A stretch of DNA of 64,000 bases. It comes from Rhodospirillaceae bacterium. Its GTDB lineage: Bacteria > Pseudomonadota > Alphaproteobacteria > Reyranellales > Reyranellaceae. Where the stretch lies: the NCBI GenBank assembly GCA_009772935.1, contig WOUR01000020.1:1-64000 (forward strand), given 5' to 3'. This document shows, piece after piece, positions 1-64,000 of this stretch (position 1 is its first letter; each line of letters opens with the position of its first letter). Below the pieces are notes generated by a model. It did not search any database and was not told the origin of the DNA. It saw only the letters and a list, made by a program, of their open reading frames with translations. A program made the translations under genes and the position numbers.

Positions 1-1
1 C

Positions 2-94
2 GACGCCACCTCGGTCTACTTCCGCTACGAGGGCGACATCTCCAGCCAGGATTCCAACCAGGCCCTCACCGCCGGATTCCGCATGACCTGGTAG
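2..94 (+). CDS. C-terminal end of an outer-membrane beta-barrel / autotransporter-like protein (5' truncated by window edge)
   Basis: Open frame from base 2 to TAG at 92-94: DATSVYFRYEGDISSQDSNQALTAGFRMTW*, ending in an aromatic residue as typical of outer-membrane barrels. Confidence 0.6.
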   Translation, partial: DATSVYFRYEGDISSQDSNQALTAGFRMTW

Positions 95-340
95 GCGAGG
101 GCGAACCACTCAAGGGAATGAGTTGGAGCAATCGTGTACCCGCTTTTGTCCGGCGGCCCGCGGACAGTGGCGGACGGCCAGCGACACGGGCGGAGGCCAA
201 TGCTGTACCTAGGTACGGAACAGCATGTGGCTGCACGCAGATGATTTCATTGAACCTGACTTATCGACTGGAGTATCGCCGTCGCTCGTACGATCGGGAC
301 TTCCGCACAAAAGTCAGATCCCAAGGGCGCGGCCCGGGCC

Positions 341-1104
341 TCAGCCATACCGGTTGCGAAGGGTGCCGATGCCGTCGATGACGATCTCGACCACGGAACC
401 GGCCTTCATCGGCAGCACGCCCAACGACGTGCCGCAGGCGATGACGTCGCCCGGCACGAGGGTCATGTCCTGCGAGATGCGGCTGACCAGTTCGGCGGGC
501 GGGAAGATCATGTCGTCGACCCGGTAATTCTGCCGCTCGCGGCCGTTGACCAGGGTACGGACCGTGAGCGCCGACGGATCGAGGCCGGTCGCCACGACCG
601 GGCCGAACACGCCGAACCCGTCGAAGTTCTTGGCGCGTGTCCATTGCGCGAAGGACGGATCGCGCTGCAGCAGCTCCATCGCTGTGACGTCGTTCACGCA
701 GGTGTAGCCGAGGATATGGTCCAAGGCTTCCGCCGGCGACACACCTGAGCAGGTCCTGCCGATCACGATGCCCAGTTCGCCTTCATAGGCGACGCGGCCG
801 TCGTAGGATTTCGGCACCGGGATCGCTTGGCCGTGCGCGGTGAAGCTGTTCGGCGCCTTCAGGAAGGTGAGCGGCTCGGCCGGGACCGCCCAGCCGTTCT
901 TCTCGGCGGCGGCGCGGAAGTTGTTCCACAGCGCCACCATCTTGGTGGGCTCGGTCGGCGTCAGCCAGCGTGCATCGGCCGCAACCACCACTTCGCCCGT
1001 CGCCGGACCGGGATCGAAGATCGTGCCGTCGTGCAGGTGTATGACGTCGCCGTCGACGGCGCCGGTGCGCGCCCGTCCCTCGTGCTCGATGCGGGCCCAG
1101 AGCG

Positions 1105-1108
<4 letters not shown>
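341..1108 (-). CDS. Fumarylacetoacetate hydrolase (FAH) family protein
   Basis: 255 aa; FAH-like motifs [66 protein letters not shown] overlaps stop of upstream ABC ATPase gene. Confidence 0.9.
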
Positions 1109-2196
<1,088 letters not shown>

Positions 2197-2217
2197 GGCC
2201 CTGCTTCTCCGTCTCGC

Positions 2218-3066
2218 CTACTTCTCGGTTTCGACCAGGCCGCGTACGAACTGGCGCTGCATGAACACGACGACCAGGACCGGCGGCAGCATGGCGAGCA
2301 TCGCCATGGCCATCAGCAGGTTCCAGCTCGGCACCGAATCGACCACGTTGGCCTGGCGCGAGACCGTCATGACGACGGTGTAATAGCTTTCCTTGGTCGT
2401 GATCAGCAGCGGCCAGAGATACTGGTTCCAGCCATAGATGAACTGGATCACGAACAGCGCCGCGATCGAGGTCCGGCTCATCGGCAGCAGGATGTCCCAG
2501 AAGAAGCGCATCGGCGAGGCGCCGTCGACCCGCGCGGCCTCGGTGAGTTCGTCGGGCACGCTCAGGAAGAACTGGCGGAACAGGAAGGTCGCCGTCGCCG
2601 AGGCGATCAGCGGAATGATCAGGCCCGAATAGGAGTCGAGCATGCCGAGCGAGGCCACGACGCCGTAGGTCGGCACGATGCGGACCTCGACCGGCAGCAT
2701 CAGCGTCACGAAGATCGCCCAGAAGAAATACATCCGGCCGGGGAAGCGGAAATAGACGATGGCGAAGGCCGAGATGATCGAGATCGCGATCTTCCCGATC
2801 GCCACGCCCAGCGCCATGATCATGCTGTTGGTCAGCGTCATCATGACCGGCGTGCTGCCGACCTTGCCATACCCCTCGGTCAGCACCTTCTTGTAGTTCT
2901 CGATCAGATGCGGACCGGGCAGCACCGGGATCGGCGACTGCAGCATGGTCTGCTGGCTGTGCGTCGAGGCCACGAACGTCATCCAGACCGGGAAGGCGAT
3001 GATGACCACGCCGAGCAACACGACGAAGTGGCTCAGCATCGTGAGGAAGGGCCGGTTCTCGACCAT
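2218..3066 (-). CDS. ugpE: Carbohydrate/glycerol-3-phosphate ABC permease, UgpE-like
   Basis: Translation from [42 protein letters not shown] loop; start overlaps ugpA stop (TGATG). The longer track ORF upstream is out of frame with ugpA. Confidence 0.87.
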   Translation of the reverse strand: MVENRPFLTMLSHFVVLLGVVIIAFPVWMTFVASTHSQQTMLQSPIPVLPGPHLIENYKKVLTEGYGKVGSTPVMMTLTNSMIMALGVAIGKIAISIISAFAIVYFRFPGRMYFFWAIFVTLMLPVEVRIVPTYGVVASLGMLDSYSGLIIPLIASATATFLFRQFFLSVPDELTEAARVDGASPMRFFWDILLPMSRTSIAALFVIQFIYGWNQYLWPLLITTKESYYTVVMTVSRQANVVDSVPSWNLLMAMAMLAMLPPVLVVVFMQRQFVRGLVETEK

Positions 3067-3947
3067 CAGTAGTGCACCCGACGCTCGATGAAGCGGAACT
3101 GCACGAAGGTGAGTGCGATCACGACGATCATCAGGATCACCGATTGAGCGGAGGAGCCGCCGAGATCCTGCCCGCGGAAGCCGTCGTTGAAGACCTTGAA
3201 CACCAGGATTTCCGTGGATTTGCCCGGCCCGCCCTTGGTCAGCGAATCGACGACGCCGAAGGTGCCGAAGAAGGCATAGATGATGTTGACGACGAGCAGG
3301 AAGAAGCCAACCGGCGAGAGCAGCGGGAAAATGATGTCCCAGAAGCGCCGGCCGGGGCCGGCGCCGTCGATCGCCGCCGCCTCGATCAGCGATTTCGGAA
3401 TCGACTGCAGCCCGGCGAGGAAGAACAGGAAATTGTAGCTGATCTGGTTCCACACCGCGGCGATGACCACCAGCAGCAGGGCCTGGTTGCCATTGATCAC
3501 ATAGTTGAATTCGATACCGATGCCCTGGAGCATCCAGGCGAGGATGCCGACAGAGGGATTGAACAGGAAGCCCCATAGGACGCCGGCAACGGCCGGCGCC
3601 ACGGCGTACGGCCAGACGAGGAAGGTCTTGTAGGCCGTGGCTCCCCGGATCACCCGATCGGCCATGACCGCCAGCAGCAGGGAGAAGCCGAGCCCGATGG
3701 CAGCCACCAGGAAGCTGAAGACCACGGTGATCTGCGCCGAGTGCGCGTAGCTGTTGTCGCGAAAGAGCTGGGCGAAATTCTCGAACCAGACGAACTTGGA
3801 ATTGCCGCCGAAGACATCCTCGATCAGCACCGACTGGTAGATCGCCTGGCCGGACGGCCAGAAGAAGAAGACCAGCGTGATGATCATCTGCGGCCCCAGC
3901 AGAAGGTAGGGCAGCCAACGTTCGTTGAAGGTGACGCGTTTTTCCAT
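3066..3947 (-). CDS. ugpA: Carbohydrate/glycerol-3-phosphate ABC permease, UgpA-like
   Basis: [39 protein letters not shown]..., [27 protein letters not shown] loop. Confidence 0.87.
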
Positions 3948-3965
3948 CGAGCTAGTCCGTGGCCC

Positions 3966-4023
3966 TCCCCCTCCCTGCCTCCCCCGCCGTGCGGGGGAGG
4001 TGGTCCGAAGGACCGGAGGGGGA
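3966..4023. repeat. Intergenic palindromic element with cloverleaf-like potential (outer 9-bp stem, two inner hairpins)
   Basis: tccccctcc(3966-3974)/ggaggggga(4015-4023); cctcccccgc(3978-3987)/gcgggggagg(3991-4000); ggtcc(4002-4006)/ggacc(4010-4014). Confidence 0.75.
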
Positions 4024-4039
4024 AAGCAACGGCAAGGCC

Positions 4040-5359
4040 TTACTTGTTCGCAGCTTCGAAGCGCTTGAGCTGATCGTTGCCCGCCTTGACGGCGTCGTCG
4101 AGCGCAGTCTTCGCGTCCTTCTTGCCCGACCACACATTCTCGAGCTCGCCGTCGACGATGTCGCGGATCTGCACGAAGTTGCCGATGCGGAGGCCCTTGG
4201 AGTTGGCCGTCGGGGGATTGAGCGTCAGCTCCTGGACGGCCACTTCGCGGCCCGGGAACTTCTTGTAGAAGCCTTCCTTCTCGGTCGCCTCGGCGGCGGC
4301 CAGGGTGATCGGCACGTAGCCCGTCTCCTGGTGCCACTTGGCCTGGACCGGCGTGCTGGCGAGATAGCTCATGAACTTTGCGACGCCCTTGTATTCGGCG
4401 GCCGGACGGCCCTGCAGCACCCACAGGGTGGCACCGCCGATGATCGAGTTCTGCGGCTTGGCGATGACGTCGGGCGAATAGGGCATCATGCCGATGCCGT
4501 ACTTGCTCGTACCGCCCAGCGCCTTGTCGATGCCCGCAGCCGAACCGGACGAGGCGATGTGGAACACGCAGTCGCCGGCGGTGAACAGCGCCGTCGACTT
4601 GCCCTCGCGACCGCCGTAGACGAACGTCTTGTCCTTGGTCCAGTTGGCCAGCATCTGGATGAACTTGACGCGTGCCGGGTCATTGAACTTCAGCTCGATG
4701 TCGGTGCCGCCGAAGCCGTTGTCCTTCGTGGCATACGGCAGATTGTGCCAGGCGCCGTAGTTCTCGATCATGGTCCAGGTCTGCCACTGCGGCGTGAATC
4801 CGCACTTGGCGCCGGCAGCGACCGCCTTCTTCGCCATCTCGCCCAGCTCCGGCCAGGTCTTGGGTGGCGTGTTCGGATCGAGGCCCGCCTTCTGCATCAG
4901 CTCCTTGTTCCAGTAGAGAACCGGAGTCGAGGAGTTGAACGGCATCGACAGCAGCTTGCCGTCCGGCGTCGAATAGTAGCCGTAGACCGGGCCGATATAG
5001 GCCTTCGGGTCGAACGGTTCCTTGGCATCGGCCATCAGCTGGTAGACGGGATAGACGGCGCCCTTGGCGGCCATCATGTTGGCCGTGCCGACCTCGAACA
5101 CCTGCACGACGTGCGGCGCCTGCTTGGCACGGAAGGCGGCGATCGCGGCCGTCAGGGTCTCGGTGTAGGAGCCCTTGTAGACCGGGTTCACCTTGTATTC
5201 GCTTTGCGACTTGTTGAAGCCCTCGGCGAGGGCATTGACCGTGTCACCCAGGTTGCCGCCCATGGCGTGCCAGAACTGGATCTCGGTCTGCGCAAACGCG
5301 GTGGATGCGCTTGCCAGCACCGCCGCGGCCGCGACGGAAGACAGTAGAGTCCGTGTCAT
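4040..5359 (-). CDS. ugpB: ABC transporter substrate-binding protein, UgpB-like
   Basis: 439 aa with signal peptide [35 protein letters not shown]; family-1 extracellular binding protein. Confidence 0.88.
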
Positions 5360-5493
5360 GTCGAACAAACCTCCCAGAAGGAATCCCCGGCGATGTATCG
5401 TCGGGCCGCAAGACTGCGATGTGTCTCTTTTATTGCGGTCTGATGACAGTCCACCAAGACTGCGCACCGAACGCAACCCCCAAATGGTCGATG

Positions 5494-6198
5494 CTACCGA
5501 AGCGCCGCCAATATCAGGTCCGGCGCGTCGGTGATGACGCACTGCACGCCCATGCCGACCAGCGCCCGGGCCACATCGCCGTCGTTGACCGTGTAGACGC
5601 TGAGCAGGTAGCCCGCCTTGCGGATCTCGACGGCGCGAACGGCCGTCAGGCGCTTGCCGTTGGTATTGATGCCGGTGGCCGACACCGCTTCGGCGCGGAC
5701 CTGCCAGTCGTCCTTCACCTCGTCGATCAGCAGCGCCCGCGCAAATTCCGGCGCGTCCTCGCGGGCGGCGGCAAGCGAGGCGTCCTTGAAGCTCGACAGG
5801 AGTGGCGCCGGCAGCTTCGCCGGCCACAGCCGGCGCAGGGTGGCGACCGTGACCCGCGCGGTCTCCGCCTCGCGGCCCTCGCACGGCTTGATCTCGACGT
5901 TGCAGCCCAAGCCCAACTCGCCGAAGCAGGCGATCGCCTGCTCGAAGGTGGGCACCGATGGCGGCAGTTCGGATGCGCGCATCTCGGACGCCAGCCGGTC
6001 GACCCCGGTGGTCCGCTTCAGCGATGAGTCGTGCAGGACGATGGGCGCGCCGTCGGCCGTCAGCTTGACGTCGATCTCGACCCAGGTGGCCCCGCGCCGC
6101 CGGGCTTCGCGGAACGATTCCAGCGTGTTTTCCGGAGCGTAGGCCATGGCGCCGCGATGGCCGATCACTTTAGGCAGTTGCAGCATGCACAAATCCAA
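5494..6198 (-). CDS. ugpQ: Glycerophosphodiester phosphodiesterase
   Basis: IGHRGAMAYAPENTLESFREARRRGATWVEIDVKLTADGAPIVLHDSSLKRTT, classic GDPD motifs. Confidence 0.92.
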   Translation of the reverse strand: MDLCMLQLPKVIGHRGAMAYAPENTLESFREARRRGATWVEIDVKLTADGAPIVLHDSSLKRTTGVDRLASEMRASELPPSVPTFEQAIACFGELGLGCNVEIKPCEGREAETARVTVATLRRLWPAKLPAPLLSSFKDASLAAAREDAPEFARALLIDEVKDDWQVRAEAVSATGINTNGKRLTAVRAVEIRKAGYLLSVYTVNDGDVARALVGMGVQCVITDAPDLILAALR

Positions 6199-6270
6199 AG
6201 CTAACTGAGCCGTCGCATAGCCGAATGTACCGTCCCTGTTCCACCCCGATCTTCAGCCCCCATCCAATCC

Positions 6271-7035
6271 TTGACGACCTTTCCGGAAAAATTTCGCCTC
6301 GACGGGCGCACGGCGCTGATCACCGGATCGGCCCGTGGCCTGGGCTGGGAGATGGCCAAGGGCCTGGCCGAAGCCGGCGCCCGGGTCCTCCTGCATGGTC
6401 GCTCGCCGGAGAGGCTGGCGCCGCGCGTGGCCGAGCTGCGGGTCGCCGGCCGGGCGACCGACGCGGTGGTGTTCGAGATGGCCGACCGTCCGGCCATGAA
6501 ACTGGCCCTCGCCGGGGCAGGGCCGGTCGACATACTGATCCACAATGTCGGCGAGCGTGATCGCCGGCCCTTCACCGAGATCGAGTCCGACGATTTCGCG
6601 CGCCTGGTCGACACCGATCTGTCCGCAGCGCAGGCGCTGATCCGGCTGGTCGTTCCCGGCATGGTCGAGCGCGGCTGGGGGCGGCTGATTCTCGTGACCT
6701 CGATCGCCGCGACGCTCGCCGCACCCGGCGCTTCGTCCTACATCGCCGCCAAGGCGGGCCTCGAAGCTCTCGCCCGCGCGCTGGCGTCGGAGCTGGGCGC
6801 CACCGGCGTCACCTCCAACGCCCTGTCGCCCGGCTTCTTCGCGACCGAGACCAACGAGGCGCTCATCGACTCAGGTGCCGGAGAACGAATGCGGCTGCGC
6901 TGCCCGGCCAGACGCTGGGCCGATCCCTCTGAAATCGCCGGTGCAGCGATCTTCCTCGCCTCTCCTGCCGCAAGCTACGTCAACGGCCACACTCTCACCG
7001 TCGACGGCGGCGTCACCGCAACCTACGTAGGCTGA
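6271..7035 (+). CDS. SDR family oxidoreductase
   Basis: TALITGSARGLGWEMAK nucleotide-binding motif, SSYIAAKAGLEALARALASELGATGVTSNALSPGFF; TTG start. Confidence 0.88.
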   Translation: MTTFPEKFRLDGRTALITGSARGLGWEMAKGLAEAGARVLLHGRSPERLAPRVAELRVAGRATDAVVFEMADRPAMKLALAGAGPVDILIHNVGERDRRPFTEIESDDFARLVDTDLSAAQALIRLVVPGMVERGWGRLILVTSIAATLAAPGASSYIAAKAGLEALARALASELGATGVTSNALSPGFFATETNEALIDSGAGERMRLRCPARRWADPSEIAGAAIFLASPAASYVNGHTLTVDGGVTATYVG

Positions 7036-8450
7036 TGAAACTCCGACACCTCCTCCCCGGCCTGCTCACCTTCGCCTTCGCGCTGCCGGCCCTGGCGGCC
7101 GGAGCCGATGCTCCGGCGATCGACGGACGCCATCTCGGCCTCCTCTGGATGATCCCGTTCGCCGGCATCCTCCTGTCGATCGCGATCATGCCGCTCGCCG
7201 CGCCGAGCTTCTGGCATCACCATTTCGGCAAGGTCTCCGCAGGCTGGGCGGCGCTGATCGTCATCCCATTCGCGCTGATCCACGGTGTCCCGACCGCCAT
7301 CTACGAGGTCGTCCACCTGCTGCTGCTCGACTACATCCCCTTCATCGTGCTGCTGACGGCGCTGTTCACCGTGACCGGCGGCATCCACATCAAGGGCAAC
7401 CTGCACGGCTCGCCGTCGATGAACACGGCCCTGCTGGCGATCGGTACGGTGCTGGCGGGCTGGATGGGCACGACCGGGGCATCGATGCTGCTGATCCGCC
7501 CCATGATCCGCGCCAACGACGATCGCCGGCACAAGATCCACGTCTTCGTGTTCTTCATCTTCCTGGTGTCGAACATCGGCGGCGCCCTGACACCGCTCGG
7601 CGATCCGCCGCTGTTCCTCGGCTTCCTGAAGGGCGTGAGCTTCTTCTGGACGACGACGCACCTGTTCTCGGAGATGCTGGTCTGCGCCATCGTGCTGCTG
7701 GCGTTGTTCTACGCCATCGACAGCTACTGGTACCGCAAGGAGGGCCGGCCGAAGCGCGACCCCACCCCGGAAACGCCGGTGCGGATCGAAGGCGGCGTCA
7801 ACATCATCCTGCTGGCGGTCATCGTCGGGGCGGTGCTGGCCAGCGGCACCTGGAATCCCGGCATCCACTTCACGGTCTTCCATGTCACGCTCGAGTTGCA
7901 GAACGTCCTGCGCGACCTGGTCCTGGTAGCGATCTGCTTCCTGTCGCTGCGCCTCACCTCGCGTGCATCACGCGCGGCAAACGGCTTCAGCTGGGCTCCC
8001 ATGCTCGAAGTCGCCAAGCTGTTCGCCGGCATCTTCATCACCATCGCCCCGGCGCTGGCCATCCTGCGGGCCGGCAAGGAAGGCGTCCTGGCGCCGCTGG
8101 TAGCCCTGGTGACGGGCCCCGACGGCCAGCCCAACGACGTCTGGTACTTCTGGTTGACCGGCCTCCTGTCGAGCTTTCTCGACAATGCCCCAACCTATCT
8201 CGTCTTCTTCAACTTGGCCGGCGGCGATCCCAACCTGCTGATGGGAGCCCTCGCCAGCACCCTGGCGGCGATTTCCTGTGGCGCGGTATTCATGGGCGCC
8301 AACAGTTACATCGGTAATGCGCCCAACTTCATGGTCAAGGCGGTGGTCGAAGAGGCCGGCATCCGAATGCCGAGCTTCTTCGGGTACATGGCTTGGTCTT
8401 GCGCCATCCTCTTGCCGCTCTTCCTGCTGTTGACCTTGATCTTCTTCTGA
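7035..8450 (+). CDS. Sodium:proton antiporter / citrate-transporter-like membrane protein
   Basis: 471 aa polytopic; TPLGDPPLFLGFLKGV and NAPNFMVKAVVEEAGIRMPSFFGYM motifs seen in NhaD/CitMHS-like transporters. Confidence 0.78.
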   Translation: MKLRHLLPGLLTFAFALPALAAGADAPAIDGRHLGLLWMIPFAGILLSIAIMPLAAPSFWHHHFGKVSAGWAALIVIPFALIHGVPTAIYEVVHLLLLDYIPFIVLLTALFTVTGGIHIKGNLHGSPSMNTALLAIGTVLAGWMGTTGASMLLIRPMIRANDDRRHKIHVFVFFIFLVSNIGGALTPLGDPPLFLGFLKGVSFFWTTTHLFSEMLVCAIVLLALFYAIDSYWYRKEGRPKRDPTPETPVRIEGGVNIILLAVIVGAVLASGTWNPGIHFTVFHVTLELQNVLRDLVLVAICFLSLRLTSRASRAANGFSWAPMLEVAKLFAGIFITIAPALAILRAGKEGVLAPLVALVTGPDGQPNDVWYFWLTGLLSSFLDNAPTYLVFFNLAGGDPNLLMGALASTLAAISCGAVFMGANSYIGNAPNFMVKAVVEEAGIRMPSFFGYMAWSCAILLPLFLLLTLIFF

Positions 8451-8581
8451 GCGGAGACCAACGGCGAAATTGCATCTTGATTTAGTAGTTCTGCCATCCG
8501 GATTTTCTGGCACACGCAAAAATCGGCATTAGAATGACTCGTGTCTGATAAGAAATAAGTGAGGACGGGGGGCTTCGAGAC

Positions 8582-9118
8582 ATGGCGGCACTTCTCAAAC
8601 TGAGTGCAGCGATCGACCGCATAACGGAATTCGTCGGACGTTCGCTGTACTGGCTGATCCTCGTCATGGTTCTGGTCAGTACCCTGAACGCCATCTCCCG
8701 CAAGTTCCTGAACGTGAGTTCCAACGGCTGGCTCGAACTGCAGTGGTACATGTTCGCCGCCGTGTTCATGGGATGCGCCGGCTATGCGCTGCTGCGCAAG
8801 GAACACATCCGGATCGACATCATCGCCAATCATCTGTCCGACCGGGCCAACCAGCGCATCGCCCTGTTCGGCCATGTCTTCTTCCTCGTGCCGCTCTGCC
8901 TGATCATGATCTATTTCTGCTGGCCCTATTTCCTGGAGTCGGTGCGGGTCAACGAGCATTCGAGCAACGCGGGCGGCCTGGTCCGCTGGCCGGTCAAGCT
9001 GATGATGGTCGTCGGCTTCGCCCTGCTGCTGATGCAGGGTATCTCCGAAATCATCAAACAGGTGGGCGTGATGCTCGGGGTCTATGTCGACCCGCGCACC
9101 GCACCGTCCTCGCACTGA
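8582..9118 (+). CDS. TRAP transporter small permease subunit
   Basis: 178 aa, four TM segments; N-terminal ISRKFLNVSSNGWLELQWYMFAAVFMGCAGYALLRKEHIRIDI typical of DctQ. Confidence 0.85.
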   Translation: MAALLKLSAAIDRITEFVGRSLYWLILVMVLVSTLNAISRKFLNVSSNGWLELQWYMFAAVFMGCAGYALLRKEHIRIDIIANHLSDRANQRIALFGHVFFLVPLCLIMIYFCWPYFLESVRVNEHSSNAGGLVRWPVKLMMVVGFALLLMQGISEIIKQVGVMLGVYVDPRTAPSSH

Positions 9119-9128
9119 GGCCCGCGCC

Positions 9129-10847
9129 ATGAAAATTCTTCGCGGGATCTTCTATCTCTTCCTCATCTTCATCGCCGCGCTGGTGGTGTCCTCCTTCTTT
9201 GCACCGCAAAGCGTGCTCGCGGGCTGGGTCAAGGCCGAGATGGCCCCGATCATGTTCGTGTCGCTGATCTTCTTCCTGTTGCTCGGCTACCCGGTCGCCT
9301 TTTCGTTGAGCGCGCTGGGACTGCTCTATGCAATCATCGGCATCGAACTGGGGCTGTTCACGCCCAACCTGATGCAGGCGCTGCCGAACAGGCTCTACGG
9401 CGTGATCGAGAACGAGACGCTGCTGGCGATCCCGTTCTTCACGTTCATGGGCCTGATCCTCGAACGCTCCGGCATGGCCGAGGACCTGCTCGACACGATC
9501 GGCCAGCTGTTCGGGCCGCTGCCCGGCGGTCTCGCCTATGCCGTCGTGTTCGTCGGCGCGCTGCTGGCAGCCACGACCGGCGTGGTGGCGGCATCGGTCA
9601 TTTCCATGGGCCTGATCTCGCTGCCGATCATGCTGCGCTACGGCTATGACCGGAAACTCGCATCCGGCGTCATCGCGGCCTCGGGCACCCTGGCACAGAT
9701 CATTCCGCCCAGCATCGTCCTGATCGTCCTCGCCGACCAGCTCGGCCGGTCGGTGGGCGACATGTACAAGGGCGCCCTCATTCCGGGGTTCGTCCTCACC
9801 GGCCTCTATGTCGGCTACGTCTTCTCCCGGACGATCTTCAACCGGAGCGTGGCGCCCGCGCTGCCGCCGGAAGCCCGTCAGCTCAAGGAGGACAATGGCA
9901 GCGCCGGCTATATGTCCCTGCTGGTGCTCGTTGTCTGCGTCGTGGCCGGCAGCCTGGTGCTGGCGTACGGGCTGCACTGGGAGGGAATCTGGGCGGCGTC
10001 GATGGCGGGCCTGGTCGCCTATGCCCTGGCCGTTGCCAATCGCTCCTTCAAGCTTGGGCTGCTGAGCCGGCTCGCGCAGCAGGTCGTCATCGTGATGATG
10101 CCGCCGCTGGCACTGATCTTCCTGGTGCTGGGCACGATCTTCATCGGTCTCGCAACTCCGACGGAGGGTGGTGCGATGGGTGCCACCGGCGCGGTGCTCC
10201 TGGCGCTCGCCAATCGTCGCCTGGACTTCGCCCTGCTGCGGCAGGCGATGGACGTGACAGCCAAGCTCACGGCCTTCGTCATCTTCATCCTGGTCGGCGC
10301 GCGCGTCTTCAGCCTGAGCTTCTACGGCGTGAACGGCGATCAGTGGGTCGAGCACCTCCTTCTGGGATTGCCCGGCGGGCCGGTCGGCTTCCTGATCGTC
10401 GTGAACATCCTGATCTTCCTGCTGGCCTTCTTCCTCGATTTCTTCGAGCTGGCCTTCATCATCATTCCGCTGCTGGTGAAGCCCGCCGAAGCCCTGGGCA
10501 TCGACCTGATCTGGTTCGGCGTGCTGCTGGGGGTGAACATGCAGACGTCGTTCATGCACCCGCCCTTCGGCTTCGCCCTGTTCTACCTGAGGTCCGTCGC
10601 CCCCGAAGGAAGCTATGTCGACAAGGTCACGGGCAAGCTGATGGACGGGGTGACGACGGCCCAGATCTACTGGGGAGCGGTGCCGTTTGTGTTCATCCAG
10701 GTCATCATGGTCGCGTTGGTCATCGCCTTTCCCGGCATGGTCACCGCGAACCTCGACAAGGGCACCGGTGTCGATCCCAGCAAGGTGACGATCGAGATCC
10801 AGGCGCCGCCGTCTGTCGACGACGCCCCGCCGATCTCGTTCAAGTAA
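9129..10847 (+). CDS. TRAP transporter large permease subunit (long DctM type)
   Basis: GALLAATTGVVAASVISMGLISLPIMLRYGYDRKLASGVIAASGTLAQIIPPSIVLIV; GLATPTEGGAMGATGA. Confidence 0.9.
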   Translation: MKILRGIFYLFLIFIAALVVSSFFAPQSVLAGWVKAEMAPIMFVSLIFFLLLGYPVAFSLSALGLLYAIIGIELGLFTPNLMQALPNRLYGVIENETLLAIPFFTFMGLILERSGMAEDLLDTIGQLFGPLPGGLAYAVVFVGALLAATTGVVAASVISMGLISLPIMLRYGYDRKLASGVIAASGTLAQIIPPSIVLIVLADQLGRSVGDMYKGALIPGFVLTGLYVGYVFSRTIFNRSVAPALPPEARQLKEDNGSAGYMSLLVLVVCVVAGSLVLAYGLHWEGIWAASMAGLVAYALAVANRSFKLGLLSRLAQQVVIVMMPPLALIFLVLGTIFIGLATPTEGGAMGATGAVLLALANRRLDFALLRQAMDVTAKLTAFVIFILVGARVFSLSFYGVNGDQWVEHLLLGLPGGPVGFLIVVNILIFLLAFFLDFFELAFIIIPLLVKPAEALGIDLIWFGVLLGVNMQTSFMHPPFGFALFYLRSVAPEGSYVDKVTGKLMDGVTTAQIYWGAVPFVFIQVIMVALVIAFPGMVTANLDKGTGVDPSKVTIEIQAPPSVDDAPPISFK

Positions 10848-10858
10848 CCTCGAGGCAA

Positions 10859-10890
10859 GGTCCCCCGCCCGGCGATTCGGGCGGGGGACC
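10859..10890 (+). terminator. Strong GC stem-loop after the TRAP operon
   Basis: ggtcccccgcccg-gcgatt-cgggcgggggacc, 13-bp perfect stem starting 12 nt after the stop; no obvious T tract. Confidence 0.55.
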
Positions 10891-11001
10891 GCCAGGCCGA
10901 GACCCGACCGCCGCAATCCGACCGCAATTCCATCGACATAAAGGACGAGAAACCTCAGGATCGGCCGAGCGCGCTTCTGTAGGTTGCCGCTTGCCCTACG
11001 G

Positions 11002-12135
11002 ATGACCATGCGTCCTCGAACGACCATCGAGAAGCACAGCGCCATGTTGCTTCAACGCCTCGCGGCACCCGAGACCGCTTCACATCTCGCTGCCAATCCC
11101 GCGAGCATGGTGCGGCTGGCGAACGCCCTGATCGACGCCGGCGAGACGGCACGCGCCGTCGAACTCGCAGCCCAGGCTCGCCGGCTCGCCCCCGAAGACC
11201 CCGAGATCGAGCGGATCGCATTGCTCGTCCTCGAACGCAGCGTGCCGGACTGGCACCACACGATCCTCGCGGATGCGGCGCGCAACTCGGCCTTCGACAC
11301 CGCCTTGCGTCGCAGCGTCGTCCCGGGTTCCCGTGTCCTCGACATCGGCGCAGGATCGGGCCTTCTCGCCCTGATGGCGGCGCGGGCGGGCGCAGCCGAG
11401 GTCGTGAGCTGCGAACTGAATCCGGCCCTGGCGGCCGCCGCGACACGGATCGTCGAGCGCAACGGCCATTCCGACCGCATCCGGATCGTGGCCAAGCATT
11501 CCCGCGACCTCGAGATTGGCACCGACCTCGCCGGCCCGGCCGACATCATCGTGTCCGAGATCGTCGCCAACAACCTGCTGGGTGAAAACATACTTGGGAC
11601 GATGGAGGACGTCGTCGGACGGCTGGCGCATTCCACCACCCGCGTGATTCCCTCGCATGGCGCCATGCCGATCGCACTCGCCTGCTATGGCGACCTGGCC
11701 TCCCAGCAGTTGGGATCGGTCCAGGGCTTCGATCTCTCGCTGATGAACGGCTTCGCCGCGCGCATCGGCCTGTCGCCGGGCAACAGGACGCTGGAGCTGC
11801 GGAGCGCCCCGGAGGACCTCTTCTCCTTCGATTTCAGCTCGGGCGGTCCGTTCACCGGTGACCGGGCCGCCGTCACCCTGACCAGCACGGGGGGTGCGGT
11901 AAATGGCATCGTCCAATGGATCAGGCTCACGATGGATGCCGAAGGGACGACCTACGAGAACAGGCCGGCGCCCGGCGCGTCCTCATGTTGGTCCGTGATG
12001 TTCCAGCCCTTGCCTTGTGTCAGGGCGACACAGCCGGGCGATCGGATCGTCGTTCAGGGGCGCCGGGACCGAACGTCGGTGTGGATGTGGGCCGAGGCCC
12101 CTGCGGGCGAAACACCCGTGTCTTCAGGTACATAG
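11002..12135 (+). CDS. Protein arginine N-methyltransferase-like SAM methyltransferase (PRMT7/9-like) with N-terminal TPR-like helices
   Basis: Motif I VLDIGAGSGLLALMAARAGAAEVVSCEL; double-E-like loop SEIVANNLLGENIL; C-terminal barrel-like QWIRLTMDAEGTTYENRP...SCWSVMFQPL...PGDRIVVQG; start codon uncertain. Confidence 0.72.
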   Translation: MTMRPRTTIEKHSAMLLQRLAAPETASHLAANPASMVRLANALIDAGETARAVELAAQARRLAPEDPEIERIALLVLERSVPDWHHTILADAARNSAFDTALRRSVVPGSRVLDIGAGSGLLALMAARAGAAEVVSCELNPALAAAATRIVERNGHSDRIRIVAKHSRDLEIGTDLAGPADIIVSEIVANNLLGENILGTMEDVVGRLAHSTTRVIPSHGAMPIALACYGDLASQQLGSVQGFDLSLMNGFAARIGLSPGNRTLELRSAPEDLFSFDFSSGGPFTGDRAAVTLTSTGGAVNGIVQWIRLTMDAEGTTYENRPAPGASSCWSVMFQPLPCVRATQPGDRIVVQGRRDRTSVWMWAEAPAGETPVSSGT

Positions 12136-12314
12136 AGGATGGAGAGTCGCAGGATGAACCCTCCGCTTTTCCTCTAGACTGTCCGGGCGTCCTCTCTGTC
12201 TCCGGCAATCCCGGCACGCCCTCCCCTGATGAGGACGCCAGGCATCGAGGCGAAAAGCTGTAGAACCATCCCGTGGCCCACGCTGTAAGCGCCTCCTCTT
12301 TCCGTTCCGACCGC

Positions 12315-13298
12315 ATGTCGCCCCTCGCACTCGCGCTGGCGATCCTGTTGCATGCGCTCGTGGCGGCGGTCCTGTGGTGGCTGGCGCAGGAGAAGCCGCC
12401 GGTGCCACCGGTCGAGGAGGCGATCACCGTCTCGTTCGAGCAGCCCAAGCCGCCGGATCCGCCCCCACCCGAGCCGCCGGCGCAGGTTCCGCTCCCGCAG
12501 GCGCTGCCGCCGATCATTCCCGGTGTGCGTCCGCCGGCCCCCGTCACCGGCGACCGGCCGACCCAGGCGCCGCCCACCGACCAGGTGTCCAGGGAACCGC
12601 CGGCACCGCCGCCGCCGCCCGAGAGCAAGGAAGAGCCGAGCCTGCTCACGGAGCCGCAATCCGCGCCGCCCACGCCGGAACCGCCGGCCCAGGCGCGCGT
12701 CGAACCTCTGCCGGCGCCCGTCGAGAAGCCCACACCGGAGCCGCCAACGGAACAGGGACTGAAGGTGGCGCCGATACCGCCGCCGCCCCAACAGGCGGCT
12801 CCGGCCAAGCCGGCCGAGCCCGTCCCGGTGCCGAAGCCCCTGCCACAGCAGCAGGCACTCGCCACACCGCCGCGGCCGCCCCCGCCCGCGCCGAAGCCCG
12901 AGCTGAAGCCCTCACCGCTCTCGACGGCGCCGACACGGCGGCCGCCCTCCGCCTCCTCCGCCGAGCCGCCGTCGCAGCACCGCCTCGTCAATCCCGCGGA
13001 CACCTACGCGCGCGCCAAGGTCGCGGACAATTATCTCTCGGAGGTCCTGCGCAAGATCGTGGGCTATCGCTACCAGTCGAACACCCAGAAGCGGCAGGGC
13101 GTGACGGTCGTGCGAATCGTCATCGCCCGCGACGGCCGCCTGCTCAGCGCCACCGTCATCAGCTCGAGCGGCGAACCGGAGTTCGACAACGGCGTGCTGG
13201 CCGGCGTCCGCGCCGGCGCGCCCTACTCGCCGCTGCCCGACAACATCAAGGGCGCCAGCGCGCCCTTCGACCTGCCGCTGGTCTCGATCCGGCGCTAG
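12315..13298 (+). CDS. TonB family energy-transducing protein
   Basis: N-terminal TM LALALAILLHALVAAVLWWL, long Pro-rich linker, C-terminal YLSEVLRKIVGYRYQSNTQKRQGVTVVRIVIARDGRLLSATVISSSG TonB domain. Confidence 0.88.
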   Translation: MSPLALALAILLHALVAAVLWWLAQEKPPVPPVEEAITVSFEQPKPPDPPPPEPPAQVPLPQALPPIIPGVRPPAPVTGDRPTQAPPTDQVSREPPAPPPPPESKEEPSLLTEPQSAPPTPEPPAQARVEPLPAPVEKPTPEPPTEQGLKVAPIPPPPQQAAPAKPAEPVPVPKPLPQQQALATPPRPPPPAPKPELKPSPLSTAPTRRPPSASSAEPPSQHRLVNPADTYARAKVADNYLSEVLRKIVGYRYQSNTQKRQGVTVVRIVIARDGRLLSATVISSSGEPEFDNGVLAGVRAGAPYSPLPDNIKGASAPFDLPLVSIRR

Positions 13299-14033
13299 TC
13301 ACCGCTCGTAGCCCATCAGCTCGAACGTCTCACGGCACGATTCGTAGATGGCCTTCTTCTGCGTCTCCGTCAGAATCTCGGCCGCGGGCCGGCGATCGGC
13401 GCGCTGCACCGTCTTGGCGCGGGGCAGCGCGCCGTCGAAGCGCAGTCCGGACTTTGCCAGGACCGCATTGAACGACGCAGGCAGGTCCTCCTGCCGGATG
13501 ATCTCGTCGAGGGCGACCTTGCCGTCGATGGTGTAGAGGTCCCTGTTGTCGATCTCCTGGCCGGCGATCAACTCGTCGAGCACGGGCTGGAAGTCGGCGG
13601 CGGACCTCCCCATGAACCACATCTTGAAATAGGCCTGCGACACCGCCTTCTCGTAGGGGTGCCGTTCGATCGTCCACTTGTGGGCCTTCTGCCAGAATTC
13701 CTCGCCGAGCATGCGGCGCGCCAGGCTCGCCGGCATGTGGTTGAAGTACTCGTTGCCGGTGGGATGTCCCTTCATCATCTCCTGATAGTCCGCCTCGTCG
13801 CCCCTTTCGAGAACGCCCTCATGGTCGCTCGCCGACACCGGCCCGACGCGGAAATTCTGCGGCCCGCGCCAGCCCTGCGCCTGCCGGATCTTCTCGTCGT
13901 CGGGATGGACCGGCGTGATGATGTCGGCCTCGCCGCACAGGCTGCCGAGCACCAGTTCGATGGCCGTACCCGCCGTCTTCCGGGTCTTGATGAAGATGAA
14001 GCCGTGTTCGAATGATGCGATCATGCCTGGCAT
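13299..14033 (-). CDS. Sulfotransferase family-like protein
   Basis: MIASFEHGFIFIKTRKTAGTAIELVLGSLC (PAPS 5'-phosphosulfate-binding-loop-like KTRKTAGT), TIERHPYEKAVSQAYFK. Confidence 0.65.
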   Translation of the reverse strand: MPGMIASFEHGFIFIKTRKTAGTAIELVLGSLCGEADIITPVHPDDEKIRQAQGWRGPQNFRVGPVSASDHEGVLERGDEADYQEMMKGHPTGNEYFNHMPASLARRMLGEEFWQKAHKWTIERHPYEKAVSQAYFKMWFMGRSAADFQPVLDELIAGQEIDNRDLYTIDGKVALDEIIRQEDLPASFNAVLAKSGLRFDGALPRAKTVQRADRRPAAEILTETQKKAIYESCRETFELMGYER

Positions 14034-14877
14034 GCCTCTCTGCTCGTCCGTCACCGGAGCCCGCCACAGACCGTCCCGCCGCTGGCGATCCGGGCAAATC
14101 CGGACCTGGGCTTTGCTGCTGGGGATGCTCGCCTTTTTCCTCGTGCAGGCGCAAGCGATGGCGCAGGCGAGCGCGGACAATCTGCAGAACAGGTCGAACG
14201 ATCCGCTGACGCCCCGGATGGCGTTCGAGTTCCACAACTACGCCCAGCCGGTGCTCGCGGAGCGGCCTGCCAGCGGCGCCGATCAAGGATACTTTCGCTT
14301 CGTCCTGCCGCACGCGCTGTTCGGGGTCGACCAGATGATGCGCGCGTCCATGCCGGTCGTCGCCAGCGCCTGGGACCCGGAGAAGGCGGTCAATGGCGTG
14401 GGCGATTTCACGGTCTTCGACCTGGCCGTCTTCTACTTCGGCTCCGTCAAGACCGGCATCGGTCCGCTGCTGGTCGTGCCGACGGCCAGTTCCCAGGCGC
14501 TCGGCACGTCCAAATGGCAGGCGGGAGTCGAGGCCGTCGTCAGCGCCCCCCATACCTGGGGCCTGACGACGATGCTCGCCTCCTGGCAGCAGACCTTCGA
14601 CGGCACGCTCCAGACCGTGACCGCGCAGCCGCTGCTTTTCTACAACCTGGGCGACGGGTTCTATCTGCGCTCCTCGGGCATTGCGTCGTTCGCCCTCGGC
14701 AGGAATGCCGTGGTCCCGGTCGGCCTGGGACTCGGCCGCGTGTTCGAGCTTCCCGGCGGCGCCAGCCTCAACACCTTCGTCGAGCCGCAATACTCGGTGA
14801 TCCAGAGCGGCCCGGGCGTGCCGTCGTTCCAGGTCTTCGCCGGAGTCGTCGTCCAGCTTCCCGTCAGGCTGCGCTGA
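14032..14877 (+). CDS. Putative secreted/outer-membrane protein
   Basis: Signal-peptide-like IRTWALLLGMLAFFLVQAQAMAQA followed by alternating beta-rich sequence, transporter/porin-like; start uncertain. Confidence 0.5.
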   Translation: MPLCSSVTGARHRPSRRWRSGQIRTWALLLGMLAFFLVQAQAMAQASADNLQNRSNDPLTPRMAFEFHNYAQPVLAERPASGADQGYFRFVLPHALFGVDQMMRASMPVVASAWDPEKAVNGVGDFTVFDLAVFYFGSVKTGIGPLLVVPTASSQALGTSKWQAGVEAVVSAPHTWGLTTMLASWQQTFDGTLQTVTAQPLLFYNLGDGFYLRSSGIASFALGRNAVVPVGLGLGRVFELPGGASLNTFVEPQYSVIQSGPGVPSFQVFAGVVVQLPVRLR

Positions 14878-14888
14878 CGGGACGAACG

Positions 14889-17057
14889 TCAGCCCTCGGC
14901 GCCCGGTATCGGGGCAGTTCTCGTCAGGACATATGAAATGTCGTCGGCAAGAGCCGTGAGGAGCTGGACCTCCTCCGCGTCGAACGCCTGCGGCTGCGCC
15001 GCATAGATCGAGAGCGCCGCCACCACCGCATCGTGCCGCCGCAGTGGAAGGGCGATGCTCGAGCGGTAGCCGCGCCGCAGCGCTTCCTCACGCCACGGCC
15101 GTATCGCCGGATTGGTGTCGAAATCCTGGTTGACCTGAACGCTTCCCGTTCTGATCGCCAGGATCGGCGGCCCGGCGTCCGCGGGCTGTGTCTTCATGAT
15201 GATCTTGGCCTGGGCGAGATAGCCGTCTTCGTGTCCTGCGATTGCAGGAAACCAAACTCTGTCGGCCGGATCGTCGCTGGGAACGGCGACGGCCACCATC
15301 CTGTAATCGCCGAACTCGACCAGGGCAGCGCAGATTTGATCGAAGATCTCGGCCTCGGACCGAGCCCGCAGCAGGATGCTGGTCGCCGCCTGCAGCGAAC
15401 GCTTCACGCGCGCCAGCCGCAGAACCTCCTGCTCGAGCTTCACGCGATCGGTGATGTCGACGCCGATCGCCTGACGATAGATTCGTCCATCGAGTTCAAA
15501 GGCGCTGACGCGCACGTCCGCGGGGAACGTGCTGCCGTCCTTGCGGCGGATCATGGTGCGAAGCTCTATCCGACCCCCGGGTGCCGCCAGTACCGCTTCG
15601 CCCTGATCGTCATCGTCAGCCTCGTCCGTCAGTCTGAGGTTCCGCGCATCCATGCCCTGGAGTTCCTCGGCGCTATACCCGACCGCCTTCTGCGCAGCCT
15701 CGTTGGTCTCGAGAATGCGGTCGTCGCCGTCGAGCACGATGAACATGTCCTGCACGGCGTGAACGAACCGGAGATTGCTCACCATCAGCTCGTGCGCCTC
15801 GGCCTGCTGGCTTCTCCACAGCGACCAGACCAGGAATCCGCCCACCAGAATGGTCGCCCCGAACACGAGGAATATCTTCTCGGAGCGGCGATCAATGGGG
15901 TTCATCAATTCCTCGTAATCCGACTTGGTGATCACGATCCAGGGAACGGCCTTGGCATCATAAGACGCCGAAAGGACCTTCTTGCCGCGGTAATCCACGC
16001 CAACTCGCGCGCCGTTTCCATCGCGGATCGCGGCGGCGGCCGTGAGGTTGGGTGTCGACAGCGGGAGGCGGAGCCCTGCGGGCGGGACGGGGCGCTCCCA
16101 GAAGCGCGGTGCAACCAGATAGACAACGTCATCCCCGTCGCGACGCAAGACCAGGATTTCCGAGCTCGGGCTGTCGCCCGGCCACTTCAGAATTTTCGGG
16201 AACAGGTCGACACTCGGGTCGACCACGAGCACGACAACAAACTTGTCCGAAGCGCCCGCGCCAGCATCGAACGGTTGCGCGAATGCCATGCTGGGGCTCG
16301 GCGGCGTTCCGGCGTCGAGTCGAACCGGTCCGATCTTCAGCTTGCCGTCGCGTGCCGCTTCACGCACCAAGCCTTCGACGCCGTCATGATCCTTGTGACC
16401 GGGAGCGCCGCCCACCTCCACCAGCAAACGCCCGTCGGCCGAAAACAGCATGTACTCACGCCGCTCGGGATGTCCGATCAGCACCTGATACAGCATCAGC
16501 TCAACGAACTGCCGCAGATCCGGGCCCGCCTCGATCTGGCCGAATGGCAACCCCTTGAGGGACGTGACCAAAAAGCCCAGGTCGATCGCCCGTTCGGCAA
16601 CCCACTGGTCGATGTACTGCGCCTTGAGCCGGGCGATCCCGGTCTGCTGGGACATCAGTTCATTGCGAAAAGCAGTGCGCAGATCGTTGTTGAGGAGGTA
16701 ACCGGTACCGGCGATGCTCAAGGCGAAGATGCAAAATACTCCCAAGAGCAGTCGGGGTGCACTCTTGGAGGAGGGGGCATCGCCCCCCTGTCGCTCGCTC
16801 TCGCGCAACGAACGCTGGAAGTAGACGCCGAAGGCGATCAGGGCGACCACGAGGCCGAATGCGAGCAGCGCTCCCCGCGAAAACAGGTCCTGCATCGCCC
16901 GCTGGAACGACGGCACCAATCCCAGCCAGTGATCGACCGTGAGCACGGCCGCGAGGAGCATCAATCCGACCAGCGCCGCGAGTGAGATGCAAAATATTCC
17001 GCGCGTGGAAACGGCTTTGCGTTCCGTCCCGGACCGAGGAAGCTGCTGCTGTTTCAT
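14889..17057 (-). CDS. Membrane sensory protein: dCache-like periplasmic region + PAS + GAF, no recognisable output domain
   Basis: TM segments near N-terminus, extracellular sensor, second TM IFLVFGATILVGGFLVWSLW, PAS (VQDMFIVLDGDDRILETNEAAQKAVGYSAEEL), GAF (SLQAATSILLRARSEAEIFDQICAALVEFGDYRM); ends after GAF. Confidence 0.75.
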   Translation of the reverse strand: MKQQQLPRSGTERKAVSTRGIFCISLAALVGLMLLAAVLTVDHWLGLVPSFQRAMQDLFSRGALLAFGLVVALIAFGVYFQRSLRESERQGGDAPSSKSAPRLLLGVFCIFALSIAGTGYLLNNDLRTAFRNELMSQQTGIARLKAQYIDQWVAERAIDLGFLVTSLKGLPFGQIEAGPDLRQFVELMLYQVLIGHPERREYMLFSADGRLLVEVGGAPGHKDHDGVEGLVREAARDGKLKIGPVRLDAGTPPSPSMAFAQPFDAGAGASDKFVVVLVVDPSVDLFPKILKWPGDSPSSEILVLRRDGDDVVYLVAPRFWERPVPPAGLRLPLSTPNLTAAAAIRDGNGARVGVDYRGKKVLSASYDAKAVPWIVITKSDYEELMNPIDRRSEKIFLVFGATILVGGFLVWSLWRSQQAEAHELMVSNLRFVHAVQDMFIVLDGDDRILETNEAAQKAVGYSAEELQGMDARNLRLTDEADDDDQGEAVLAAPGGRIELRTMIRRKDGSTFPADVRVSAFELDGRIYRQAIGVDITDRVKLEQEVLRLARVKRSLQAATSILLRARSEAEIFDQICAALVEFGDYRMVAVAVPSDDPADRVWFPAIAGHEDGYLAQAKIIMKTQPADAGPPILAIRTGSVQVNQDFDTNPAIRPWREEALRRGYRSSIALPLRRHDAVVAALSIYAAQPQAFDAEEVQLLTALADDISYVLTRTAPIPGAEG

Positions 17058-17311
17058 CGTCCCCCGACTTGGGTGCATTCGAGCGTCGCCTGAACGCGCC
17101 GTGGAGTTTGGCCATCCCAGTCTAGCCAAGGCGCCGGCAGCCTCCTTGATCCAGCGCAATCATCGACCCGGCACCAATGATCTAAAGAGGCATGGTGAAT
17201 CCGGTAGAGTTTGCATGGTACATTTTTTACCGACGACGGGGAATTCTTCCCGGGGGGTTGCTGCGAGACGGGGGACAAGCGTGACGCACTCCGAACCGGT
17301 GGCAGCGCGCG

Positions 17312-18499
17312 GTGGCCGAGATGCCTAGGTGGTTTTCGGCGCTGGCGATCGCCTTCCTCTACTGGATCTTCCTGCCGGAGGCCCGTGCCTTCAACGTGGC
17401 CCTCGACAGCAAGTCGATTCCCGGGCTGACCCCGAAGGCGCCCATCATCGCCCATACGCTTCGCGTTACCGGCCGGTTCGAACAGGGCGACGGCGACAAG
17501 CTGCGGGTCATGCTGGCCGCGCTCAAGGCCAAGACCACGAGGATCGCCAATCAGCCCTTGGCAACCGCCGAACTCAGCAGCAGCGGCGGCGACCTGTTCG
17601 AGAGTTTGAAGGTGGGGTATCTGTTTCGCGAGTACGAGGTCGCCACGCTCGTGCGCAAGGGCGACATCTGCCTTTCCGCCTGCGCAATGGCGTTCCTGGG
17701 CGGCACGGCCAGCCGAATGCCGCCGATGCCCGTCCCCAGCCGCACCATCGAGATCGGCGGTCAAGTCGGTTTCCACAACTTCACGTTGGACGCCACGGTG
17801 GTCCAGAACGAGACGAAGGGCGACACCACGGCGGGAATCGCCCGCGGCTTCGGACTGGGCAGGGCCGGCGCCTCGGCGCTGATCCGCTATGCCGCCGACC
17901 TCGGCGTCGACGCGGGCTTCATTGCCCAACTGCTCGTACGGCCACCCGACACCTGGCTCTACATCGACACCAACGAAATGTTCCTGACCGTCGGCGCCTG
18001 CCCGAGCGGACCCGAACCGCCGCTGGGCCGCCTCGAACAGCAGGCGGTGAATGTCTGCAATCACGCCAGCGGCGGGGCCAGTATGGCCGAAGCATCCCAG
18101 GCGCGACCGGTGACGGCCCGCGACGCCAAGCGCTACCTGCTCGAGCAGGTCCAGCGGAACATCCAGAGCACGAACGTCAAGGGACCGCTCGTCGGACAGC
18201 TCGCGGGCGTCCTTGCCTCGAGGGACGACCGGCTGATCGACAATGTCTATTCGGACCTGCGGGCGGCGGGGATCGCGTTGCCGGAGCCGGCAGGCCGAAG
18301 CTTCATGGTCAGCGGCTATGCTTTCGGCGAATTGCAGGCCGAGTGCCATGTGAACCTGTCAGGGAGCGATCCCGACAAGTTCGACTTCGTCCTCGTCATC
18401 AACGGAGTGGGCCTCTCCCGCCCCCTGGCCCTCCCGCCCCCGATGTGCCCCGGTCTGTTCAGGTACGACGGCCAGCAAGTCCTCAATCCGAAACGATGA
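17312..18499 (+). CDS. Secreted ClpP/crotonase-fold-like protein
   Basis: Signal peptide; SSSGGDLFESLKVGYLFREYEVATLVRKGDICLSACAMAFLGG ... VGFHNF resembles ClpP Ser (xxSAxA) and His positions. Confidence 0.6.
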   Translation: MAEMPRWFSALAIAFLYWIFLPEARAFNVALDSKSIPGLTPKAPIIAHTLRVTGRFEQGDGDKLRVMLAALKAKTTRIANQPLATAELSSSGGDLFESLKVGYLFREYEVATLVRKGDICLSACAMAFLGGTASRMPPMPVPSRTIEIGGQVGFHNFTLDATVVQNETKGDTTAGIARGFGLGRAGASALIRYAADLGVDAGFIAQLLVRPPDTWLYIDTNEMFLTVGACPSGPEPPLGRLEQQAVNVCNHASGGASMAEASQARPVTARDAKRYLLEQVQRNIQSTNVKGPLVGQLAGVLASRDDRLIDNVYSDLRAAGIALPEPAGRSFMVSGYAFGELQAECHVNLSGSDPDKFDFVLVINGVGLSRPLALPPPMCPGLFRYDGQQVLNPKR

Positions 18500-18572
18500 G
18501 CGCCTACCGACGATCTGTCGGGCGTCGGCACTCAGACGACGTCCGGAAGCCCACTCTCGCCTGACGAGGCGC

Positions 18573-21500
18573 CTATCGGACGCCCTCGACCGCACGCCGA
18601 ACGGCGATCGCGAGGTCGGCCTTGCGAAAGGGTTTGGTCAGCAGGCTGACGCCGGGGTTCAGCACGCCCAGCGTGGAGATGGCGTCATCGGAGTAGCCCG
18701 ACATGAACAGTACCCGTATGTCGGGATACCTGCTGGCCGCCTCGCTGGCGAGCGCCTTGCCATTGACCGGCCCTGGCATGATCACGTCTGTCAGGAGGAG
18801 GTCGAACGCTGGACCGGAATGAAGTTTGCCGAGCGCAGCTTCCCCGTCGTTTGCTTCGACGACGGTGTACCCGAGACTGGACAATTGCCCGACCACAATT
18901 GCCCGAACCTGCTCCTCGTCTTCCACCACGAGGACCCGCTCGCTACCGCGGGGAACATGGAGATCCTGTGTCATCGTCTTGCCCGTGCCTTGTTGATCCG
19001 CCCGAGGCAGGTACAGCGTGACGACCGTGCCGTGCCCCAACTCGCTGTATATCGCAACGTGCCCTTTCGATTGCTTGGCGAAGCCATAGACCATGCTCAG
19101 TCCCAGCCCGGTGCCCTTGCCGACTTCCTTGGTCGTGAAGAAGGGCTCGAATGCCCTGGACAGGACTTCCTGCGTCATGCCCGTGCCGGTGTCGGTAACG
19201 GACAGCGCCACGAAGTCACCCGGCCTCGCCTCCGGATCGAGCGCCGCGTAGTCCTCGTCCAGCGTGACGTTCCTGGTCCTTATGAAGAGTCGTCCACCCT
19301 CCGGCATGGCATCCCGGGCATTCAGGCAGAGGTTGATGATGGCCGCCTCGACCTGGCCGCGATCGGTGTTGGTTTCCCAAAGCTCTTCGGCCAGCAGCGA
19401 ATTTATCTCGATGTGCTCACCGAGAGTCCGCCGCAGCAGCGAGCCCGTCGCCACGACCAGATCATTGAGGTCGATCTTCTCCGGTCGCAGCGTCTGCTTG
19501 CGGGAAAATGCCAGCAGCTGCCGCGTCAGCTGTGTCGCGCGCTCGGCGGCGCCGCCGATCCTCTCGATGCTCTGTCTGGTCTCCGGGGCGACATCCGGGA
19601 CGTCGAGGATCGCGTCGACGTTCGCCATGATCACCATCAGGATGTTGTTGAAGTCGTGGGCGACGCCCCCGGTGAGCTTCCCCACGACGTCCAGTCTCTG
19701 CGATGCGCGCAATTGCTCTTCCGTCGCCACGCGTGCACGTTCGCCGCGCACCCTGTCGCTGACATCGGAAATGACCGCCAGCGTGGCGGGTCTGCCGCCA
19801 TACTCGAGCAGCCGCACGGCCATTTCCACATCGATGAGTGTGCCGTCCTTCCTCCGGTGCCGGATATCGGTGAGGAGAGCGGTACTGTCGCCGGAATAGG
19901 AGCGCTCTCTTGCCGTCACAGCCCGCAGATCGTCCGCCGCATAGAAGTCGCTCATCGTCATCGTGAGCATTTCCTCGCGCGACCACCCATACTGCTTCAC
20001 CGCCGCGTCATTGACCGCAATGAGACGGTGGGTATCGCGTTCCTTCACGATGATCGCGTACGGAGCAGCCTGGAAGAGCGTTCGATAGCTTTCCTCCGAA
20101 TGACGAACACGGTCTTCGAGCTCTCGCTGCTCGGTCACGTCTTCTGCGCTGCCGACGATCCGGACGGCCTTTCCGAGGTGGTTGCGGATGACCGCGGCCC
20201 TCGCAACCATCTGGCTATACGTTCCGTCGGCGCGCTGCAGCCTGTACTCCGCCGACCATTCGTCACCGCCTCCCCGCAGGGCTGCAATCAGATCGGTAAG
20301 GACTCTTTCGCTGTCTTCCGGATGTATCCGCTCCATCCAGGACTGGGGGCTGTCGGGCATTTCCCCAGGCTTGAAGTATCGGGCTGAGCCTTCCTCGTTC
20401 TGCCAGATCACGTTGGAAGCCAGCTCCCAATCCCAGACGATATCGGCGCTCAGCTGGGCGACGGTCCTGAAGCGCAGTTCGCTGATGGCGAGCGCGTCCT
20501 GGGCGGCCTTGCGCTGGGTGACATCCCGCTGAACGGCCACGAAATGAGTGGCGCGGCCTTCGCGATCGACGATCGGCGCAATATCCAGTTCTACCCAGTA
20601 ATCCGATCCGTCCTTGGCGTAGTTTACGAGTTCGGCGTTGACGGGCGCCCTGGCGTCGAGCGCCGCCCGGATACGGTCGAGTTCGCTTCGGGACGTTCCC
20701 GGACCCTGGAAGAGTCTCGGCGATTTTCCGACGAGGTCCTGCGGATCGTAGCCCGTCAACTTCGTGATGGCATCGTTGGCGTAGACGATGCGAGGCCCCG
20801 GCTCATCGAGCAGGCTGGCTTCGGTGATCAGAAAGACATCGTTCGAACGTGAGACCGCCGCTTCGAGAAGAGCGAGTTGCTCCTGCTGCTCCCTCGAGCT
20901 GGTGACGTCCTGGAGATAGACAGCCAGGCCCTCGCTGGAGGGATAGGCGCGCACGCTGAACCACTTCGCCAGTCCGGGGGCGTATTCGACAAACGTCCTC
21001 ACTCCCGGCGTCTCGACAGCTTCGCGCAGATGTCGTTCGAAACTCGAACCCACGATATCCGGAAGTATCTCCCACAGCGATCTGTCGTAGAGATCGGTGT
21101 CGCTCCTCTCGAGAAGTCGCATGGCTTCCTGATTGACGAAGGTAAAGTGCCAGTTCTCGTCGATCGTAACGAAGCCATCGTTGATGTTGTCGAGCGTCTG
21201 GTAGAGCTGCTCCGCCAACCGCCTGGAACTCTCGCGCGCCTCCAGCAGTTCCGTAATGTCCTGGAAGGCTCCCCGGATCGACCGGATCGCACCCTGTCGG
21301 TCGCGGACGCCCTCGCCGATGACACGCACCCAGACGCGTCTTCCCGTCGCGGTGACGATGCGCAGCGTCTCGTCGAAGGATTTCCCTTCCAGGGCGCACA
21401 GGTCGAGCGCTACCTCCATCTTCTTGCGGTCTTCGGGAACGAAGTAGCGGAGCCCACCCTCCAGCGAAGGGCTGAAGCCCGGCGGTTCGTCGTGAATCTC

Positions 21501-22766
21501 CGCCGTCACCGACGACCATTGGAGCCGTCCTTTTTCGAGGTCCGAGACCCAGCCACCGAGCCGCGCCGTTCGTCCCGCCACGCGCAGCAGGTTCGTCGCC
21601 TCCTCCGCCTCGAGCTGGGCGAGTTTCAGCTCGGTGCAATCCTGACAGGTTCCGATGGCACGAGAGGGCATGCCGTCACCGTCAGACACGGCATGCCACC
21701 GCTCGACCACGAACTTCAGTTTGCCTTCGGGCGTGACGATCCGGTGCTCGATGGTGCAAACCTCCGCCGAACCGAGCGACGCCTTGAAGGCATCCTCGAC
21801 GGCGGCGCGATCATCCGGATGGACCAGCTCCAGGAACTGCGCGTGCGTCGGTGAAAACTCGTCCGGATCGACCCCGAATATCCGGAAGGTTTCTGCCGAC
21901 CACTGCACCTCCATCGTCTGCAGGTTCGTTTCCCAGCTTCCGACCCGGGCCACCGTCTGCGCCGCCACCAGGCTTTTCCGCTCGCGATCGAGCTGCTCGG
22001 CGAGGCCTTGTCGCTGGGCGTCATGCCGCCGCGCCTGCGTCACGTCGGAGTAGGTCATGACGCCGCCGCCGTCGAGCAAGGGCTCGTAGTGCACCGAAAC
22101 GATCCGCCCGTCCCGCCGCTCGCGATCGTTCGTGAACGGCTCCCGGCTGTGCATCAGCCGCATCCTGAGCGCGATGGCGGCCTGCTTTTCCTCGGGTGCA
22201 TACTCACCGCGCTCGGCGAGATAGCGCAGGATCGAATCGAGCGTCATGCCGTGGGCATCGAAGCTCTTGTCCAGCTCCAGGAAATCCCTGAGGCGCTCAT
22301 TGTAGACGACGATCTTCATGTCCCGGTCGAACAGCACGACACCCTGTTCGATGTTCTCGAGGATGGACTCGAGGTCAGCGGTGCGTCCGGCGGACTCCCG
22401 CTCCCGGCGGCGAAGTTCGGTAAGGTCGTGACCGACCCCGATATAGCCCGTGAAGACGCCCTGGTCCGAGAACAGCGGCGTGCCGCTGATCCAGAGCGGC
22501 CGCACGGTCCCCCAGGCATCGACGAAAGTGGTCTCGAACCGACGAAACGGTCGACGATGGGCGAGATCGTCGAGGTGGGCGCGCCACCCCGGGCTCTCAT
22601 AGTCGCCTCGCTCCATATCCATGCGAGTCTTGCCGATGACAGTCGACGCCGGGATGCCGAAGACGTTCGAGAACTGCTCCGACATGAAGGTGAAGCGCAA
22701 CTCGGCGTCCATCTCCCACCACCAGTCGGAGGCCACCTGCGCCAGGACAGAGAACTTGTCAGTCAT
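18573..22766 (-). CDS. Multi-PAS hybrid sensor histidine kinase with C-terminal receiver (1397 aa)
   Basis: Multiple PAS/PAC repeats, HisKA GGVAHDFNNILMVIMANVDAI, HATPase GTGLGLSMVYGFAKQSKGHVAIYSE, receiver VLVVEDEEQVRAIV...LLLTDVIMPGPVNG. Confidence 0.92.
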   Translation of the reverse strand: MTDKFSVLAQVASDWWWEMDAELRFTFMSEQFSNVFGIPASTVIGKTRMDMERGDYESPGWRAHLDDLAHRRPFRRFETTFVDAWGTVRPLWISGTPLFSDQGVFTGYIGVGHDLTELRRRERESAGRTADLESILENIEQGVVLFDRDMKIVVYNERLRDFLELDKSFDAHGMTLDSILRYLAERGEYAPEEKQAAIALRMRLMHSREPFTNDRERRDGRIVSVHYEPLLDGGGVMTYSDVTQARRHDAQRQGLAEQLDRERKSLVAAQTVARVGSWETNLQTMEVQWSAETFRIFGVDPDEFSPTHAQFLELVHPDDRAAVEDAFKASLGSAEVCTIEHRIVTPEGKLKFVVERWHAVSDGDGMPSRAIGTCQDCTELKLAQLEAEEATNLLRVAGRTARLGGWVSDLEKGRLQWSSVTAEIHDEPPGFSPSLEGGLRYFVPEDRKKMEVALDLCALEGKSFDETLRIVTATGRRVWVRVIGEGVRDRQGAIRSIRGAFQDITELLEARESSRRLAEQLYQTLDNINDGFVTIDENWHFTFVNQEAMRLLERSDTDLYDRSLWEILPDIVGSSFERHLREAVETPGVRTFVEYAPGLAKWFSVRAYPSSEGLAVYLQDVTSSREQQEQLALLEAAVSRSNDVFLITEASLLDEPGPRIVYANDAITKLTGYDPQDLVGKSPRLFQGPGTSRSELDRIRAALDARAPVNAELVNYAKDGSDYWVELDIAPIVDREGRATHFVAVQRDVTQRKAAQDALAISELRFRTVAQLSADIVWDWELASNVIWQNEEGSARYFKPGEMPDSPQSWMERIHPEDSERVLTDLIAALRGGGDEWSAEYRLQRADGTYSQMVARAAVIRNHLGKAVRIVGSAEDVTEQRELEDRVRHSEESYRTLFQAAPYAIIVKERDTHRLIAVNDAAVKQYGWSREEMLTMTMSDFYAADDLRAVTARERSYSGDSTALLTDIRHRRKDGTLIDVEMAVRLLEYGGRPATLAVISDVSDRVRGERARVATEEQLRASQRLDVVGKLTGGVAHDFNNILMVIMANVDAILDVPDVAPETRQSIERIGGAAERATQLTRQLLAFSRKQTLRPEKIDLNDLVVATGSLLRRTLGEHIEINSLLAEELWETNTDRGQVEAAIINLCLNARDAMPEGGRLFIRTRNVTLDEDYAALDPEARPGDFVALSVTDTGTGMTQEVLSRAFEPFFTTKEVGKGTGLGLSMVYGFAKQSKGHVAIYSELGHGTVVTLYLPRADQQGTGKTMTQDLHVPRGSERVLVVEDEEQVRAIVVGQLSSLGYTVVEANDGEAALGKLHSGPAFDLLLTDVIMPGPVNGKALASEAASRYPDIRVLFMSGYSDDAISTLGVLNPGVSLLTKPFRKADLAIAVRRAVEGVR

Positions 22767-22880
22767 GAAGGCCCCCGGCCATCGAGCACTCTAGGCTCTT
22801 CGGCGGCACCGGAAAACTCGTCCGATCCTGCGGGCCTTGGCCCGGTCGTTCCTGGCACGGAGTGAACTGCCTTGCCGGAT

Positions 22881-23399
22881 CTATCGCCGCGGCGAGGGAT
22901 ACTTCGCGAGGGTGGGCGTCGCGCGGCGCGCAGGCGAACCGATTCCCAGGGAGATCCAGGCGCTGGGCGCTTCTCGCTCGACAGGGCGGTCGCGGGATGA
23001 GCGAACCAGACGCTCAACGGACTGCGCCAGCACCCGAATCGGCAACGGCTTGTTCAGGAATGCCTTGATACGAAGCTGCCTTGCCACGTCTTCCGAGATA
23101 CCACCGACATCACCCGACATGGCGATGAAGGTGGTATCGGACCATACCTCGCCCAGCTGCCGTATCAGCTGAAGGCCGTCGATGTCCGGGAGGATGCAAT
23201 CGATCAGGGCGACGGCGGGAACGTAGTTCCGGGCGAGCGCCGCTGCCGCTTCGCCATCGAAGGCGACGTGGGTGGACAGGCCGCGACCGCGGAGCGCTTC
23301 GGCAATTGTCGTGGCCAGCTCCTGGAAGTCATCGACAACGACGACATCGCAGCCGACCCGACCGACGGGTGACGCAGGCCACTGACGATTCATGCGCAT
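22881..23399 (-). CDS. Stand-alone response-regulator receiver protein
   Basis: CDVVVVDDFQELATTIAEAL...VALIDCILPDIDGLQLI...FIAMSGD...FLNKPLP. Confidence 0.88.
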   Translation of the reverse strand: MRMNRQWPASPVGRVGCDVVVVDDFQELATTIAEALRGRGLSTHVAFDGEAAAALARNYVPAVALIDCILPDIDGLQLIRQLGEVWSDTTFIAMSGDVGGISEDVARQLRIKAFLNKPLPIRVLAQSVERLVRSSRDRPVEREAPSAWISLGIGSPARRATPTLAKYPSPRR

Positions 23400-23445
23400 C
23401 CCCTACTGCTTCCCTGGCGCCCTCTGCAATCAGCCGCGCTGCGCA

Positions 23446-24159
23446 TCACAGGCGGCTTGAGCCGCGCGGCCCGAAGTCTGACGGCGGCGTCAACGAAGCC
23501 CTTGCGTCATCGGTGCGGATCCCGCACGCCGTGGCGTGCGAACGCTGGCCGGCACTGCCCGAACCAGGAGGCCGCCTCGTGAATCCCCAGCAGTCGGCGT
23601 CCGGCGCATCGAGCCAGCGCATCTGGGTCGGCGTGCTGAGGTGTATGAAGGCCATGATCGACTCGTAGGGTGTGCCGCGAGAACGCGCGTTCTGGGCAAT
23701 CAGCTCGTTGCAGACCATTGAACGGCTGCGGTCCCGCGCGTCATAGCAGGAGTGAAGGCCGAGGCGTCCCCCCTCCGCGACGATACGATGGATACCCGAC
23801 AGGAACAGGATCTGGGCGCAGGCCGAGGCGCAGGCGGCGCCCGGCATAACGATGGTGGACACTCGCTCCCTGTCCATGATCTCGACCATGGCGAAGGCCT
23901 CGCCGACCGAGCCGCCGGAGCTGTCGAGTGCCACGGTCTTGTGGCCGAACGCATCGCGATCGGCCTTTTTCAGCGCGACCCGCAGCCGATCTGCATCACC
24001 TTCGACGATCTGGCCTTTGGCGAGAACAAAGCGGCGGCCCCCGGCCGGTTCCGAGATCGAGAAAGTCATCGCCGTGGCAGGCGCAGGCGCCGACGTCAGC
24101 AGGACGAGGGCGACCGGTACAGCGGCGCGGAACGCGGAAATCCGATCGAAGAAACGCAT
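23446..24159 (-). CDS. Secreted ClpP-fold-like protein
   Basis: Signal peptide MRFFDRISAFRAAVPVALVLLTSAPAPATA; SSGGSVGEAFAMVEIMDRERVSTIVMPGAACASACAQILFLSG...LGLHSCYD. Confidence 0.65.
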   Translation of the reverse strand: MRFFDRISAFRAAVPVALVLLTSAPAPATAMTFSISEPAGGRRFVLAKGQIVEGDADRLRVALKKADRDAFGHKTVALDSSGGSVGEAFAMVEIMDRERVSTIVMPGAACASACAQILFLSGIHRIVAEGGRLGLHSCYDARDRSRSMVCNELIAQNARSRGTPYESIMAFIHLSTPTQMRWLDAPDADCWGFTRRPPGSGSAGQRSHATACGIRTDDARASLTPPSDFGPRGSSRL

Positions 24160-24328
24160 TGCTCAAGCTCTCCTCCGACCAATCTAGGGCCGATCGAGCC
24201 ACGGCGCGCGGCTCGACGTCTCCATTTTGGATGGGCCTGGAGGCGGTCTCGACCCGAATCGACCTGCAGACTGACGAAAGGCAGGTTTGAACGTCTCCAC
24301 TCCGGAAACGAAACGAATCGCGCGATGC

Positions 24329-24706
24329 TCAGGTCCGGGTAAAGGCGGCGCTCAAAGTCCGCAGGGATATCGGCTTTTCGACGATGGAGCAGGAGGGCAC
24401 GCCAACCTGGCGGCTCGCCTTTTCGACCCGGTCGAGATCATGGGCGCCAGACATAAGGACCCATTGGCAGTTCTGCAGCCCGGGAGAAGCATCAACGTAG
24501 AAATCGACTCCGTTTCCGTCGGGAAGATTGACGTCGCAGACGACAACTTCCGGGGGTGTCGATTCGGCGACCAGCCGCCGGACCATGGCTCTGCCGTCCC
24601 GGAGTGACCCGCAATCCGCGACCTCATGGCCGCGGCGTTGGAGGTACTCGCGCATTTCAAGCCGAAGATCAGGGTCGTCCTCGATCAGAAGAACTCGCAC
24701 ACCCAC
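24329..24706 (-). CDS. Stand-alone receiver domain protein
   Basis: RVLLIEDDPDLRLEMREYLQRRGHEVADC...VVVCDVNLPDGNGVDF...LMSGA...IVEKPIS. Confidence 0.87.
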   Translation of the reverse strand: MGVRVLLIEDDPDLRLEMREYLQRRGHEVADCGSLRDGRAMVRRLVAESTPPEVVVCDVNLPDGNGVDFYVDASPGLQNCQWVLMSGAHDLDRVEKASRQVGVPSCSIVEKPISLRTLSAAFTRT

Positions 24707-24802
24707 CCCGACACGTCGGGCGACATAAGACCCGACCTTATCCGAGTGCCGAGTGAGGACCTGATGGCGATCGAAGTCAAGAATCGCACGCGGGTCCGAT
24801 TT

Positions 24803-25276
24803 CTACATAGTGCTCCGGGAGAAACCGCGCGACAGCGAGAAGAGGGGCCTCCGGGACAGCAGGGGTGGCAGCCCGGTGCGGGTCGTCGTCCACACGAGCT
24901 TTCGCACCGCGCTGCGCAGCGGCCCCAAGGCAACCGGCTTGTTCATGAAGGTGAATATGCCGACTTTCTCGAGAGTGAGATCCGACAGCCAGTCGATGCG
25001 TCCCGACATCACGATCATTGCCGTGCCCGGGCTGAGGCGCCGGATGCGTTCCGCCACCGTCACGCCGTCCATGTCGGGCAGGTTGTAGTCGATCAGCGCG
25101 ACCTTCGGCCGTAGCAGCGCCACCGTATGGATCGCGAGGGAACCGCTCACGGTGGCGTCGACCCGCAGGCCGGCGCGTCGGAGATAGCAGGCGAGTTCCT
25201 CGGCCTGGGTGGGATCGTCCTCGATGATCAGGACGTCTGTACCGAATGAATCGGCGTCGGTGTCCTTGCGTGCCAT
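24803..25276 (-). CDS. Stand-alone receiver domain protein
   Basis: DVLIIEDDPTQAEELACYLRRAGL...VALIDYNLPDMDGVTVAERI...IVMSGR...FMNKPV. Confidence 0.87.
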   Translation of the reverse strand: MARKDTDADSFGTDVLIIEDDPTQAEELACYLRRAGLRVDATVSGSLAIHTVALLRPKVALIDYNLPDMDGVTVAERIRRLSPGTAMIVMSGRIDWLSDLTLEKVGIFTFMNKPVALGPLRSAVRKLVWTTTRTGLPPLLSRRPLFSLSRGFSRSTM

Positions 25277-25345
25277 GCTCCCAGACTAGGACCGTCGTTC
25301 CGGCCCATCACCCCCGATCGCCTCCGGATCGGAGGGATCGCTCCA

Positions 25346-26146
25346 TCATGTCGCCGGGCGCTGCAGGTAGGTATCGAAGAAGTTCTCGACGGCATCGAGG
25401 CCGGCCTGCGACAGGCGCACGATGGTACGACGCCTGTCTTCGATGTCCTCGACGCGTTCGATCAGCCCATGGGCCTTGAGCTGGTCCATGCGGCGCAGCG
25501 CGGTCGTCAGGGGCGCGCCCGACGCCGCTCCGAGGCTGGTGACGGTGACCTCCGCCCCGGCCAGATAGCCATCGTAGAGGTCGAGCAACATCTCCCAGCA
25601 GGGATCCGAAAAGAGCTGGGTCGGAAAATGCTGGCCGCGCATCCTGCGCATCGAGCGCATCTGCTTGAGGGCGGCGCGCTTGCGGTCGGCCAGCCCTGCG
25701 GTGGCCGCTCCGGCCGCCGGTGCCGGGTTCTCGCGGCCCTGGCGGGCAAGGAGGGCGGACTTCACCGCCTTCACGAGACGGGGGCCGTCGACGGGCTTGG
25801 TGAGCAGATCCCGGGCGCCGAGCCTGATCGCCTCCACCGCATCGTCGAAGCCGGCGTGACCGCTCACGAAAATCACATCCGGCCTGTCACCACCATCCAG
25901 CCTGGTGAGGCGCTCGGCGAACTCGAGCCCCGTCAGCTCCGGCATGCGCAAGTCCGATACGACCACCTTCGCCTTCCTGCCGTCCGCCAGGAGCTTCAGG
26001 GCCTGCCAGCCGTCGCCGGCCGAAAGGCAGGACAGACCGGACTTTACCAGGAATTCGACCAGCTCCTCGACGGCATCGGCATCGTCGTCCACGACCAGGA
26101 CATCGAATGTGCCAATCGGAGAGATGGGGCCGTCTGGGCTAGACAT
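25346..26146 (-). CDS. Response regulator: receiver + C-terminal MarR-like winged helix
   Basis: DVLVVDDDADAVEELVEFL...VVVSDLRMPELTGLEFAERL...DLLTKPVDG; C-term GAASGAPLTTALRRMDQLKAHGLIERVEDIEDRRRTIVRLSQAGLDAVENFF; start set at MSSPDGP. Confidence 0.82.
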   Translation of the reverse strand: MSSPDGPISPIGTFDVLVVDDDADAVEELVEFLVKSGLSCLSAGDGWQALKLLADGRKAKVVVSDLRMPELTGLEFAERLTRLDGGDRPDVIFVSGHAGFDDAVEAIRLGARDLLTKPVDGPRLVKAVKSALLARQGRENPAPAAGAATAGLADRKRAALKQMRSMRRMRGQHFPTQLFSDPCWEMLLDLYDGYLAGAEVTVTSLGAASGAPLTTALRRMDQLKAHGLIERVEDIEDRRRTIVRLSQAGLDAVENFFDTYLQRPAT

Positions 26147-26314
26147 GCAGGAAAGATTTCCCTTGCTGCTGCGAATCATTTCCAAAGTGGAGACGATCGC
26201 GGCGTGGCGCACCTTCCAAGCTGCCCGGTCTGGGGTACATTCCGCAAGGGCCTGCACCCAATGGGGGCAGAGAATCTTGTGGGTCGGGCTACCGGATCTC
26301 GGGACACGCTTGCC

Positions 26315-28498
26315 ATGACATTGTCGATCGCAGGCATTGGGAAGGCCAAGGCGGCGCCAGCGCGCAATCGCGTGCTCGACGTGCTGAGCCGGCCCGTGAG
26401 CAAGCGGCGCATGCTGGCCATCTGCGCCGCCCATATCGCGCTCGTCTGGGGCCTTGCCTTTCTGGTCGCCGAGCAGAACCACGAACTCTCGGTCGCGGGC
26501 TGGAAGACCTCAGCGGAGAATATCTCTCTCACCGTGGCGGCGCACGCAGCTCAGACCCAGGGCGCGGCAGACCTCGTCGCCAAGAGCATGGCCGACTGGA
26601 TCGATGAACGTCACATCGAGACCCCGGAGCAGTTCCGTCGGATCATGGGCGAGAGGCACTACTTCGAGGCGATGCGCGACCGCATCGTCGGCCAGCCGCA
26701 GATCGGCGTGGCGCTCATCATCGCGGTCAACGGCGACGTCGTTAACACGACACGGGTTTGGCCGCCCACCCCGATCAACGTCGCCGATCTCGAGTGGTTC
26801 AGGAAAGCGATGGAGCCGGCCGCCACCACGATTTCCCTGAGCCCAACGGCCATCGGACGGGCAAGCGGCAAGCCGCGCTTCTACGTCTCCCGCAAGGTCG
26901 TGTCGGCGAAAGGCGTGTTGCTCGGCGTGGTCGCCGTCGGCCTCGAGGCCGAGTTCTTCGCCGACTTCTACCGGCGCGTCGCGCTCGGCCCGGACAGCTG
27001 GCTCGCGCTGTTCCGAAGCGATGGCACCTTGCTGGCGACCAGCCTTCCCGACCAGCCGCTGGGCAAGCGCCTCGACAAGACGCTCCCCTACCGCTTGATC
27101 GAGGCCGGGCAAGCGGGCAGGGCCGTCCTCACCAAAGGTGCATTTCCCTACTATGCCGGTGCCAGTCCAACCCGGATCGTCGTCGCAACGAAAGTCGGGA
27201 CTTTTCCCGCATACGTCACCGTCGTCGTCGGTGAGAGTACCTTCCTGACACCCTGGCGCGACCGCAACCTTCTGATCTTCATCATCGCCACGCTCCTGAC
27301 GGTGCTGACGGTGGTGGCGAGCCTTGGCATTCTCCGCCTGATCGAGCGTTCGGCTGCCGCCGCCCGGGAAGCCTCACAGCGCCAGGTCCTCGCGGCGATC
27401 GTCGATACACCGCTGGCGCTCACCGCGGTCGTCGACCGGACCGGCAAAGTCATCCATGCCAATCCCTCGTTTCGCCGCCTCCTCGGTGCGAGCGCCGACG
27501 ATGACGTGTCGAATGCCCTGTTCAATCCCGCGCTCGAGGGAGTCGAGCCGCTGCTGTCGTTCGTCACGGGTGAGGCGCCCCTGGCCGAAGTCGATGTTCA
27601 GCTCGTGAAAGCCGGCGATCAGACGCGCCGGCTGCGCTTCTCGCTTTCGCGCCAGACCCTGCCTGACAGTGGCGAGAGCATCATCATGGTGGGACACGAC
27701 GAGACGCTCCGCCACCAGGCCGAGCACGCGATCGCCGTCTCCGGAAAGCTGGTGACGCTGGGCGAGATAACCACGGGCATCGCTCACGAGCTCAGCCAGC
27801 CGCTTAACGTCATTCGCATGGCCGCGCAGAATGCTCAGGCTGAAGCGGTCCCGGAACTGCAGCCCGCATCGGCTGACGATGGCGATTCCGAACCGCCGAT
27901 GCCGGTGATGTCGGATCGCGAATTCCGCGCCTTCGCCGTCACCAAGCTCAACCGCATCGTCGCGCAGGTCGACCGGGCCGCTTCGATCATCTCGCGCATG
28001 CGCATCTTCAGCCGCTCGACGCGCGAGGGGCCGCAGTCCTTCGACCTGCGCGACGCCTGTCGCGCTGCCGTCGCCCGCGTTGCGCAATCCTACCGCGACG
28101 CGGGGATCGTGCTGGAAGAGAAGCTCGGCGAAGAGCCTCTTGCCGTATCGGGACACCCGCCCTTGATGGAGCAGGTGCTGGTGAGCATCCTCACCAACGC
28201 CCGGAGTGCACTCGTCGACACGCTGGCGAAGAGCAAGACCGTCGTCGTGTCGGCGGGCCGCGGTGCCGGCGGCCGCGTCTGGGTACGGGTGGCGGACAAT
28301 GGGCCAGGCGTCCCCGAGGGCAACCGCGAACGCATCTTCGAGCCCTTTTTCACGACGAAGCCGGAGGGTCAGGGCGCCGGCCTCGGCCTGGCCGTGTCCT
28401 ACGGCATCGTCCGCGATGCAGGGGGCACGCTGACGCTGAAGCCGGGCGGACCAGGCGCCACGTTCGAGATCGACCTTCCGGGGAGCATTCCGTCGTGA
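26315..28498 (+). CDS. Membrane sensor histidine kinase (dCache-like sensor, PAS, HisKA, HATPase)
   Basis: TM ICAAHIALVWGLAFLVAEQN; ITTGIAHELSQPLNVIRMAAQNAQ H-box; VRVADNGPGVPEGNRERIFEPFFTTKPEGQGAGLGLAVSYGIV. Confidence 0.9.
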   Translation: MTLSIAGIGKAKAAPARNRVLDVLSRPVSKRRMLAICAAHIALVWGLAFLVAEQNHELSVAGWKTSAENISLTVAAHAAQTQGAADLVAKSMADWIDERHIETPEQFRRIMGERHYFEAMRDRIVGQPQIGVALIIAVNGDVVNTTRVWPPTPINVADLEWFRKAMEPAATTISLSPTAIGRASGKPRFYVSRKVVSAKGVLLGVVAVGLEAEFFADFYRRVALGPDSWLALFRSDGTLLATSLPDQPLGKRLDKTLPYRLIEAGQAGRAVLTKGAFPYYAGASPTRIVVATKVGTFPAYVTVVVGESTFLTPWRDRNLLIFIIATLLTVLTVVASLGILRLIERSAAAAREASQRQVLAAIVDTPLALTAVVDRTGKVIHANPSFRRLLGASADDDVSNALFNPALEGVEPLLSFVTGEAPLAEVDVQLVKAGDQTRRLRFSLSRQTLPDSGESIIMVGHDETLRHQAEHAIAVSGKLVTLGEITTGIAHELSQPLNVIRMAAQNAQAEAVPELQPASADDGDSEPPMPVMSDREFRAFAVTKLNRIVAQVDRAASIISRMRIFSRSTREGPQSFDLRDACRAAVARVAQSYRDAGIVLEEKLGEEPLAVSGHPPLMEQVLVSILTNARSALVDTLAKSKTVVVSAGRGAGGRVWVRVADNGPGVPEGNRERIFEPFFTTKPEGQGAGLGLAVSYGIVRDAGGTLTLKPGGPGATFEIDLPGSIPS

Positions 28499-28995
28499 GC
28501 ATCGGGGTTCTGTTCGTCTCAACGGGCGGCATCTGCCGTGCGCCGATGGCGGCAGGCGTCTTCCGCACCTTCGCCTCGCGGGGCCGGATCGAGGACATGT
28601 TCGACGTCGCCGCGGCCGGCACCTTCGACGGCCATGCGGGCGAGCCACCCTCGTTGCTGGCGTTCGAGGTCGCCCAGCGCCGCGGCTATGCCGTGCCGCC
28701 GACACCTGTGAGGGTGCTGCGGCAGGAGGACCTGTCTCGTTACGATCATCTGATCGCGATGGACCGAAGCACCCTGGCCGCCTTGCGCTGGATGGCGCCG
28801 AGCGGCCGCACCGACGTGCCACAACTTCTGATGCGCCATGTCCCCCAGGCGGCTGCCATCGACGTCATCGACCCGTATGGCGGCACCACCGAGGACTATG
28901 AGCGGGCGCTCCGACTGATCGAAAAAGGGTGCGCCGCCCTGATGGTGAACATCGTCTCGAAGGCCACCCCGTCCTTGGCGGGGAAGATGCCGTAG
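28495..28995 (+). CDS. Low-molecular-weight protein-tyrosine-phosphatase-like protein with Cys-to-Ser in the P-loop
   Basis: VLFVSTGGICRAPMAAGVF aligns with the canonical V-L-F-V-C-x-G-N-I-C-R-S-P-M-A; DPYGG retained; GTG start overlaps kinase stop (GTGA). Confidence 0.78.
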   Translation: MSIGVLFVSTGGICRAPMAAGVFRTFASRGRIEDMFDVAAAGTFDGHAGEPPSLLAFEVAQRRGYAVPPTPVRVLRQEDLSRYDHLIAMDRSTLAALRWMAPSGRTDVPQLLMRHVPQAAAIDVIDPYGGTTEDYERALRLIEKGCAALMVNIVSKATPSLAGKMP

Positions 28996-28998
28996 GCG

Positions 28999-31707
28999 TT
29001 ACGGACGCTGCGTCGGTCCACCGCTCTTCGCTGTTTCCGCCTCCGTAAGCGCCTTCCTGACGACGCGCGCAAGCTCGGCCTTGCGGAACGGCTTGGACAG
29101 CAGAATCTGCCCGGGCGGGGACAGTCCGGTCGCCGCGATCGTACCCTCCGGATAGCCCGACATCAGCACGACCGGCAAGCCGGGGCACAAACGCCTCGCT
29201 TCGTCGGCGAGGATGTCGCCGCTGACGGGCCCGGGCATGACGACGTCCGTCAGCAGAAGATCGAAGGCATCGACGTCGCGGCGCAGGATCGACAGCGCCT
29301 CGGAGCCACTGCCGGCCTCGGTCACATGGTAGCCCAAGCTTTCGAGTTGGGAGACGACGAGTACGCGAACCGAGGCCTCGTCCTCCACCACGAGGATACG
29401 CTCGGAACCACCCGGGAGGTCCTCGCTGCCGCCCCCCGGCTTTGCCTGCATCTCCTTCTGGTCGGCGACCGGAAACAACAGGCGCACCGTCGTGCCGTGA
29501 CCGGCGGCCGGCGCCGGCACGCTCTCGATCTCGATCAGCCCCTTAGACTGCTTCACGAAGCCGTAGACCATGCTCAACCCGAGGCCCGACCCGCGCCCGG
29601 CCTCCTTGGTCGTGAAGAAGGGTTCGAAGACCCGCTCCCGGACCTCCGGGGTCATACCCGTGCCGGTGTCGCTGACCGAAAGCACAACGTATTCGGCCTC
29701 GCTCCCGTCAGCCGAGGTCCGCGTCTCGCGCCGCGTCGCGACCGTGAGGGTGCCCCCGGCCGGCATCGCGTCTCGCCCGTTCAGGCAGATGTTCAGGAAG
29801 GCGGTTTCGAGCTGGGATCGGTCCGTGAAGATGCCCGGCAATCCGGGTTCCAGCATAGTCTCGAAGGCGACATGCTCGCCGAGCGTCCGTGCCAGCAGTT
29901 CGGAGGTCGTGGTCACCAGGCCGGCGATGTCGAATCGTTCGGGCCGCAGCGTCTGCCGGCGCGAGAAGGCGAGCAGTTGATGCGTCAGCTTGGCGGCACG
30001 GGCCGCTGCACCGTTGATCCGCTTGAGATGCTCGACGGCGAGATCGAGCGTCGCCCTGCCCTCCTCCATCTCCTCGATGACGGCATCGGCGTTCGCCATG
30101 ATCACCATGAGGATGTTGTTGAAGTCGTGGGCGACGCCGCCCGTCAGCTGGCCGATCGCTTCGAGCTTCTGGGATTGCCGCGCGGCCTCCTCACGGGCCT
30201 TCTGCTCCGTGATGTCCATGCCGCTCCCGACCAGGCGCACTGCGCGACCCTGCGCGTTGCGGATGACCTTTCCTTGCACCGACATGGTTCCGTAGGTTCC
30301 GTCGGCCCGCAGGAGGCGATACTCCTCGCGCCAGTGATTGCCGCCACCGCGGATGACGGCCCGCACCCCCTCCAGCACCTTCGACAGGTCGTCCGGATGG
30401 ATTCGCCTGCGCGAGAGATCGGTGGCATCCTCCGTCTCTTCGGGCTGATAACCGTAAGTTGCCGCGGAGAGGCCGCTGCGCCACACCGTGTTTTCCGCGA
30501 GGTTCAAGTCCCATACGAAATCGGAAGTCATCGAGGCGATGATCCGCGACCGCTCCTCGCTCACCGCCAGCGCGTCCTGCGCTTCCTTGTGCCTCGTGAT
30601 GTCCCGGATGATGGCCGTGTAGTGCGTCAGGCGACCCTGCAGATCCCGGATCGGCGTCAGGCTGACCTCGGCCCAGTACTTCCTTCCATCACGGGCCTGG
30701 TGCAGCAACTGCGCCGTCGTCGGCCTCCCCTCTTCCAACGCATTGAGGAGCTGCGCCGCTGCCGCCGGATCCGTATCGGGGCCGTGCAGCAGTTCGGCCG
30801 GCGTGTGACCCAACGCCTCGGAAGCGGCATAGCCGGTCTGCCGGGTGAAGGCTTCGTTCACGTAGGCGATGCGATGCTTTCGCCGGTCTTCGATTCGATA
30901 TTCGGTGATGACCACCATGTCGTCGAGATGCGAGACCGCGGCTTCGAGGAGGCTGTGATCCCGCTCCGCGGTCAGGTCACGGCCGACGGCGCAGTAGCCC
31001 CCGCCGGCCACGCGGGCGAACCGCATGGCGACGGGCACTTCGTGACCATCGCCGTGCAGCATCGACGTCTCGATCGTATCGGCCGCCACGCCGTCGCGCG
31101 TCAGGATGCGGCCCAGGCGCCCCTCGAAGGCAGCGCGGGCGGCGGGAGCGACCAGCACCGAGACAGGCTTTCCCGACAGCCCGGCCGGGTCGAGGCCGAG
31201 CACGTTCCGGAACTGCGCGCCCGCATCGGTGACGTGACCCGAATCGTCCAGGGCGAGCACGAGGTCGGGCGAGGCGTCGACGATCCGCTGATAGCGGTCG
31301 CGCGCCTGTTCGGCCTCGCGCGCGCTGTTGGCCAGCCGCCTGGCCAGGTCGATGCGGTCCGATTCGGCCGCCGGAAGCCAGCGCCAGAGGACCAGGAAGA
31401 GGATGAGGCCGCCAGCAAGCAGGTTCACCAGCCTCGGCAGTACGACGAGCGTGGGCGCTTCGAGCAGCACCTTGAATTGTGAGGGCAGGACGCCGTAGAC
31501 GGCGTTCCAGTACGCGCCGAAATAGGCGTTCTCGAACAGCGTGCGGAACGCGTCGATCGACAGCACGACCACGAGCACGAAGAAAAGCCTGTTGACGTCG
31601 GGGGGCCGCCGCAAGCGGGCGAGCAGCACGCCCAGCACGACAGCCCAGAGCACCACGCCGATGCCGTAGGTGGCGGGTACGACGAACCTCTCGAGCCCAT
31701 GCAGCAT
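28999..31707 (-). CDS. Multi-PAS hybrid sensor histidine kinase with C-terminal receiver
   Basis: N-terminal TMs, PAS repeats, GGVAHDFNNILMVIMANADAV, GSGLGLSMVYGFVKQSKGLIEIES, receiver ILVVEDEASVRVLVVSQLESLGYHVTEAG...LLLTDVVMPGPVSG. Confidence 0.91.
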   Translation of the reverse strand: MLHGLERFVVPATYGIGVVLWAVVLGVLLARLRRPPDVNRLFFVLVVVLSIDAFRTLFENAYFGAYWNAVYGVLPSQFKVLLEAPTLVVLPRLVNLLAGGLILFLVLWRWLPAAESDRIDLARRLANSAREAEQARDRYQRIVDASPDLVLALDDSGHVTDAGAQFRNVLGLDPAGLSGKPVSVLVAPAARAAFEGRLGRILTRDGVAADTIETSMLHGDGHEVPVAMRFARVAGGGYCAVGRDLTAERDHSLLEAAVSHLDDMVVITEYRIEDRRKHRIAYVNEAFTRQTGYAASEALGHTPAELLHGPDTDPAAAAQLLNALEEGRPTTAQLLHQARDGRKYWAEVSLTPIRDLQGRLTHYTAIIRDITRHKEAQDALAVSEERSRIIASMTSDFVWDLNLAENTVWRSGLSAATYGYQPEETEDATDLSRRRIHPDDLSKVLEGVRAVIRGGGNHWREEYRLLRADGTYGTMSVQGKVIRNAQGRAVRLVGSGMDITEQKAREEAARQSQKLEAIGQLTGGVAHDFNNILMVIMANADAVIEEMEEGRATLDLAVEHLKRINGAAARAAKLTHQLLAFSRRQTLRPERFDIAGLVTTTSELLARTLGEHVAFETMLEPGLPGIFTDRSQLETAFLNICLNGRDAMPAGGTLTVATRRETRTSADGSEAEYVVLSVSDTGTGMTPEVRERVFEPFFTTKEAGRGSGLGLSMVYGFVKQSKGLIEIESVPAPAAGHGTTVRLLFPVADQKEMQAKPGGGSEDLPGGSERILVVEDEASVRVLVVSQLESLGYHVTEAGSGSEALSILRRDVDAFDLLLTDVVMPGPVSGDILADEARRLCPGLPVVLMSGYPEGTIAATGLSPPGQILLSKPFRKAELARVVRKALTEAETAKSGGPTQRP

Positions 31708-31900
31708 GGGGGCCTCCCGGCCTATTGGTTCATTGATTACCGCCGATAGTACAAGGTCCCGCGCAACAAAGCGCGCGGCAAATGAAAATAGAACCGTCGC
31801 TGTACATGACGGGGCAATTCCCGCAACCACGATGCTGCAGGTCTTGCTCGCGGGTTCGTCCACAGCGGAGCAGCTACCCGCCTCGATATCCGTCCCTTTC

Positions 31901-31933
31901 GACGCCGCCTTCTGCAGGCTGAAGGGCGGCGTC
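31901..31933 (-). terminator. Stem-loop downstream of homospermidine synthase
   Basis: gacgccgcc...ggcggcgtc with ttc/gaa extension. Confidence 0.45.
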
Positions 31934-31968
31934 GGCGAGCACGGCTCCCTTGTATTTCCGAGCCCTTG

Positions 31969-33411
31969 TCAGACCACCCGGAAGTTCCTGAACTGCCAGG
32001 GGTCGGACTTGTCGAGATCCTCGGGGAAGAGTTCGCCGCGGCCCTGCAGCGGGGTCCAGTCGCTGTACTTGCCGACGACCGGGCCGAGATAGGGCATGCA
32101 GATCTCGAGGTTGCGCTGGAAGTCCATCTCGTCGGCCTCGACGATGCCCTCGTTCGGGTTCTCCAGCGCCCAGACGATGCCGGAGAGCACCGGCGCCACG
32201 ACCTGGATCGAGGTCGCGTTGTTGTAGGGCGCGAGCTTGCGCGCCTCGTGGATGTCGATCTGCGAGCCGTACCAGTAGGCGCCCTTCTTGTGGCCCATCA
32301 GCAACACGCCGAGTTCGTCGCGGCCCGAGGTGACCTCGTCGACGATCAGGCGCTGGCGCTTCTGCTGCTTCAGATTCTTACCCGCCAGTTCGTGCATCGA
32401 CATGATCGCCTGGTCGCACGGGTGATAGGCATAGTGCACCGTCGGGCGATAGACGGCCTTCTTGCCGTCATGCACCGTCAGGTAGTCGGCGATCGAGATC
32501 GATTCGTTGTGGGTGATGATGTAGCCGTGGAAAGGTCCCTCGATCGGCGTCCAGGTGCGCACCTGGGTGAGCAGGCCCGGACGATTGAGGTAGATCGCGG
32601 CGTCGCAGCCGAAGGTGTGGCGCTTGCCGTCGGGCGGGAGCGCCTTCTCGTGCGTGCCCCAGCCCATCTCGGCTGGCTGTCCGCCCTCGGAGACGAAGCC
32701 GTCGATTGACCAGGTGTTGACGAACTCGCCCACCTCCTTCGGCTTGGGAGAGACCTGCGTGTCGCGCTCGGCGATGTGGATCACCTTCACGCCCAGGCGC
32801 TGGGCGAGCTTGCCCCAGCCCTCGCGCGTGGCAGGCACAGCCGTCTTCACGCCGGTGTCGCGCGCGACGTTCATCAGGGCCTGCTTGGTGAAGTGCGAGA
32901 CGAGGCCCGGATTGGCGCCATGGGCGACCACCGCCGTCGTCCCGCCCTTGTGGCGGGACTTGAGCTTCATCATCGTGTCGCGCAGCGCGTAGTTCGAGCG
33001 ACGCGAGACCGACAGGTTGGGATCGGAATAGCCGCCCGGCCAGGGCTCGATGCAGGTGTCGAGGTAGAGCACGCCCTTCTTCTGGCAGAGCTCGATCAGT
33101 GCGGTCGACGCAACCTCGACCGAGAGGTTGACCAGGAAGTCGCCCTGGCCCAGCCGGTTGTCGAGGGTCGACCGGAGGTTTGATTCGGTCAGCCGCTTCT
33201 CGACGAATTCGACGCCGAAGCGCTCGGCCTCGTCCTCGCCGCCGCGCATGTCGTCGGTGATGATGGTGATCTGCTCGGGCTTGATGCCGATGTGGCGGAG
33301 GATCAGAGGCAGCACGCCCTGACCGATCGAGCCGAAGCCCACCATGACCATGCGGCCATGGAAATCGAGGTACTTCTTCGTCGAGGGCTTGCGTGCAGTC
33401 TTCTTCGCCAT
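31969..33411 (-). CDS. hss: Homospermidine synthase
   Basis: 480 aa; MVMVGFGSIGQGVLPLILRHIGIKPEQITIITDD, VLYLDTCIEPWPGGY, AHGANPGLVSHFTKQAL characteristic of bacterial homospermidine synthase. Confidence 0.92.
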   Translation of the reverse strand: MAKKTARKPSTKKYLDFHGRMVMVGFGSIGQGVLPLILRHIGIKPEQITIITDDMRGGEDEAERFGVEFVEKRLTESNLRSTLDNRLGQGDFLVNLSVEVASTALIELCQKKGVLYLDTCIEPWPGGYSDPNLSVSRRSNYALRDTMMKLKSRHKGGTTAVVAHGANPGLVSHFTKQALMNVARDTGVKTAVPATREGWGKLAQRLGVKVIHIAERDTQVSPKPKEVGEFVNTWSIDGFVSEGGQPAEMGWGTHEKALPPDGKRHTFGCDAAIYLNRPGLLTQVRTWTPIEGPFHGYIITHNESISIADYLTVHDGKKAVYRPTVHYAYHPCDQAIMSMHELAGKNLKQQKRQRLIVDEVTSGRDELGVLLMGHKKGAYWYGSQIDIHEARKLAPYNNATSIQVVAPVLSGIVWALENPNEGIVEADEMDFQRNLEICMPYLGPVVGKYSDWTPLQGRGELFPEDLDKSDPWQFRNFRVV

Positions 33412-33442
33412 GTCAGCGTCCCCGTTCCTTCATTCAGCAGCC

Positions 33443-33479
33443 AGTAAAAACAGCAACGGGGCCTTTCTCAAGGCCCCGT
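33443..33479 (-). terminator. Rho-independent terminator after ornithine decarboxylase
   Basis: Minus strand ACGGGGCCTTGAGAAAGGCCCCGT, 10-bp perfect stem (33456-33479), then TGCTGTTTTTA. Confidence 0.8.
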
Positions 33480-33506
33480 CGTTCCGTACGCCCGAATTGT
33501 GTCAGT

Positions 33507-34637
33507 TCAGATGCAGACCGCCTTGAGCGGCGCGAAGCCATTGAACGCGACCGAGGAGTAGGTCGTCGTGTAGGCGCCGGTCGAGAGAATCTCGACCTTG
33601 TCGCCCGGCTTCAGGGACAGAGGCATTTTGTACTCCGTCTTTTCATAGAGGATGTCGGCGGAGTCGCAGGTCGGGCCGGCGAGCACCACCGGACCCATGC
33701 GCGTGCCCTCGCCGGGCGTACGCAGGCGGTACTTGATGCTCTCGTCCATCGTCTCGGCCAGGCCGGAGAACTTGCCGATGTCGAGGTAGACCCAGCGCTT
33801 GCGGTCGCCCGACGCCTTGCGCGAGACCAGCACGACCTCGCTCTGGATCACGCCGGCGTCGCCCACCATCGAACGGCCCGGCTCGAGGATGACCTCGGGC
33901 ATGCGGTTGCCGAAGTGGCGCACCAGCGCGCGGGTGACGGCCTCGCAATAGGCCTCGAGGCCGCTCACCTCGGCGCGGTAGCGCGCCGGGAAGCCGCCGC
34001 CCAGGTTGACCATGCGCAGGTCCACGCCGGCCTCGGCCAGCGCGAAGAACATCTGCGAGACCTGGCCCAGTGCCTTGTCCCACTGGTCGAGATCGGTCTG
34101 CTGGCTTCCGACATGGAAGGAGATCCCGTAGGCGTCGAGGCCCCAGTCCTGCGCCTTGCGCAGCAGGTCCTTGGCCATCTCGGGCGCGCAGCCGAACTTC
34201 TTGCTGAGCGGCCATTCGGCGCCGCCGCAATCGACCAGCACGCGGCAGAACACGCGGGCGCCCGGCGCCACGCGGGCGAGCTTCTGCAGCTCCGCCTCGC
34301 TGTCGAAGGCGAACAGGCGCACGCCCTGCTGATAGGCCCAGGCGATGTCCTTTTCCTTCTTGATCGTGTTGCCGAAGGAGACGCGGTCCATCGAGACGCC
34401 GGTCGCCTGGATCATCTCGATCTCGCCGCGGCTCGCGGTGTCGAACTTGGACCCTGCCGACGCCAGACGAGCCAGCACCTGTGCGGCCGGGTTGGCCTTC
34501 ACGGCGTAGAAAATGTGCGCCGTCGGCAGCAGCTCGCGCATGCGCCGGAAGTTGCTCTCGACCACGTCGAGGTCGATCACCAGGCACGGCGTCTCGGGCT
34601 GCTGCTCGCGGAGGTAACGGAAAATACGCTCGGTCAT
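33507..34637 (-). CDS. Ornithine/lysine decarboxylase, PLP-dependent fold type III
   Basis: HIFYAVKANPAAQVLARLASAGSKFDTASRGEI, ISFHVGSQQTD, RMVNLGGGFPARY, LAGPTCDSADILYE; adjacent to hss. Confidence 0.9.
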   Translation of the reverse strand: MTERIFRYLREQQPETPCLVIDLDVVESNFRRMRELLPTAHIFYAVKANPAAQVLARLASAGSKFDTASRGEIEMIQATGVSMDRVSFGNTIKKEKDIAWAYQQGVRLFAFDSEAELQKLARVAPGARVFCRVLVDCGGAEWPLSKKFGCAPEMAKDLLRKAQDWGLDAYGISFHVGSQQTDLDQWDKALGQVSQMFFALAEAGVDLRMVNLGGGFPARYRAEVSGLEAYCEAVTRALVRHFGNRMPEVILEPGRSMVGDAGVIQSEVVLVSRKASGDRKRWVYLDIGKFSGLAETMDESIKYRLRTPGEGTRMGPVVLAGPTCDSADILYEKTEYKMPLSLKPGDKVEILSTGAYTTTYSSVAFNGFAPLKAVCI

Positions 34638-34697
34638 CGCTGGGGGGTTCCCCGTAGGATAGTCAGTCTGTCGGAAGAGATCGAACGACGACGTACG

Positions 34698-34713
34698 GCG
34701 CCAAGCGTGGCGC
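34698..34713 (-). promoter_or_regulatory. Perfect hairpin in the ODC leader just after the uORF stop
   Basis: gcgcca-agcg-tggcgc (+ strand), between uORF stop (34720) and ODC start (34637). Confidence 0.5.
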
Positions 34714-34719
34714 GATACG

Positions 34720-34839
34720 TCAGCCGATACTCGACTGAGCTAAGATCCGTTTGTGCGGCTGAGCGAGGAAGGAGGCCCGAACGAGGGTCGGGCAAAGGAC
34801 ATAATAGCGGGGTACGCGCCCCGCGCGGTAAGCAACCAT
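34720..34839 (-). CDS. Upstream leader ORF (39 aa) in the ornithine decarboxylase 5' region
   Basis: ATG preceded by GGAAGGAGCTTCTAG; MVAYRAGRVPRYYVLCPTLVRASFLAQPHKRILAQSSIG*; below the size cutoff of the supplied track. Confidence 0.55.
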   Translation of the reverse strand: MVAYRAGRVPRYYVLCPTLVRASFLAQPHKRILAQSSIG

Positions 34840-35062
34840 CTAGAAGCTCCTTCCCGGACCCGGCCCTCATCGCCCGAAAGCAAATTGGCCGGCACTGCCA
34901 AAAAGAACACTTTCCGTCGTTGCGTAACCACAGAGGGCCAGCGGCACGTGCGTTGGGCGTCTTGTATGGGTGCTATCTACAACTAATCGACATGGTTACA
35001 AGCGGAATCTGTCCCGCCTCGACAATTTCGACCGCTCATGACGCCGGCACGACAGGCTCGCG

Positions 35063-36325
35063 TCAGACGCGCGGCACCGACGCCCCCGGAAGCTTGATCG
35101 ACGCGGCCAGCACGGTGAGCGGGACCAGCATCACGACGGAGCCGATGAGCGCGGTGCGGACGTCGAAGTAGTTGGCGATCTTCCCCCACAGCAGCGCGCC
35201 CAGCACCATGGCGCCGAAGAACACCATCTGATGGACCGCCATACCGCGCGCGCGCATGTAGTTGGGCAGGATCATCTGCACCGAGGCGCCATTGTTGGCG
35301 ATCACGGTGATCCAGCAGGCGCCGTTGATCGCGACGACGACACCGACCACGATCGGCGTCATGGCGAGCGCCGCGACCAGGGTGGCGGCCGCCGAAACAC
35401 CCATCGCCCAGATGTTGGCGCGATCGGGACCGAGCAGCCGGTTCACCGTCGGCAGCGCGAAGGCCGCTACGACGGCACCGGTGCCGAACACGCCGTAGAG
35501 GATGCCGAAGGTAAACTCGTCGAGGCCCAGTTCGAAGCGGCCGATCACCGGCAGCAGGGTCCCCATGGCGATCCCCGGCACGAAGAAGCAGAGGCCGCGG
35601 GCGAAGATCGCACGGAGTTCGGCCGATCCGCGGACGAAGGCAATGCCCGCGCGCGCTGCCTCGCCCAGGGTCTCGCGGCGCTGGGCGGCGCGCGCCTCGA
35701 CCGGCCGCTTCCAGGCCCGCATGGCCAGGATGACGCCGACATAGGTGAAGGCATTGACGGCGAAGAGCAGGAAGACGCCGACCAGGCCGAGCAGCAGCTG
35801 GCCGATGACCGGGCCTATGGTGCGGGCGAGGTTGAAGCCGGCGCTGTTCAGGGCGATGGCCGGTCTCAGCTGCGGGCCGCTGACGATCTCGGGCACCACG
35901 GCGTGCCAGGCCGGCGCATTCATGGCATTGCCCAGCCCCATGCAGAAGGACAGCGCCAGCAGGTTCCAGTGGTTGAGCTGCCCGAGGAAGGCCAGCACCG
36001 CCAGGGTGGCGGCCACGGCCATCATCCAGACCTGACAGCCGATGATGTAGCGGCGGCGGTCGAACCGGTCGGCCAGGATGCCGGCGAAGAAGCAGAACAG
36101 GAACATCGGCAGGGTGCCGGCAGCGGCCAGCAGGGCCACGAAAATCGGCTCCTGGGTCAGGCTGGTCATTTCCCAGGCGGCGCCCGTCGTCTGCATCCAG
36201 CCGCCGACGTTCGACATCAGGTTGGCGATCCACATCGCCAGGAACGACCGGTTGGCGAGCGGTGCGAAGGCGGACGGCGGCTTCGGCGGCCGCGCGGGCG
36301 CCGGCCCGGGTGACGTCGGCTTCAC
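35063..36325 (-). CDS. MFS transporter (EntS-like)
   Basis: SFLAMWIANLMSNVGGWMQTTGAAWEMTSLTQEPIFVALLAAAGTLPMFLFCFFAGILADRFDRRR; ATG overlaps stop of 36322 gene. Confidence 0.88.
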   Translation of the reverse strand: MKPTSPGPAPARPPKPPSAFAPLANRSFLAMWIANLMSNVGGWMQTTGAAWEMTSLTQEPIFVALLAAAGTLPMFLFCFFAGILADRFDRRRYIIGCQVWMMAVAATLAVLAFLGQLNHWNLLALSFCMGLGNAMNAPAWHAVVPEIVSGPQLRPAIALNSAGFNLARTIGPVIGQLLLGLVGVFLLFAVNAFTYVGVILAMRAWKRPVEARAAQRRETLGEAARAGIAFVRGSAELRAIFARGLCFFVPGIAMGTLLPVIGRFELGLDEFTFGILYGVFGTGAVVAAFALPTVNRLLGPDRANIWAMGVSAAATLVAALAMTPIVVGVVVAINGACWITVIANNGASVQMILPNYMRARGMAVHQMVFFGAMVLGALLWGKIANYFDVRTALIGSVVMLVPLTVLAASIKLPGASVPRV

Positions 36326-37473
36326 CCCTGCAGCACCTTCTCGTAGATGCGGTGGGTCTTGTAGTGCACCCCGCCGACCGAGCGGATGATGTTGTTGGTC
36401 GCCTTGTTGTCCTCGAGGATCCAGCCCAGTTCAGCCGAGGTCTTGCCCAGCCGCTTGCCGTTTGCCCTGAGGGTATCGATGGCGATCATGGCGAGGCCGG
36501 CGCCCAGCAGTGGATGGTTGCGGAACTTCTTCTTCACGCCCATCAGCGGCACCCTCGTGCTGCCGACGCCGGCGATCTTGAGGCGCCACAGCAGCTTGGC
36601 GAGGTTGATGGGTCCCAGCTTGCCGTCGAATTCCGCGACCGCCTCGTAGATGTTGGTGAGCGCCACGATGAAGGCCACGCTCTCGTCATCGACGTCCACG
36701 AACACGGCGAGCTCGGGCACGATCACCGGGCCGAAAGCCTTGGAGGCATGGTCGATCTCGGCCTGGGTGAAGGGCACGAAGCCCCAATTGTCGCTCCAGG
36801 CGTCGTTGAAGATGCCGACCAGGGTGCGTACCTCGGCATCGAACATCTTCATGTTGGCCGTACGCACCTTGACCCGTCCTTCGAGACCGCCGCGCGCCAG
36901 CAGCTTGGCGCCGATCGTCTCGGGTGCGTTCTGGACGTCGTAGTCGTAGGAGAAGACGTCCTTGGCCTTCACATAGCCGCAGGCCTCGACCCTCGGCCCG
37001 GCATAGGGCGGATCGTAGGGCACCAGCAGGACGGGCCGACTGTCGAACCCGTGGACCAGCAGCCCCACCTCCTCGTTCACCGTGAGGCTGAACGGGCCGG
37101 TCACGTGCTTCATGCCCTTGGTCCGCAGCCAGGCCTCGGCTGCAGCGAACAGGGCGGCGAAGATCGCCGGATCGTCCTCGGCGGCCAGGCAGCCGAAATG
37201 GCCGGTACTGTCGTCGTATCGCTCGAGATGGGCACGATCGATCTGGGCCGAGATGCGGCCGACCACCTTGCCGGCCCGTCGCGCCAGGAAGAATCGCACC
37301 TCGACATGCTCGAACAGCGGATTCTTGCCTGGCGTGAAGGCTTCCCGGCGCTCGAGGTCGAGCGGCGCGACGTAGCCCTTGTGGCCGGCATAGAGCCGCT
37401 TGGGCAGCGCGATGAAGGCGTTCAGGTCGGCCTTGGACTCGACCGGTGTGACGATGGTGTCGAACGAAGCCAT
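36322..37473 (-). CDS. GNAT-like acyltransferase, candidate bacterial ceramide synthase (bCerS)
   Basis: 383 aa; N-terminal FIALPKRLYAGHKGYVAPLDLERREAFTPGKNPLFEHVEVRFFLARRAGKVVGRISAQID; located in the spt cluster. Confidence 0.7.
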   Translation of the reverse strand: MASFDTIVTPVESKADLNAFIALPKRLYAGHKGYVAPLDLERREAFTPGKNPLFEHVEVRFFLARRAGKVVGRISAQIDRAHLERYDDSTGHFGCLAAEDDPAIFAALFAAAEAWLRTKGMKHVTGPFSLTVNEEVGLLVHGFDSRPVLLVPYDPPYAGPRVEACGYVKAKDVFSYDYDVQNAPETIGAKLLARGGLEGRVKVRTANMKMFDAEVRTLVGIFNDAWSDNWGFVPFTQAEIDHASKAFGPVIVPELAVFVDVDDESVAFIVALTNIYEAVAEFDGKLGPINLAKLLWRLKIAGVGSTRVPLMGVKKKFRNHPLLGAGLAMIAIDTLRANGKRLGKTSAELGWILEDNKATNNIIRSVGGVHYKTHRIYEKVLQG

Positions 37474-37480
37474 TGACGCC

Positions 37481-38401
37481 TCAGGCTGCCAGGGCGGCCG
37501 GCGCGCCGCCGTTGAAGACGATGCGGCCGTCGGGCTCGCATCCCGTGCCGTCGGCCTTGAGGGCCCGGATGTCCAGGGTGATCCGCCAGGCCGCGGTCCC
37601 GCGCTCGATGCCGATCAGGTGATAGCGCGCGCGGCCGTACTTGCTTTCCGGCGCCGCCGACGCCGAGGTGACGCCGACCACCGGGATGGCGCCCTGCGGA
37701 CCCGCGATCCGGGCGATTTCGCTGCGATGGTTGTGGCCGTGCAGCACGATCTCGCAGCCGACGCGCCGGATCATCGCCTGGAAGGCCGCCGCATCGGTCA
37801 GGCGCTTGAAGCGCGACTCGGTGGTGAGCGGCGGATGGTGGATCATCACCACGCGGCAGAGCCCTTCGCGGCCCAGGTCCTCGAGCACCTTCCCGGCGGC
37901 GGCGATCTGCGCTTCGCCCAGGGTGCCGGTCGCCAGCAGCGGTGGCTTCGGGACGCCGCTGTTCAGTCCGACCAGTGCCACCGGCCCGCGCCGGCGCAGG
38001 GTGGGAAACACCTTGAAGTCGGCGGCCGGCGGCCGGCCGTCGCCCGCGATGTAGGCGCCCCACTGGCCGAGGCTCTCGCGCCACTGCGTGGCAACGTAGA
38101 CGTCGTGGTTGCCCGGAATGACCGTGACCTCTTCCGGCGTGCCGAGGGCCGCCAGCCATCCGGAGGCCCGGGCGAATTCGTCGGGCAGCGAGATGTTCAC
38201 GAGATCGCCGGTCAGCGCGATATGGTCAGGCTTCTGCGCCCTTATGTCGGCCACGATGCCGGCCAGCGCCTCGGGACGGTGGAGGGCCACGCGATTGCGC
38301 CACCAGTTGAAGTAGCCGGTGGCGCGCTTGCCCAGCAGATCGAGGACGCGCGCCTGCGGCATCGGCAGATGCGGGTCGGACAGATGCGCGAGGGTGAACA
38401 T
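37481..38401 (-). CDS. Metallophosphoesterase (calcineurin-like)
   Basis: LAHLSDPHL, LTGDLVN, VIPGNHDVY, IHHPP, LHGHNHR metal-binding motifs. Confidence 0.9.
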   Translation of the reverse strand: MFTLAHLSDPHLPMPQARVLDLLGKRATGYFNWWRNRVALHRPEALAGIVADIRAQKPDHIALTGDLVNISLPDEFARASGWLAALGTPEEVTVIPGNHDVYVATQWRESLGQWGAYIAGDGRPPAADFKVFPTLRRRGPVALVGLNSGVPKPPLLATGTLGEAQIAAAGKVLEDLGREGLCRVVMIHHPPLTTESRFKRLTDAAAFQAMIRRVGCEIVLHGHNHRSEIARIAGPQGAIPVVGVTSASAAPESKYGRARYHLIGIERGTAAWRITLDIRALKADGTGCEPDGRIVFNGGAPAALAA

Positions 38402-38414
38402 GGCGGATGCGCCC

Positions 38415-39641
38415 CTAGCGGGCGCCGCCCACCACGCGGAGCGTGCGGTCGTCGAGGACGCCGAGTTGGCGGCCGATCCCGGTCATGACCTCGATCATGT
38501 GCTCGAGCTGTTCCTTCGTATGCACCGCGCAGACGGAGCAGCGCAGCAGCGACACGCCGTTGGGCGTCGCGGGCGGGACGGCCACGTTCACGTAGATGCC
38601 GGCATCGAGCATCGCCCGCCAGAAGCCGATGGCGGTCATGCGGTCGGGCAGATGCACGCCGACCACCGGCCCGTGCTCGGGGCCGAGCTTGAAGCCCTTG
38701 GCGGCCAGACCTTCGTACAACGTGGCCACGTTCGACCAGAGCTGCGTACGCAGCTCAGGCCGGGCCTTCACGACCTTCAGCGCCTGGCGTACCGAGGCCA
38801 CGATCGACGGCGGCAAAGACGCCGTGAACATGTAGGAGCGCACCGTGACGCGCAGGATGTCGAAGTCGGGATCGTTCGAGACGCAGTAGCCGCCAATCGC
38901 GCCCAGCGTCTTCGAGAAAGTGCCGACGATGAAGTGGCAGTCGTCGAGAACACCGGCCGATTCGCAGAGGCCGCGGCCGTTGTCGCCCAGCGCGCCCAGC
39001 GAATGGGCCTCGTCGACGATGACGTATGCGCCGTACTTCTTGCAGACGTCGATGAACTCGCGCAGCGGCGCGCTGTCGCCCAGCATCGAATAGATACCTT
39101 CCAGCACGACCACCCGGTTGCCCGGACGGTCGCCCAGCCGGCGCAGGCGCGCCTCCAGGCTGGAGGGATCGTTGTGCTTGAAGCGCACGACCTCGGCCTG
39201 GGTCATCTTGCAGGCGTCATAGATCGAGGCGTGGCTGTCGGCGTCGATCAGGAGCTGGTCGCCCTCGCCCGCAAGGGTCGAGATCAGGCCGAGATTGGCT
39301 TGGTAGCCGGTCGTGAAGACCATGCAGTGCTTCTTGCCGTAGAACTCGGCGATCTCCTGCTCGAGCGCCACGTGCTCGCTGTAGCTGCCGTTGGCGATGC
39401 GCGAGCCGGTCGTGCCGGTTCCCTCCGCACGGATCGCCTCGATGGCGGCCTCCATGCAGCTCGGGTCGAAAGTCAGGCCGAAATAGTTGTTGGTGCCGAC
39501 CAGCAGCATCTTGCGGCCGTTGATGATCGCTTCGGTCGGCGACAGCACCCGCTCCATGCGAATCTGGAACGGGTCGTAACCGGTGGTCCGAACGTCCCGA
39601 TAGGCCTCGAGCAGGCCCGCATGGCGATCGAACAGGCCCAT
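38415..39641 (-). CDS. spt: Serine palmitoyltransferase (alpha-oxoamine synthase)
   Basis: NNYFGLTFDPSCMEAA, GTGTTGSRIANGSYSEHVALEQEIAEFYGKKHCMVFTTGYQANLG, VDEAHSLGALG, GTFSKTLGAIGGY PLP lysine; neighbours are ACP, ligase and reductase. Confidence 0.85.
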   Translation of the reverse strand: MGLFDRHAGLLEAYRDVRTTGYDPFQIRMERVLSPTEAIINGRKMLLVGTNNYFGLTFDPSCMEAAIEAIRAEGTGTTGSRIANGSYSEHVALEQEIAEFYGKKHCMVFTTGYQANLGLISTLAGEGDQLLIDADSHASIYDACKMTQAEVVRFKHNDPSSLEARLRRLGDRPGNRVVVLEGIYSMLGDSAPLREFIDVCKKYGAYVIVDEAHSLGALGDNGRGLCESAGVLDDCHFIVGTFSKTLGAIGGYCVSNDPDFDILRVTVRSYMFTASLPPSIVASVRQALKVVKARPELRTQLWSNVATLYEGLAAKGFKLGPEHGPVVGVHLPDRMTAIGFWRAMLDAGIYVNVAVPPATPNGVSLLRCSVCAVHTKEQLEHMIEVMTGIGRQLGVLDDRTLRVVGGAR

Positions 39642-39643
39642 GG

Positions 39644-39925
39644 CTAACGCCGGGCGCAGAGCTTCTGGATGGTGTCCGCGAGCTGGTCGACGGTATGGAT
39701 CTCGGCCACGACGTTCATGGGAATCGAGATGTCGAAATGATCCTCGAGCTCCATCACCATGTCCATGATGGCGAGCGAATCGATGGTCAGGTCCTTGGCG
39801 ATCACCGTGTCGCCCGTGATCGGCCGCTCGCCGGTCTGGAACGGCACGAGGTGACGACAGATTTCGCGAATGACTTCACCCCGGGACTGGCCGCTGACGC
39901 GGGCGCGTTCGAGGGTATCGGTCAT
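39644..39925 (-). CDS. Acyl carrier protein (sphingolipid-associated AcpR-like)
   Basis: IAKDLTIDSLAIMDMVMELEDHFDISIPMNVVAEIHTVDQLADTI, phosphopantetheine Ser in DSL; start at MTDTLERAR. Confidence 0.85.
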   Translation of the reverse strand: MTDTLERARVSGQSRGEVIREICRHLVPFQTGERPITGDTVIAKDLTIDSLAIMDMVMELEDHFDISIPMNVVAEIHTVDQLADTIQKLCARR

Positions 39926-40059
39926 GCCGTCGGTTTCGACGATCATTTGATGGGCAGTGCGCAAAACGCTCTCCAGCGCCCGGGGGTGGGCGGTCACCTT
40001 GTGCCAGAAACAGCGATTCCGAGTGAAATGACAAATTGTTACGCCGTGTTTCACACGTC

Positions 40060-40980
40060 CTATAGCCAGTGCTTCGCGCGATACCACAAGATCGTGTCCC
40101 GGAAGCCGGACGTCAGGTCGTAACGGGGCTGGAAGCCGATCGCTGCGGCCAGCCGCCGGTCGGCGGCCGACCAGTCGGGGTGGAAGATCTCGGCGACCTT
40201 CCCCCGGGTCAGGATCTGGGCGCCCGAACCCATCGCCTGCCGCAGCTCGTTCCAGCCGGCGATAGCGGCCATGACACCCCGGGGCACGGAGAGGCGCAAC
40301 GGCCGCCGGCCCAGCGCCTCACCTGCCGCCGCCGCCATGTCGCCATAGGTGTAGGTCCGCCCGTCGTCGATTTCGTAGGTCGAGTTCGGAGGCGGCCGCT
40401 CGACGCTCAGGCCCAGCGCCTCGGCGAGGTCCGAAACATGGATGAGCGACAGGCGCGCCGCCGGCAGGCGTGGCTGGGGCGCAATACCAGAGTTAATCGC
40501 TCGGAAATAGGCCAGGGTTTCGCGGTCGCCCGGCCCGTACACCGCCGGCGCCCGGACGATCGTCCAGGGGCCGCTGCGGCCGGAGACGACTGCCTCGCCC
40601 GCGCGCTTGCTCGCTCCGTAGGCAGAAAGCTGCGGCTCGCGGGCGGCCAGCGACGAGAGCAGGACCAGGTGGGCGTCGGGCGCCAGCGCCGACAGGACCG
40701 CAGCGCTGTCCCGGTTGACCGGCAGGAAGTCCCGGTCGGCCTTCGCCTTGATCAGCCCGGCGGCATGGACCACCGCATCCGCCCCGTCGACAAGCTGGCG
40801 CAGGGCGGACTCCGAGGAGAGATCACCCAGAACGAGATCGGCATCGACGCCGGCCAGTGACGGCAACGGGGACCAGCGCCGGACCAGCAGGCGCAGACGC
40901 CAGCCGCGCCGCGCGAGGGCCGCCACGAGATGCGGTCCGACGAAGCCGGTAGCCCCGGTGACGGCGACCAGCTTGCCCAT
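40060..40980 (-). CDS. NAD-dependent epimerase/dehydratase family, CerR-like 3-ketosphinganine reductase candidate
   Basis: VAVTGATGFVGPHLVAALARRGWRLRLLVRR Rossmann motif; YGASKRAGE. Confidence 0.75.
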   Translation of the reverse strand: MGKLVAVTGATGFVGPHLVAALARRGWRLRLLVRRWSPLPSLAGVDADLVLGDLSSESALRQLVDGADAVVHAAGLIKAKADRDFLPVNRDSAAVLSALAPDAHLVLLSSLAAREPQLSAYGASKRAGEAVVSGRSGPWTIVRAPAVYGPGDRETLAYFRAINSGIAPQPRLPAARLSLIHVSDLAEALGLSVERPPPNSTYEIDDGRTYTYGDMAAAAGEALGRRPLRLSVPRGVMAAIAGWNELRQAMGSGAQILTRGKVAEIFHPDWSAADRRLAAAIGFQPRYDLTSGFRDTILWYRAKHWL

Positions 40981-40989
40981 GGCGAGCGG

Positions 40990-42729
<1,740 letters not shown>

Positions 42730-42911
42730 CGGAAGGCGGGTCTCCTAGCAGAGGGGTCGAGGCCCCTCAAGACGGCCGCCGCCGGCCGGCCACCCCAAGT
42801 TGACACACCCGGACCCCGGTAAGATAGTGCCCGCCCCTCGCCAAACCCCGGAGTTTCCATCCCGGAATCGTCGGATCGGCGGGGGTTTTTGGTTTTTGAG
42901 GGAGGCTCGCT

Positions 42912-44108
42912 GTGATTACGGCTGTGATGCCGACGTACGGTCGCAAGGACGTCGTGTTCGAACGCGGAGAGGGTAACTATCTCTACGCGGTGGACGGCCG
43001 ACGTTACCTGGACTTCACGTCCGGTATCGCCGTGAACGCGCTGGGCCACTGCCATCCCTACCTGGTCAAGGCGCTGACCGAGCAGGGCGCCAAGCTCTGG
43101 CACACGTCGAACCTGTTCCGGGTCGGCAACGGCGAGAAGCTGGCCAAGCGGCTGGTCGAGAATTCGTTCGCCGACACGATGTTCTTCTGCAATTCCGGCG
43201 CGGAGGCCATCGAGGGCGGCATCAAGCTGATCCGCAAGTATCAGTACATGAACGGCCAGCCCAAGCGGTACAAGATCATCTGCTTCCAGGCGGCGTTCCA
43301 CGGCCGCCTGCTGAACGCGCTCGCCGCCACTGGCAACGAGAAGTATCTCGAAGGCTTCGGCCCGCCGGCACCCGGCTACAAGCATGCGCCGCTGAACAAC
43401 ACCAACGTCGTCCGCGACATGATCGACGACGAGACCGCCGGTATCCTGGTCGAGCCGATCCAGGGCGAGGGCGGCATCCGCGCCACGACCGTGCAATTCC
43501 TCAAGGACCTGCGCGCCATCTGCGACGAATTCGGCCTGCTGCTGTTCTACGACGAGATCCACACGGGTTTCGGGCGGACCGGCAAGCTGTGGGGCTACGA
43601 CTGGTCGGGCGTGAAGCCCGATGTCGCGGCGATCGCCAAGGGGATGGGCGGCGGCTTCCCGATCGGCGCCTTCATGGCGACCGAAAAGGCGGCGGTCGGC
43701 ATGGTGCCCGGCACGCATGGCTCGACCTATGGCGGCAACCCTCTGGCCACCGGCGTGGCCAATGCCGTGCTCGACGTCCTGCTGGCGCCCGGCTTCATCG
43801 AGGCCGTGCGCGAAAAGGGCGAGTACCTGAAAGGCAAGCTCGAGGAACTCTGCCGCAAGCATCCCACGGTGTTCGTCGAGCAGCGCGGCATGGGTTTCCT
43901 CCAGGGCCTTCAGTGCGCCCCGTCGGTCCCGGTCGGCGACATGGTGAACAAGTTGCAGTCGCTGGGACTCCTGGTCCCACCGGCCGGCGAGAACGTGGTC
44001 CGCATCTTCCCGGCCCTGATCGCCGACAAGGCCGCACTGGACGAGGGAATCGCAATTCTCGAGCAGGCTGCGGAGTCCTTCGAGGCGGCGTCCAAGGCCG
44101 CCGAGTAG
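42912..44108 (+). CDS. argD: Acetylornithine/succinyldiaminopimelate aminotransferase
   Basis: [68 protein letters not shown] start; followed by argF. Confidence 0.92.
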
Positions 44109-44113
44109 GCCCC

Positions 44114-45040
44114 ATGGCAACTCCCAAGCATTTCCTCGACCTCGACCAGGTCGATCCCAGGACGCTTCGCCAGATCCTCGATCACGGCAAGGCAATGAAG
44201 AAGGCGCGGGCCAACGGCGGGCACGACCAGCCGCTGGCCGGCAAGACTCTCGCCATGATCTTCGAGAAGCCCTCGACGCGCACCCGCGTATCGTTCGAGG
44301 TCGGCATGCGCGAGCTCGGCGGCCAGACGATCATGCTCGGCCGCACCGATACCCAGCTCGGCCGCGGCGAGACAATCGCCGACACCGCGCGCGTGCTCAG
44401 CCGCTACGTCGACATCATCATGATGCGCACGACGGTCGAAGATAAGCTCCTCGAGATGGCCAAGTACGCGACCGTGCCGGTGATCAACGGGCTGACCGAC
44501 AAGACCCATCCGTGCCAGCTGATGGCCGACGTGATGACCTACGAGGAGCATCGCGGTCCCATCGAAGGCAAGTCGGTGGTCTGGTCGGGCGACGGCAACA
44601 ACATGGCGACGTCGTGGATCCATGCCGCGGTCCAGTTCGACTTCGAGCTGCGCATCGCCTGCCCGCCCGAGCTGACGCCGCCGGCCGATGTGGTCCAGTG
44701 GGCCGAGAAATCCAAGGGGCGCATCTCGATCGGCCACGACCCCGAGTCGATGGTGAAGGGCGCGGACTGCGTCGTCACCGACACCTGGGTGTCCATGGGC
44801 GACGAGGATCCCGACAGCCCGAGCGCCGCGCGGCGACACAATCTGCTGCGCGCCTATCAGGTCGACAAGCACCTGATGAAGCAGGCCAAGAAGGACGCGA
44901 TCTTCATGCACTGCCTGCCCGCGCATCGCGGCGAGGAAGTGACCGCCGAGGTGATCGACGGCCCGCAGTCGGTCGTATTCGACGAGGCCGAGAACCGCCT
45001 GCACGCCCAGAAGAGCATTCTGGCCTGGTGTCTGTCCTGA
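44114..45040 (+). CDS. argF: Ornithine carbamoyltransferase
   Basis: [27 protein letters not shown] carbamoyl-phosphate loop; [40 protein letters not shown]. Confidence 0.95.
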
Positions 45041-45111
45041 CCAACGTTTCCCTCCCTCGTGGCAAGGGGGAGGGCCAACGGGGCATCGAGAACGTCGGAG
45101 TCACGACGGAC

Positions 45112-45147
45112 AAACGAAACAAACGAAATAAGCGAAACAAATGAATC
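45112..45147 (+). repeat. Short A-rich 9-nt tandem repeat (4 degenerate units)
   Basis: aaacgaaac|aaacgaaat|aagcgaaac|aaatgaatc. Confidence 0.7.
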
Positions 45148-45331
45148 GGATGTCGCAGGTCCTGAATCCGCTGGCCGCGGCGACCGCTGGCGCAACAATA
45201 TTGCTCACCGGTGCATCCGCACGGCCCATTTCAACCGCCTGTCAGGGGACAAGCCCCCGTATGATTGTCTCCCTACCGCCTCTCATCGCGTCGCGTTCCC
45301 CCTTCCCGGCCCATCCGAGGGGGGCGGGAGC

Positions 45332-46276
45332 GTGAAGTCGGATGATTGGGACCGCGTCCTCCCCTTCCAGCTGGACGCGCTCGGCGTGCGGGGCCGGCTG
45401 GTCCGGCTGGGTCCCGTCCTGGATGAAGTGATCGAACGCCACGGCTATCCCTTGGCCGTGGCGCGGCCACTGGCCGAGGCGATGGTGCTGTGCGCCACAC
45501 TTGCCACCTCGCTGAAATACGACGGCATCTTCACTCTGCAGATCAGCGGCGACGGACCGATCCGCCTGCTCGTCACCGACCTCACCAGCGACGGCGCCCT
45601 GCGCGGCTATGCGCAGTTCGATTCCTGGAAGCTCGCGATCGCGCTGGGCAGCGGCAACGAGGATGTTCCCGACGGCTACATCCCCAAGCTGTTCGGCCAG
45701 GGCCGCCTCACCTTCACCGTCGACCAGGGCCAATACACGGAACGCTACCAGGGCGTGGTGCCGCTCGAGGGTGCGACGCTGGCGGACTGCGCCCACACCT
45801 ATTTCCGCCAGTCCGAGCAGCTGCCGACCGGCATCAAGATCACGGCACGCCGCGACGACACGGACGGCCAGCACCGGTGGCACGCGGCCTCCCTCATGGT
45901 CCAGCAGATGCCCGAGTTCGATGCCGGCCGCGTCGACGTCGATGCCGAGCAGCGCGAGGACGACTGGCGCAAGGCCGTGATCCTGATGGCCTCCGCCACC
46001 GAGAAGGAAATGCTGGATCCGGCTCTCGCCGGCACCACCCTGCTGCACCGCCTGTTCCACCAGGAACAGCCCAGGGTCTTCGAGCGGCGATCCTTCGAAG
46101 CACGCTGCCGCTGCAGTCGAGAGCGGATCGACAACGTGCTGCGTTCGATTCGCCGCGAAGAACTCGGCGACCTGCGCGACAAGGCCGGCCGTGTCTCGGT
46201 GAAGTGCGAATTCTGCTCGACCGAATATGCCTACGACGACGGCGATCTCGACCGCCTCTACACCGCGGTCGTGTAG
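45332..46276 (+). CDS. hslO: Hsp33 redox-regulated chaperone
   Basis: LGRHGYPLA-like N-terminus and C-terminal zinc Cys motif CRCSRERIDNVLRSIRREELGDLRDKAGRVSVKCEFCSTEYAY; GTG start. Confidence 0.92.
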   Translation: MKSDDWDRVLPFQLDALGVRGRLVRLGPVLDEVIERHGYPLAVARPLAEAMVLCATLATSLKYDGIFTLQISGDGPIRLLVTDLTSDGALRGYAQFDSWKLAIALGSGNEDVPDGYIPKLFGQGRLTFTVDQGQYTERYQGVVPLEGATLADCAHTYFRQSEQLPTGIKITARRDDTDGQHRWHAASLMVQQMPEFDAGRVDVDAEQREDDWRKAVILMASATEKEMLDPALAGTTLLHRLFHQEQPRVFERRSFEARCRCSRERIDNVLRSIRREELGDLRDKAGRVSVKCEFCSTEYAYDDGDLDRLYTAVV

Positions 46277-46283
46277 GTCACGA

Positions 46284-46319
46284 CGCCGGGGACGGGCGTT
46301 CGAGCCCGTGTTCCCGGCG
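46284..46319. terminator. Bidirectional stem-loop between convergent hslO and solute-binding-protein gene
   Basis: cgccggg-g-acgggc-gttcga-gcccgt-gtt-cccggcg. Confidence 0.6.
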
Positions 46320-46353
46320 AAGGACCATGGCGGATCGGGCGAGGCCGTCCGCG

Positions 46354-47616
46354 CTATTTCGGCAGCAGCGCCTGCACCTGCGTGACGGACCGCTTCAACG
46401 CCTCCTCCGGCGTGGCCTTGCCTGCCACGACCGATTCCATGACGTCGTAGATCACCTGGATCGCCTTGAGGCTGTTCTCGCCCGGGAAGCCGAGCCAGGC
46501 CGTCGTGCGTGCCCGTTGCGAGATGGCCGTGCGCATATTGGGATTGTTCGCGTAGTAGTTGCCCAGCAGTTCGGGCGTATCGATCGCGATCTGGTTCGAC
46601 GGCATGTAGCCGATATGGCGGACCATGATCGTCTGGCCGATCGGACCGGCCGCGAACTTGATGAACTCCCAGGCCGCGGCCTGTTTGGCCGGGTCCTTGG
46701 CGAGGATCATCATCGTCGCACCCCCCGAGACGATCTTCGAATCCGGCCGCGGGCTGGGGAACGGCGCGGTGCCCAGCTCGAAGCGGGAACCGATCTTGTT
46801 CGTAAAGCTGTTCACGCGCGCCGAAGACGACATGTAGAACCCGATCTGGCCGGCAATGAACGCCTGCGTCGCCTGTTCGTCGGTGAGGTTCGGCATGCCG
46901 CCCTCCTTCACCAGGTCGCGCAGGATCTCGAAGGTCTTGAGGCCCGCCGGCGTGTCGAAGCCCACCTTCTTGCCATCGGGCGACAGCATCTGGCCGTCGT
47001 TCGTGAACAGCAACTCCTGCCAGAGATAGTTGCCCGTCGTCGTCCACACCATGTAGGACCCATGGGTGTTGCTGGCGGCATCGGTGATCCTGCGCGCAAG
47101 CGCGAGCAGTTCGGGCCACGTCTTCGGCGGCTGGGCGGGATCGCCACCCGCCTTGCGCAGCAGGTCGGCGTTGAAATAGAGGATCGGCGTCGAGAGCGCG
47201 AACGGCATGCCGTAGAGCTTGCCGTTCACGAGGCCGGTCGAGATCATGCCCGGCACGTAGCCCTGCTTTTCCCAATCCGCTTCCTTCGCCACGAAGCCGT
47301 CGAGAGGAACCGCAAGTTTGCGGTCGACGAAGAGGTGCATGAGGTTGGTGCCGTTGAAGGCGATGTCCGGCATGCTGCCCGTCACGGCGCCGCGCAGCAC
47401 GGCACTCGCCGTCTCCTCGTAGGCCTTGGTCGGCGCGAGGAGCTTCACCTGGATGTCCGGCCGTTTCGCGGCGAACGCCTTCACGATCTCCTCGATCGGG
47501 GCCTGGTAGAGGTAGGGCTGCGGATAGAGCACGGTGATCTCGACCGCGCCGGCGCCGCGCATGCCCGCAAACCCGAACAGCAGCAGGGTGGACAAGAGAA
47601 AGAGCAGTCGTTTCAT
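46354..47616 (-). CDS. ABC transporter extracellular sugar-type substrate-binding protein
   Basis: Signal peptide MKRLLFLLSTLLLFGFAGMRGAGA; family-1 solute-binding protein, UgpB-like. Confidence 0.87.
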   Translation of the reverse strand: MKRLLFLLSTLLLFGFAGMRGAGAVEITVLYPQPYLYQAPIEEIVKAFAAKRPDIQVKLLAPTKAYEETASAVLRGAVTGSMPDIAFNGTNLMHLFVDRKLAVPLDGFVAKEADWEKQGYVPGMISTGLVNGKLYGMPFALSTPILYFNADLLRKAGGDPAQPPKTWPELLALARRITDAASNTHGSYMVWTTTGNYLWQELLFTNDGQMLSPDGKKVGFDTPAGLKTFEILRDLVKEGGMPNLTDEQATQAFIAGQIGFYMSSSARVNSFTNKIGSRFELGTAPFPSPRPDSKIVSGGATMMILAKDPAKQAAAWEFIKFAAGPIGQTIMVRHIGYMPSNQIAIDTPELLGNYYANNPNMRTAISQRARTTAWLGFPGENSLKAIQVIYDVMESVVAGKATPEEALKRSVTQVQALLPK

Positions 47617-47662
47617 CGAAGAACTCGCTGATTGTGAGGGAGGAACACGGGGACGGCCGGCG

Positions 47663-48490
47663 CTACTTCGAGCCCAGCCAGGTCATGCCATCGAGGAAGC
47701 GCCGCTGGGCCAGTGCGAACAGGACAAGCAGCGGCGCCGCGATCATCAGAGCGCCCGCCAGCAAGGGACCGTAGTCGGAACCGATCTCCTGGACCTGGAA
47801 CAGCATCACGCCGAAAGGCGGAGTGGCCTTGGCTCCGGACGTGACCACCACCGACGGCCACAGGAGGTCGTTCCAGTGCGCCACGAGCGAGATGATGACG
47901 AGTGCGCCGATGGCGGGCGAGATCATCGGCACGAGCAGCCGCACCAGGATTTCGCCCTCGCCCAGGCCGTCGAGCCGCGCCGCCTCGATCATCTCGTCGG
48001 GAACCCGGAGGAACGCCTGCCGCAGCAGGAAGATCCCGAGCGGTGAGATCGTCCACGGCAGGATGAGGCCGGCATAGGTGTCGATCAGCCCGGCCCCTGC
48101 CGCCATGATGAAGAGCGGCAGCGCCAGCGCCGCCGGAGGAACCACCAGCGCCACCAGGACCGCGAGCCAGATCAGGCCAAGGCCCGGGACGCGGGCCTTG
48201 GCCAGCACATAGGCAGCGGGAATCGCGACCAGAAGCTGGCACACGATGATCGCAACACAGACGAAGACTCCGTTCGCCAGGAAGTGCAGCAACGGCGAGG
48301 CCGTGAGCGCGCGCGCATAGTTCTCGAAGCCGATCCAGCGGCTGGGGAGGAGACGAAACGTCGGCGAGAACACATCCTCCGCAGGCAGCAAGGAAATCCG
48401 GATCGCCCAGAGCAGCGGCGAGAGCACCAGAACGGCGCCACTGACCAGCACGACATGCCGCGCCAGTCCCGCGAAACGGGCCCGGTTCAT
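47663..48490 (-). CDS. Carbohydrate-type ABC permease (UgpE-like)
   Basis: From MNRARFAGLARHVVLVSGAVLVLSPLLWAIRISLLPAEDVF; EAARLDGLGEGEILVRLLVPMISP. Confidence 0.87.
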   Translation of the reverse strand: MNRARFAGLARHVVLVSGAVLVLSPLLWAIRISLLPAEDVFSPTFRLLPSRWIGFENYARALTASPLLHFLANGVFVCVAIIVCQLLVAIPAAYVLAKARVPGLGLIWLAVLVALVVPPAALALPLFIMAAGAGLIDTYAGLILPWTISPLGIFLLRQAFLRVPDEMIEAARLDGLGEGEILVRLLVPMISPAIGALVIISLVAHWNDLLWPSVVVTSGAKATPPFGVMLFQVQEIGSDYGPLLAGALMIAAPLLVLFALAQRRFLDGMTWLGSK

Positions 48491-49386
48491 CGGGAGCGCC
48501 CTGCGCGCGTTGCGTAGAGCTGGATCAAGCTCAGCACCAGGACCACCGCGATGAAGAGGATCGTGGCCGCTGCGGCCAGGTTCGTTCGGAAGAGCGAGAA
48601 GGCTTCCTGGTAGATGAAGTACAGCGCGACCAGCGTCGCCTTCTCCGGGCCGCCGCGCGTGATGATCGCGACCGTGTCGAACACGCGCAGCGCGTGGATC
48701 GAGCTGAAGACGAGGACAAAGACCGTAATCGGTGCGAGATGCGGCAGGGTCACGTGCCACAGCCGGTCGACGACCGACCCACGCCCGTCGAGTGCCATCG
48801 CCTCGACCAGCTCGCGCGGCACGGTCTTGAGCCCCGCCAGGAAGAACAGCATTGCAAATCCCGCCTCGCTCCAGATGCCGATCATCGCCAGGGTCGGCAG
48901 CGCGGCTTGTGGGTCCTGCAACCAGTTCCCGGGCGCGAAGCCCAGCAGGCGCAGCAGCTGCGGCACGGCGCCCACCGAAGGGCTGAGCAGCATCTGCCAG
49001 GCGACCGACATCGCCGCGAGTGTCGCCACCGACGGCAGGAAGAAGATCATGCGATAGAGGGCCTGCCCGCGACCGCACTCGGCGATCAGCAGCGCCACGG
49101 CGAGACCCACCAGGGTCGTGACCGGCACCACCGCACCGACATAGCGGGCGGTATTCCAGACCGCGATCTTGAAGTCGTGATCCTCGAGCAACGCGCGGAA
49201 GGTCTCGAGACCCACGAACCGGGGCGGACCGCCACCGAGATGCCAGTCGGTGAAGGCCGTGGCGGCCACGAGCACCAGAGGTACCAGGATCATCACGACC
49301 AGCAGCAGAACCGCCGGCGCCAGCATAAGATAGGGACCGACGACGGCCTCCCGCCAACGCGGAAACGACGCCTCAGCCACGAGCAT
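48487..49386 (-). CDS. Carbohydrate-type ABC permease (UgpA-like)
   Basis: From MLVAEASFPRWREAVVGPYLMLAPAVLLL; EAMALDGRGSVVDRLWHVTLPHLAP; overlaps both neighbours. Confidence 0.85.
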   Translation of the reverse strand: MLVAEASFPRWREAVVGPYLMLAPAVLLLVVMILVPLVLVAATAFTDWHLGGGPPRFVGLETFRALLEDHDFKIAVWNTARYVGAVVPVTTLVGLAVALLIAECGRGQALYRMIFFLPSVATLAAMSVAWQMLLSPSVGAVPQLLRLLGFAPGNWLQDPQAALPTLAMIGIWSEAGFAMLFFLAGLKTVPRELVEAMALDGRGSVVDRLWHVTLPHLAPITVFVLVFSSIHALRVFDTVAIITRGGPEKATLVALYFIYQEAFSLFRTNLAAAATILFIAVVLVLSLIQLYATRAGRSR

Positions 49387-50530
49387 AGGCCGCCATCGCG
49401 ACGGGAAGCCCGGCAAGCCGCGAGCCGTCCTCGGAAAAGTAGAGAGCATCGTCAGCCGAGATCGCAGCCCGGACTTCGTCGCCGGGCCGGAACGCGAGCG
49501 CCCGACCGGCGCGGGCAACGAGAAGGGTTTGCCTGCCATCCCGGCCAGCGAGATGGACGAGCCCGTCATGTCCGTGATCCTCGATCCGCGCGACCCGCAA
49601 CAAAGGTCTGCTGTCGTCCTGGCCCGCGGCGATCCGCACATTCTCGGGTCGAACCGCCACACTCACCTTCTGGCCGGTCGTGGTGCCGACGCGCGCATCG
49701 AAAGCGAAGCCGCCGGCCAGCACGCGACCCGACGCGTCGGCCACGCCGTCCAGGACATTGATCGTCGGCGTGCCGACGAAGCGTGCGACCGCGAGGGCGA
49801 CGGGATCGCGATAGATTTCCGCCGGCGTGCCGAACTGGGCCACCCGGCCTCCGAGCATCACCGCAACGCGGTCGGAAATCGCCAGCGCCTCGCCCTGATC
49901 GTGTGTGACGAAGACGCAGGCGACCCCGAAGGCCCGCTGGATCTGCACGATCTCGTCGCGCGCCTGCACCCGAACCTTGGCATCGAGGCTGGAGAGCGGC
50001 TCGTCGAGCAGCAGCAACCGGCTGTCGCGCACAAGGGCACGACCGATTGCAACGCGCTGCCGTTGCCCGCCGGACAACCGTGCGGGCACACGGTCGATCA
50101 CGCCTTCGATGTCGAGACGGCCAGCGATGTCGTCGACTGCGCCGTCGATCTCGCGCTCGATCGACCGCACCGATGGCGAGAGCCGCAACGGGCCGAGCAT
50201 CCGTTGCAGCCGGGTCAACCGGCGGGCGCGCAGCGGCAGGGCGATGTTCTGCCGGCCGGTGAGATGCGGATAAAGAGCCAGCGACTGGAAAACCATCGCC
50301 ACGTTGCGGGCGCCCGGCGGCAGGCTGGAGACGTCGCGCGACCCGATCTGAATCATGCCGCGGTCGGCGCGCTCCAGGCCGGCCACGATCCGCAGCAGGG
50401 TCGACTTTCCGCAGCCCGAGGGGCCGAGCAGGCTCACGATCTCCCCTTCTGCAACGGTAAGATCGATATCCGCCAGCACGGCCCCTGAGCCGAACGACTT
50501 GAAGACGCCTCGTACGCTGAGAGCCGGCAC
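49373..50530 (-). CDS. ABC transporter ATP-binding protein (UgpC/MalK type)
   Basis: [52 protein letters not shown]. Confidence 0.9.
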   Translation of the reverse strand: MPALSVRGVFKSFGSGAVLADIDLTVAEGEIVSLLGPSGCGKSTLLRIVAGLERADRGMIQIGSRDVSSLPPGARNVAMVFQSLALYPHLTGRQNIALPLRARRLTRLQRMLGPLRLSPSVRSIEREIDGAVDDIAGRLDIEGVIDRVPARLSGGQRQRVAIGRALVRDSRLLLLDEPLSSLDAKVRVQARDEIVQIQRAFGVACVFVTHDQGEALAISDRVAVMLGGRVAQFGTPAEIYRDPVALAVARFVGTPTINVLDGVADASGRVLAGGFAFDARVGTTTGQKVSVAVRPENVRIAAGQDDSRPLLRVARIEDHGHDGLVHLAGRDGRQTLLVARAGRALAFRPGDEVRAAISADDALYFSEDGSRLAGLPVAMAAYARG

Positions 50531-50554
50531 GCTACCCCCGAAACAATCGCCTGT

Positions 50555-51655
50555 TCACGCGAAGGCTGGCGTCAGCGGTTCCATCGGAATGGTGAGCGCC
50601 TTGCGGTTGGGAATGTTGACGCCGCCCCGCACCGTGCCGCGCTCGATATGGACCCAGCGCTCGGCGATCGCGGGATGCAGCTCGCGCCCGTCGGGCAGCG
50701 AGATCCAGATGCGCATCAGGTGGCGCTTCTTCGCGGGATCGGGCCCGTCCTCGAACGCGGTGCGCGAATGGAACACGACATGGTTGTGCACGAACTGGAA
50801 ATCACCGGCCTCGAACGGAATCTTCGCCGAGAAAGCCGGGTCGGCGCAGATCGAGAAGAACAGCTCGACCGCCTGCCACTGCTGGTCGGTCATGGGCGGC
50901 GCGTCGGTGAAGCGGCGTGCTGATTTCAGGTACTCGAGCAGAGGCGCGTAGCCGGTGAAGGTGCCGTCCCGCCACATGAACACCGGAATGCGCATCCAGG
51001 GGAACTTGCCTTCCGGCACCTCGCCCCGGCGATCGACAGTAACCGGCTGATAGAGCGCGCGGCAGAGATCCGGAGCCCGCCGCATCATCTCGTCGTGCAC
51101 GGCGATGCCGCTGACCAGAGCGCTCTCGCCCCCCGCCATCGCGGTATGCAGGCAGCACAGGCCGACCACGTCGCAGGAGTCCGAATGAAACGACAGGCCG
51201 GCCGAAGTCTGGGTCAGGCGCTTGTTGTAGTCGTCGACCTTCGTCCCGATGTCGATCACATGACCGATCATGTGCCCGTTGCGGTTCTGCGGAACGACGT
51301 CGCCGAGATGCGAGGCCAATCCCCAGTACATGCGCATGATCGTGTCGCGATCGTACTTGTGCACCGGCAGGCCACGCAGATAGCCGAAGCCGTAGCGATC
51401 CATGATGTCGGCACGCAGGGTGGCGATCTTTGCGGCCAGGGTCGACAGAGGGAAGTGCTCGCGGCGCAGATCCAGGATGTCGCCGACGACGGTCCCGGAG
51501 TGAGTGGCGGCCGCTTCCAACTCTTCCACCTCGGCGTCGGTGAGGCGGTGGATCCACGACGTGTCCGCAGCGAGATCGGCGCTCTTCCAAGCCAGCCGGC
51601 CGCCGATGGGACCAGGCGCCGGGTCGAGCCCGGGCGTGCTGTTCGGTTGGTTCAA
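50555..51655 (-). CDS. TauD/TfdA family Fe(II)/2-oxoglutarate dioxygenase
   Basis: LSFHSDSCDVVGLCCL (HxD metal motif), FVHNHVVFHSRTAFEDGPDPAKKRHLMRIWIS (distal His and Arg). Confidence 0.85.
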   Translation of the reverse strand: MNQPNSTPGLDPAPGPIGGRLAWKSADLAADTSWIHRLTDAEVEELEAAATHSGTVVGDILDLRREHFPLSTLAAKIATLRADIMDRYGFGYLRGLPVHKYDRDTIMRMYWGLASHLGDVVPQNRNGHMIGHVIDIGTKVDDYNKRLTQTSAGLSFHSDSCDVVGLCCLHTAMAGGESALVSGIAVHDEMMRRAPDLCRALYQPVTVDRRGEVPEGKFPWMRIPVFMWRDGTFTGYAPLLEYLKSARRFTDAPPMTDQQWQAVELFFSICADPAFSAKIPFEAGDFQFVHNHVVFHSRTAFEDGPDPAKKRHLMRIWISLPDGRELHPAIAERWVHIERGTVRGGVNIPNRKALTIPMEPLTPAFA

Positions 51656-51754
51656 GACCTCGCCTCCATGCGCGTTAAACGTCGATGCACAGAGACTAAA
51701 GGGCGGAGAATAAGCTTTGATAACAAAGCCAGAGGCCTTGCTTATCGCAAGGTA

Positions 51755-52717
51755 TCACCGCTTCTTATTCGGACACGAACATGCGAGGCGTTGCTGCTGG
51801 GACTCCGCTGACGCACGGATCTCGGCCAAGAGGGTCCGCAGCCCGGAGTCGAGTACCTTGTCGGTGCGCAATATCAACGAAAGGCGGCGGCGCACCGGCT
51901 GCGCGAGACGGCGGCGGACGATCGTATCGGGCATCGATCTCGTTGCCAGATCGGGAATCAGCGACACGCCGAGGCCGGCGCCCACCAGCACCTTGATGGC
52001 CTCGATGCTGCCCAGCTCCATGGCGGGGATGGGGCTCACGCCCCCCGCCCGAAACCAGCCGTTGACGATATCGCGCGTGCGACCAGCCGGGTCGAACAGG
52101 ATCAGCGGCAGGTGCGAGAAGTCCTGCGGCCGCAACAGGTCGGGAAGCTGATGTTCCAGTCGCTTCGGCAGAATGGCGACCAGCCCCTCGTCGAATACAT
52201 GCTCCAGGTGGACCGCAGGATTCGACCTGAGCTCGTCCGCGGTCACCAACCCGACATCGATGGCGCCCTCCTCGACGCCGGAGACGATATCGGACGTGTT
52301 GCCCGTCACCACGACCAGCTGCAGGTTCGGCATTGACGCCTGCGCGCGGGCAAGCGGTTCGGGCAGGAAATGAATGCAGGCGGTAGCGCCCGTACCCAGG
52401 CGAACCAGCCCCGTATCGGCTTCGCGGAACGGGGCGATGGCCGGCTCGACCTGATCGAGCGCGGCAAAGGCGCGTCGCACCGGCTGGATCATCGCGCGCC
52501 CGGCCGGTGTCGGCAGCATGCGGATACCCACCCGTTCGATCAGGCGAACGCGCAGCACCGTCTCCAGCTCCTGAAGCTGCTGACTGACGGCCGGCTGCGT
52601 GACGCCAAGGTTCCGCGCCGCCATCGAGGCGCTGCCATTCTCGGCGGTGAGCAGGAAGGCGCGCAGTTGGCGCAGGGTGACGGCGGCCCTGGCTCCGCTT
52701 CTCGGTCTGATCGCCAC
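51755..52717 (-). CDS. LysR family transcriptional regulator
   Basis: VTLRQLRAFLLTAENGSASMAARNLGVTQPAVSQQLQELETVLRVRLIERVG HTH. Confidence 0.92.
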   Translation of the reverse strand: MAIRPRSGARAAVTLRQLRAFLLTAENGSASMAARNLGVTQPAVSQQLQELETVLRVRLIERVGIRMLPTPAGRAMIQPVRRAFAALDQVEPAIAPFREADTGLVRLGTGATACIHFLPEPLARAQASMPNLQLVVVTGNTSDIVSGVEEGAIDVGLVTADELRSNPAVHLEHVFDEGLVAILPKRLEHQLPDLLRPQDFSHLPLILFDPAGRTRDIVNGWFRAGGVSPIPAMELGSIEAIKVLVGAGLGVSLIPDLATRSMPDTIVRRRLAQPVRRRLSLILRTDKVLDSGLRTLLAEIRASAESQQQRLACSCPNKKR

Positions 52718-52846
52718 GATCGGGGCTCGTTCGCTCGCAGCTTCGGGTGCGTGCAGTTGCGGGCCAATCCCGCGATGATCATAAGTTCAATTGAAGCACA
52801 GGCCCGAGAAGGTCTTATGACGTCCGCGCAACGGAACGAATCCGGG

Positions 52847-53284
52847 TTACAGTACGGTGGCTGAGGCCGACGCTCTCAGATGGACGTAGGCGAGATAGTT
52901 CGCCTCATGCCACTTCATGGTGAATCTCCCAGCCAGCCCGTCCAGCACGTCCCTTGACGCCGCGGCTCTGGTTTCGGCGAGGAATCCACCGAGCTGACGT
53001 TCATCCATGACGTCGATGCCTGAAAGTCGCGACTGGCACTTCGCGATGGCTTCCAAGGCCACCTTCTTCTGCGCCAGCGACCAGCCCTGTATTGATTCCA
53101 GTTCGGGACGCCGCCCGCTCCTCGTCCGCAAGAACGATCCGAGCATGCGATCCAATGGCGCCGGTGCGGCTTCCCTGTCGTCCAGGGCGTCCTCGCCATC
53201 GTCGACGATGTAGAATTGCCGGCCGCCGATCACCAGCTCCCGGCCAAGCCATCGTCGGACAATGGATGCCAACCGCGCGATCAT
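52847..53284 (-). CDS. Hypothetical protein
   Basis: 145-aa ORF with balanced composition between two annotated same-strand genes; no family recognised. Confidence 0.4.
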   Translation of the reverse strand: MIARLASIVRRWLGRELVIGGRQFYIVDDGEDALDDREAAPAPLDRMLGSFLRTRSGRRPELESIQGWSLAQKKVALEAIAKCQSRLSGIDVMDERQLGGFLAETRAAASRDVLDGLAGRFTMKWHEANYLAYVHLRASASATVL

Positions 53285-53388
53285 TGCCGGACGCTAGACC
53301 ACTCACGTTTCACCGCGATGATCGTCGGAGCGACGGCGCCCTATGGGTTCTATAAGTAAGACTGATTGATCGATCTCGCGCCAGGCCG

Positions 53389-54519
53389 CTAGCCGTGCGG
53401 CACCAGCACCTGCCGCACGGTGGCGACATCCTGCAGGCGGTCGAAGCCTACATTCAGTTCATCGAAGCCGATGCGCTGGCTGACCATGCGGTCGACCGGC
53501 AGCTTGCCCTGCTGGTAGAGCGCAATGAAGCGCGGGATGTCGCGCACGGGCACGCAGCTTCCCATGTAGGAGCCCTTGATGGTCTTCTCTTCGCTCACCA
53601 GCCCGCTCTGCTTGAACGAGAAGTCGGCCTGGATGGGCGAGAGGCCTGCGGTCACCGTCGTGCCGCCCCAGCGCGTCACGAGATAGGCCGTCTCCATTGC
53701 CTTGATGGTGCCGGCGAGGTCGAAGGCATAGTCGACACCGCCATTGGTGAGATCGCGCACCTGCGTGACATGGTCGACGTCCTTGGCATTTACCGTGTCC
53801 GTCGCGCCGAGCTGACGCGCAAGGCCGAGCTTTTCATCAGACAGATCGATGGCCACGATGCGGCCCGCGCCCGCGAGCACCGCGCCCATCAGGCCGCTAA
53901 GGCCCACGCCGCCCAGGCCGACGATGGCCACCGAACTGCCCGGCTCGATCTTGCCGGTGTTCACGACCGCGCCCACGCCCGTGACGACGGCGCAGCCGAA
54001 CAACGCCGCCACGTCGAGCGGCAGGCTGCGGTCGATCACCACGATCGAGCCGCGGTCGACCACGGCATATTCGGCGTAGCAGGAGACGCCAGAGTGATGG
54101 TTCACCGGCCTGCCGTCCATGTGCAGGCGGTGATGGCCCGAGAGGAGCTGGCCGGCGGCGCGCGGGCTGATCGAGCGCTCGCAGATATAGGGACGGCCTT
54201 CGAGGCAATGGCGGCAGCGGCCGCAGCTCACGTTGAAGGTGAAGCAGACATGGTCACCCACCTTCACGTCGTGCACGCCCGCGCCGACCTCGACGATCTC
54301 GCCCGAGCCTTCATGGCCCAGCACGATCGGCACGGGGCGCGGCCGGTCGCCGTTGATCAGCGACAGGTCGGAGTGGCAGAGACCACCACCGCCCACCTTG
54401 ACTAGGACCTCGCCCTCACCCGGCGGATCGAGGTCGACCTCGACCACATGGATAGGCTTGGACTTCGCGAACGGGCGGGGCGCACCGCAGACCGTGAGAA
54501 CGCCGGCTTTCATTTTCAT
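53389..54519 (-). CDS. Zinc-dependent alcohol dehydrogenase
   Basis: GLCHSDLSLINGDRPRPVPIVLGHEGSGEIVEVG, structural zinc CGRCRHCLEGRPYIC, VAIVGLGGVGLSGLMG. Confidence 0.92.
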   Translation of the reverse strand: MKMKAGVLTVCGAPRPFAKSKPIHVVEVDLDPPGEGEVLVKVGGGGLCHSDLSLINGDRPRPVPIVLGHEGSGEIVEVGAGVHDVKVGDHVCFTFNVSCGRCRHCLEGRPYICERSISPRAAGQLLSGHHRLHMDGRPVNHHSGVSCYAEYAVVDRGSIVVIDRSLPLDVAALFGCAVVTGVGAVVNTGKIEPGSSVAIVGLGGVGLSGLMGAVLAGAGRIVAIDLSDEKLGLARQLGATDTVNAKDVDHVTQVRDLTNGGVDYAFDLAGTIKAMETAYLVTRWGGTTVTAGLSPIQADFSFKQSGLVSEEKTIKGSYMGSCVPVRDIPRFIALYQQGKLPVDRMVSQRIGFDELNVGFDRLQDVATVRQVLVPHG

Positions 54520-55262
54520 CAGGCTATTCCTCCATCGACCCGGACCAGCGATCCGGTGGTGAAACTCGATTTACTTGACGCGAGATAGAGCGCCGCCGTC
54601 ACGATTTCCTCCGGCTGGCCGCTGCGCTTCAGCGCCGCCGTCGGGTTGGCCTTGTGCTCCTCCGGCCAGGCCCTGGACACGTCGGTGAGGAAGCGGCCGG
54701 GCGAGATCGTGTTCACCCTCACTTTCGGCCCGTACTCGAAGGCGAAGGCCTCCGTGAGCGCGTTGAGCGCGGCCTTGGCGCCGGCATAGGGCGCGATCTG
54801 GGGGCGCGGGCGCAGCGCGCCGGCGCTCGAGACGTTGATGATCGAACCGCCCTCACCCGCCGCCATGCGGCTGCCGACCAACGACATCAGGCGGAACGGC
54901 GCCTTGAAGTTCAGCGACACGATACGGTCGAACAGCTGCTCCGATGTCTCCAGCGACGAGGGCGCGAGCGGCGAGGAGCCGGCATTGTTCACCAGGATGT
55001 CGATCTTCCCGAACGCTGCGTAGGCCGCCTCCACCATGCCGTCGAGTTCCGACCAGTTGGCGACGTTGCAGGCATGGGTTGCCGCCTTACGCCCCATCGC
55101 CCGCACCTCGGCCGCGACCTTGTCGCAGGTCTCCAGCTTGCGGCTGGTGATGAAGACGTCGGCACCGTGGTCGGCGAATGCCTTCACCATCTGGTACCCC
55201 AGCCCGCGGCTGCCGCCAGTGACGAGGGCCACCTTGCCCGTGAGATCGAAGTGGTTGGTCAT
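54519..55262 (-). CDS. SDR family oxidoreductase
   Basis: VALVTGGSRGLGYQMVKAFADHGADVFITSR, NNAGSS, APYAGAKAALNALTEAFAFEYGPKVRVNTISPG. Confidence 0.9.
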   Translation of the reverse strand: MTNHFDLTGKVALVTGGSRGLGYQMVKAFADHGADVFITSRKLETCDKVAAEVRAMGRKAATHACNVANWSELDGMVEAAYAAFGKIDILVNNAGSSPLAPSSLETSEQLFDRIVSLNFKAPFRLMSLVGSRMAAGEGGSIINVSSAGALRPRPQIAPYAGAKAALNALTEAFAFEYGPKVRVNTISPGRFLTDVSRAWPEEHKANPTAALKRSGQPEEIVTAALYLASSKSSFTTGSLVRVDGGIA

Positions 55263-55371
55263 GATGAAGGGTCCGGTCAAAAAAGGATCATGACAGAAGC
55301 ATAGCGCCAGTTCCTTGCTTAATGGCATGTCACTTGCTTAGTCTGTCTTCGGAGCGAAACAGCAGGCCGTC

Positions 55372-58300
55372 ATGAGCATCCACGTCGCGCTGCATCATCG
55401 GACGACCTACCGGTACGACCGACCCATCGAACTGGGACCGCAGATCGTACGTCTGCGTCCGGCGCCCCATAGCCGGACCCCCGTCCTTTCCTATTCGCTG
55501 AAGGTCACCCCGGCCCAGCATTTCATCAACTGGCAACAGGATCCGCAGGGAAATCACCTGGCCCGGCTGGTCTTTCCCGAGAAGACCGACCTGTTCGACG
55601 TCACGGTCGACCTGGTGGCCGACATGTCGGTCATCAATCCGTTCGACTTCTTCCTGGAGCCGTCGGCCGAGAAATGGCCCTTTGCCTACGATGCCTCGCT
55701 GGCCGAGGAGATCGCGCCATTTCGCAAGCTGGAACCGCTAGGGCCGAGACTCTCGGCCTGGCTGGCCTCGGTCGACCGAAAGGAGCAGCGCACGATAGAT
55801 TTCATCGTCGGCCTGAATGCCCGACTGCAAAGTGAAATCGGCTACATCGTCCGACTGGAGCCGGGCGTGCAGAGCTGCGAGGAGACGCTCGCCCGCGCCA
55901 AGGGATCGTGCCGCGACACCGGCTGGCTGCTGGTCATGATCCTGCGCCACCTGGGGTTCGCCGCGCGGTTCGCGTCGGGGTACCTGATCCAGCTGGTCGC
56001 CGACGAGAAGCCGCTCGAGGGTCCGGAAGGCCCGACCCACGATTTCACCGACCTCCACGCCTGGTGCGAGGTCTATCTGCCAGGTGCCGGCTGGATCGGC
56101 CTCGATCCGACCTCCGGCCTGCTGACCGGCGAAGGCCACATCCCGCTCGCCTGTACCCCCGAGCCTTCGAGTGCGGCGCCAATCGAGGGTGCCCTGGAGA
56201 AGGCCGAGGTCGAGTTCGAGCATGCGATGACGGTGACGCGCGTGCGCGAGACGCCCCGCACCACCAAGCCCTATACCGAGGAGCAATGGGCCACCCTGCT
56301 CAAGGTCGGCGAGGCGATCGAGCGCGACATCGGCAGGCACGACGTGCGCCTCACCATGGGCGGCGAGCCGACCTTCGTGTCGGTCGACGACATGGACGGA
56401 CCGGAGTGGAACACGCTCGCGCTGGGCCCGGAGAAGCGGCGTCTGGCGGGCGTGCTGTTCCGCAAGCTGGCGAACCGCTTCGCGGACGGACCGCTGCTGC
56501 ATTTCGGTCAGGGCAAATGGTATCCCGGCGAGCAGCTGCCGCGCTGGGCGCTCGGCTGCTACTGGCGCAAGGACGGCGAGCCGATTTGGCGCAACCCGCA
56601 ACTCTATGCACTGGAGTCCAAGCCGGTCGGCGCCACCGTCGAGGCCGCGCACCGCTTCGCGCTCGCCTTCGCGCAACGCCTGCAGCTCGATCCCGACTAT
56701 CTTTTCCCTGCCTACGAGGACACCTGGTACTACCTGTGGCGCGAGCGGCGCTTGCCGAGCAACGTCGTGGTCGACGAGGCCAAGGTGAAGGACCCGCTGG
56801 AGCGCGAGCGCCTGGCGCGCGTCTTCGAGAAGGGACTCGAAAGCTCGGTCGGTTACGTGCTGCCGGTTATTCGGGATCACAATGGGCGCGACCATAACGG
56901 GCGCGGCAACGGTACTGGCCATGCGCCCCGCTGGAAGAGCGGTCCGTGGTTCCTGCGCTCCGAGAAGTGTTACCTGATCCCCGGTGATTCACCGATCGGC
57001 TATCGACTGCCGCTCGATTCGCTGCCTTGGGCGGCGCCCGGCGACACCGACATCATCGTCCAGCCCGATCCGATGGCGCCGCATCCCGACCTGCCGCCGC
57101 TCGACGCTTTCCGGCGCGCGCCGGTGCTGCGCCGCCAGGAACCGGGACTCGCGGGCGATACCGCCGGCGATGCCGAAGCCCGCCGCGAGGCGTGGCGGCG
57201 CGCGCTGGCCCCGAACACGGGCCTGGTCCCTGCCGTCGGCGCTTCTGCCGCCGGTGTCGTGCGCACCGCAATGGCCTTCGAGCCGCGCGACGGTCATCTC
57301 CATGTCTTCATGCCGCCGACCGAGCGGATGGAGGATTATCTCGATCTGGTGACGGCGCTCGAGGACACGGCCGAGGAACAGGGCCAGCCGATCTTCATCG
57401 AGGGTTATACTCCGCCCGGCGATTCGCGGGTCCTGCACTTCAGCGTCACGCCCGATCCCGGGGTGATCGAGGTCAACATCCATCCCTCTGCGACCTGGAC
57501 CGAGATCGTCGAGCGCACGGAGATCGTCTACGAGGAGGCGCGCACGACCCGACTCGGCGCCCAAAAATTCATGATCGACGGCCGCCACACCGGCACCGGC
57601 GGCGGCAACCATGTGGTCCTGGGCGGCCCCTCGGCCGCCGACTCGCCGATCCTGCGCCGGCCCGACCTGCTGAAGAGCCTGCTGGGCTACTGGCTGAATC
57701 ATCCGTCGCTGTCGTATCTCTTCTCCGGCCTGTTCATCGGCCCGACCAGCCAGCATCCGCGCGTGGACGAAGCGCGCAACGATGCGCTGCACGAGCTCGA
57801 GATCGCCTTCCGCCAGATCGCGCCCGGACGACAGACGCCGCCATGGCTGGTCGATCGTGTGTTCCGCAACCTGCTGGTCGACGCGACCGGCAATGCCCAC
57901 CGCACCGAGTTCTGCATCGACAAGCTGTTCACGCCCGATTCCGCCGCCGGCCGGCGCGGGCTGCTGGAACTGCGCGCCTTCGAGATGCCGCCGCACTGGC
58001 GCATGAGCGTGGCGCAGCAGGCGCTGCTGCGCGGCCTCGTCGCCAAGTTCTGGGAACGCCCCTACGAGCGGCCGCTCAGCCGATGGGGCACCCGGCTGCA
58101 CGACGATTTCATGCTGCCGCATTTCGTGTGGCAGGATTTCAACGACGTGCTCTCCGATCTCGGCGAGGCGGGCTATGATTTCTCGCCCGACTGGTTCGCC
58201 CCGCACTTCGAATTCCGCTTCCCGAGGCTCGGCGAAGTGGCGCAACGCGGTCTCGAACTCGAACTGCGGCACGCGCTGGAGCCCTGGCATGTGCTGGGCG

Positions 58301-58767
58301 AGGAGCCGGGCGGCGGCGGTACGGTCCGCTACGTCGATTCCACGGTCGAGCGCCTGCAGGTCAAGGTCGCCGGCCTCAACGACCAGCGGCACGTCATCGC
58401 CTGCAACGGCTGGAAGCTGCCGTTGCGCGCCACCGGCACGGCCGGCGAATACGTCGCAGGCGTGCGCTATCGCGCTTGGCAGGCGGCGAACTCGCTGCAC
58501 CCGACGATCGGCGTGCACGCGCCGCTCACCTTCGACATCCACGATTCGTGGAGCGGCCGCTCGATCGGCGGCTGCACCTACCACGTAGCCCATCCGGGCG
58601 GTCGCAACTACGACCGCATGCCGGTTAACGCCAACGAGGCCGAGGCGCGGCGCCGTGCCCGATTCTTCGGCATCGGCCATACCGGCGGACCGTCGCCTGA
58701 ACCGCGACCGCTCGACAATCCAGAGCATCCGCTGACGCTCGACCTGCGGCGGGCCCCGGGCCTATAG
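55372..58767 (+). CDS. Transglutaminase-like domain fused to DUF2126 putative amidoligase (1131 aa)
   Basis: N-term GSCRDTGWLLVMILRHLGFAARFASGYLIQL...LHAWCEVYLPGAGWIGLDPTSG (Cys/His/Asp); C-term long DUF2126 region with MGGEPTFVSVDDMDGPEWNT, HTGTGGGNHVVLGG, RPDLLKSLLGYWLNHPSLSYLFSGLFIGPTSQHPRVDEARND. Confidence 0.88.
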   Translation: MSIHVALHHRTTYRYDRPIELGPQIVRLRPAPHSRTPVLSYSLKVTPAQHFINWQQDPQGNHLARLVFPEKTDLFDVTVDLVADMSVINPFDFFLEPSAEKWPFAYDASLAEEIAPFRKLEPLGPRLSAWLASVDRKEQRTIDFIVGLNARLQSEIGYIVRLEPGVQSCEETLARAKGSCRDTGWLLVMILRHLGFAARFASGYLIQLVADEKPLEGPEGPTHDFTDLHAWCEVYLPGAGWIGLDPTSGLLTGEGHIPLACTPEPSSAAPIEGALEKAEVEFEHAMTVTRVRETPRTTKPYTEEQWATLLKVGEAIERDIGRHDVRLTMGGEPTFVSVDDMDGPEWNTLALGPEKRRLAGVLFRKLANRFADGPLLHFGQGKWYPGEQLPRWALGCYWRKDGEPIWRNPQLYALESKPVGATVEAAHRFALAFAQRLQLDPDYLFPAYEDTWYYLWRERRLPSNVVVDEAKVKDPLERERLARVFEKGLESSVGYVLPVIRDHNGRDHNGRGNGTGHAPRWKSGPWFLRSEKCYLIPGDSPIGYRLPLDSLPWAAPGDTDIIVQPDPMAPHPDLPPLDAFRRAPVLRRQEPGLAGDTAGDAEARREAWRRALAPNTGLVPAVGASAAGVVRTAMAFEPRDGHLHVFMPPTERMEDYLDLVTALEDTAEEQGQPIFIEGYTPPGDSRVLHFSVTPDPGVIEVNIHPSATWTEIVERTEIVYEEARTTRLGAQKFMIDGRHTGTGGGNHVVLGGPSAADSPILRRPDLLKSLLGYWLNHPSLSYLFSGLFIGPTSQHPRVDEARNDALHELEIAFRQIAPGRQTPPWLVDRVFRNLLVDATGNAHRTEFCIDKLFTPDSAAGRRGLLELRAFEMPPHWRMSVAQQALLRGLVAKFWERPYERPLSRWGTRLHDDFMLPHFVWQDFNDVLSDLGEAGYDFSPDWFAPHFEFRFPRLGEVAQRGLELELRHALEPWHVLGEEPGGGGTVRYVDSTVERLQVKVAGLNDQRHVIACNGWKLPLRATGTAGEYVAGVRYRAWQAANSLHPTIGVHAPLTFDIHDSWSGRSIGGCTYHVAHPGGRNYDRMPVNANEAEARRRARFFGIGHTGGPSPEPRPLDNPEHPLTLDLRRAPGL

Positions 58768-58822
58768 TTCGCCCGCCTCACAGGCAGTCCGACCGTTCGT
58801 TTTCACATCTGTTTCCGGGCCC

Positions 58823-61324
58823 ATGGAGTCGTTGCGCGGCCTCTCATCCTCGCCGGCGAGCGCATACGACGAACTGGTCACCGGCCAGAAGTCGATCCGC
58901 TATCACTGGCAAGGCATCCTGAGCGTCATCCGCTCGCTGCCCAACGGGCTCGGCGAACGGGTCGAGAGCGCGCGCCGGCAGCTCGAGGAATCGGGCGCGA
59001 CCGTAAACCTGCTGGATGATCGCGGCGCGGCCCGCTGGACCTTCGATCCTCTGCCGATGGTCATCACGCCCGACGAATGGGCGGGCATCGAGGCCGGCCT
59101 GATCCAGCGCGCCAAGTTGCTCGACCGGGTACTGGCTGATGTCTACGGTCCGCAGGCTCTGCTGAAGCAGAAGCTGCTGCCGCCGATGCTGGTTCATGCC
59201 AACCGGCATTTCCAGCGGCCTGCCCGGGTCACCGACGGCGCCGCGCCGCGACGTTACCTCGGCAACTATGCGGTCGACCTGGTGCGGCTGGGGAACGGAC
59301 GCTGGCACGTCCTGGCCGACCATACCGAACTTCCCGCGGGAGTGGGCTACGCCCTCGAAATGCGCCGCGTGCTGGCGCGCAGCCTGCCGGAGGCCTTCCG
59401 CTCCATTCCCGTCCGCCATCTCCGCCCCTTCGTCGACCGCTGGCAGGAATCGCTGCGCTCGATGGCGCCGGCGGCCGTATCCCAGCCCAACATGGCGGTG
59501 CTGACCCCAGGTTCGCTCTCGGCCACCTATTTCGAACACGTCTATCTGTCGCGCGTGCTGGGCGTTCCGCTGGTCGAAGGCGGCGACATGGTCGCGCGCG
59601 ACGGCCAGGTCTCGATCAAGACGCTGGCCGGCCTTCGGCCCGTGCATGTGCTCTTGCGGCGGCTCGATAGCGCCTTCGCCGACCCCCTGGAAATGCGCGC
59701 CGATTCCGCGCTGGGCGTCACCGGCCTCGTGGAAGCCACGCGCAACGGCAACATCTCGCTCGCCAATGCGCTGGGATCGGGGGTTGTCGAGACGCCGGCC
59801 ATCATGCCGTTTCTGGAACGGCTGAGCGAACACCTGCTGGGCGAGAAGCTGCGGATGCCGTCGCTCGACGTATGGTGGCTGGGCGAGCCGGCGGCACTGA
59901 GCTTCGCCCTGGCCAACCTCGATCTCATGATCGTGCGTCCCTGCCTCGGCCAGGACCGCGAGCCCATCGTCGTGGGCATGCTGGAGCCGGCCGACCGCGC
60001 GGCGCTGGTCGAGCGCATCCGCGCCCAGCCCGGCCAGTATGTCGCGCAGTATCCAATGACGCCGTCGCTCACGCCAAAGTGGGACGGGCAGTCCCTGGTG
60101 CCGTCCGCCGTCGTGATGCGCGCCTTCGTCGTCGCCGACCACGATACCTATCACGTGCTGCCGGGCGGCCTTGCCCGAGAGCCCGACGGCGACACCGCCC
60201 TGCGCTCGCTGAACCGCCTGCACGGCACCCTGAAGGACGTTTGGGTGCTGGCCGAGGACGCGGCCGACGTGCAGCTCCCGACGACGCGGCGCTTCCACCA
60301 GCTGGCGGTCGAGCGCGGCACCGCCGACCTGCAGAGCAGGGTCGCCGACAATCTCTTCTGGCTCGGCCGCTACATCGAGCGCCTCGACAACGATGCGCGA
60401 CTGCTGCGCACCACGGCGGCGCGCGTGGCGCAGGGTGCCGTCGGCCCGCGCGACGCGGTCGAACTCAGGCTGCTCGGCCGGTTGCTCGACCAGGCCAACC
60501 TGATGGATCACTCGTCGGCCCTGGCGCCGCCCGAGAGCGCGTTGTTCCAGCAGGGGCTGTCCACCGTCGCCGCCGACGATCGCGGTCTCGCCACCGTGCT
60601 CGACGGCATCCAGCGGCTCACCGCCACGATGCGCGACCGCTTCTCCATCGACATGACGACGGCCGCCGGCCCGGAGATGATCGAGGTGCGCAAGCGCCTG
60701 CTGGCCGCGCGCGGCAACCTCGACCCGCTGCTCGCCGCGCTCGACGAGATCGTGCGCTTCGTCGCCACGCTCTCGGGCCTGGCGCAGGAGAACATGACGC
60801 GCGGCACCGGCTGGCGATTCCTCGATCTCGGCCGCCGTATCGAGCGCGCGCTGCACGTGCTGACCGGCGCGCTCGGCCCCTTCACCCTCTCGCCGATCGA
60901 CTGGGACGCCGCGATGCGCCTCGCGCTGGAATTGTGCGACAGCACCATCACCTATCGCACGCGCTATCTCGGCCAGCTCCAGCCAGCCCCCGTGCTCGAC
61001 CTCGTCATCCTCGACGACGCCAATCCGCGCGGCCTGGTGTTCCAGCTGCGCACCATCAAGGGCCACCTCGACTATCTGGCGCGCGCCTCGGGGGTCCGCG
61101 TCGCTGCGCCGCCGGACTCGCTGGAAGTGGATCTCGAAGCCGTCGTGCGCCAGTTCGGCGGCGACGAGCAGGCGTGGCGACACGAGGGACTGGCCCTGGC
61201 GATGCTGCGCGACGTCGCGTCCGACATGGAGCAGCAGCTCGACAAGCTCTCGGAGGCCATCACGCGTGCCTATTTCTCGCATGTGCCGGCAGCGCAGGCC
61301 GTCGGCTCTTCGGGCGGAGACTGA
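58823..61324 (+). CDS. Circularly permuted ATP-grasp fused to alpha-E domain
   Basis: FDPLPMVITPDEWAGIEAGLIQRAKLLDRVLADVYGPQALLKQKLLPP; VLTPG...LVEGGDMVARDGQVSIKTLAGLRPVHVLLRRLD; alpha-E VADNLFWLGRYIERLDNDARLLRTTAARV. Confidence 0.88.
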   Translation: MESLRGLSSSPASAYDELVTGQKSIRYHWQGILSVIRSLPNGLGERVESARRQLEESGATVNLLDDRGAARWTFDPLPMVITPDEWAGIEAGLIQRAKLLDRVLADVYGPQALLKQKLLPPMLVHANRHFQRPARVTDGAAPRRYLGNYAVDLVRLGNGRWHVLADHTELPAGVGYALEMRRVLARSLPEAFRSIPVRHLRPFVDRWQESLRSMAPAAVSQPNMAVLTPGSLSATYFEHVYLSRVLGVPLVEGGDMVARDGQVSIKTLAGLRPVHVLLRRLDSAFADPLEMRADSALGVTGLVEATRNGNISLANALGSGVVETPAIMPFLERLSEHLLGEKLRMPSLDVWWLGEPAALSFALANLDLMIVRPCLGQDREPIVVGMLEPADRAALVERIRAQPGQYVAQYPMTPSLTPKWDGQSLVPSAVVMRAFVVADHDTYHVLPGGLAREPDGDTALRSLNRLHGTLKDVWVLAEDAADVQLPTTRRFHQLAVERGTADLQSRVADNLFWLGRYIERLDNDARLLRTTAARVAQGAVGPRDAVELRLLGRLLDQANLMDHSSALAPPESALFQQGLSTVAADDRGLATVLDGIQRLTATMRDRFSIDMTTAAGPEMIEVRKRLLAARGNLDPLLAALDEIVRFVATLSGLAQENMTRGTGWRFLDLGRRIERALHVLTGALGPFTLSPIDWDAAMRLALELCDSTITYRTRYLGQLQPAPVLDLVILDDANPRGLVFQLRTIKGHLDYLARASGVRVAAPPDSLEVDLEAVVRQFGGDEQAWRHEGLALAMLRDVASDMEQQLDKLSEAITRAYFSHVPAAQAVGSSGGD

Positions 61325-61326
61325 GC

Positions 61327-62205
61327 GTGCAATACCTGCTTTCACATCGCACGACCTACACCTACGCCAGCACGGTGGATTCCGCGCACCATATCGCGCA
61401 CCTGCGGGCCCGCGATTTCCCGGGACAGAAGGTCACCGCGATCAGCATCGATACCAGCCCGCTGCCGGCGCTCGCCGTGCAGCATGTCGACCATTTCGGC
61501 AACCTCATCGACATCTACCGCATCGACAAGCCGCACACGCGCTTCGACATCGAGGTGCGGGCGGAAGTCGACGTGCGCTTCCCGGATCCTCCGGCAGCCG
61601 GCTGCACACCGGCCTGGGAAGAAATACGGGCCGCGCTCCTCGGGAACGGATTTCCCAGCCCCGTCGAGGCCAGCGAGTTCATCTACGACTCGCCGCTGGT
61701 GCCGAGTGTCGAGGCGCTGCACACCTACGGCGCGCAGTCATTCACAGCGGGACGTCCCATCCTTGAAGCAGCACGTGAATTGACCTCGCGCATCAAGGCC
61801 GACTTCGAGTATCACCCCGGAGCCACCGACATCTCGACACCGCTCGCCGACGTCTTCGCCGGCAAGGCCGGCGTCTGCCAGGACTTCGCCCATGTCCAGA
61901 TCGCGGCGCTGCGCGCCCACGGTCTCGCGGCAGGCTACGTGTCCGGCTACATCCGCACGGTCCATTCGCGAGACGAGCTCGCCTTGCGCGGCGCCGATGC
62001 CAGCCACGCCTGGGTGGCGGTCTGGTGCGGCGAGAAGGCAGGCTGGGTCCATCTCGATCCGACCAACGACCTGGTCGCGCACGAGGATCACGTCGCCGTG
62101 GCCTGGGGCCGCGACTTCTCGGACGTAAGTCCGCTGCGCGGCGTCATCCTGGGCGGCGACTCCCATTCATACGGCGTCGCTGTCACGCTCGTTCCGACCG
62201 GCTGA
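61327..62205 (+). CDS. Transglutaminase-like protein
   Basis: GTG start; FAGKAGVCQDFAHVQIAALRAHGLAAGYVSGYI...DASHAWVAVWCGEKAGWVHLDPTND; 2-nt gap after upstream gene. Confidence 0.9.
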   Translation: MQYLLSHRTTYTYASTVDSAHHIAHLRARDFPGQKVTAISIDTSPLPALAVQHVDHFGNLIDIYRIDKPHTRFDIEVRAEVDVRFPDPPAAGCTPAWEEIRAALLGNGFPSPVEASEFIYDSPLVPSVEALHTYGAQSFTAGRPILEAARELTSRIKADFEYHPGATDISTPLADVFAGKAGVCQDFAHVQIAALRAHGLAAGYVSGYIRTVHSRDELALRGADASHAWVAVWCGEKAGWVHLDPTNDLVAHEDHVAVAWGRDFSDVSPLRGVILGGDSHSYGVAVTLVPTG

Positions 62206-62226
62206 CGCGCCGCCGGCCCCCAGCAG

Positions 62227-63087
62227 TCAGCCGCCGAGAAACTCTTTGGTCCAGCGCGCATAGTCGGCGTCGCGCGTGACCTTCCTCATGAGTTCCGGGC
62301 TGGCCACGCCCTGCAGCTTCGAAGGCTGCGTACCGTCGCGCAGCGCCTTGAGCGTGTCGTACACGGCCTTGACCGCCGACGCGAAGGGCTGGTGGCCCTG
62401 CAAGGCGATGCGGACACGGCGCGCGCCGAGATAGGCGAGATCGGTGAGATCGCCCGACACGCCGCCCAGAATGATCGGCAGCTTCGTCGCTTCCGAGATC
62501 GCGTCGAGTTCGGCGCGGGTGCGCACGCCCACGAAGAACAGCGCGTCGACGCCGGCCGCCTCGTAGGCCTTGCCGCGGGCGATCGCGTCCTCGAGCCCGG
62601 TTATGGTGATCGCACTGGTGCGGCCGGCGATGCAAAGGGCCGGGTCCTGCCGCCCGCCGAGCGCAGCCTTCATCTTGGCGACGCCTTCGTCGATCGAGAT
62701 CAGGCGCGGCGTGGTGGTGCCGTACGGCGTCGGCAGATCGGTATCCTCGAGACTGAGCCCACAGACACCCGCAGTCTCGAGTTCCTCGACGGTGCGGCGG
62801 GCGTTCAGCGCATTGCCGTAGCCATGGTCGGCATCGACCATGAGCGGCAGGCCGCCCGCCCGATTGATGCGGTAGGCCTGGCCTGCGAATTCGCTCAGGG
62901 TCAGCACGATCAGGTCGGGCGCGCCCAGCACGGTCATCGAGGCGACGGAACCCGCGAACATGCCGATCTCGAAGCCCAGATCCTCGGCGATGCGGGCGGA
63001 GATCGGATCGAACACCGAACCCGGATGGATGCAGCGCTCACCCGCGAGCAGCGCCCGGAAACGTGTCCGGCGGTCGGTCCAGTGCAT
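62227..63087 (-). CDS. Isocitrate lyase/PEP mutase superfamily (oxaloacetate-decarboxylase-like)
   Basis: FRALLAGERCIHPGSVFDPISARIAEDLGFEIGMFAGSVAS...LPLMVDADHGYGNALNARRTVEELETAGVCGLSLEDT. Confidence 0.87.
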   Translation of the reverse strand: MHWTDRRTRFRALLAGERCIHPGSVFDPISARIAEDLGFEIGMFAGSVASMTVLGAPDLIVLTLSEFAGQAYRINRAGGLPLMVDADHGYGNALNARRTVEELETAGVCGLSLEDTDLPTPYGTTTPRLISIDEGVAKMKAALGGRQDPALCIAGRTSAITITGLEDAIARGKAYEAAGVDALFFVGVRTRAELDAISEATKLPIILGGVSGDLTDLAYLGARRVRIALQGHQPFASAVKAVYDTLKALRDGTQPSKLQGVASPELMRKVTRDADYARWTKEFLGG

Positions 63088-63452
63088 GGCGATCTCCCCC
63101 CAATGTCCCTTCTCTTTAGCAAAGGAGGGGGCTGCCATGCAGCGATGCATTTCGAAGGGCAAACAGGGTCATGGGAGATGCCACAGTCGGCATTCTCGAC
63201 TGTCGGACCCTATGGACAACCATAAGAAGATCATCGCACCGCGCCGCGTGGCGCTGATCGTCGCGTCGAGCGACCATCTGAAGCCCGACGTACCGCTGCC
63301 CGAGATTCCGACGACCTTTCCTTATGTCGGCTTCTAGTTCCCGGTGGCCGGGGTGGTCTATTATTTCTCCGGGACAAAAACCAAGGGCAAGTCGACCGCT
63401 CAGATCGACAGGAAGCTGGCTCTCGCCTGATGCACACGGACATTCGAGGAGG

Positions 63453-64000
63453 ATGGTCTTGGATACGCTGATCCCGTCCGCCGATCTCGCCGGCGACCCG
63501 GCCGTGATTTCCCGTGCCGAGGCCCTGCGGCCGGCCGTCGAGGCCGCCTCCAACGAGATCGAGGAGACGCGCCGGCTGCCGCCGGCGCTGCTCGACAAGC
63601 TCCACGAAGCACGGATGTTCCGCCTGCTGCTGCCGAGATCGTCGGACGGGATCGAGACTGATCCCGTGACCTTCTTCCATGTGATAGAGACGATCGCCCG
63701 CGGCGACGCCTCGACCGCCTGGTGCCTGAGCCAGGCCGGCGGCTGCGCCATGTCGGCGGCCTATCTCGACCTGCCGGTCGCCCGCGCGATCTTCGGCGAC
63801 GATCCGCGCGCCGTGCTGGCCTGGGGCCCCGGCCCGAAAGTCAAAGCCTTCGAATGCGAAGGCGGGTACCGCGTGACCGGCATCTGGGCCTTCGCGTCTG
63901 GCGGCCGTCACGCCACCTGGCTGGGCGCCCACTGCCCGATCTTCAAGGCAGACGGCTCGCCGCGTCTGGACGAAATCGGCCGGCAGCAGGAGCGCACCAT
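63453..64000 (+). CDS. Acyl-CoA dehydrogenase-like flavoprotein, 3' truncated by window
   Basis: gaggagg-ATG; MVLDTLIPSADLAGDPAVISRAEALRPAVEAASNEIEETRRLPPALLDKLHEARMFRLLLP...GDASTAWCLSQAGGCAMSAAYLD, open to window end. Confidence 0.8.
   Translation, partial: MVLDTLIPSADLAGDPAVISRAEALRPAVEAASNEIEETRRLPPALLDKLHEARMFRLLLPRSSDGIETDPVTFFHVIETIARGDASTAWCLSQAGGCAMSAAYLDLPVARAIFGDDPRAVLAWGPGPKVKAFECEGGYRVTGIWAFASGGRHATWLGAHCPIFKADGSPRLDEIGRQQERT

Follow-up and report, generated by a model that had tools for sequence, protein, structure and literature searches.

The question raised by this locus is whether a short open reading frame upstream of an ornithine decarboxylase (ODC) gene is a translated and selected element and, if so, how the leader that carries it acts on the gene. 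The window refers here to the whole stretch of DNA that was analyzed (64,000 nt, contig WOUR01000020.1), and all locus coordinates are those of its minus strand. A preliminary description had pointed out a 39-codon upstream ORF (uORF) preceded by a strong Shine-Dalgarno (SD) sequence, and had proposed that its translation controls ODC expression. Both the ORF and the SD lie where they had been placed (Table 1), and because an isolated ORF of 39 aa behind an SD may arise by chance, conservation was examined. Our preferred reading is that an RNA domain, a translated and arresting uORF, and Rho-type exposure of the RNA together control the operon, and we assign it, as a whole, a probability of about 0.5. 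Control of ODC in cis by a leader carrying the uORF is, taken by itself, quite probable.

Organization of the leader and its operon

On the minus strand, the features occur in the order promoter-like hexamers, RNA domain, SD, 39-codon ORF, stop-codon hairpin, ODC, and homospermidine synthase (Table 1). The downstream gene is a true ODC, as the preliminary description held; its nearest solved structures are lysine/ornithine decarboxylases, and the products predicted for the operon are putrescine and homospermidine. The same leader, before an ODC of 90-99% identity, is found in named genomes, among them those of Reyranella species and Enhydrobacter aerosaccus, and this places the window in Reyranella. 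The putative promoter was not called in a sigma-70 consensus scan and is proposed on the basis of conservation only, as a CTTG[C/T]...TA-rich hexamer arrangement with fixed spacing is found directly 5' of the RNA domain in several genera (cross-genus comparison); from its position, transcription would be expected to start near 34967. Elsewhere in the window, a 383-aa ORF at 36322-37473 has no match in Pfam or NCBIfam.

Table 1. Coordinates of the leader and operon features in the window.
Feature	Position	Strand	Details
Putative promoter	34974..35002	-	-35 CTTGTA (35002-34997), 17-nt spacer, -10 TAGATA (34979-34974)
5' RNA domain (model R1)	34838..34967	-	R1 match 90.5 bits, E 8e-19; judged homologous to the ar45/speF leader
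Nested P1 stem	34906..34961	-	closing pairs GACGC / GTGTT around GCACGTGCC...GCAACGACG
U-tract CUUUUUGG, candidate anti-SD, also terminator-like	34898..34905	-	directly after P1; can pair with uORF SD region
uORF SD GGAAGGAG (34854-34847) within CCGGGAAGGAG	34847..34857	-	alignment; consensus elsewhere CCGAGAGGGAG
Leader ORF, 39 aa + TGA	34720..34839	-	MVAYRAGRVPRYYVLCPTLVRASFLAQPHKRILAQSSIG; ATG at 34839, TGA 34722-34720
Hairpin P3	34807..34824	-	GCGGGG-CGCGTA-CCCCGC, within uORF codons 6-11
Hairpin P4	34775..34793	-	GCCCG...CGGGC, within uORF; one covarying pair
C-terminal motif	34720..34737	-	CAG TCG AGT ATC GGC TGA = QSSIG*; codon alignment
Stop-codon-rooted hairpin	34690..34721	-	GA of UGA paired; 59/59 distinct Reyranella leaders
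ODC, alanine-racemase fold	33507..34637	-	PF02784/PF00278; ATG at 34637
Homospermidine synthase, next operon gene	31969..33411	-	matches 4plp and other homospermidine synthases, E 4e-169

The RNA domain and the genes behind it

The RNA core, GACGC...GCACGTGCC...TGGCCC...GTGGTTAYGCAACGACG...GCGTC-CUUUUUGG, which is followed by a CCGG hairpin and then GAGAGGGAG, is absent from the preliminary description and nearly invariant over many families; the distance from the end of the core or domain to the uORF ATG is mostly 55-60 nt. The closing pairs of P1 are GACGC/GCGTC in most relatives, compared with GACGC/GTGTT in the window. We built a covariance model (R1) from 35 diverse leaders, the window's own leader included; it gives a single match in the window's genome and a match in 66 of 385 class genomes (even draw). 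Outside its training set, R1 detects ar45 sites of the rhizobial type with E values from 2.5e-4 to 5e-3, matching the ar45 region of L092, L094, and L218-L223, with ODC downstream; in L092 and L094 these matches overlap those of the Rfam ar45 model, and both have Rfam speF downstream. The matches to rhizobial-type ar45 sites argue that the window leader is a diverged ar45/speF leader beyond the reach of Rfam, whose speF (RF00518) and ar45 (RF02347) models gave no match in the window, whether the curated threshold or E<=10 was applied, and the ar45 model had no match at the uORF/ODC locus of the window genome (G000). The link to the alphaproteobacterial speF RNA that had been drawn previously thus holds for the RNA core under our own model, whereas the Rfam models miss the window.

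The 17 pairs of P1 are paired in 98.9-100% of cells in the 35 diverse leaders, with two-sided changes at only 2 pairs (one in each of two helices) and the remainder nearly invariant. RNAalifold also pairs the U-tract with the uORF SD: this CUUUUUGG-SD helix (65-72/114-121 of alignment A1) is paired in 97.9% of cells, with U-G/U-A changes, and because no two-sided change occurs, the pairing is suggestive only.

What stands behind the domain differs among lineages. A long uORF with the Ser-Ser type of ending follows it in 89 of 137 distinct leaders, while Azospirillum and its allies have a uORF of 11-12 codons (MLALHGRALRR*). In L072, L148, and L082, ODC carries an N-terminal extension formed by in-frame fusion with the first ORF behind the domain, and the Acetobacteraceae type (∼20 leaders) has no uORF, with ODC beginning ∼140 nt after the core start. 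Only some lineages thus have the long uORF with the conserved end, while others have a shortened one or none, and because a uORF, an ODC fusion, or another gene can stand behind the same domain, the domain appears to govern the first ribosome-binding site (RBS), whatever gene follows.

The Azospirillum-type uORF of 11-12 codons (L113, L122, L124, L174, and others) precedes a second PLP decarboxylase that is only 31-36% identical to ODC, or about 33%. At L127:5654-5539 and L192:4435-4556, the domain is found before a GGACT-family (PF06094) gene, together with an 8-codon UUG uORF, and its predicted regulon would extend past ODC to this gene. Among more distant alphaproteobacteria, L254, L255, and L276 carry degenerate ACG(T/C)GCC cores that lie a short way ahead of ODC and have no uORF; these cores are possibly a bridge to odc1 (discussed below).

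Such variety bears on the alternative that the RNA domain is itself the sensor (a riboswitch or protein-binding site) that gates the first SD, with the uORF only coupling translation or keeping the RNA open, and its peptide without a role. Conservation is much stronger in the RNA domain than in the peptide, the gated ORF is the ODC fusion in L072, L148, and L082, the Acetobacteraceae domain stands 140 nt before ODC with no uORF between, and the U-tract/SD pairing from RNAalifold has a counterpart in the related concept of odc1, which likewise hides the RBS (PMC8632094). Left unexplained by this alternative, however, are the conservation of the Ser-Ser motif through a TCN/AGY codon change and a pN/pS near 0.25-0.3 in two separate clades (both presented below), and we consider it less likely than our preferred reading.

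The U-tract could also be read as part of a transcription attenuator, in which P1 and CUUUUU would resemble an intrinsic terminator and release an ar45-like short RNA, with uORF translation or a factor favoring read-through. P1 closes directly before the U-tract in nearly all members, and the homologous ar45 of Rhizobiales is an RNA expressed apart from speF, as found in Bartonella (PMC7717549) and reported earlier for Sinorhizobium (smrC45; PMC2573895). However, the P1 stem is interrupted, the window sequence folded by itself is no more stable than its shuffled versions (z +0.9), and the Acetobacteraceae lack the U-tract; moreover, attenuation would act before the uORF is made, so that the uORF would have no explanation. 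Together, these points make attenuation improbable.

Selection on the uORF and its peptide

Leaders were drawn from 146 relatives and a pattern scan of GTDB genomes, with identical leaders counted once. The uORF is kept in all 61 distinct Reyranella leaders, in eight lengths (32-45 codons) ending in TGA, and its start codon and SD are conserved across families in the alignment. The distance from ATG to AGTAT, measured without use of the ORF's stop, is a multiple of three in 70/70 leaders and takes nine values, while the spacer from the stop to ODC is random modulo 3 (29/29/22).

Codon-level comparisons point in the same direction. Pairwise comparison of the 11 most closely related leaders gives a pN/pS of 0.25 in frame, versus 1.27 and 1.23 in the other frames; in-frame estimates of pN/pS are 0.24-0.30, with other frames above 1.1, and in the groups with a signal the other frames span 1.1-2.0. 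Parsimony within the window's own group gives, at the codon level, 18 synonymous changes against 15 nonsynonymous ones (p 5e-4), or 22 and 15 when counted per nucleotide (p 1.6e-5). In a separate clade with 36-codon uORFs, whose ODC proteins are 53-67% identical, the ratio is 61/46 (omega 0.28, p 9e-11; other two frames 1.72 and 1.09), and in other Reyranellaceae it is 35.5/56.5 (omega 0.56, p 0.004). Conservation at the amino-acid level in close relatives, the lack of which the preliminary description would have taken as decisive against its proposal, is therefore found, as pN/pS is clearly lower than 1. Omega is 0.78, 0.89, and 1.28 in three Reyranella subgroups of greater divergence, which have no significant synonymous excess, on account of which the middle of the peptide appears to evolve nearly freely while the frame and the ends stay fixed. 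An overlapping 78-aa ORF (34870-34634, its stop overlapping the ODC ATG) was dropped as a candidate, given that the non-uORF frames have no synonymous excess.

The C-terminal endings that recur across families are P-S-S-[IM]-G (in most Reyranella), N-P-L-S-S-[MILQ], and D-P-S-S-L. Constraint on the residue is clear for the first Ser of the motif, because all six Ser codons (TCG, TCC, TCA, TCT, AGC, and AGT) are used, including a switch between TCN and AGY that requires two changes. The second Ser (34731-34729 in the window) is AGT in 88/92 leaders, and in 3 of the other 4 the motif match is one codon off; as AGT accounts for only 2/84 Ser codons in five neighboring genes, constraint here appears to act at the codon or RNA level as well. 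The peptide has no match up to E 10 in Pfam or NCBIfam, libraries that may not include a SpeFL model. From the selection on frame and codons, translation of the uORF is strongly supported, and we regard it as nearly certain that the leader ORF is translated and selected.

The composition of the uORF allows for attenuation by charged tRNA, with an Arg-rich uORF sensing arginine or the rare Ser codon AGU sensing tRNA supply. Arg makes up 13-17% of several uORFs, compared with 6.5% in the five neighboring genes, and the bias of the second Ser codon described above would suit the same idea. The Arg codons, however, are scattered, shift between clades, and are partly imposed by GC-rich hairpins; they form no run of control codons, and no terminator/antiterminator pair surrounds them, leaving this alternative very improbable. 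It is scarcely credible that conserved RNA hairpins created the ORF by accident and that it is neither translated nor selected: P3, P4, and the stop-codon hairpin do account for several conserved codons, but indels occur only in threes, the codon-frame signal is found in separate clades, Ser switches between codon families, and SD and ATG are conserved across families.

Candidate mechanism and comparison with known leaders

Between the uORF and ODC, the preliminary description had noted the hairpin GCGCCA-CGCT-TGGCGC, which is located at 34712-34697 and, as had been estimated (∼60 nt), ends 59 nt before the ODC ATG at 34637. That hairpin is only the inner part of a longer structure that begins inside the stop codon, GACGTA-TC-GCGCCA-CGCT-TGGCGC-CG-TACGTC (34721-34690; -20.9 kcal/mol, z -2.4). 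It emerged from folding each leader alone, and is rooted on the stop codon in all 59 distinct Reyranella leaders, with pairs preserved through C-G to T-A and other changes; it was not seen in the checked leaders outside the Reyranella type. Across the uORF-to-ODC region, RNAalifold finds little covariation apart from P4 (pair 50-77: CG 47, UG 8, UA 4). Like P3 in the window, a G-rich/C-rich hairpin follows the uORF start in other clades. The uORF-to-ODC spacer is 58-205 nt in length, with no sequence conserved between genera.

The ODC start region (34655-34635, CGGGGAACCCCCCAGCGATG) is nearly invariant in Reyranella and lacks a good SD; it is complementary to P3, which was not seen in other genera. 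The resulting pairing, at -23 to -29 kcal/mol in most Reyranella, is striking, yet it was discounted as evidence because both partners are G4/C4 inverted repeats whose flanking pairs have no covariation.

In the mechanism that we propose, a two-part leader would control the ODC-homospermidine synthase operon. Transcription would start just 5' of the ar45/speF-class RNA domain, the U-tract would pair with the uORF SD, and the domain would, judging from this pairing, probably set the frequency of uORF initiation. Ribosomes nearing the uORF stop would probably be slowed by the C-terminal Ser-Ser motif of the nascent chain, in response to a metabolite of the polyamine pathway (e.g., ornithine, putrescine, or homospermidine). 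A ribosome held at the stop codon could then open the stop-rooted hairpin and shield the untranslated stretch beyond it; upon its departure, the hairpin would form and this stretch would be exposed, probably to Rho. We give arrest near the uORF stop with a polyamine-pathway ligand close to an even chance. Because the spacer between uORF and ODC is unconserved in both length and sequence between genera, we favor exposure of the untranslated RNA (to Rho) or a general coupling over a single fixed structure at the ODC start. The C-terminal motif would be dispensable in some lineages with the RNA domain, since Azospirillum keeps only 11-12 codons and the Acetobacteraceae none.

The mdtU uORF of E. 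coli mdtJI, a precedent for the mechanism proposed, is linked to polyamines and controls a spermidine exporter (PMC7815308). It shares the polyamine link with the window uORF, and its conservation is strongest at the C-terminus. The MdtU peptide is not known to be related to that of the window.

Another leader for comparison is odc1 (uORF-25-1), an alphaproteobacterial ODC leader tested in Sphingomonas echinoides, where its short uORF initiates in a reporter (PMC8632094). Both are ODC leaders with a conserved short uORF. The RBS of odc1 is sequestered in the right shoulder of P1, to which the possible SD-CUUUUUGG pairing of the window (97.9% of cells, without two-sided change) would be the counterpart. 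In contrast, the odc1 uORF has a UUG start and a constant length of 11 aa, and the start of the main ORF follows its own by 2 nt, whereas the window has AUG, 39 aa (32-45 aa across Reyranella), and the ODC ATG ∼200 nt downstream. The window leader is outside the published odc1 motif as defined, and no Sphingomonas odc1 leader was recognized among the class genomes fetched.

SpeFL, the ornithine-sensing leader peptide of speF in E. coli and Salmonella, is reported to stall directly ahead of its stop codon in response to ornithine, with the involvement of Rho (PMC7815308, PMC8429421), and so offers a precedent for the mechanism proposed. The window likewise has a leader peptide of similar size before ODC, with conserved sequence near the stop; in contrast, no sequence match between the two peptides was recognized, and the library searches give no sign of a relation between their families. 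Compared by eye, the window peptide has no likeness to the SpeFL sequence. The enzymes also differ, as the fold of E. coli SpeF is distinct from the alanine-racemase fold (PF02784) of the window ODC. Kinship with E. coli SpeFL, to which the preliminary description had pointed as an example, is therefore not supported, and the window uORF peptide is not SpeFL.

A search of open-licence papers found no description of the window peptide family. The conserved RNA element and selected short peptide before ODC, in Reyranella and many alphaproteobacterial relatives, likely constitute a so far undescribed switch for polyamine production. Tentatively, the peptides may form an alphaproteobacterial family of arrest peptides unrelated to SpeFL, in which a C-terminal P-x-S-S motif with a near-fixed rare AGU codon would stall ribosomes at the uORF end in response to a polyamine, which may be homospermidine. 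Such arrest would come on top of the gating of the uORF RBS by an ar45/speF-type RNA, and bacteria would then have evolved control of ODC by a nascent chain a second time, separately.

The ar45/speF leaders (RF02347, RF00518; Corbino 2005, PMC1273637) occupy the same place as the window leader, before ODC, and share with it the GCACGTGCC...GCAACGACG...U-tract core followed by the CCGG hairpin. After that hairpin, rhizobial-type speF has a conserved GAAGAGGC...UGCC stem-loop (present in L092-L094 and L218-L223, with L220 not picked up by the script), whereas the window has the SD and uORF instead. No uORF is described for the ar45/speF leaders in PMC1273637, and no conserved ATG uORF was seen by eye in the rhizobial-type speF leaders. 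No function has been settled for the alphaproteobacterial speF/ar45 leader since 2005, when the A. tumefaciens speF RNA was found to bind none of the polyamine metabolites that were assayed (PMC1273637). For lineages that carry it, the selected leader peptide behind a homologous RNA core suggests a reason for which an assay of naked RNA might overlook the signal: sensing may be done by the ribosome and its nascent chain, and a ribosome-dependent sensor could not be detected in the test of naked A. tumefaciens RNA. The comparison joins ar45, speF, short and long uORFs, and ODC fusions in one series, which includes the culturable Reyranella, Enhydrobacter, and Azospirillum.
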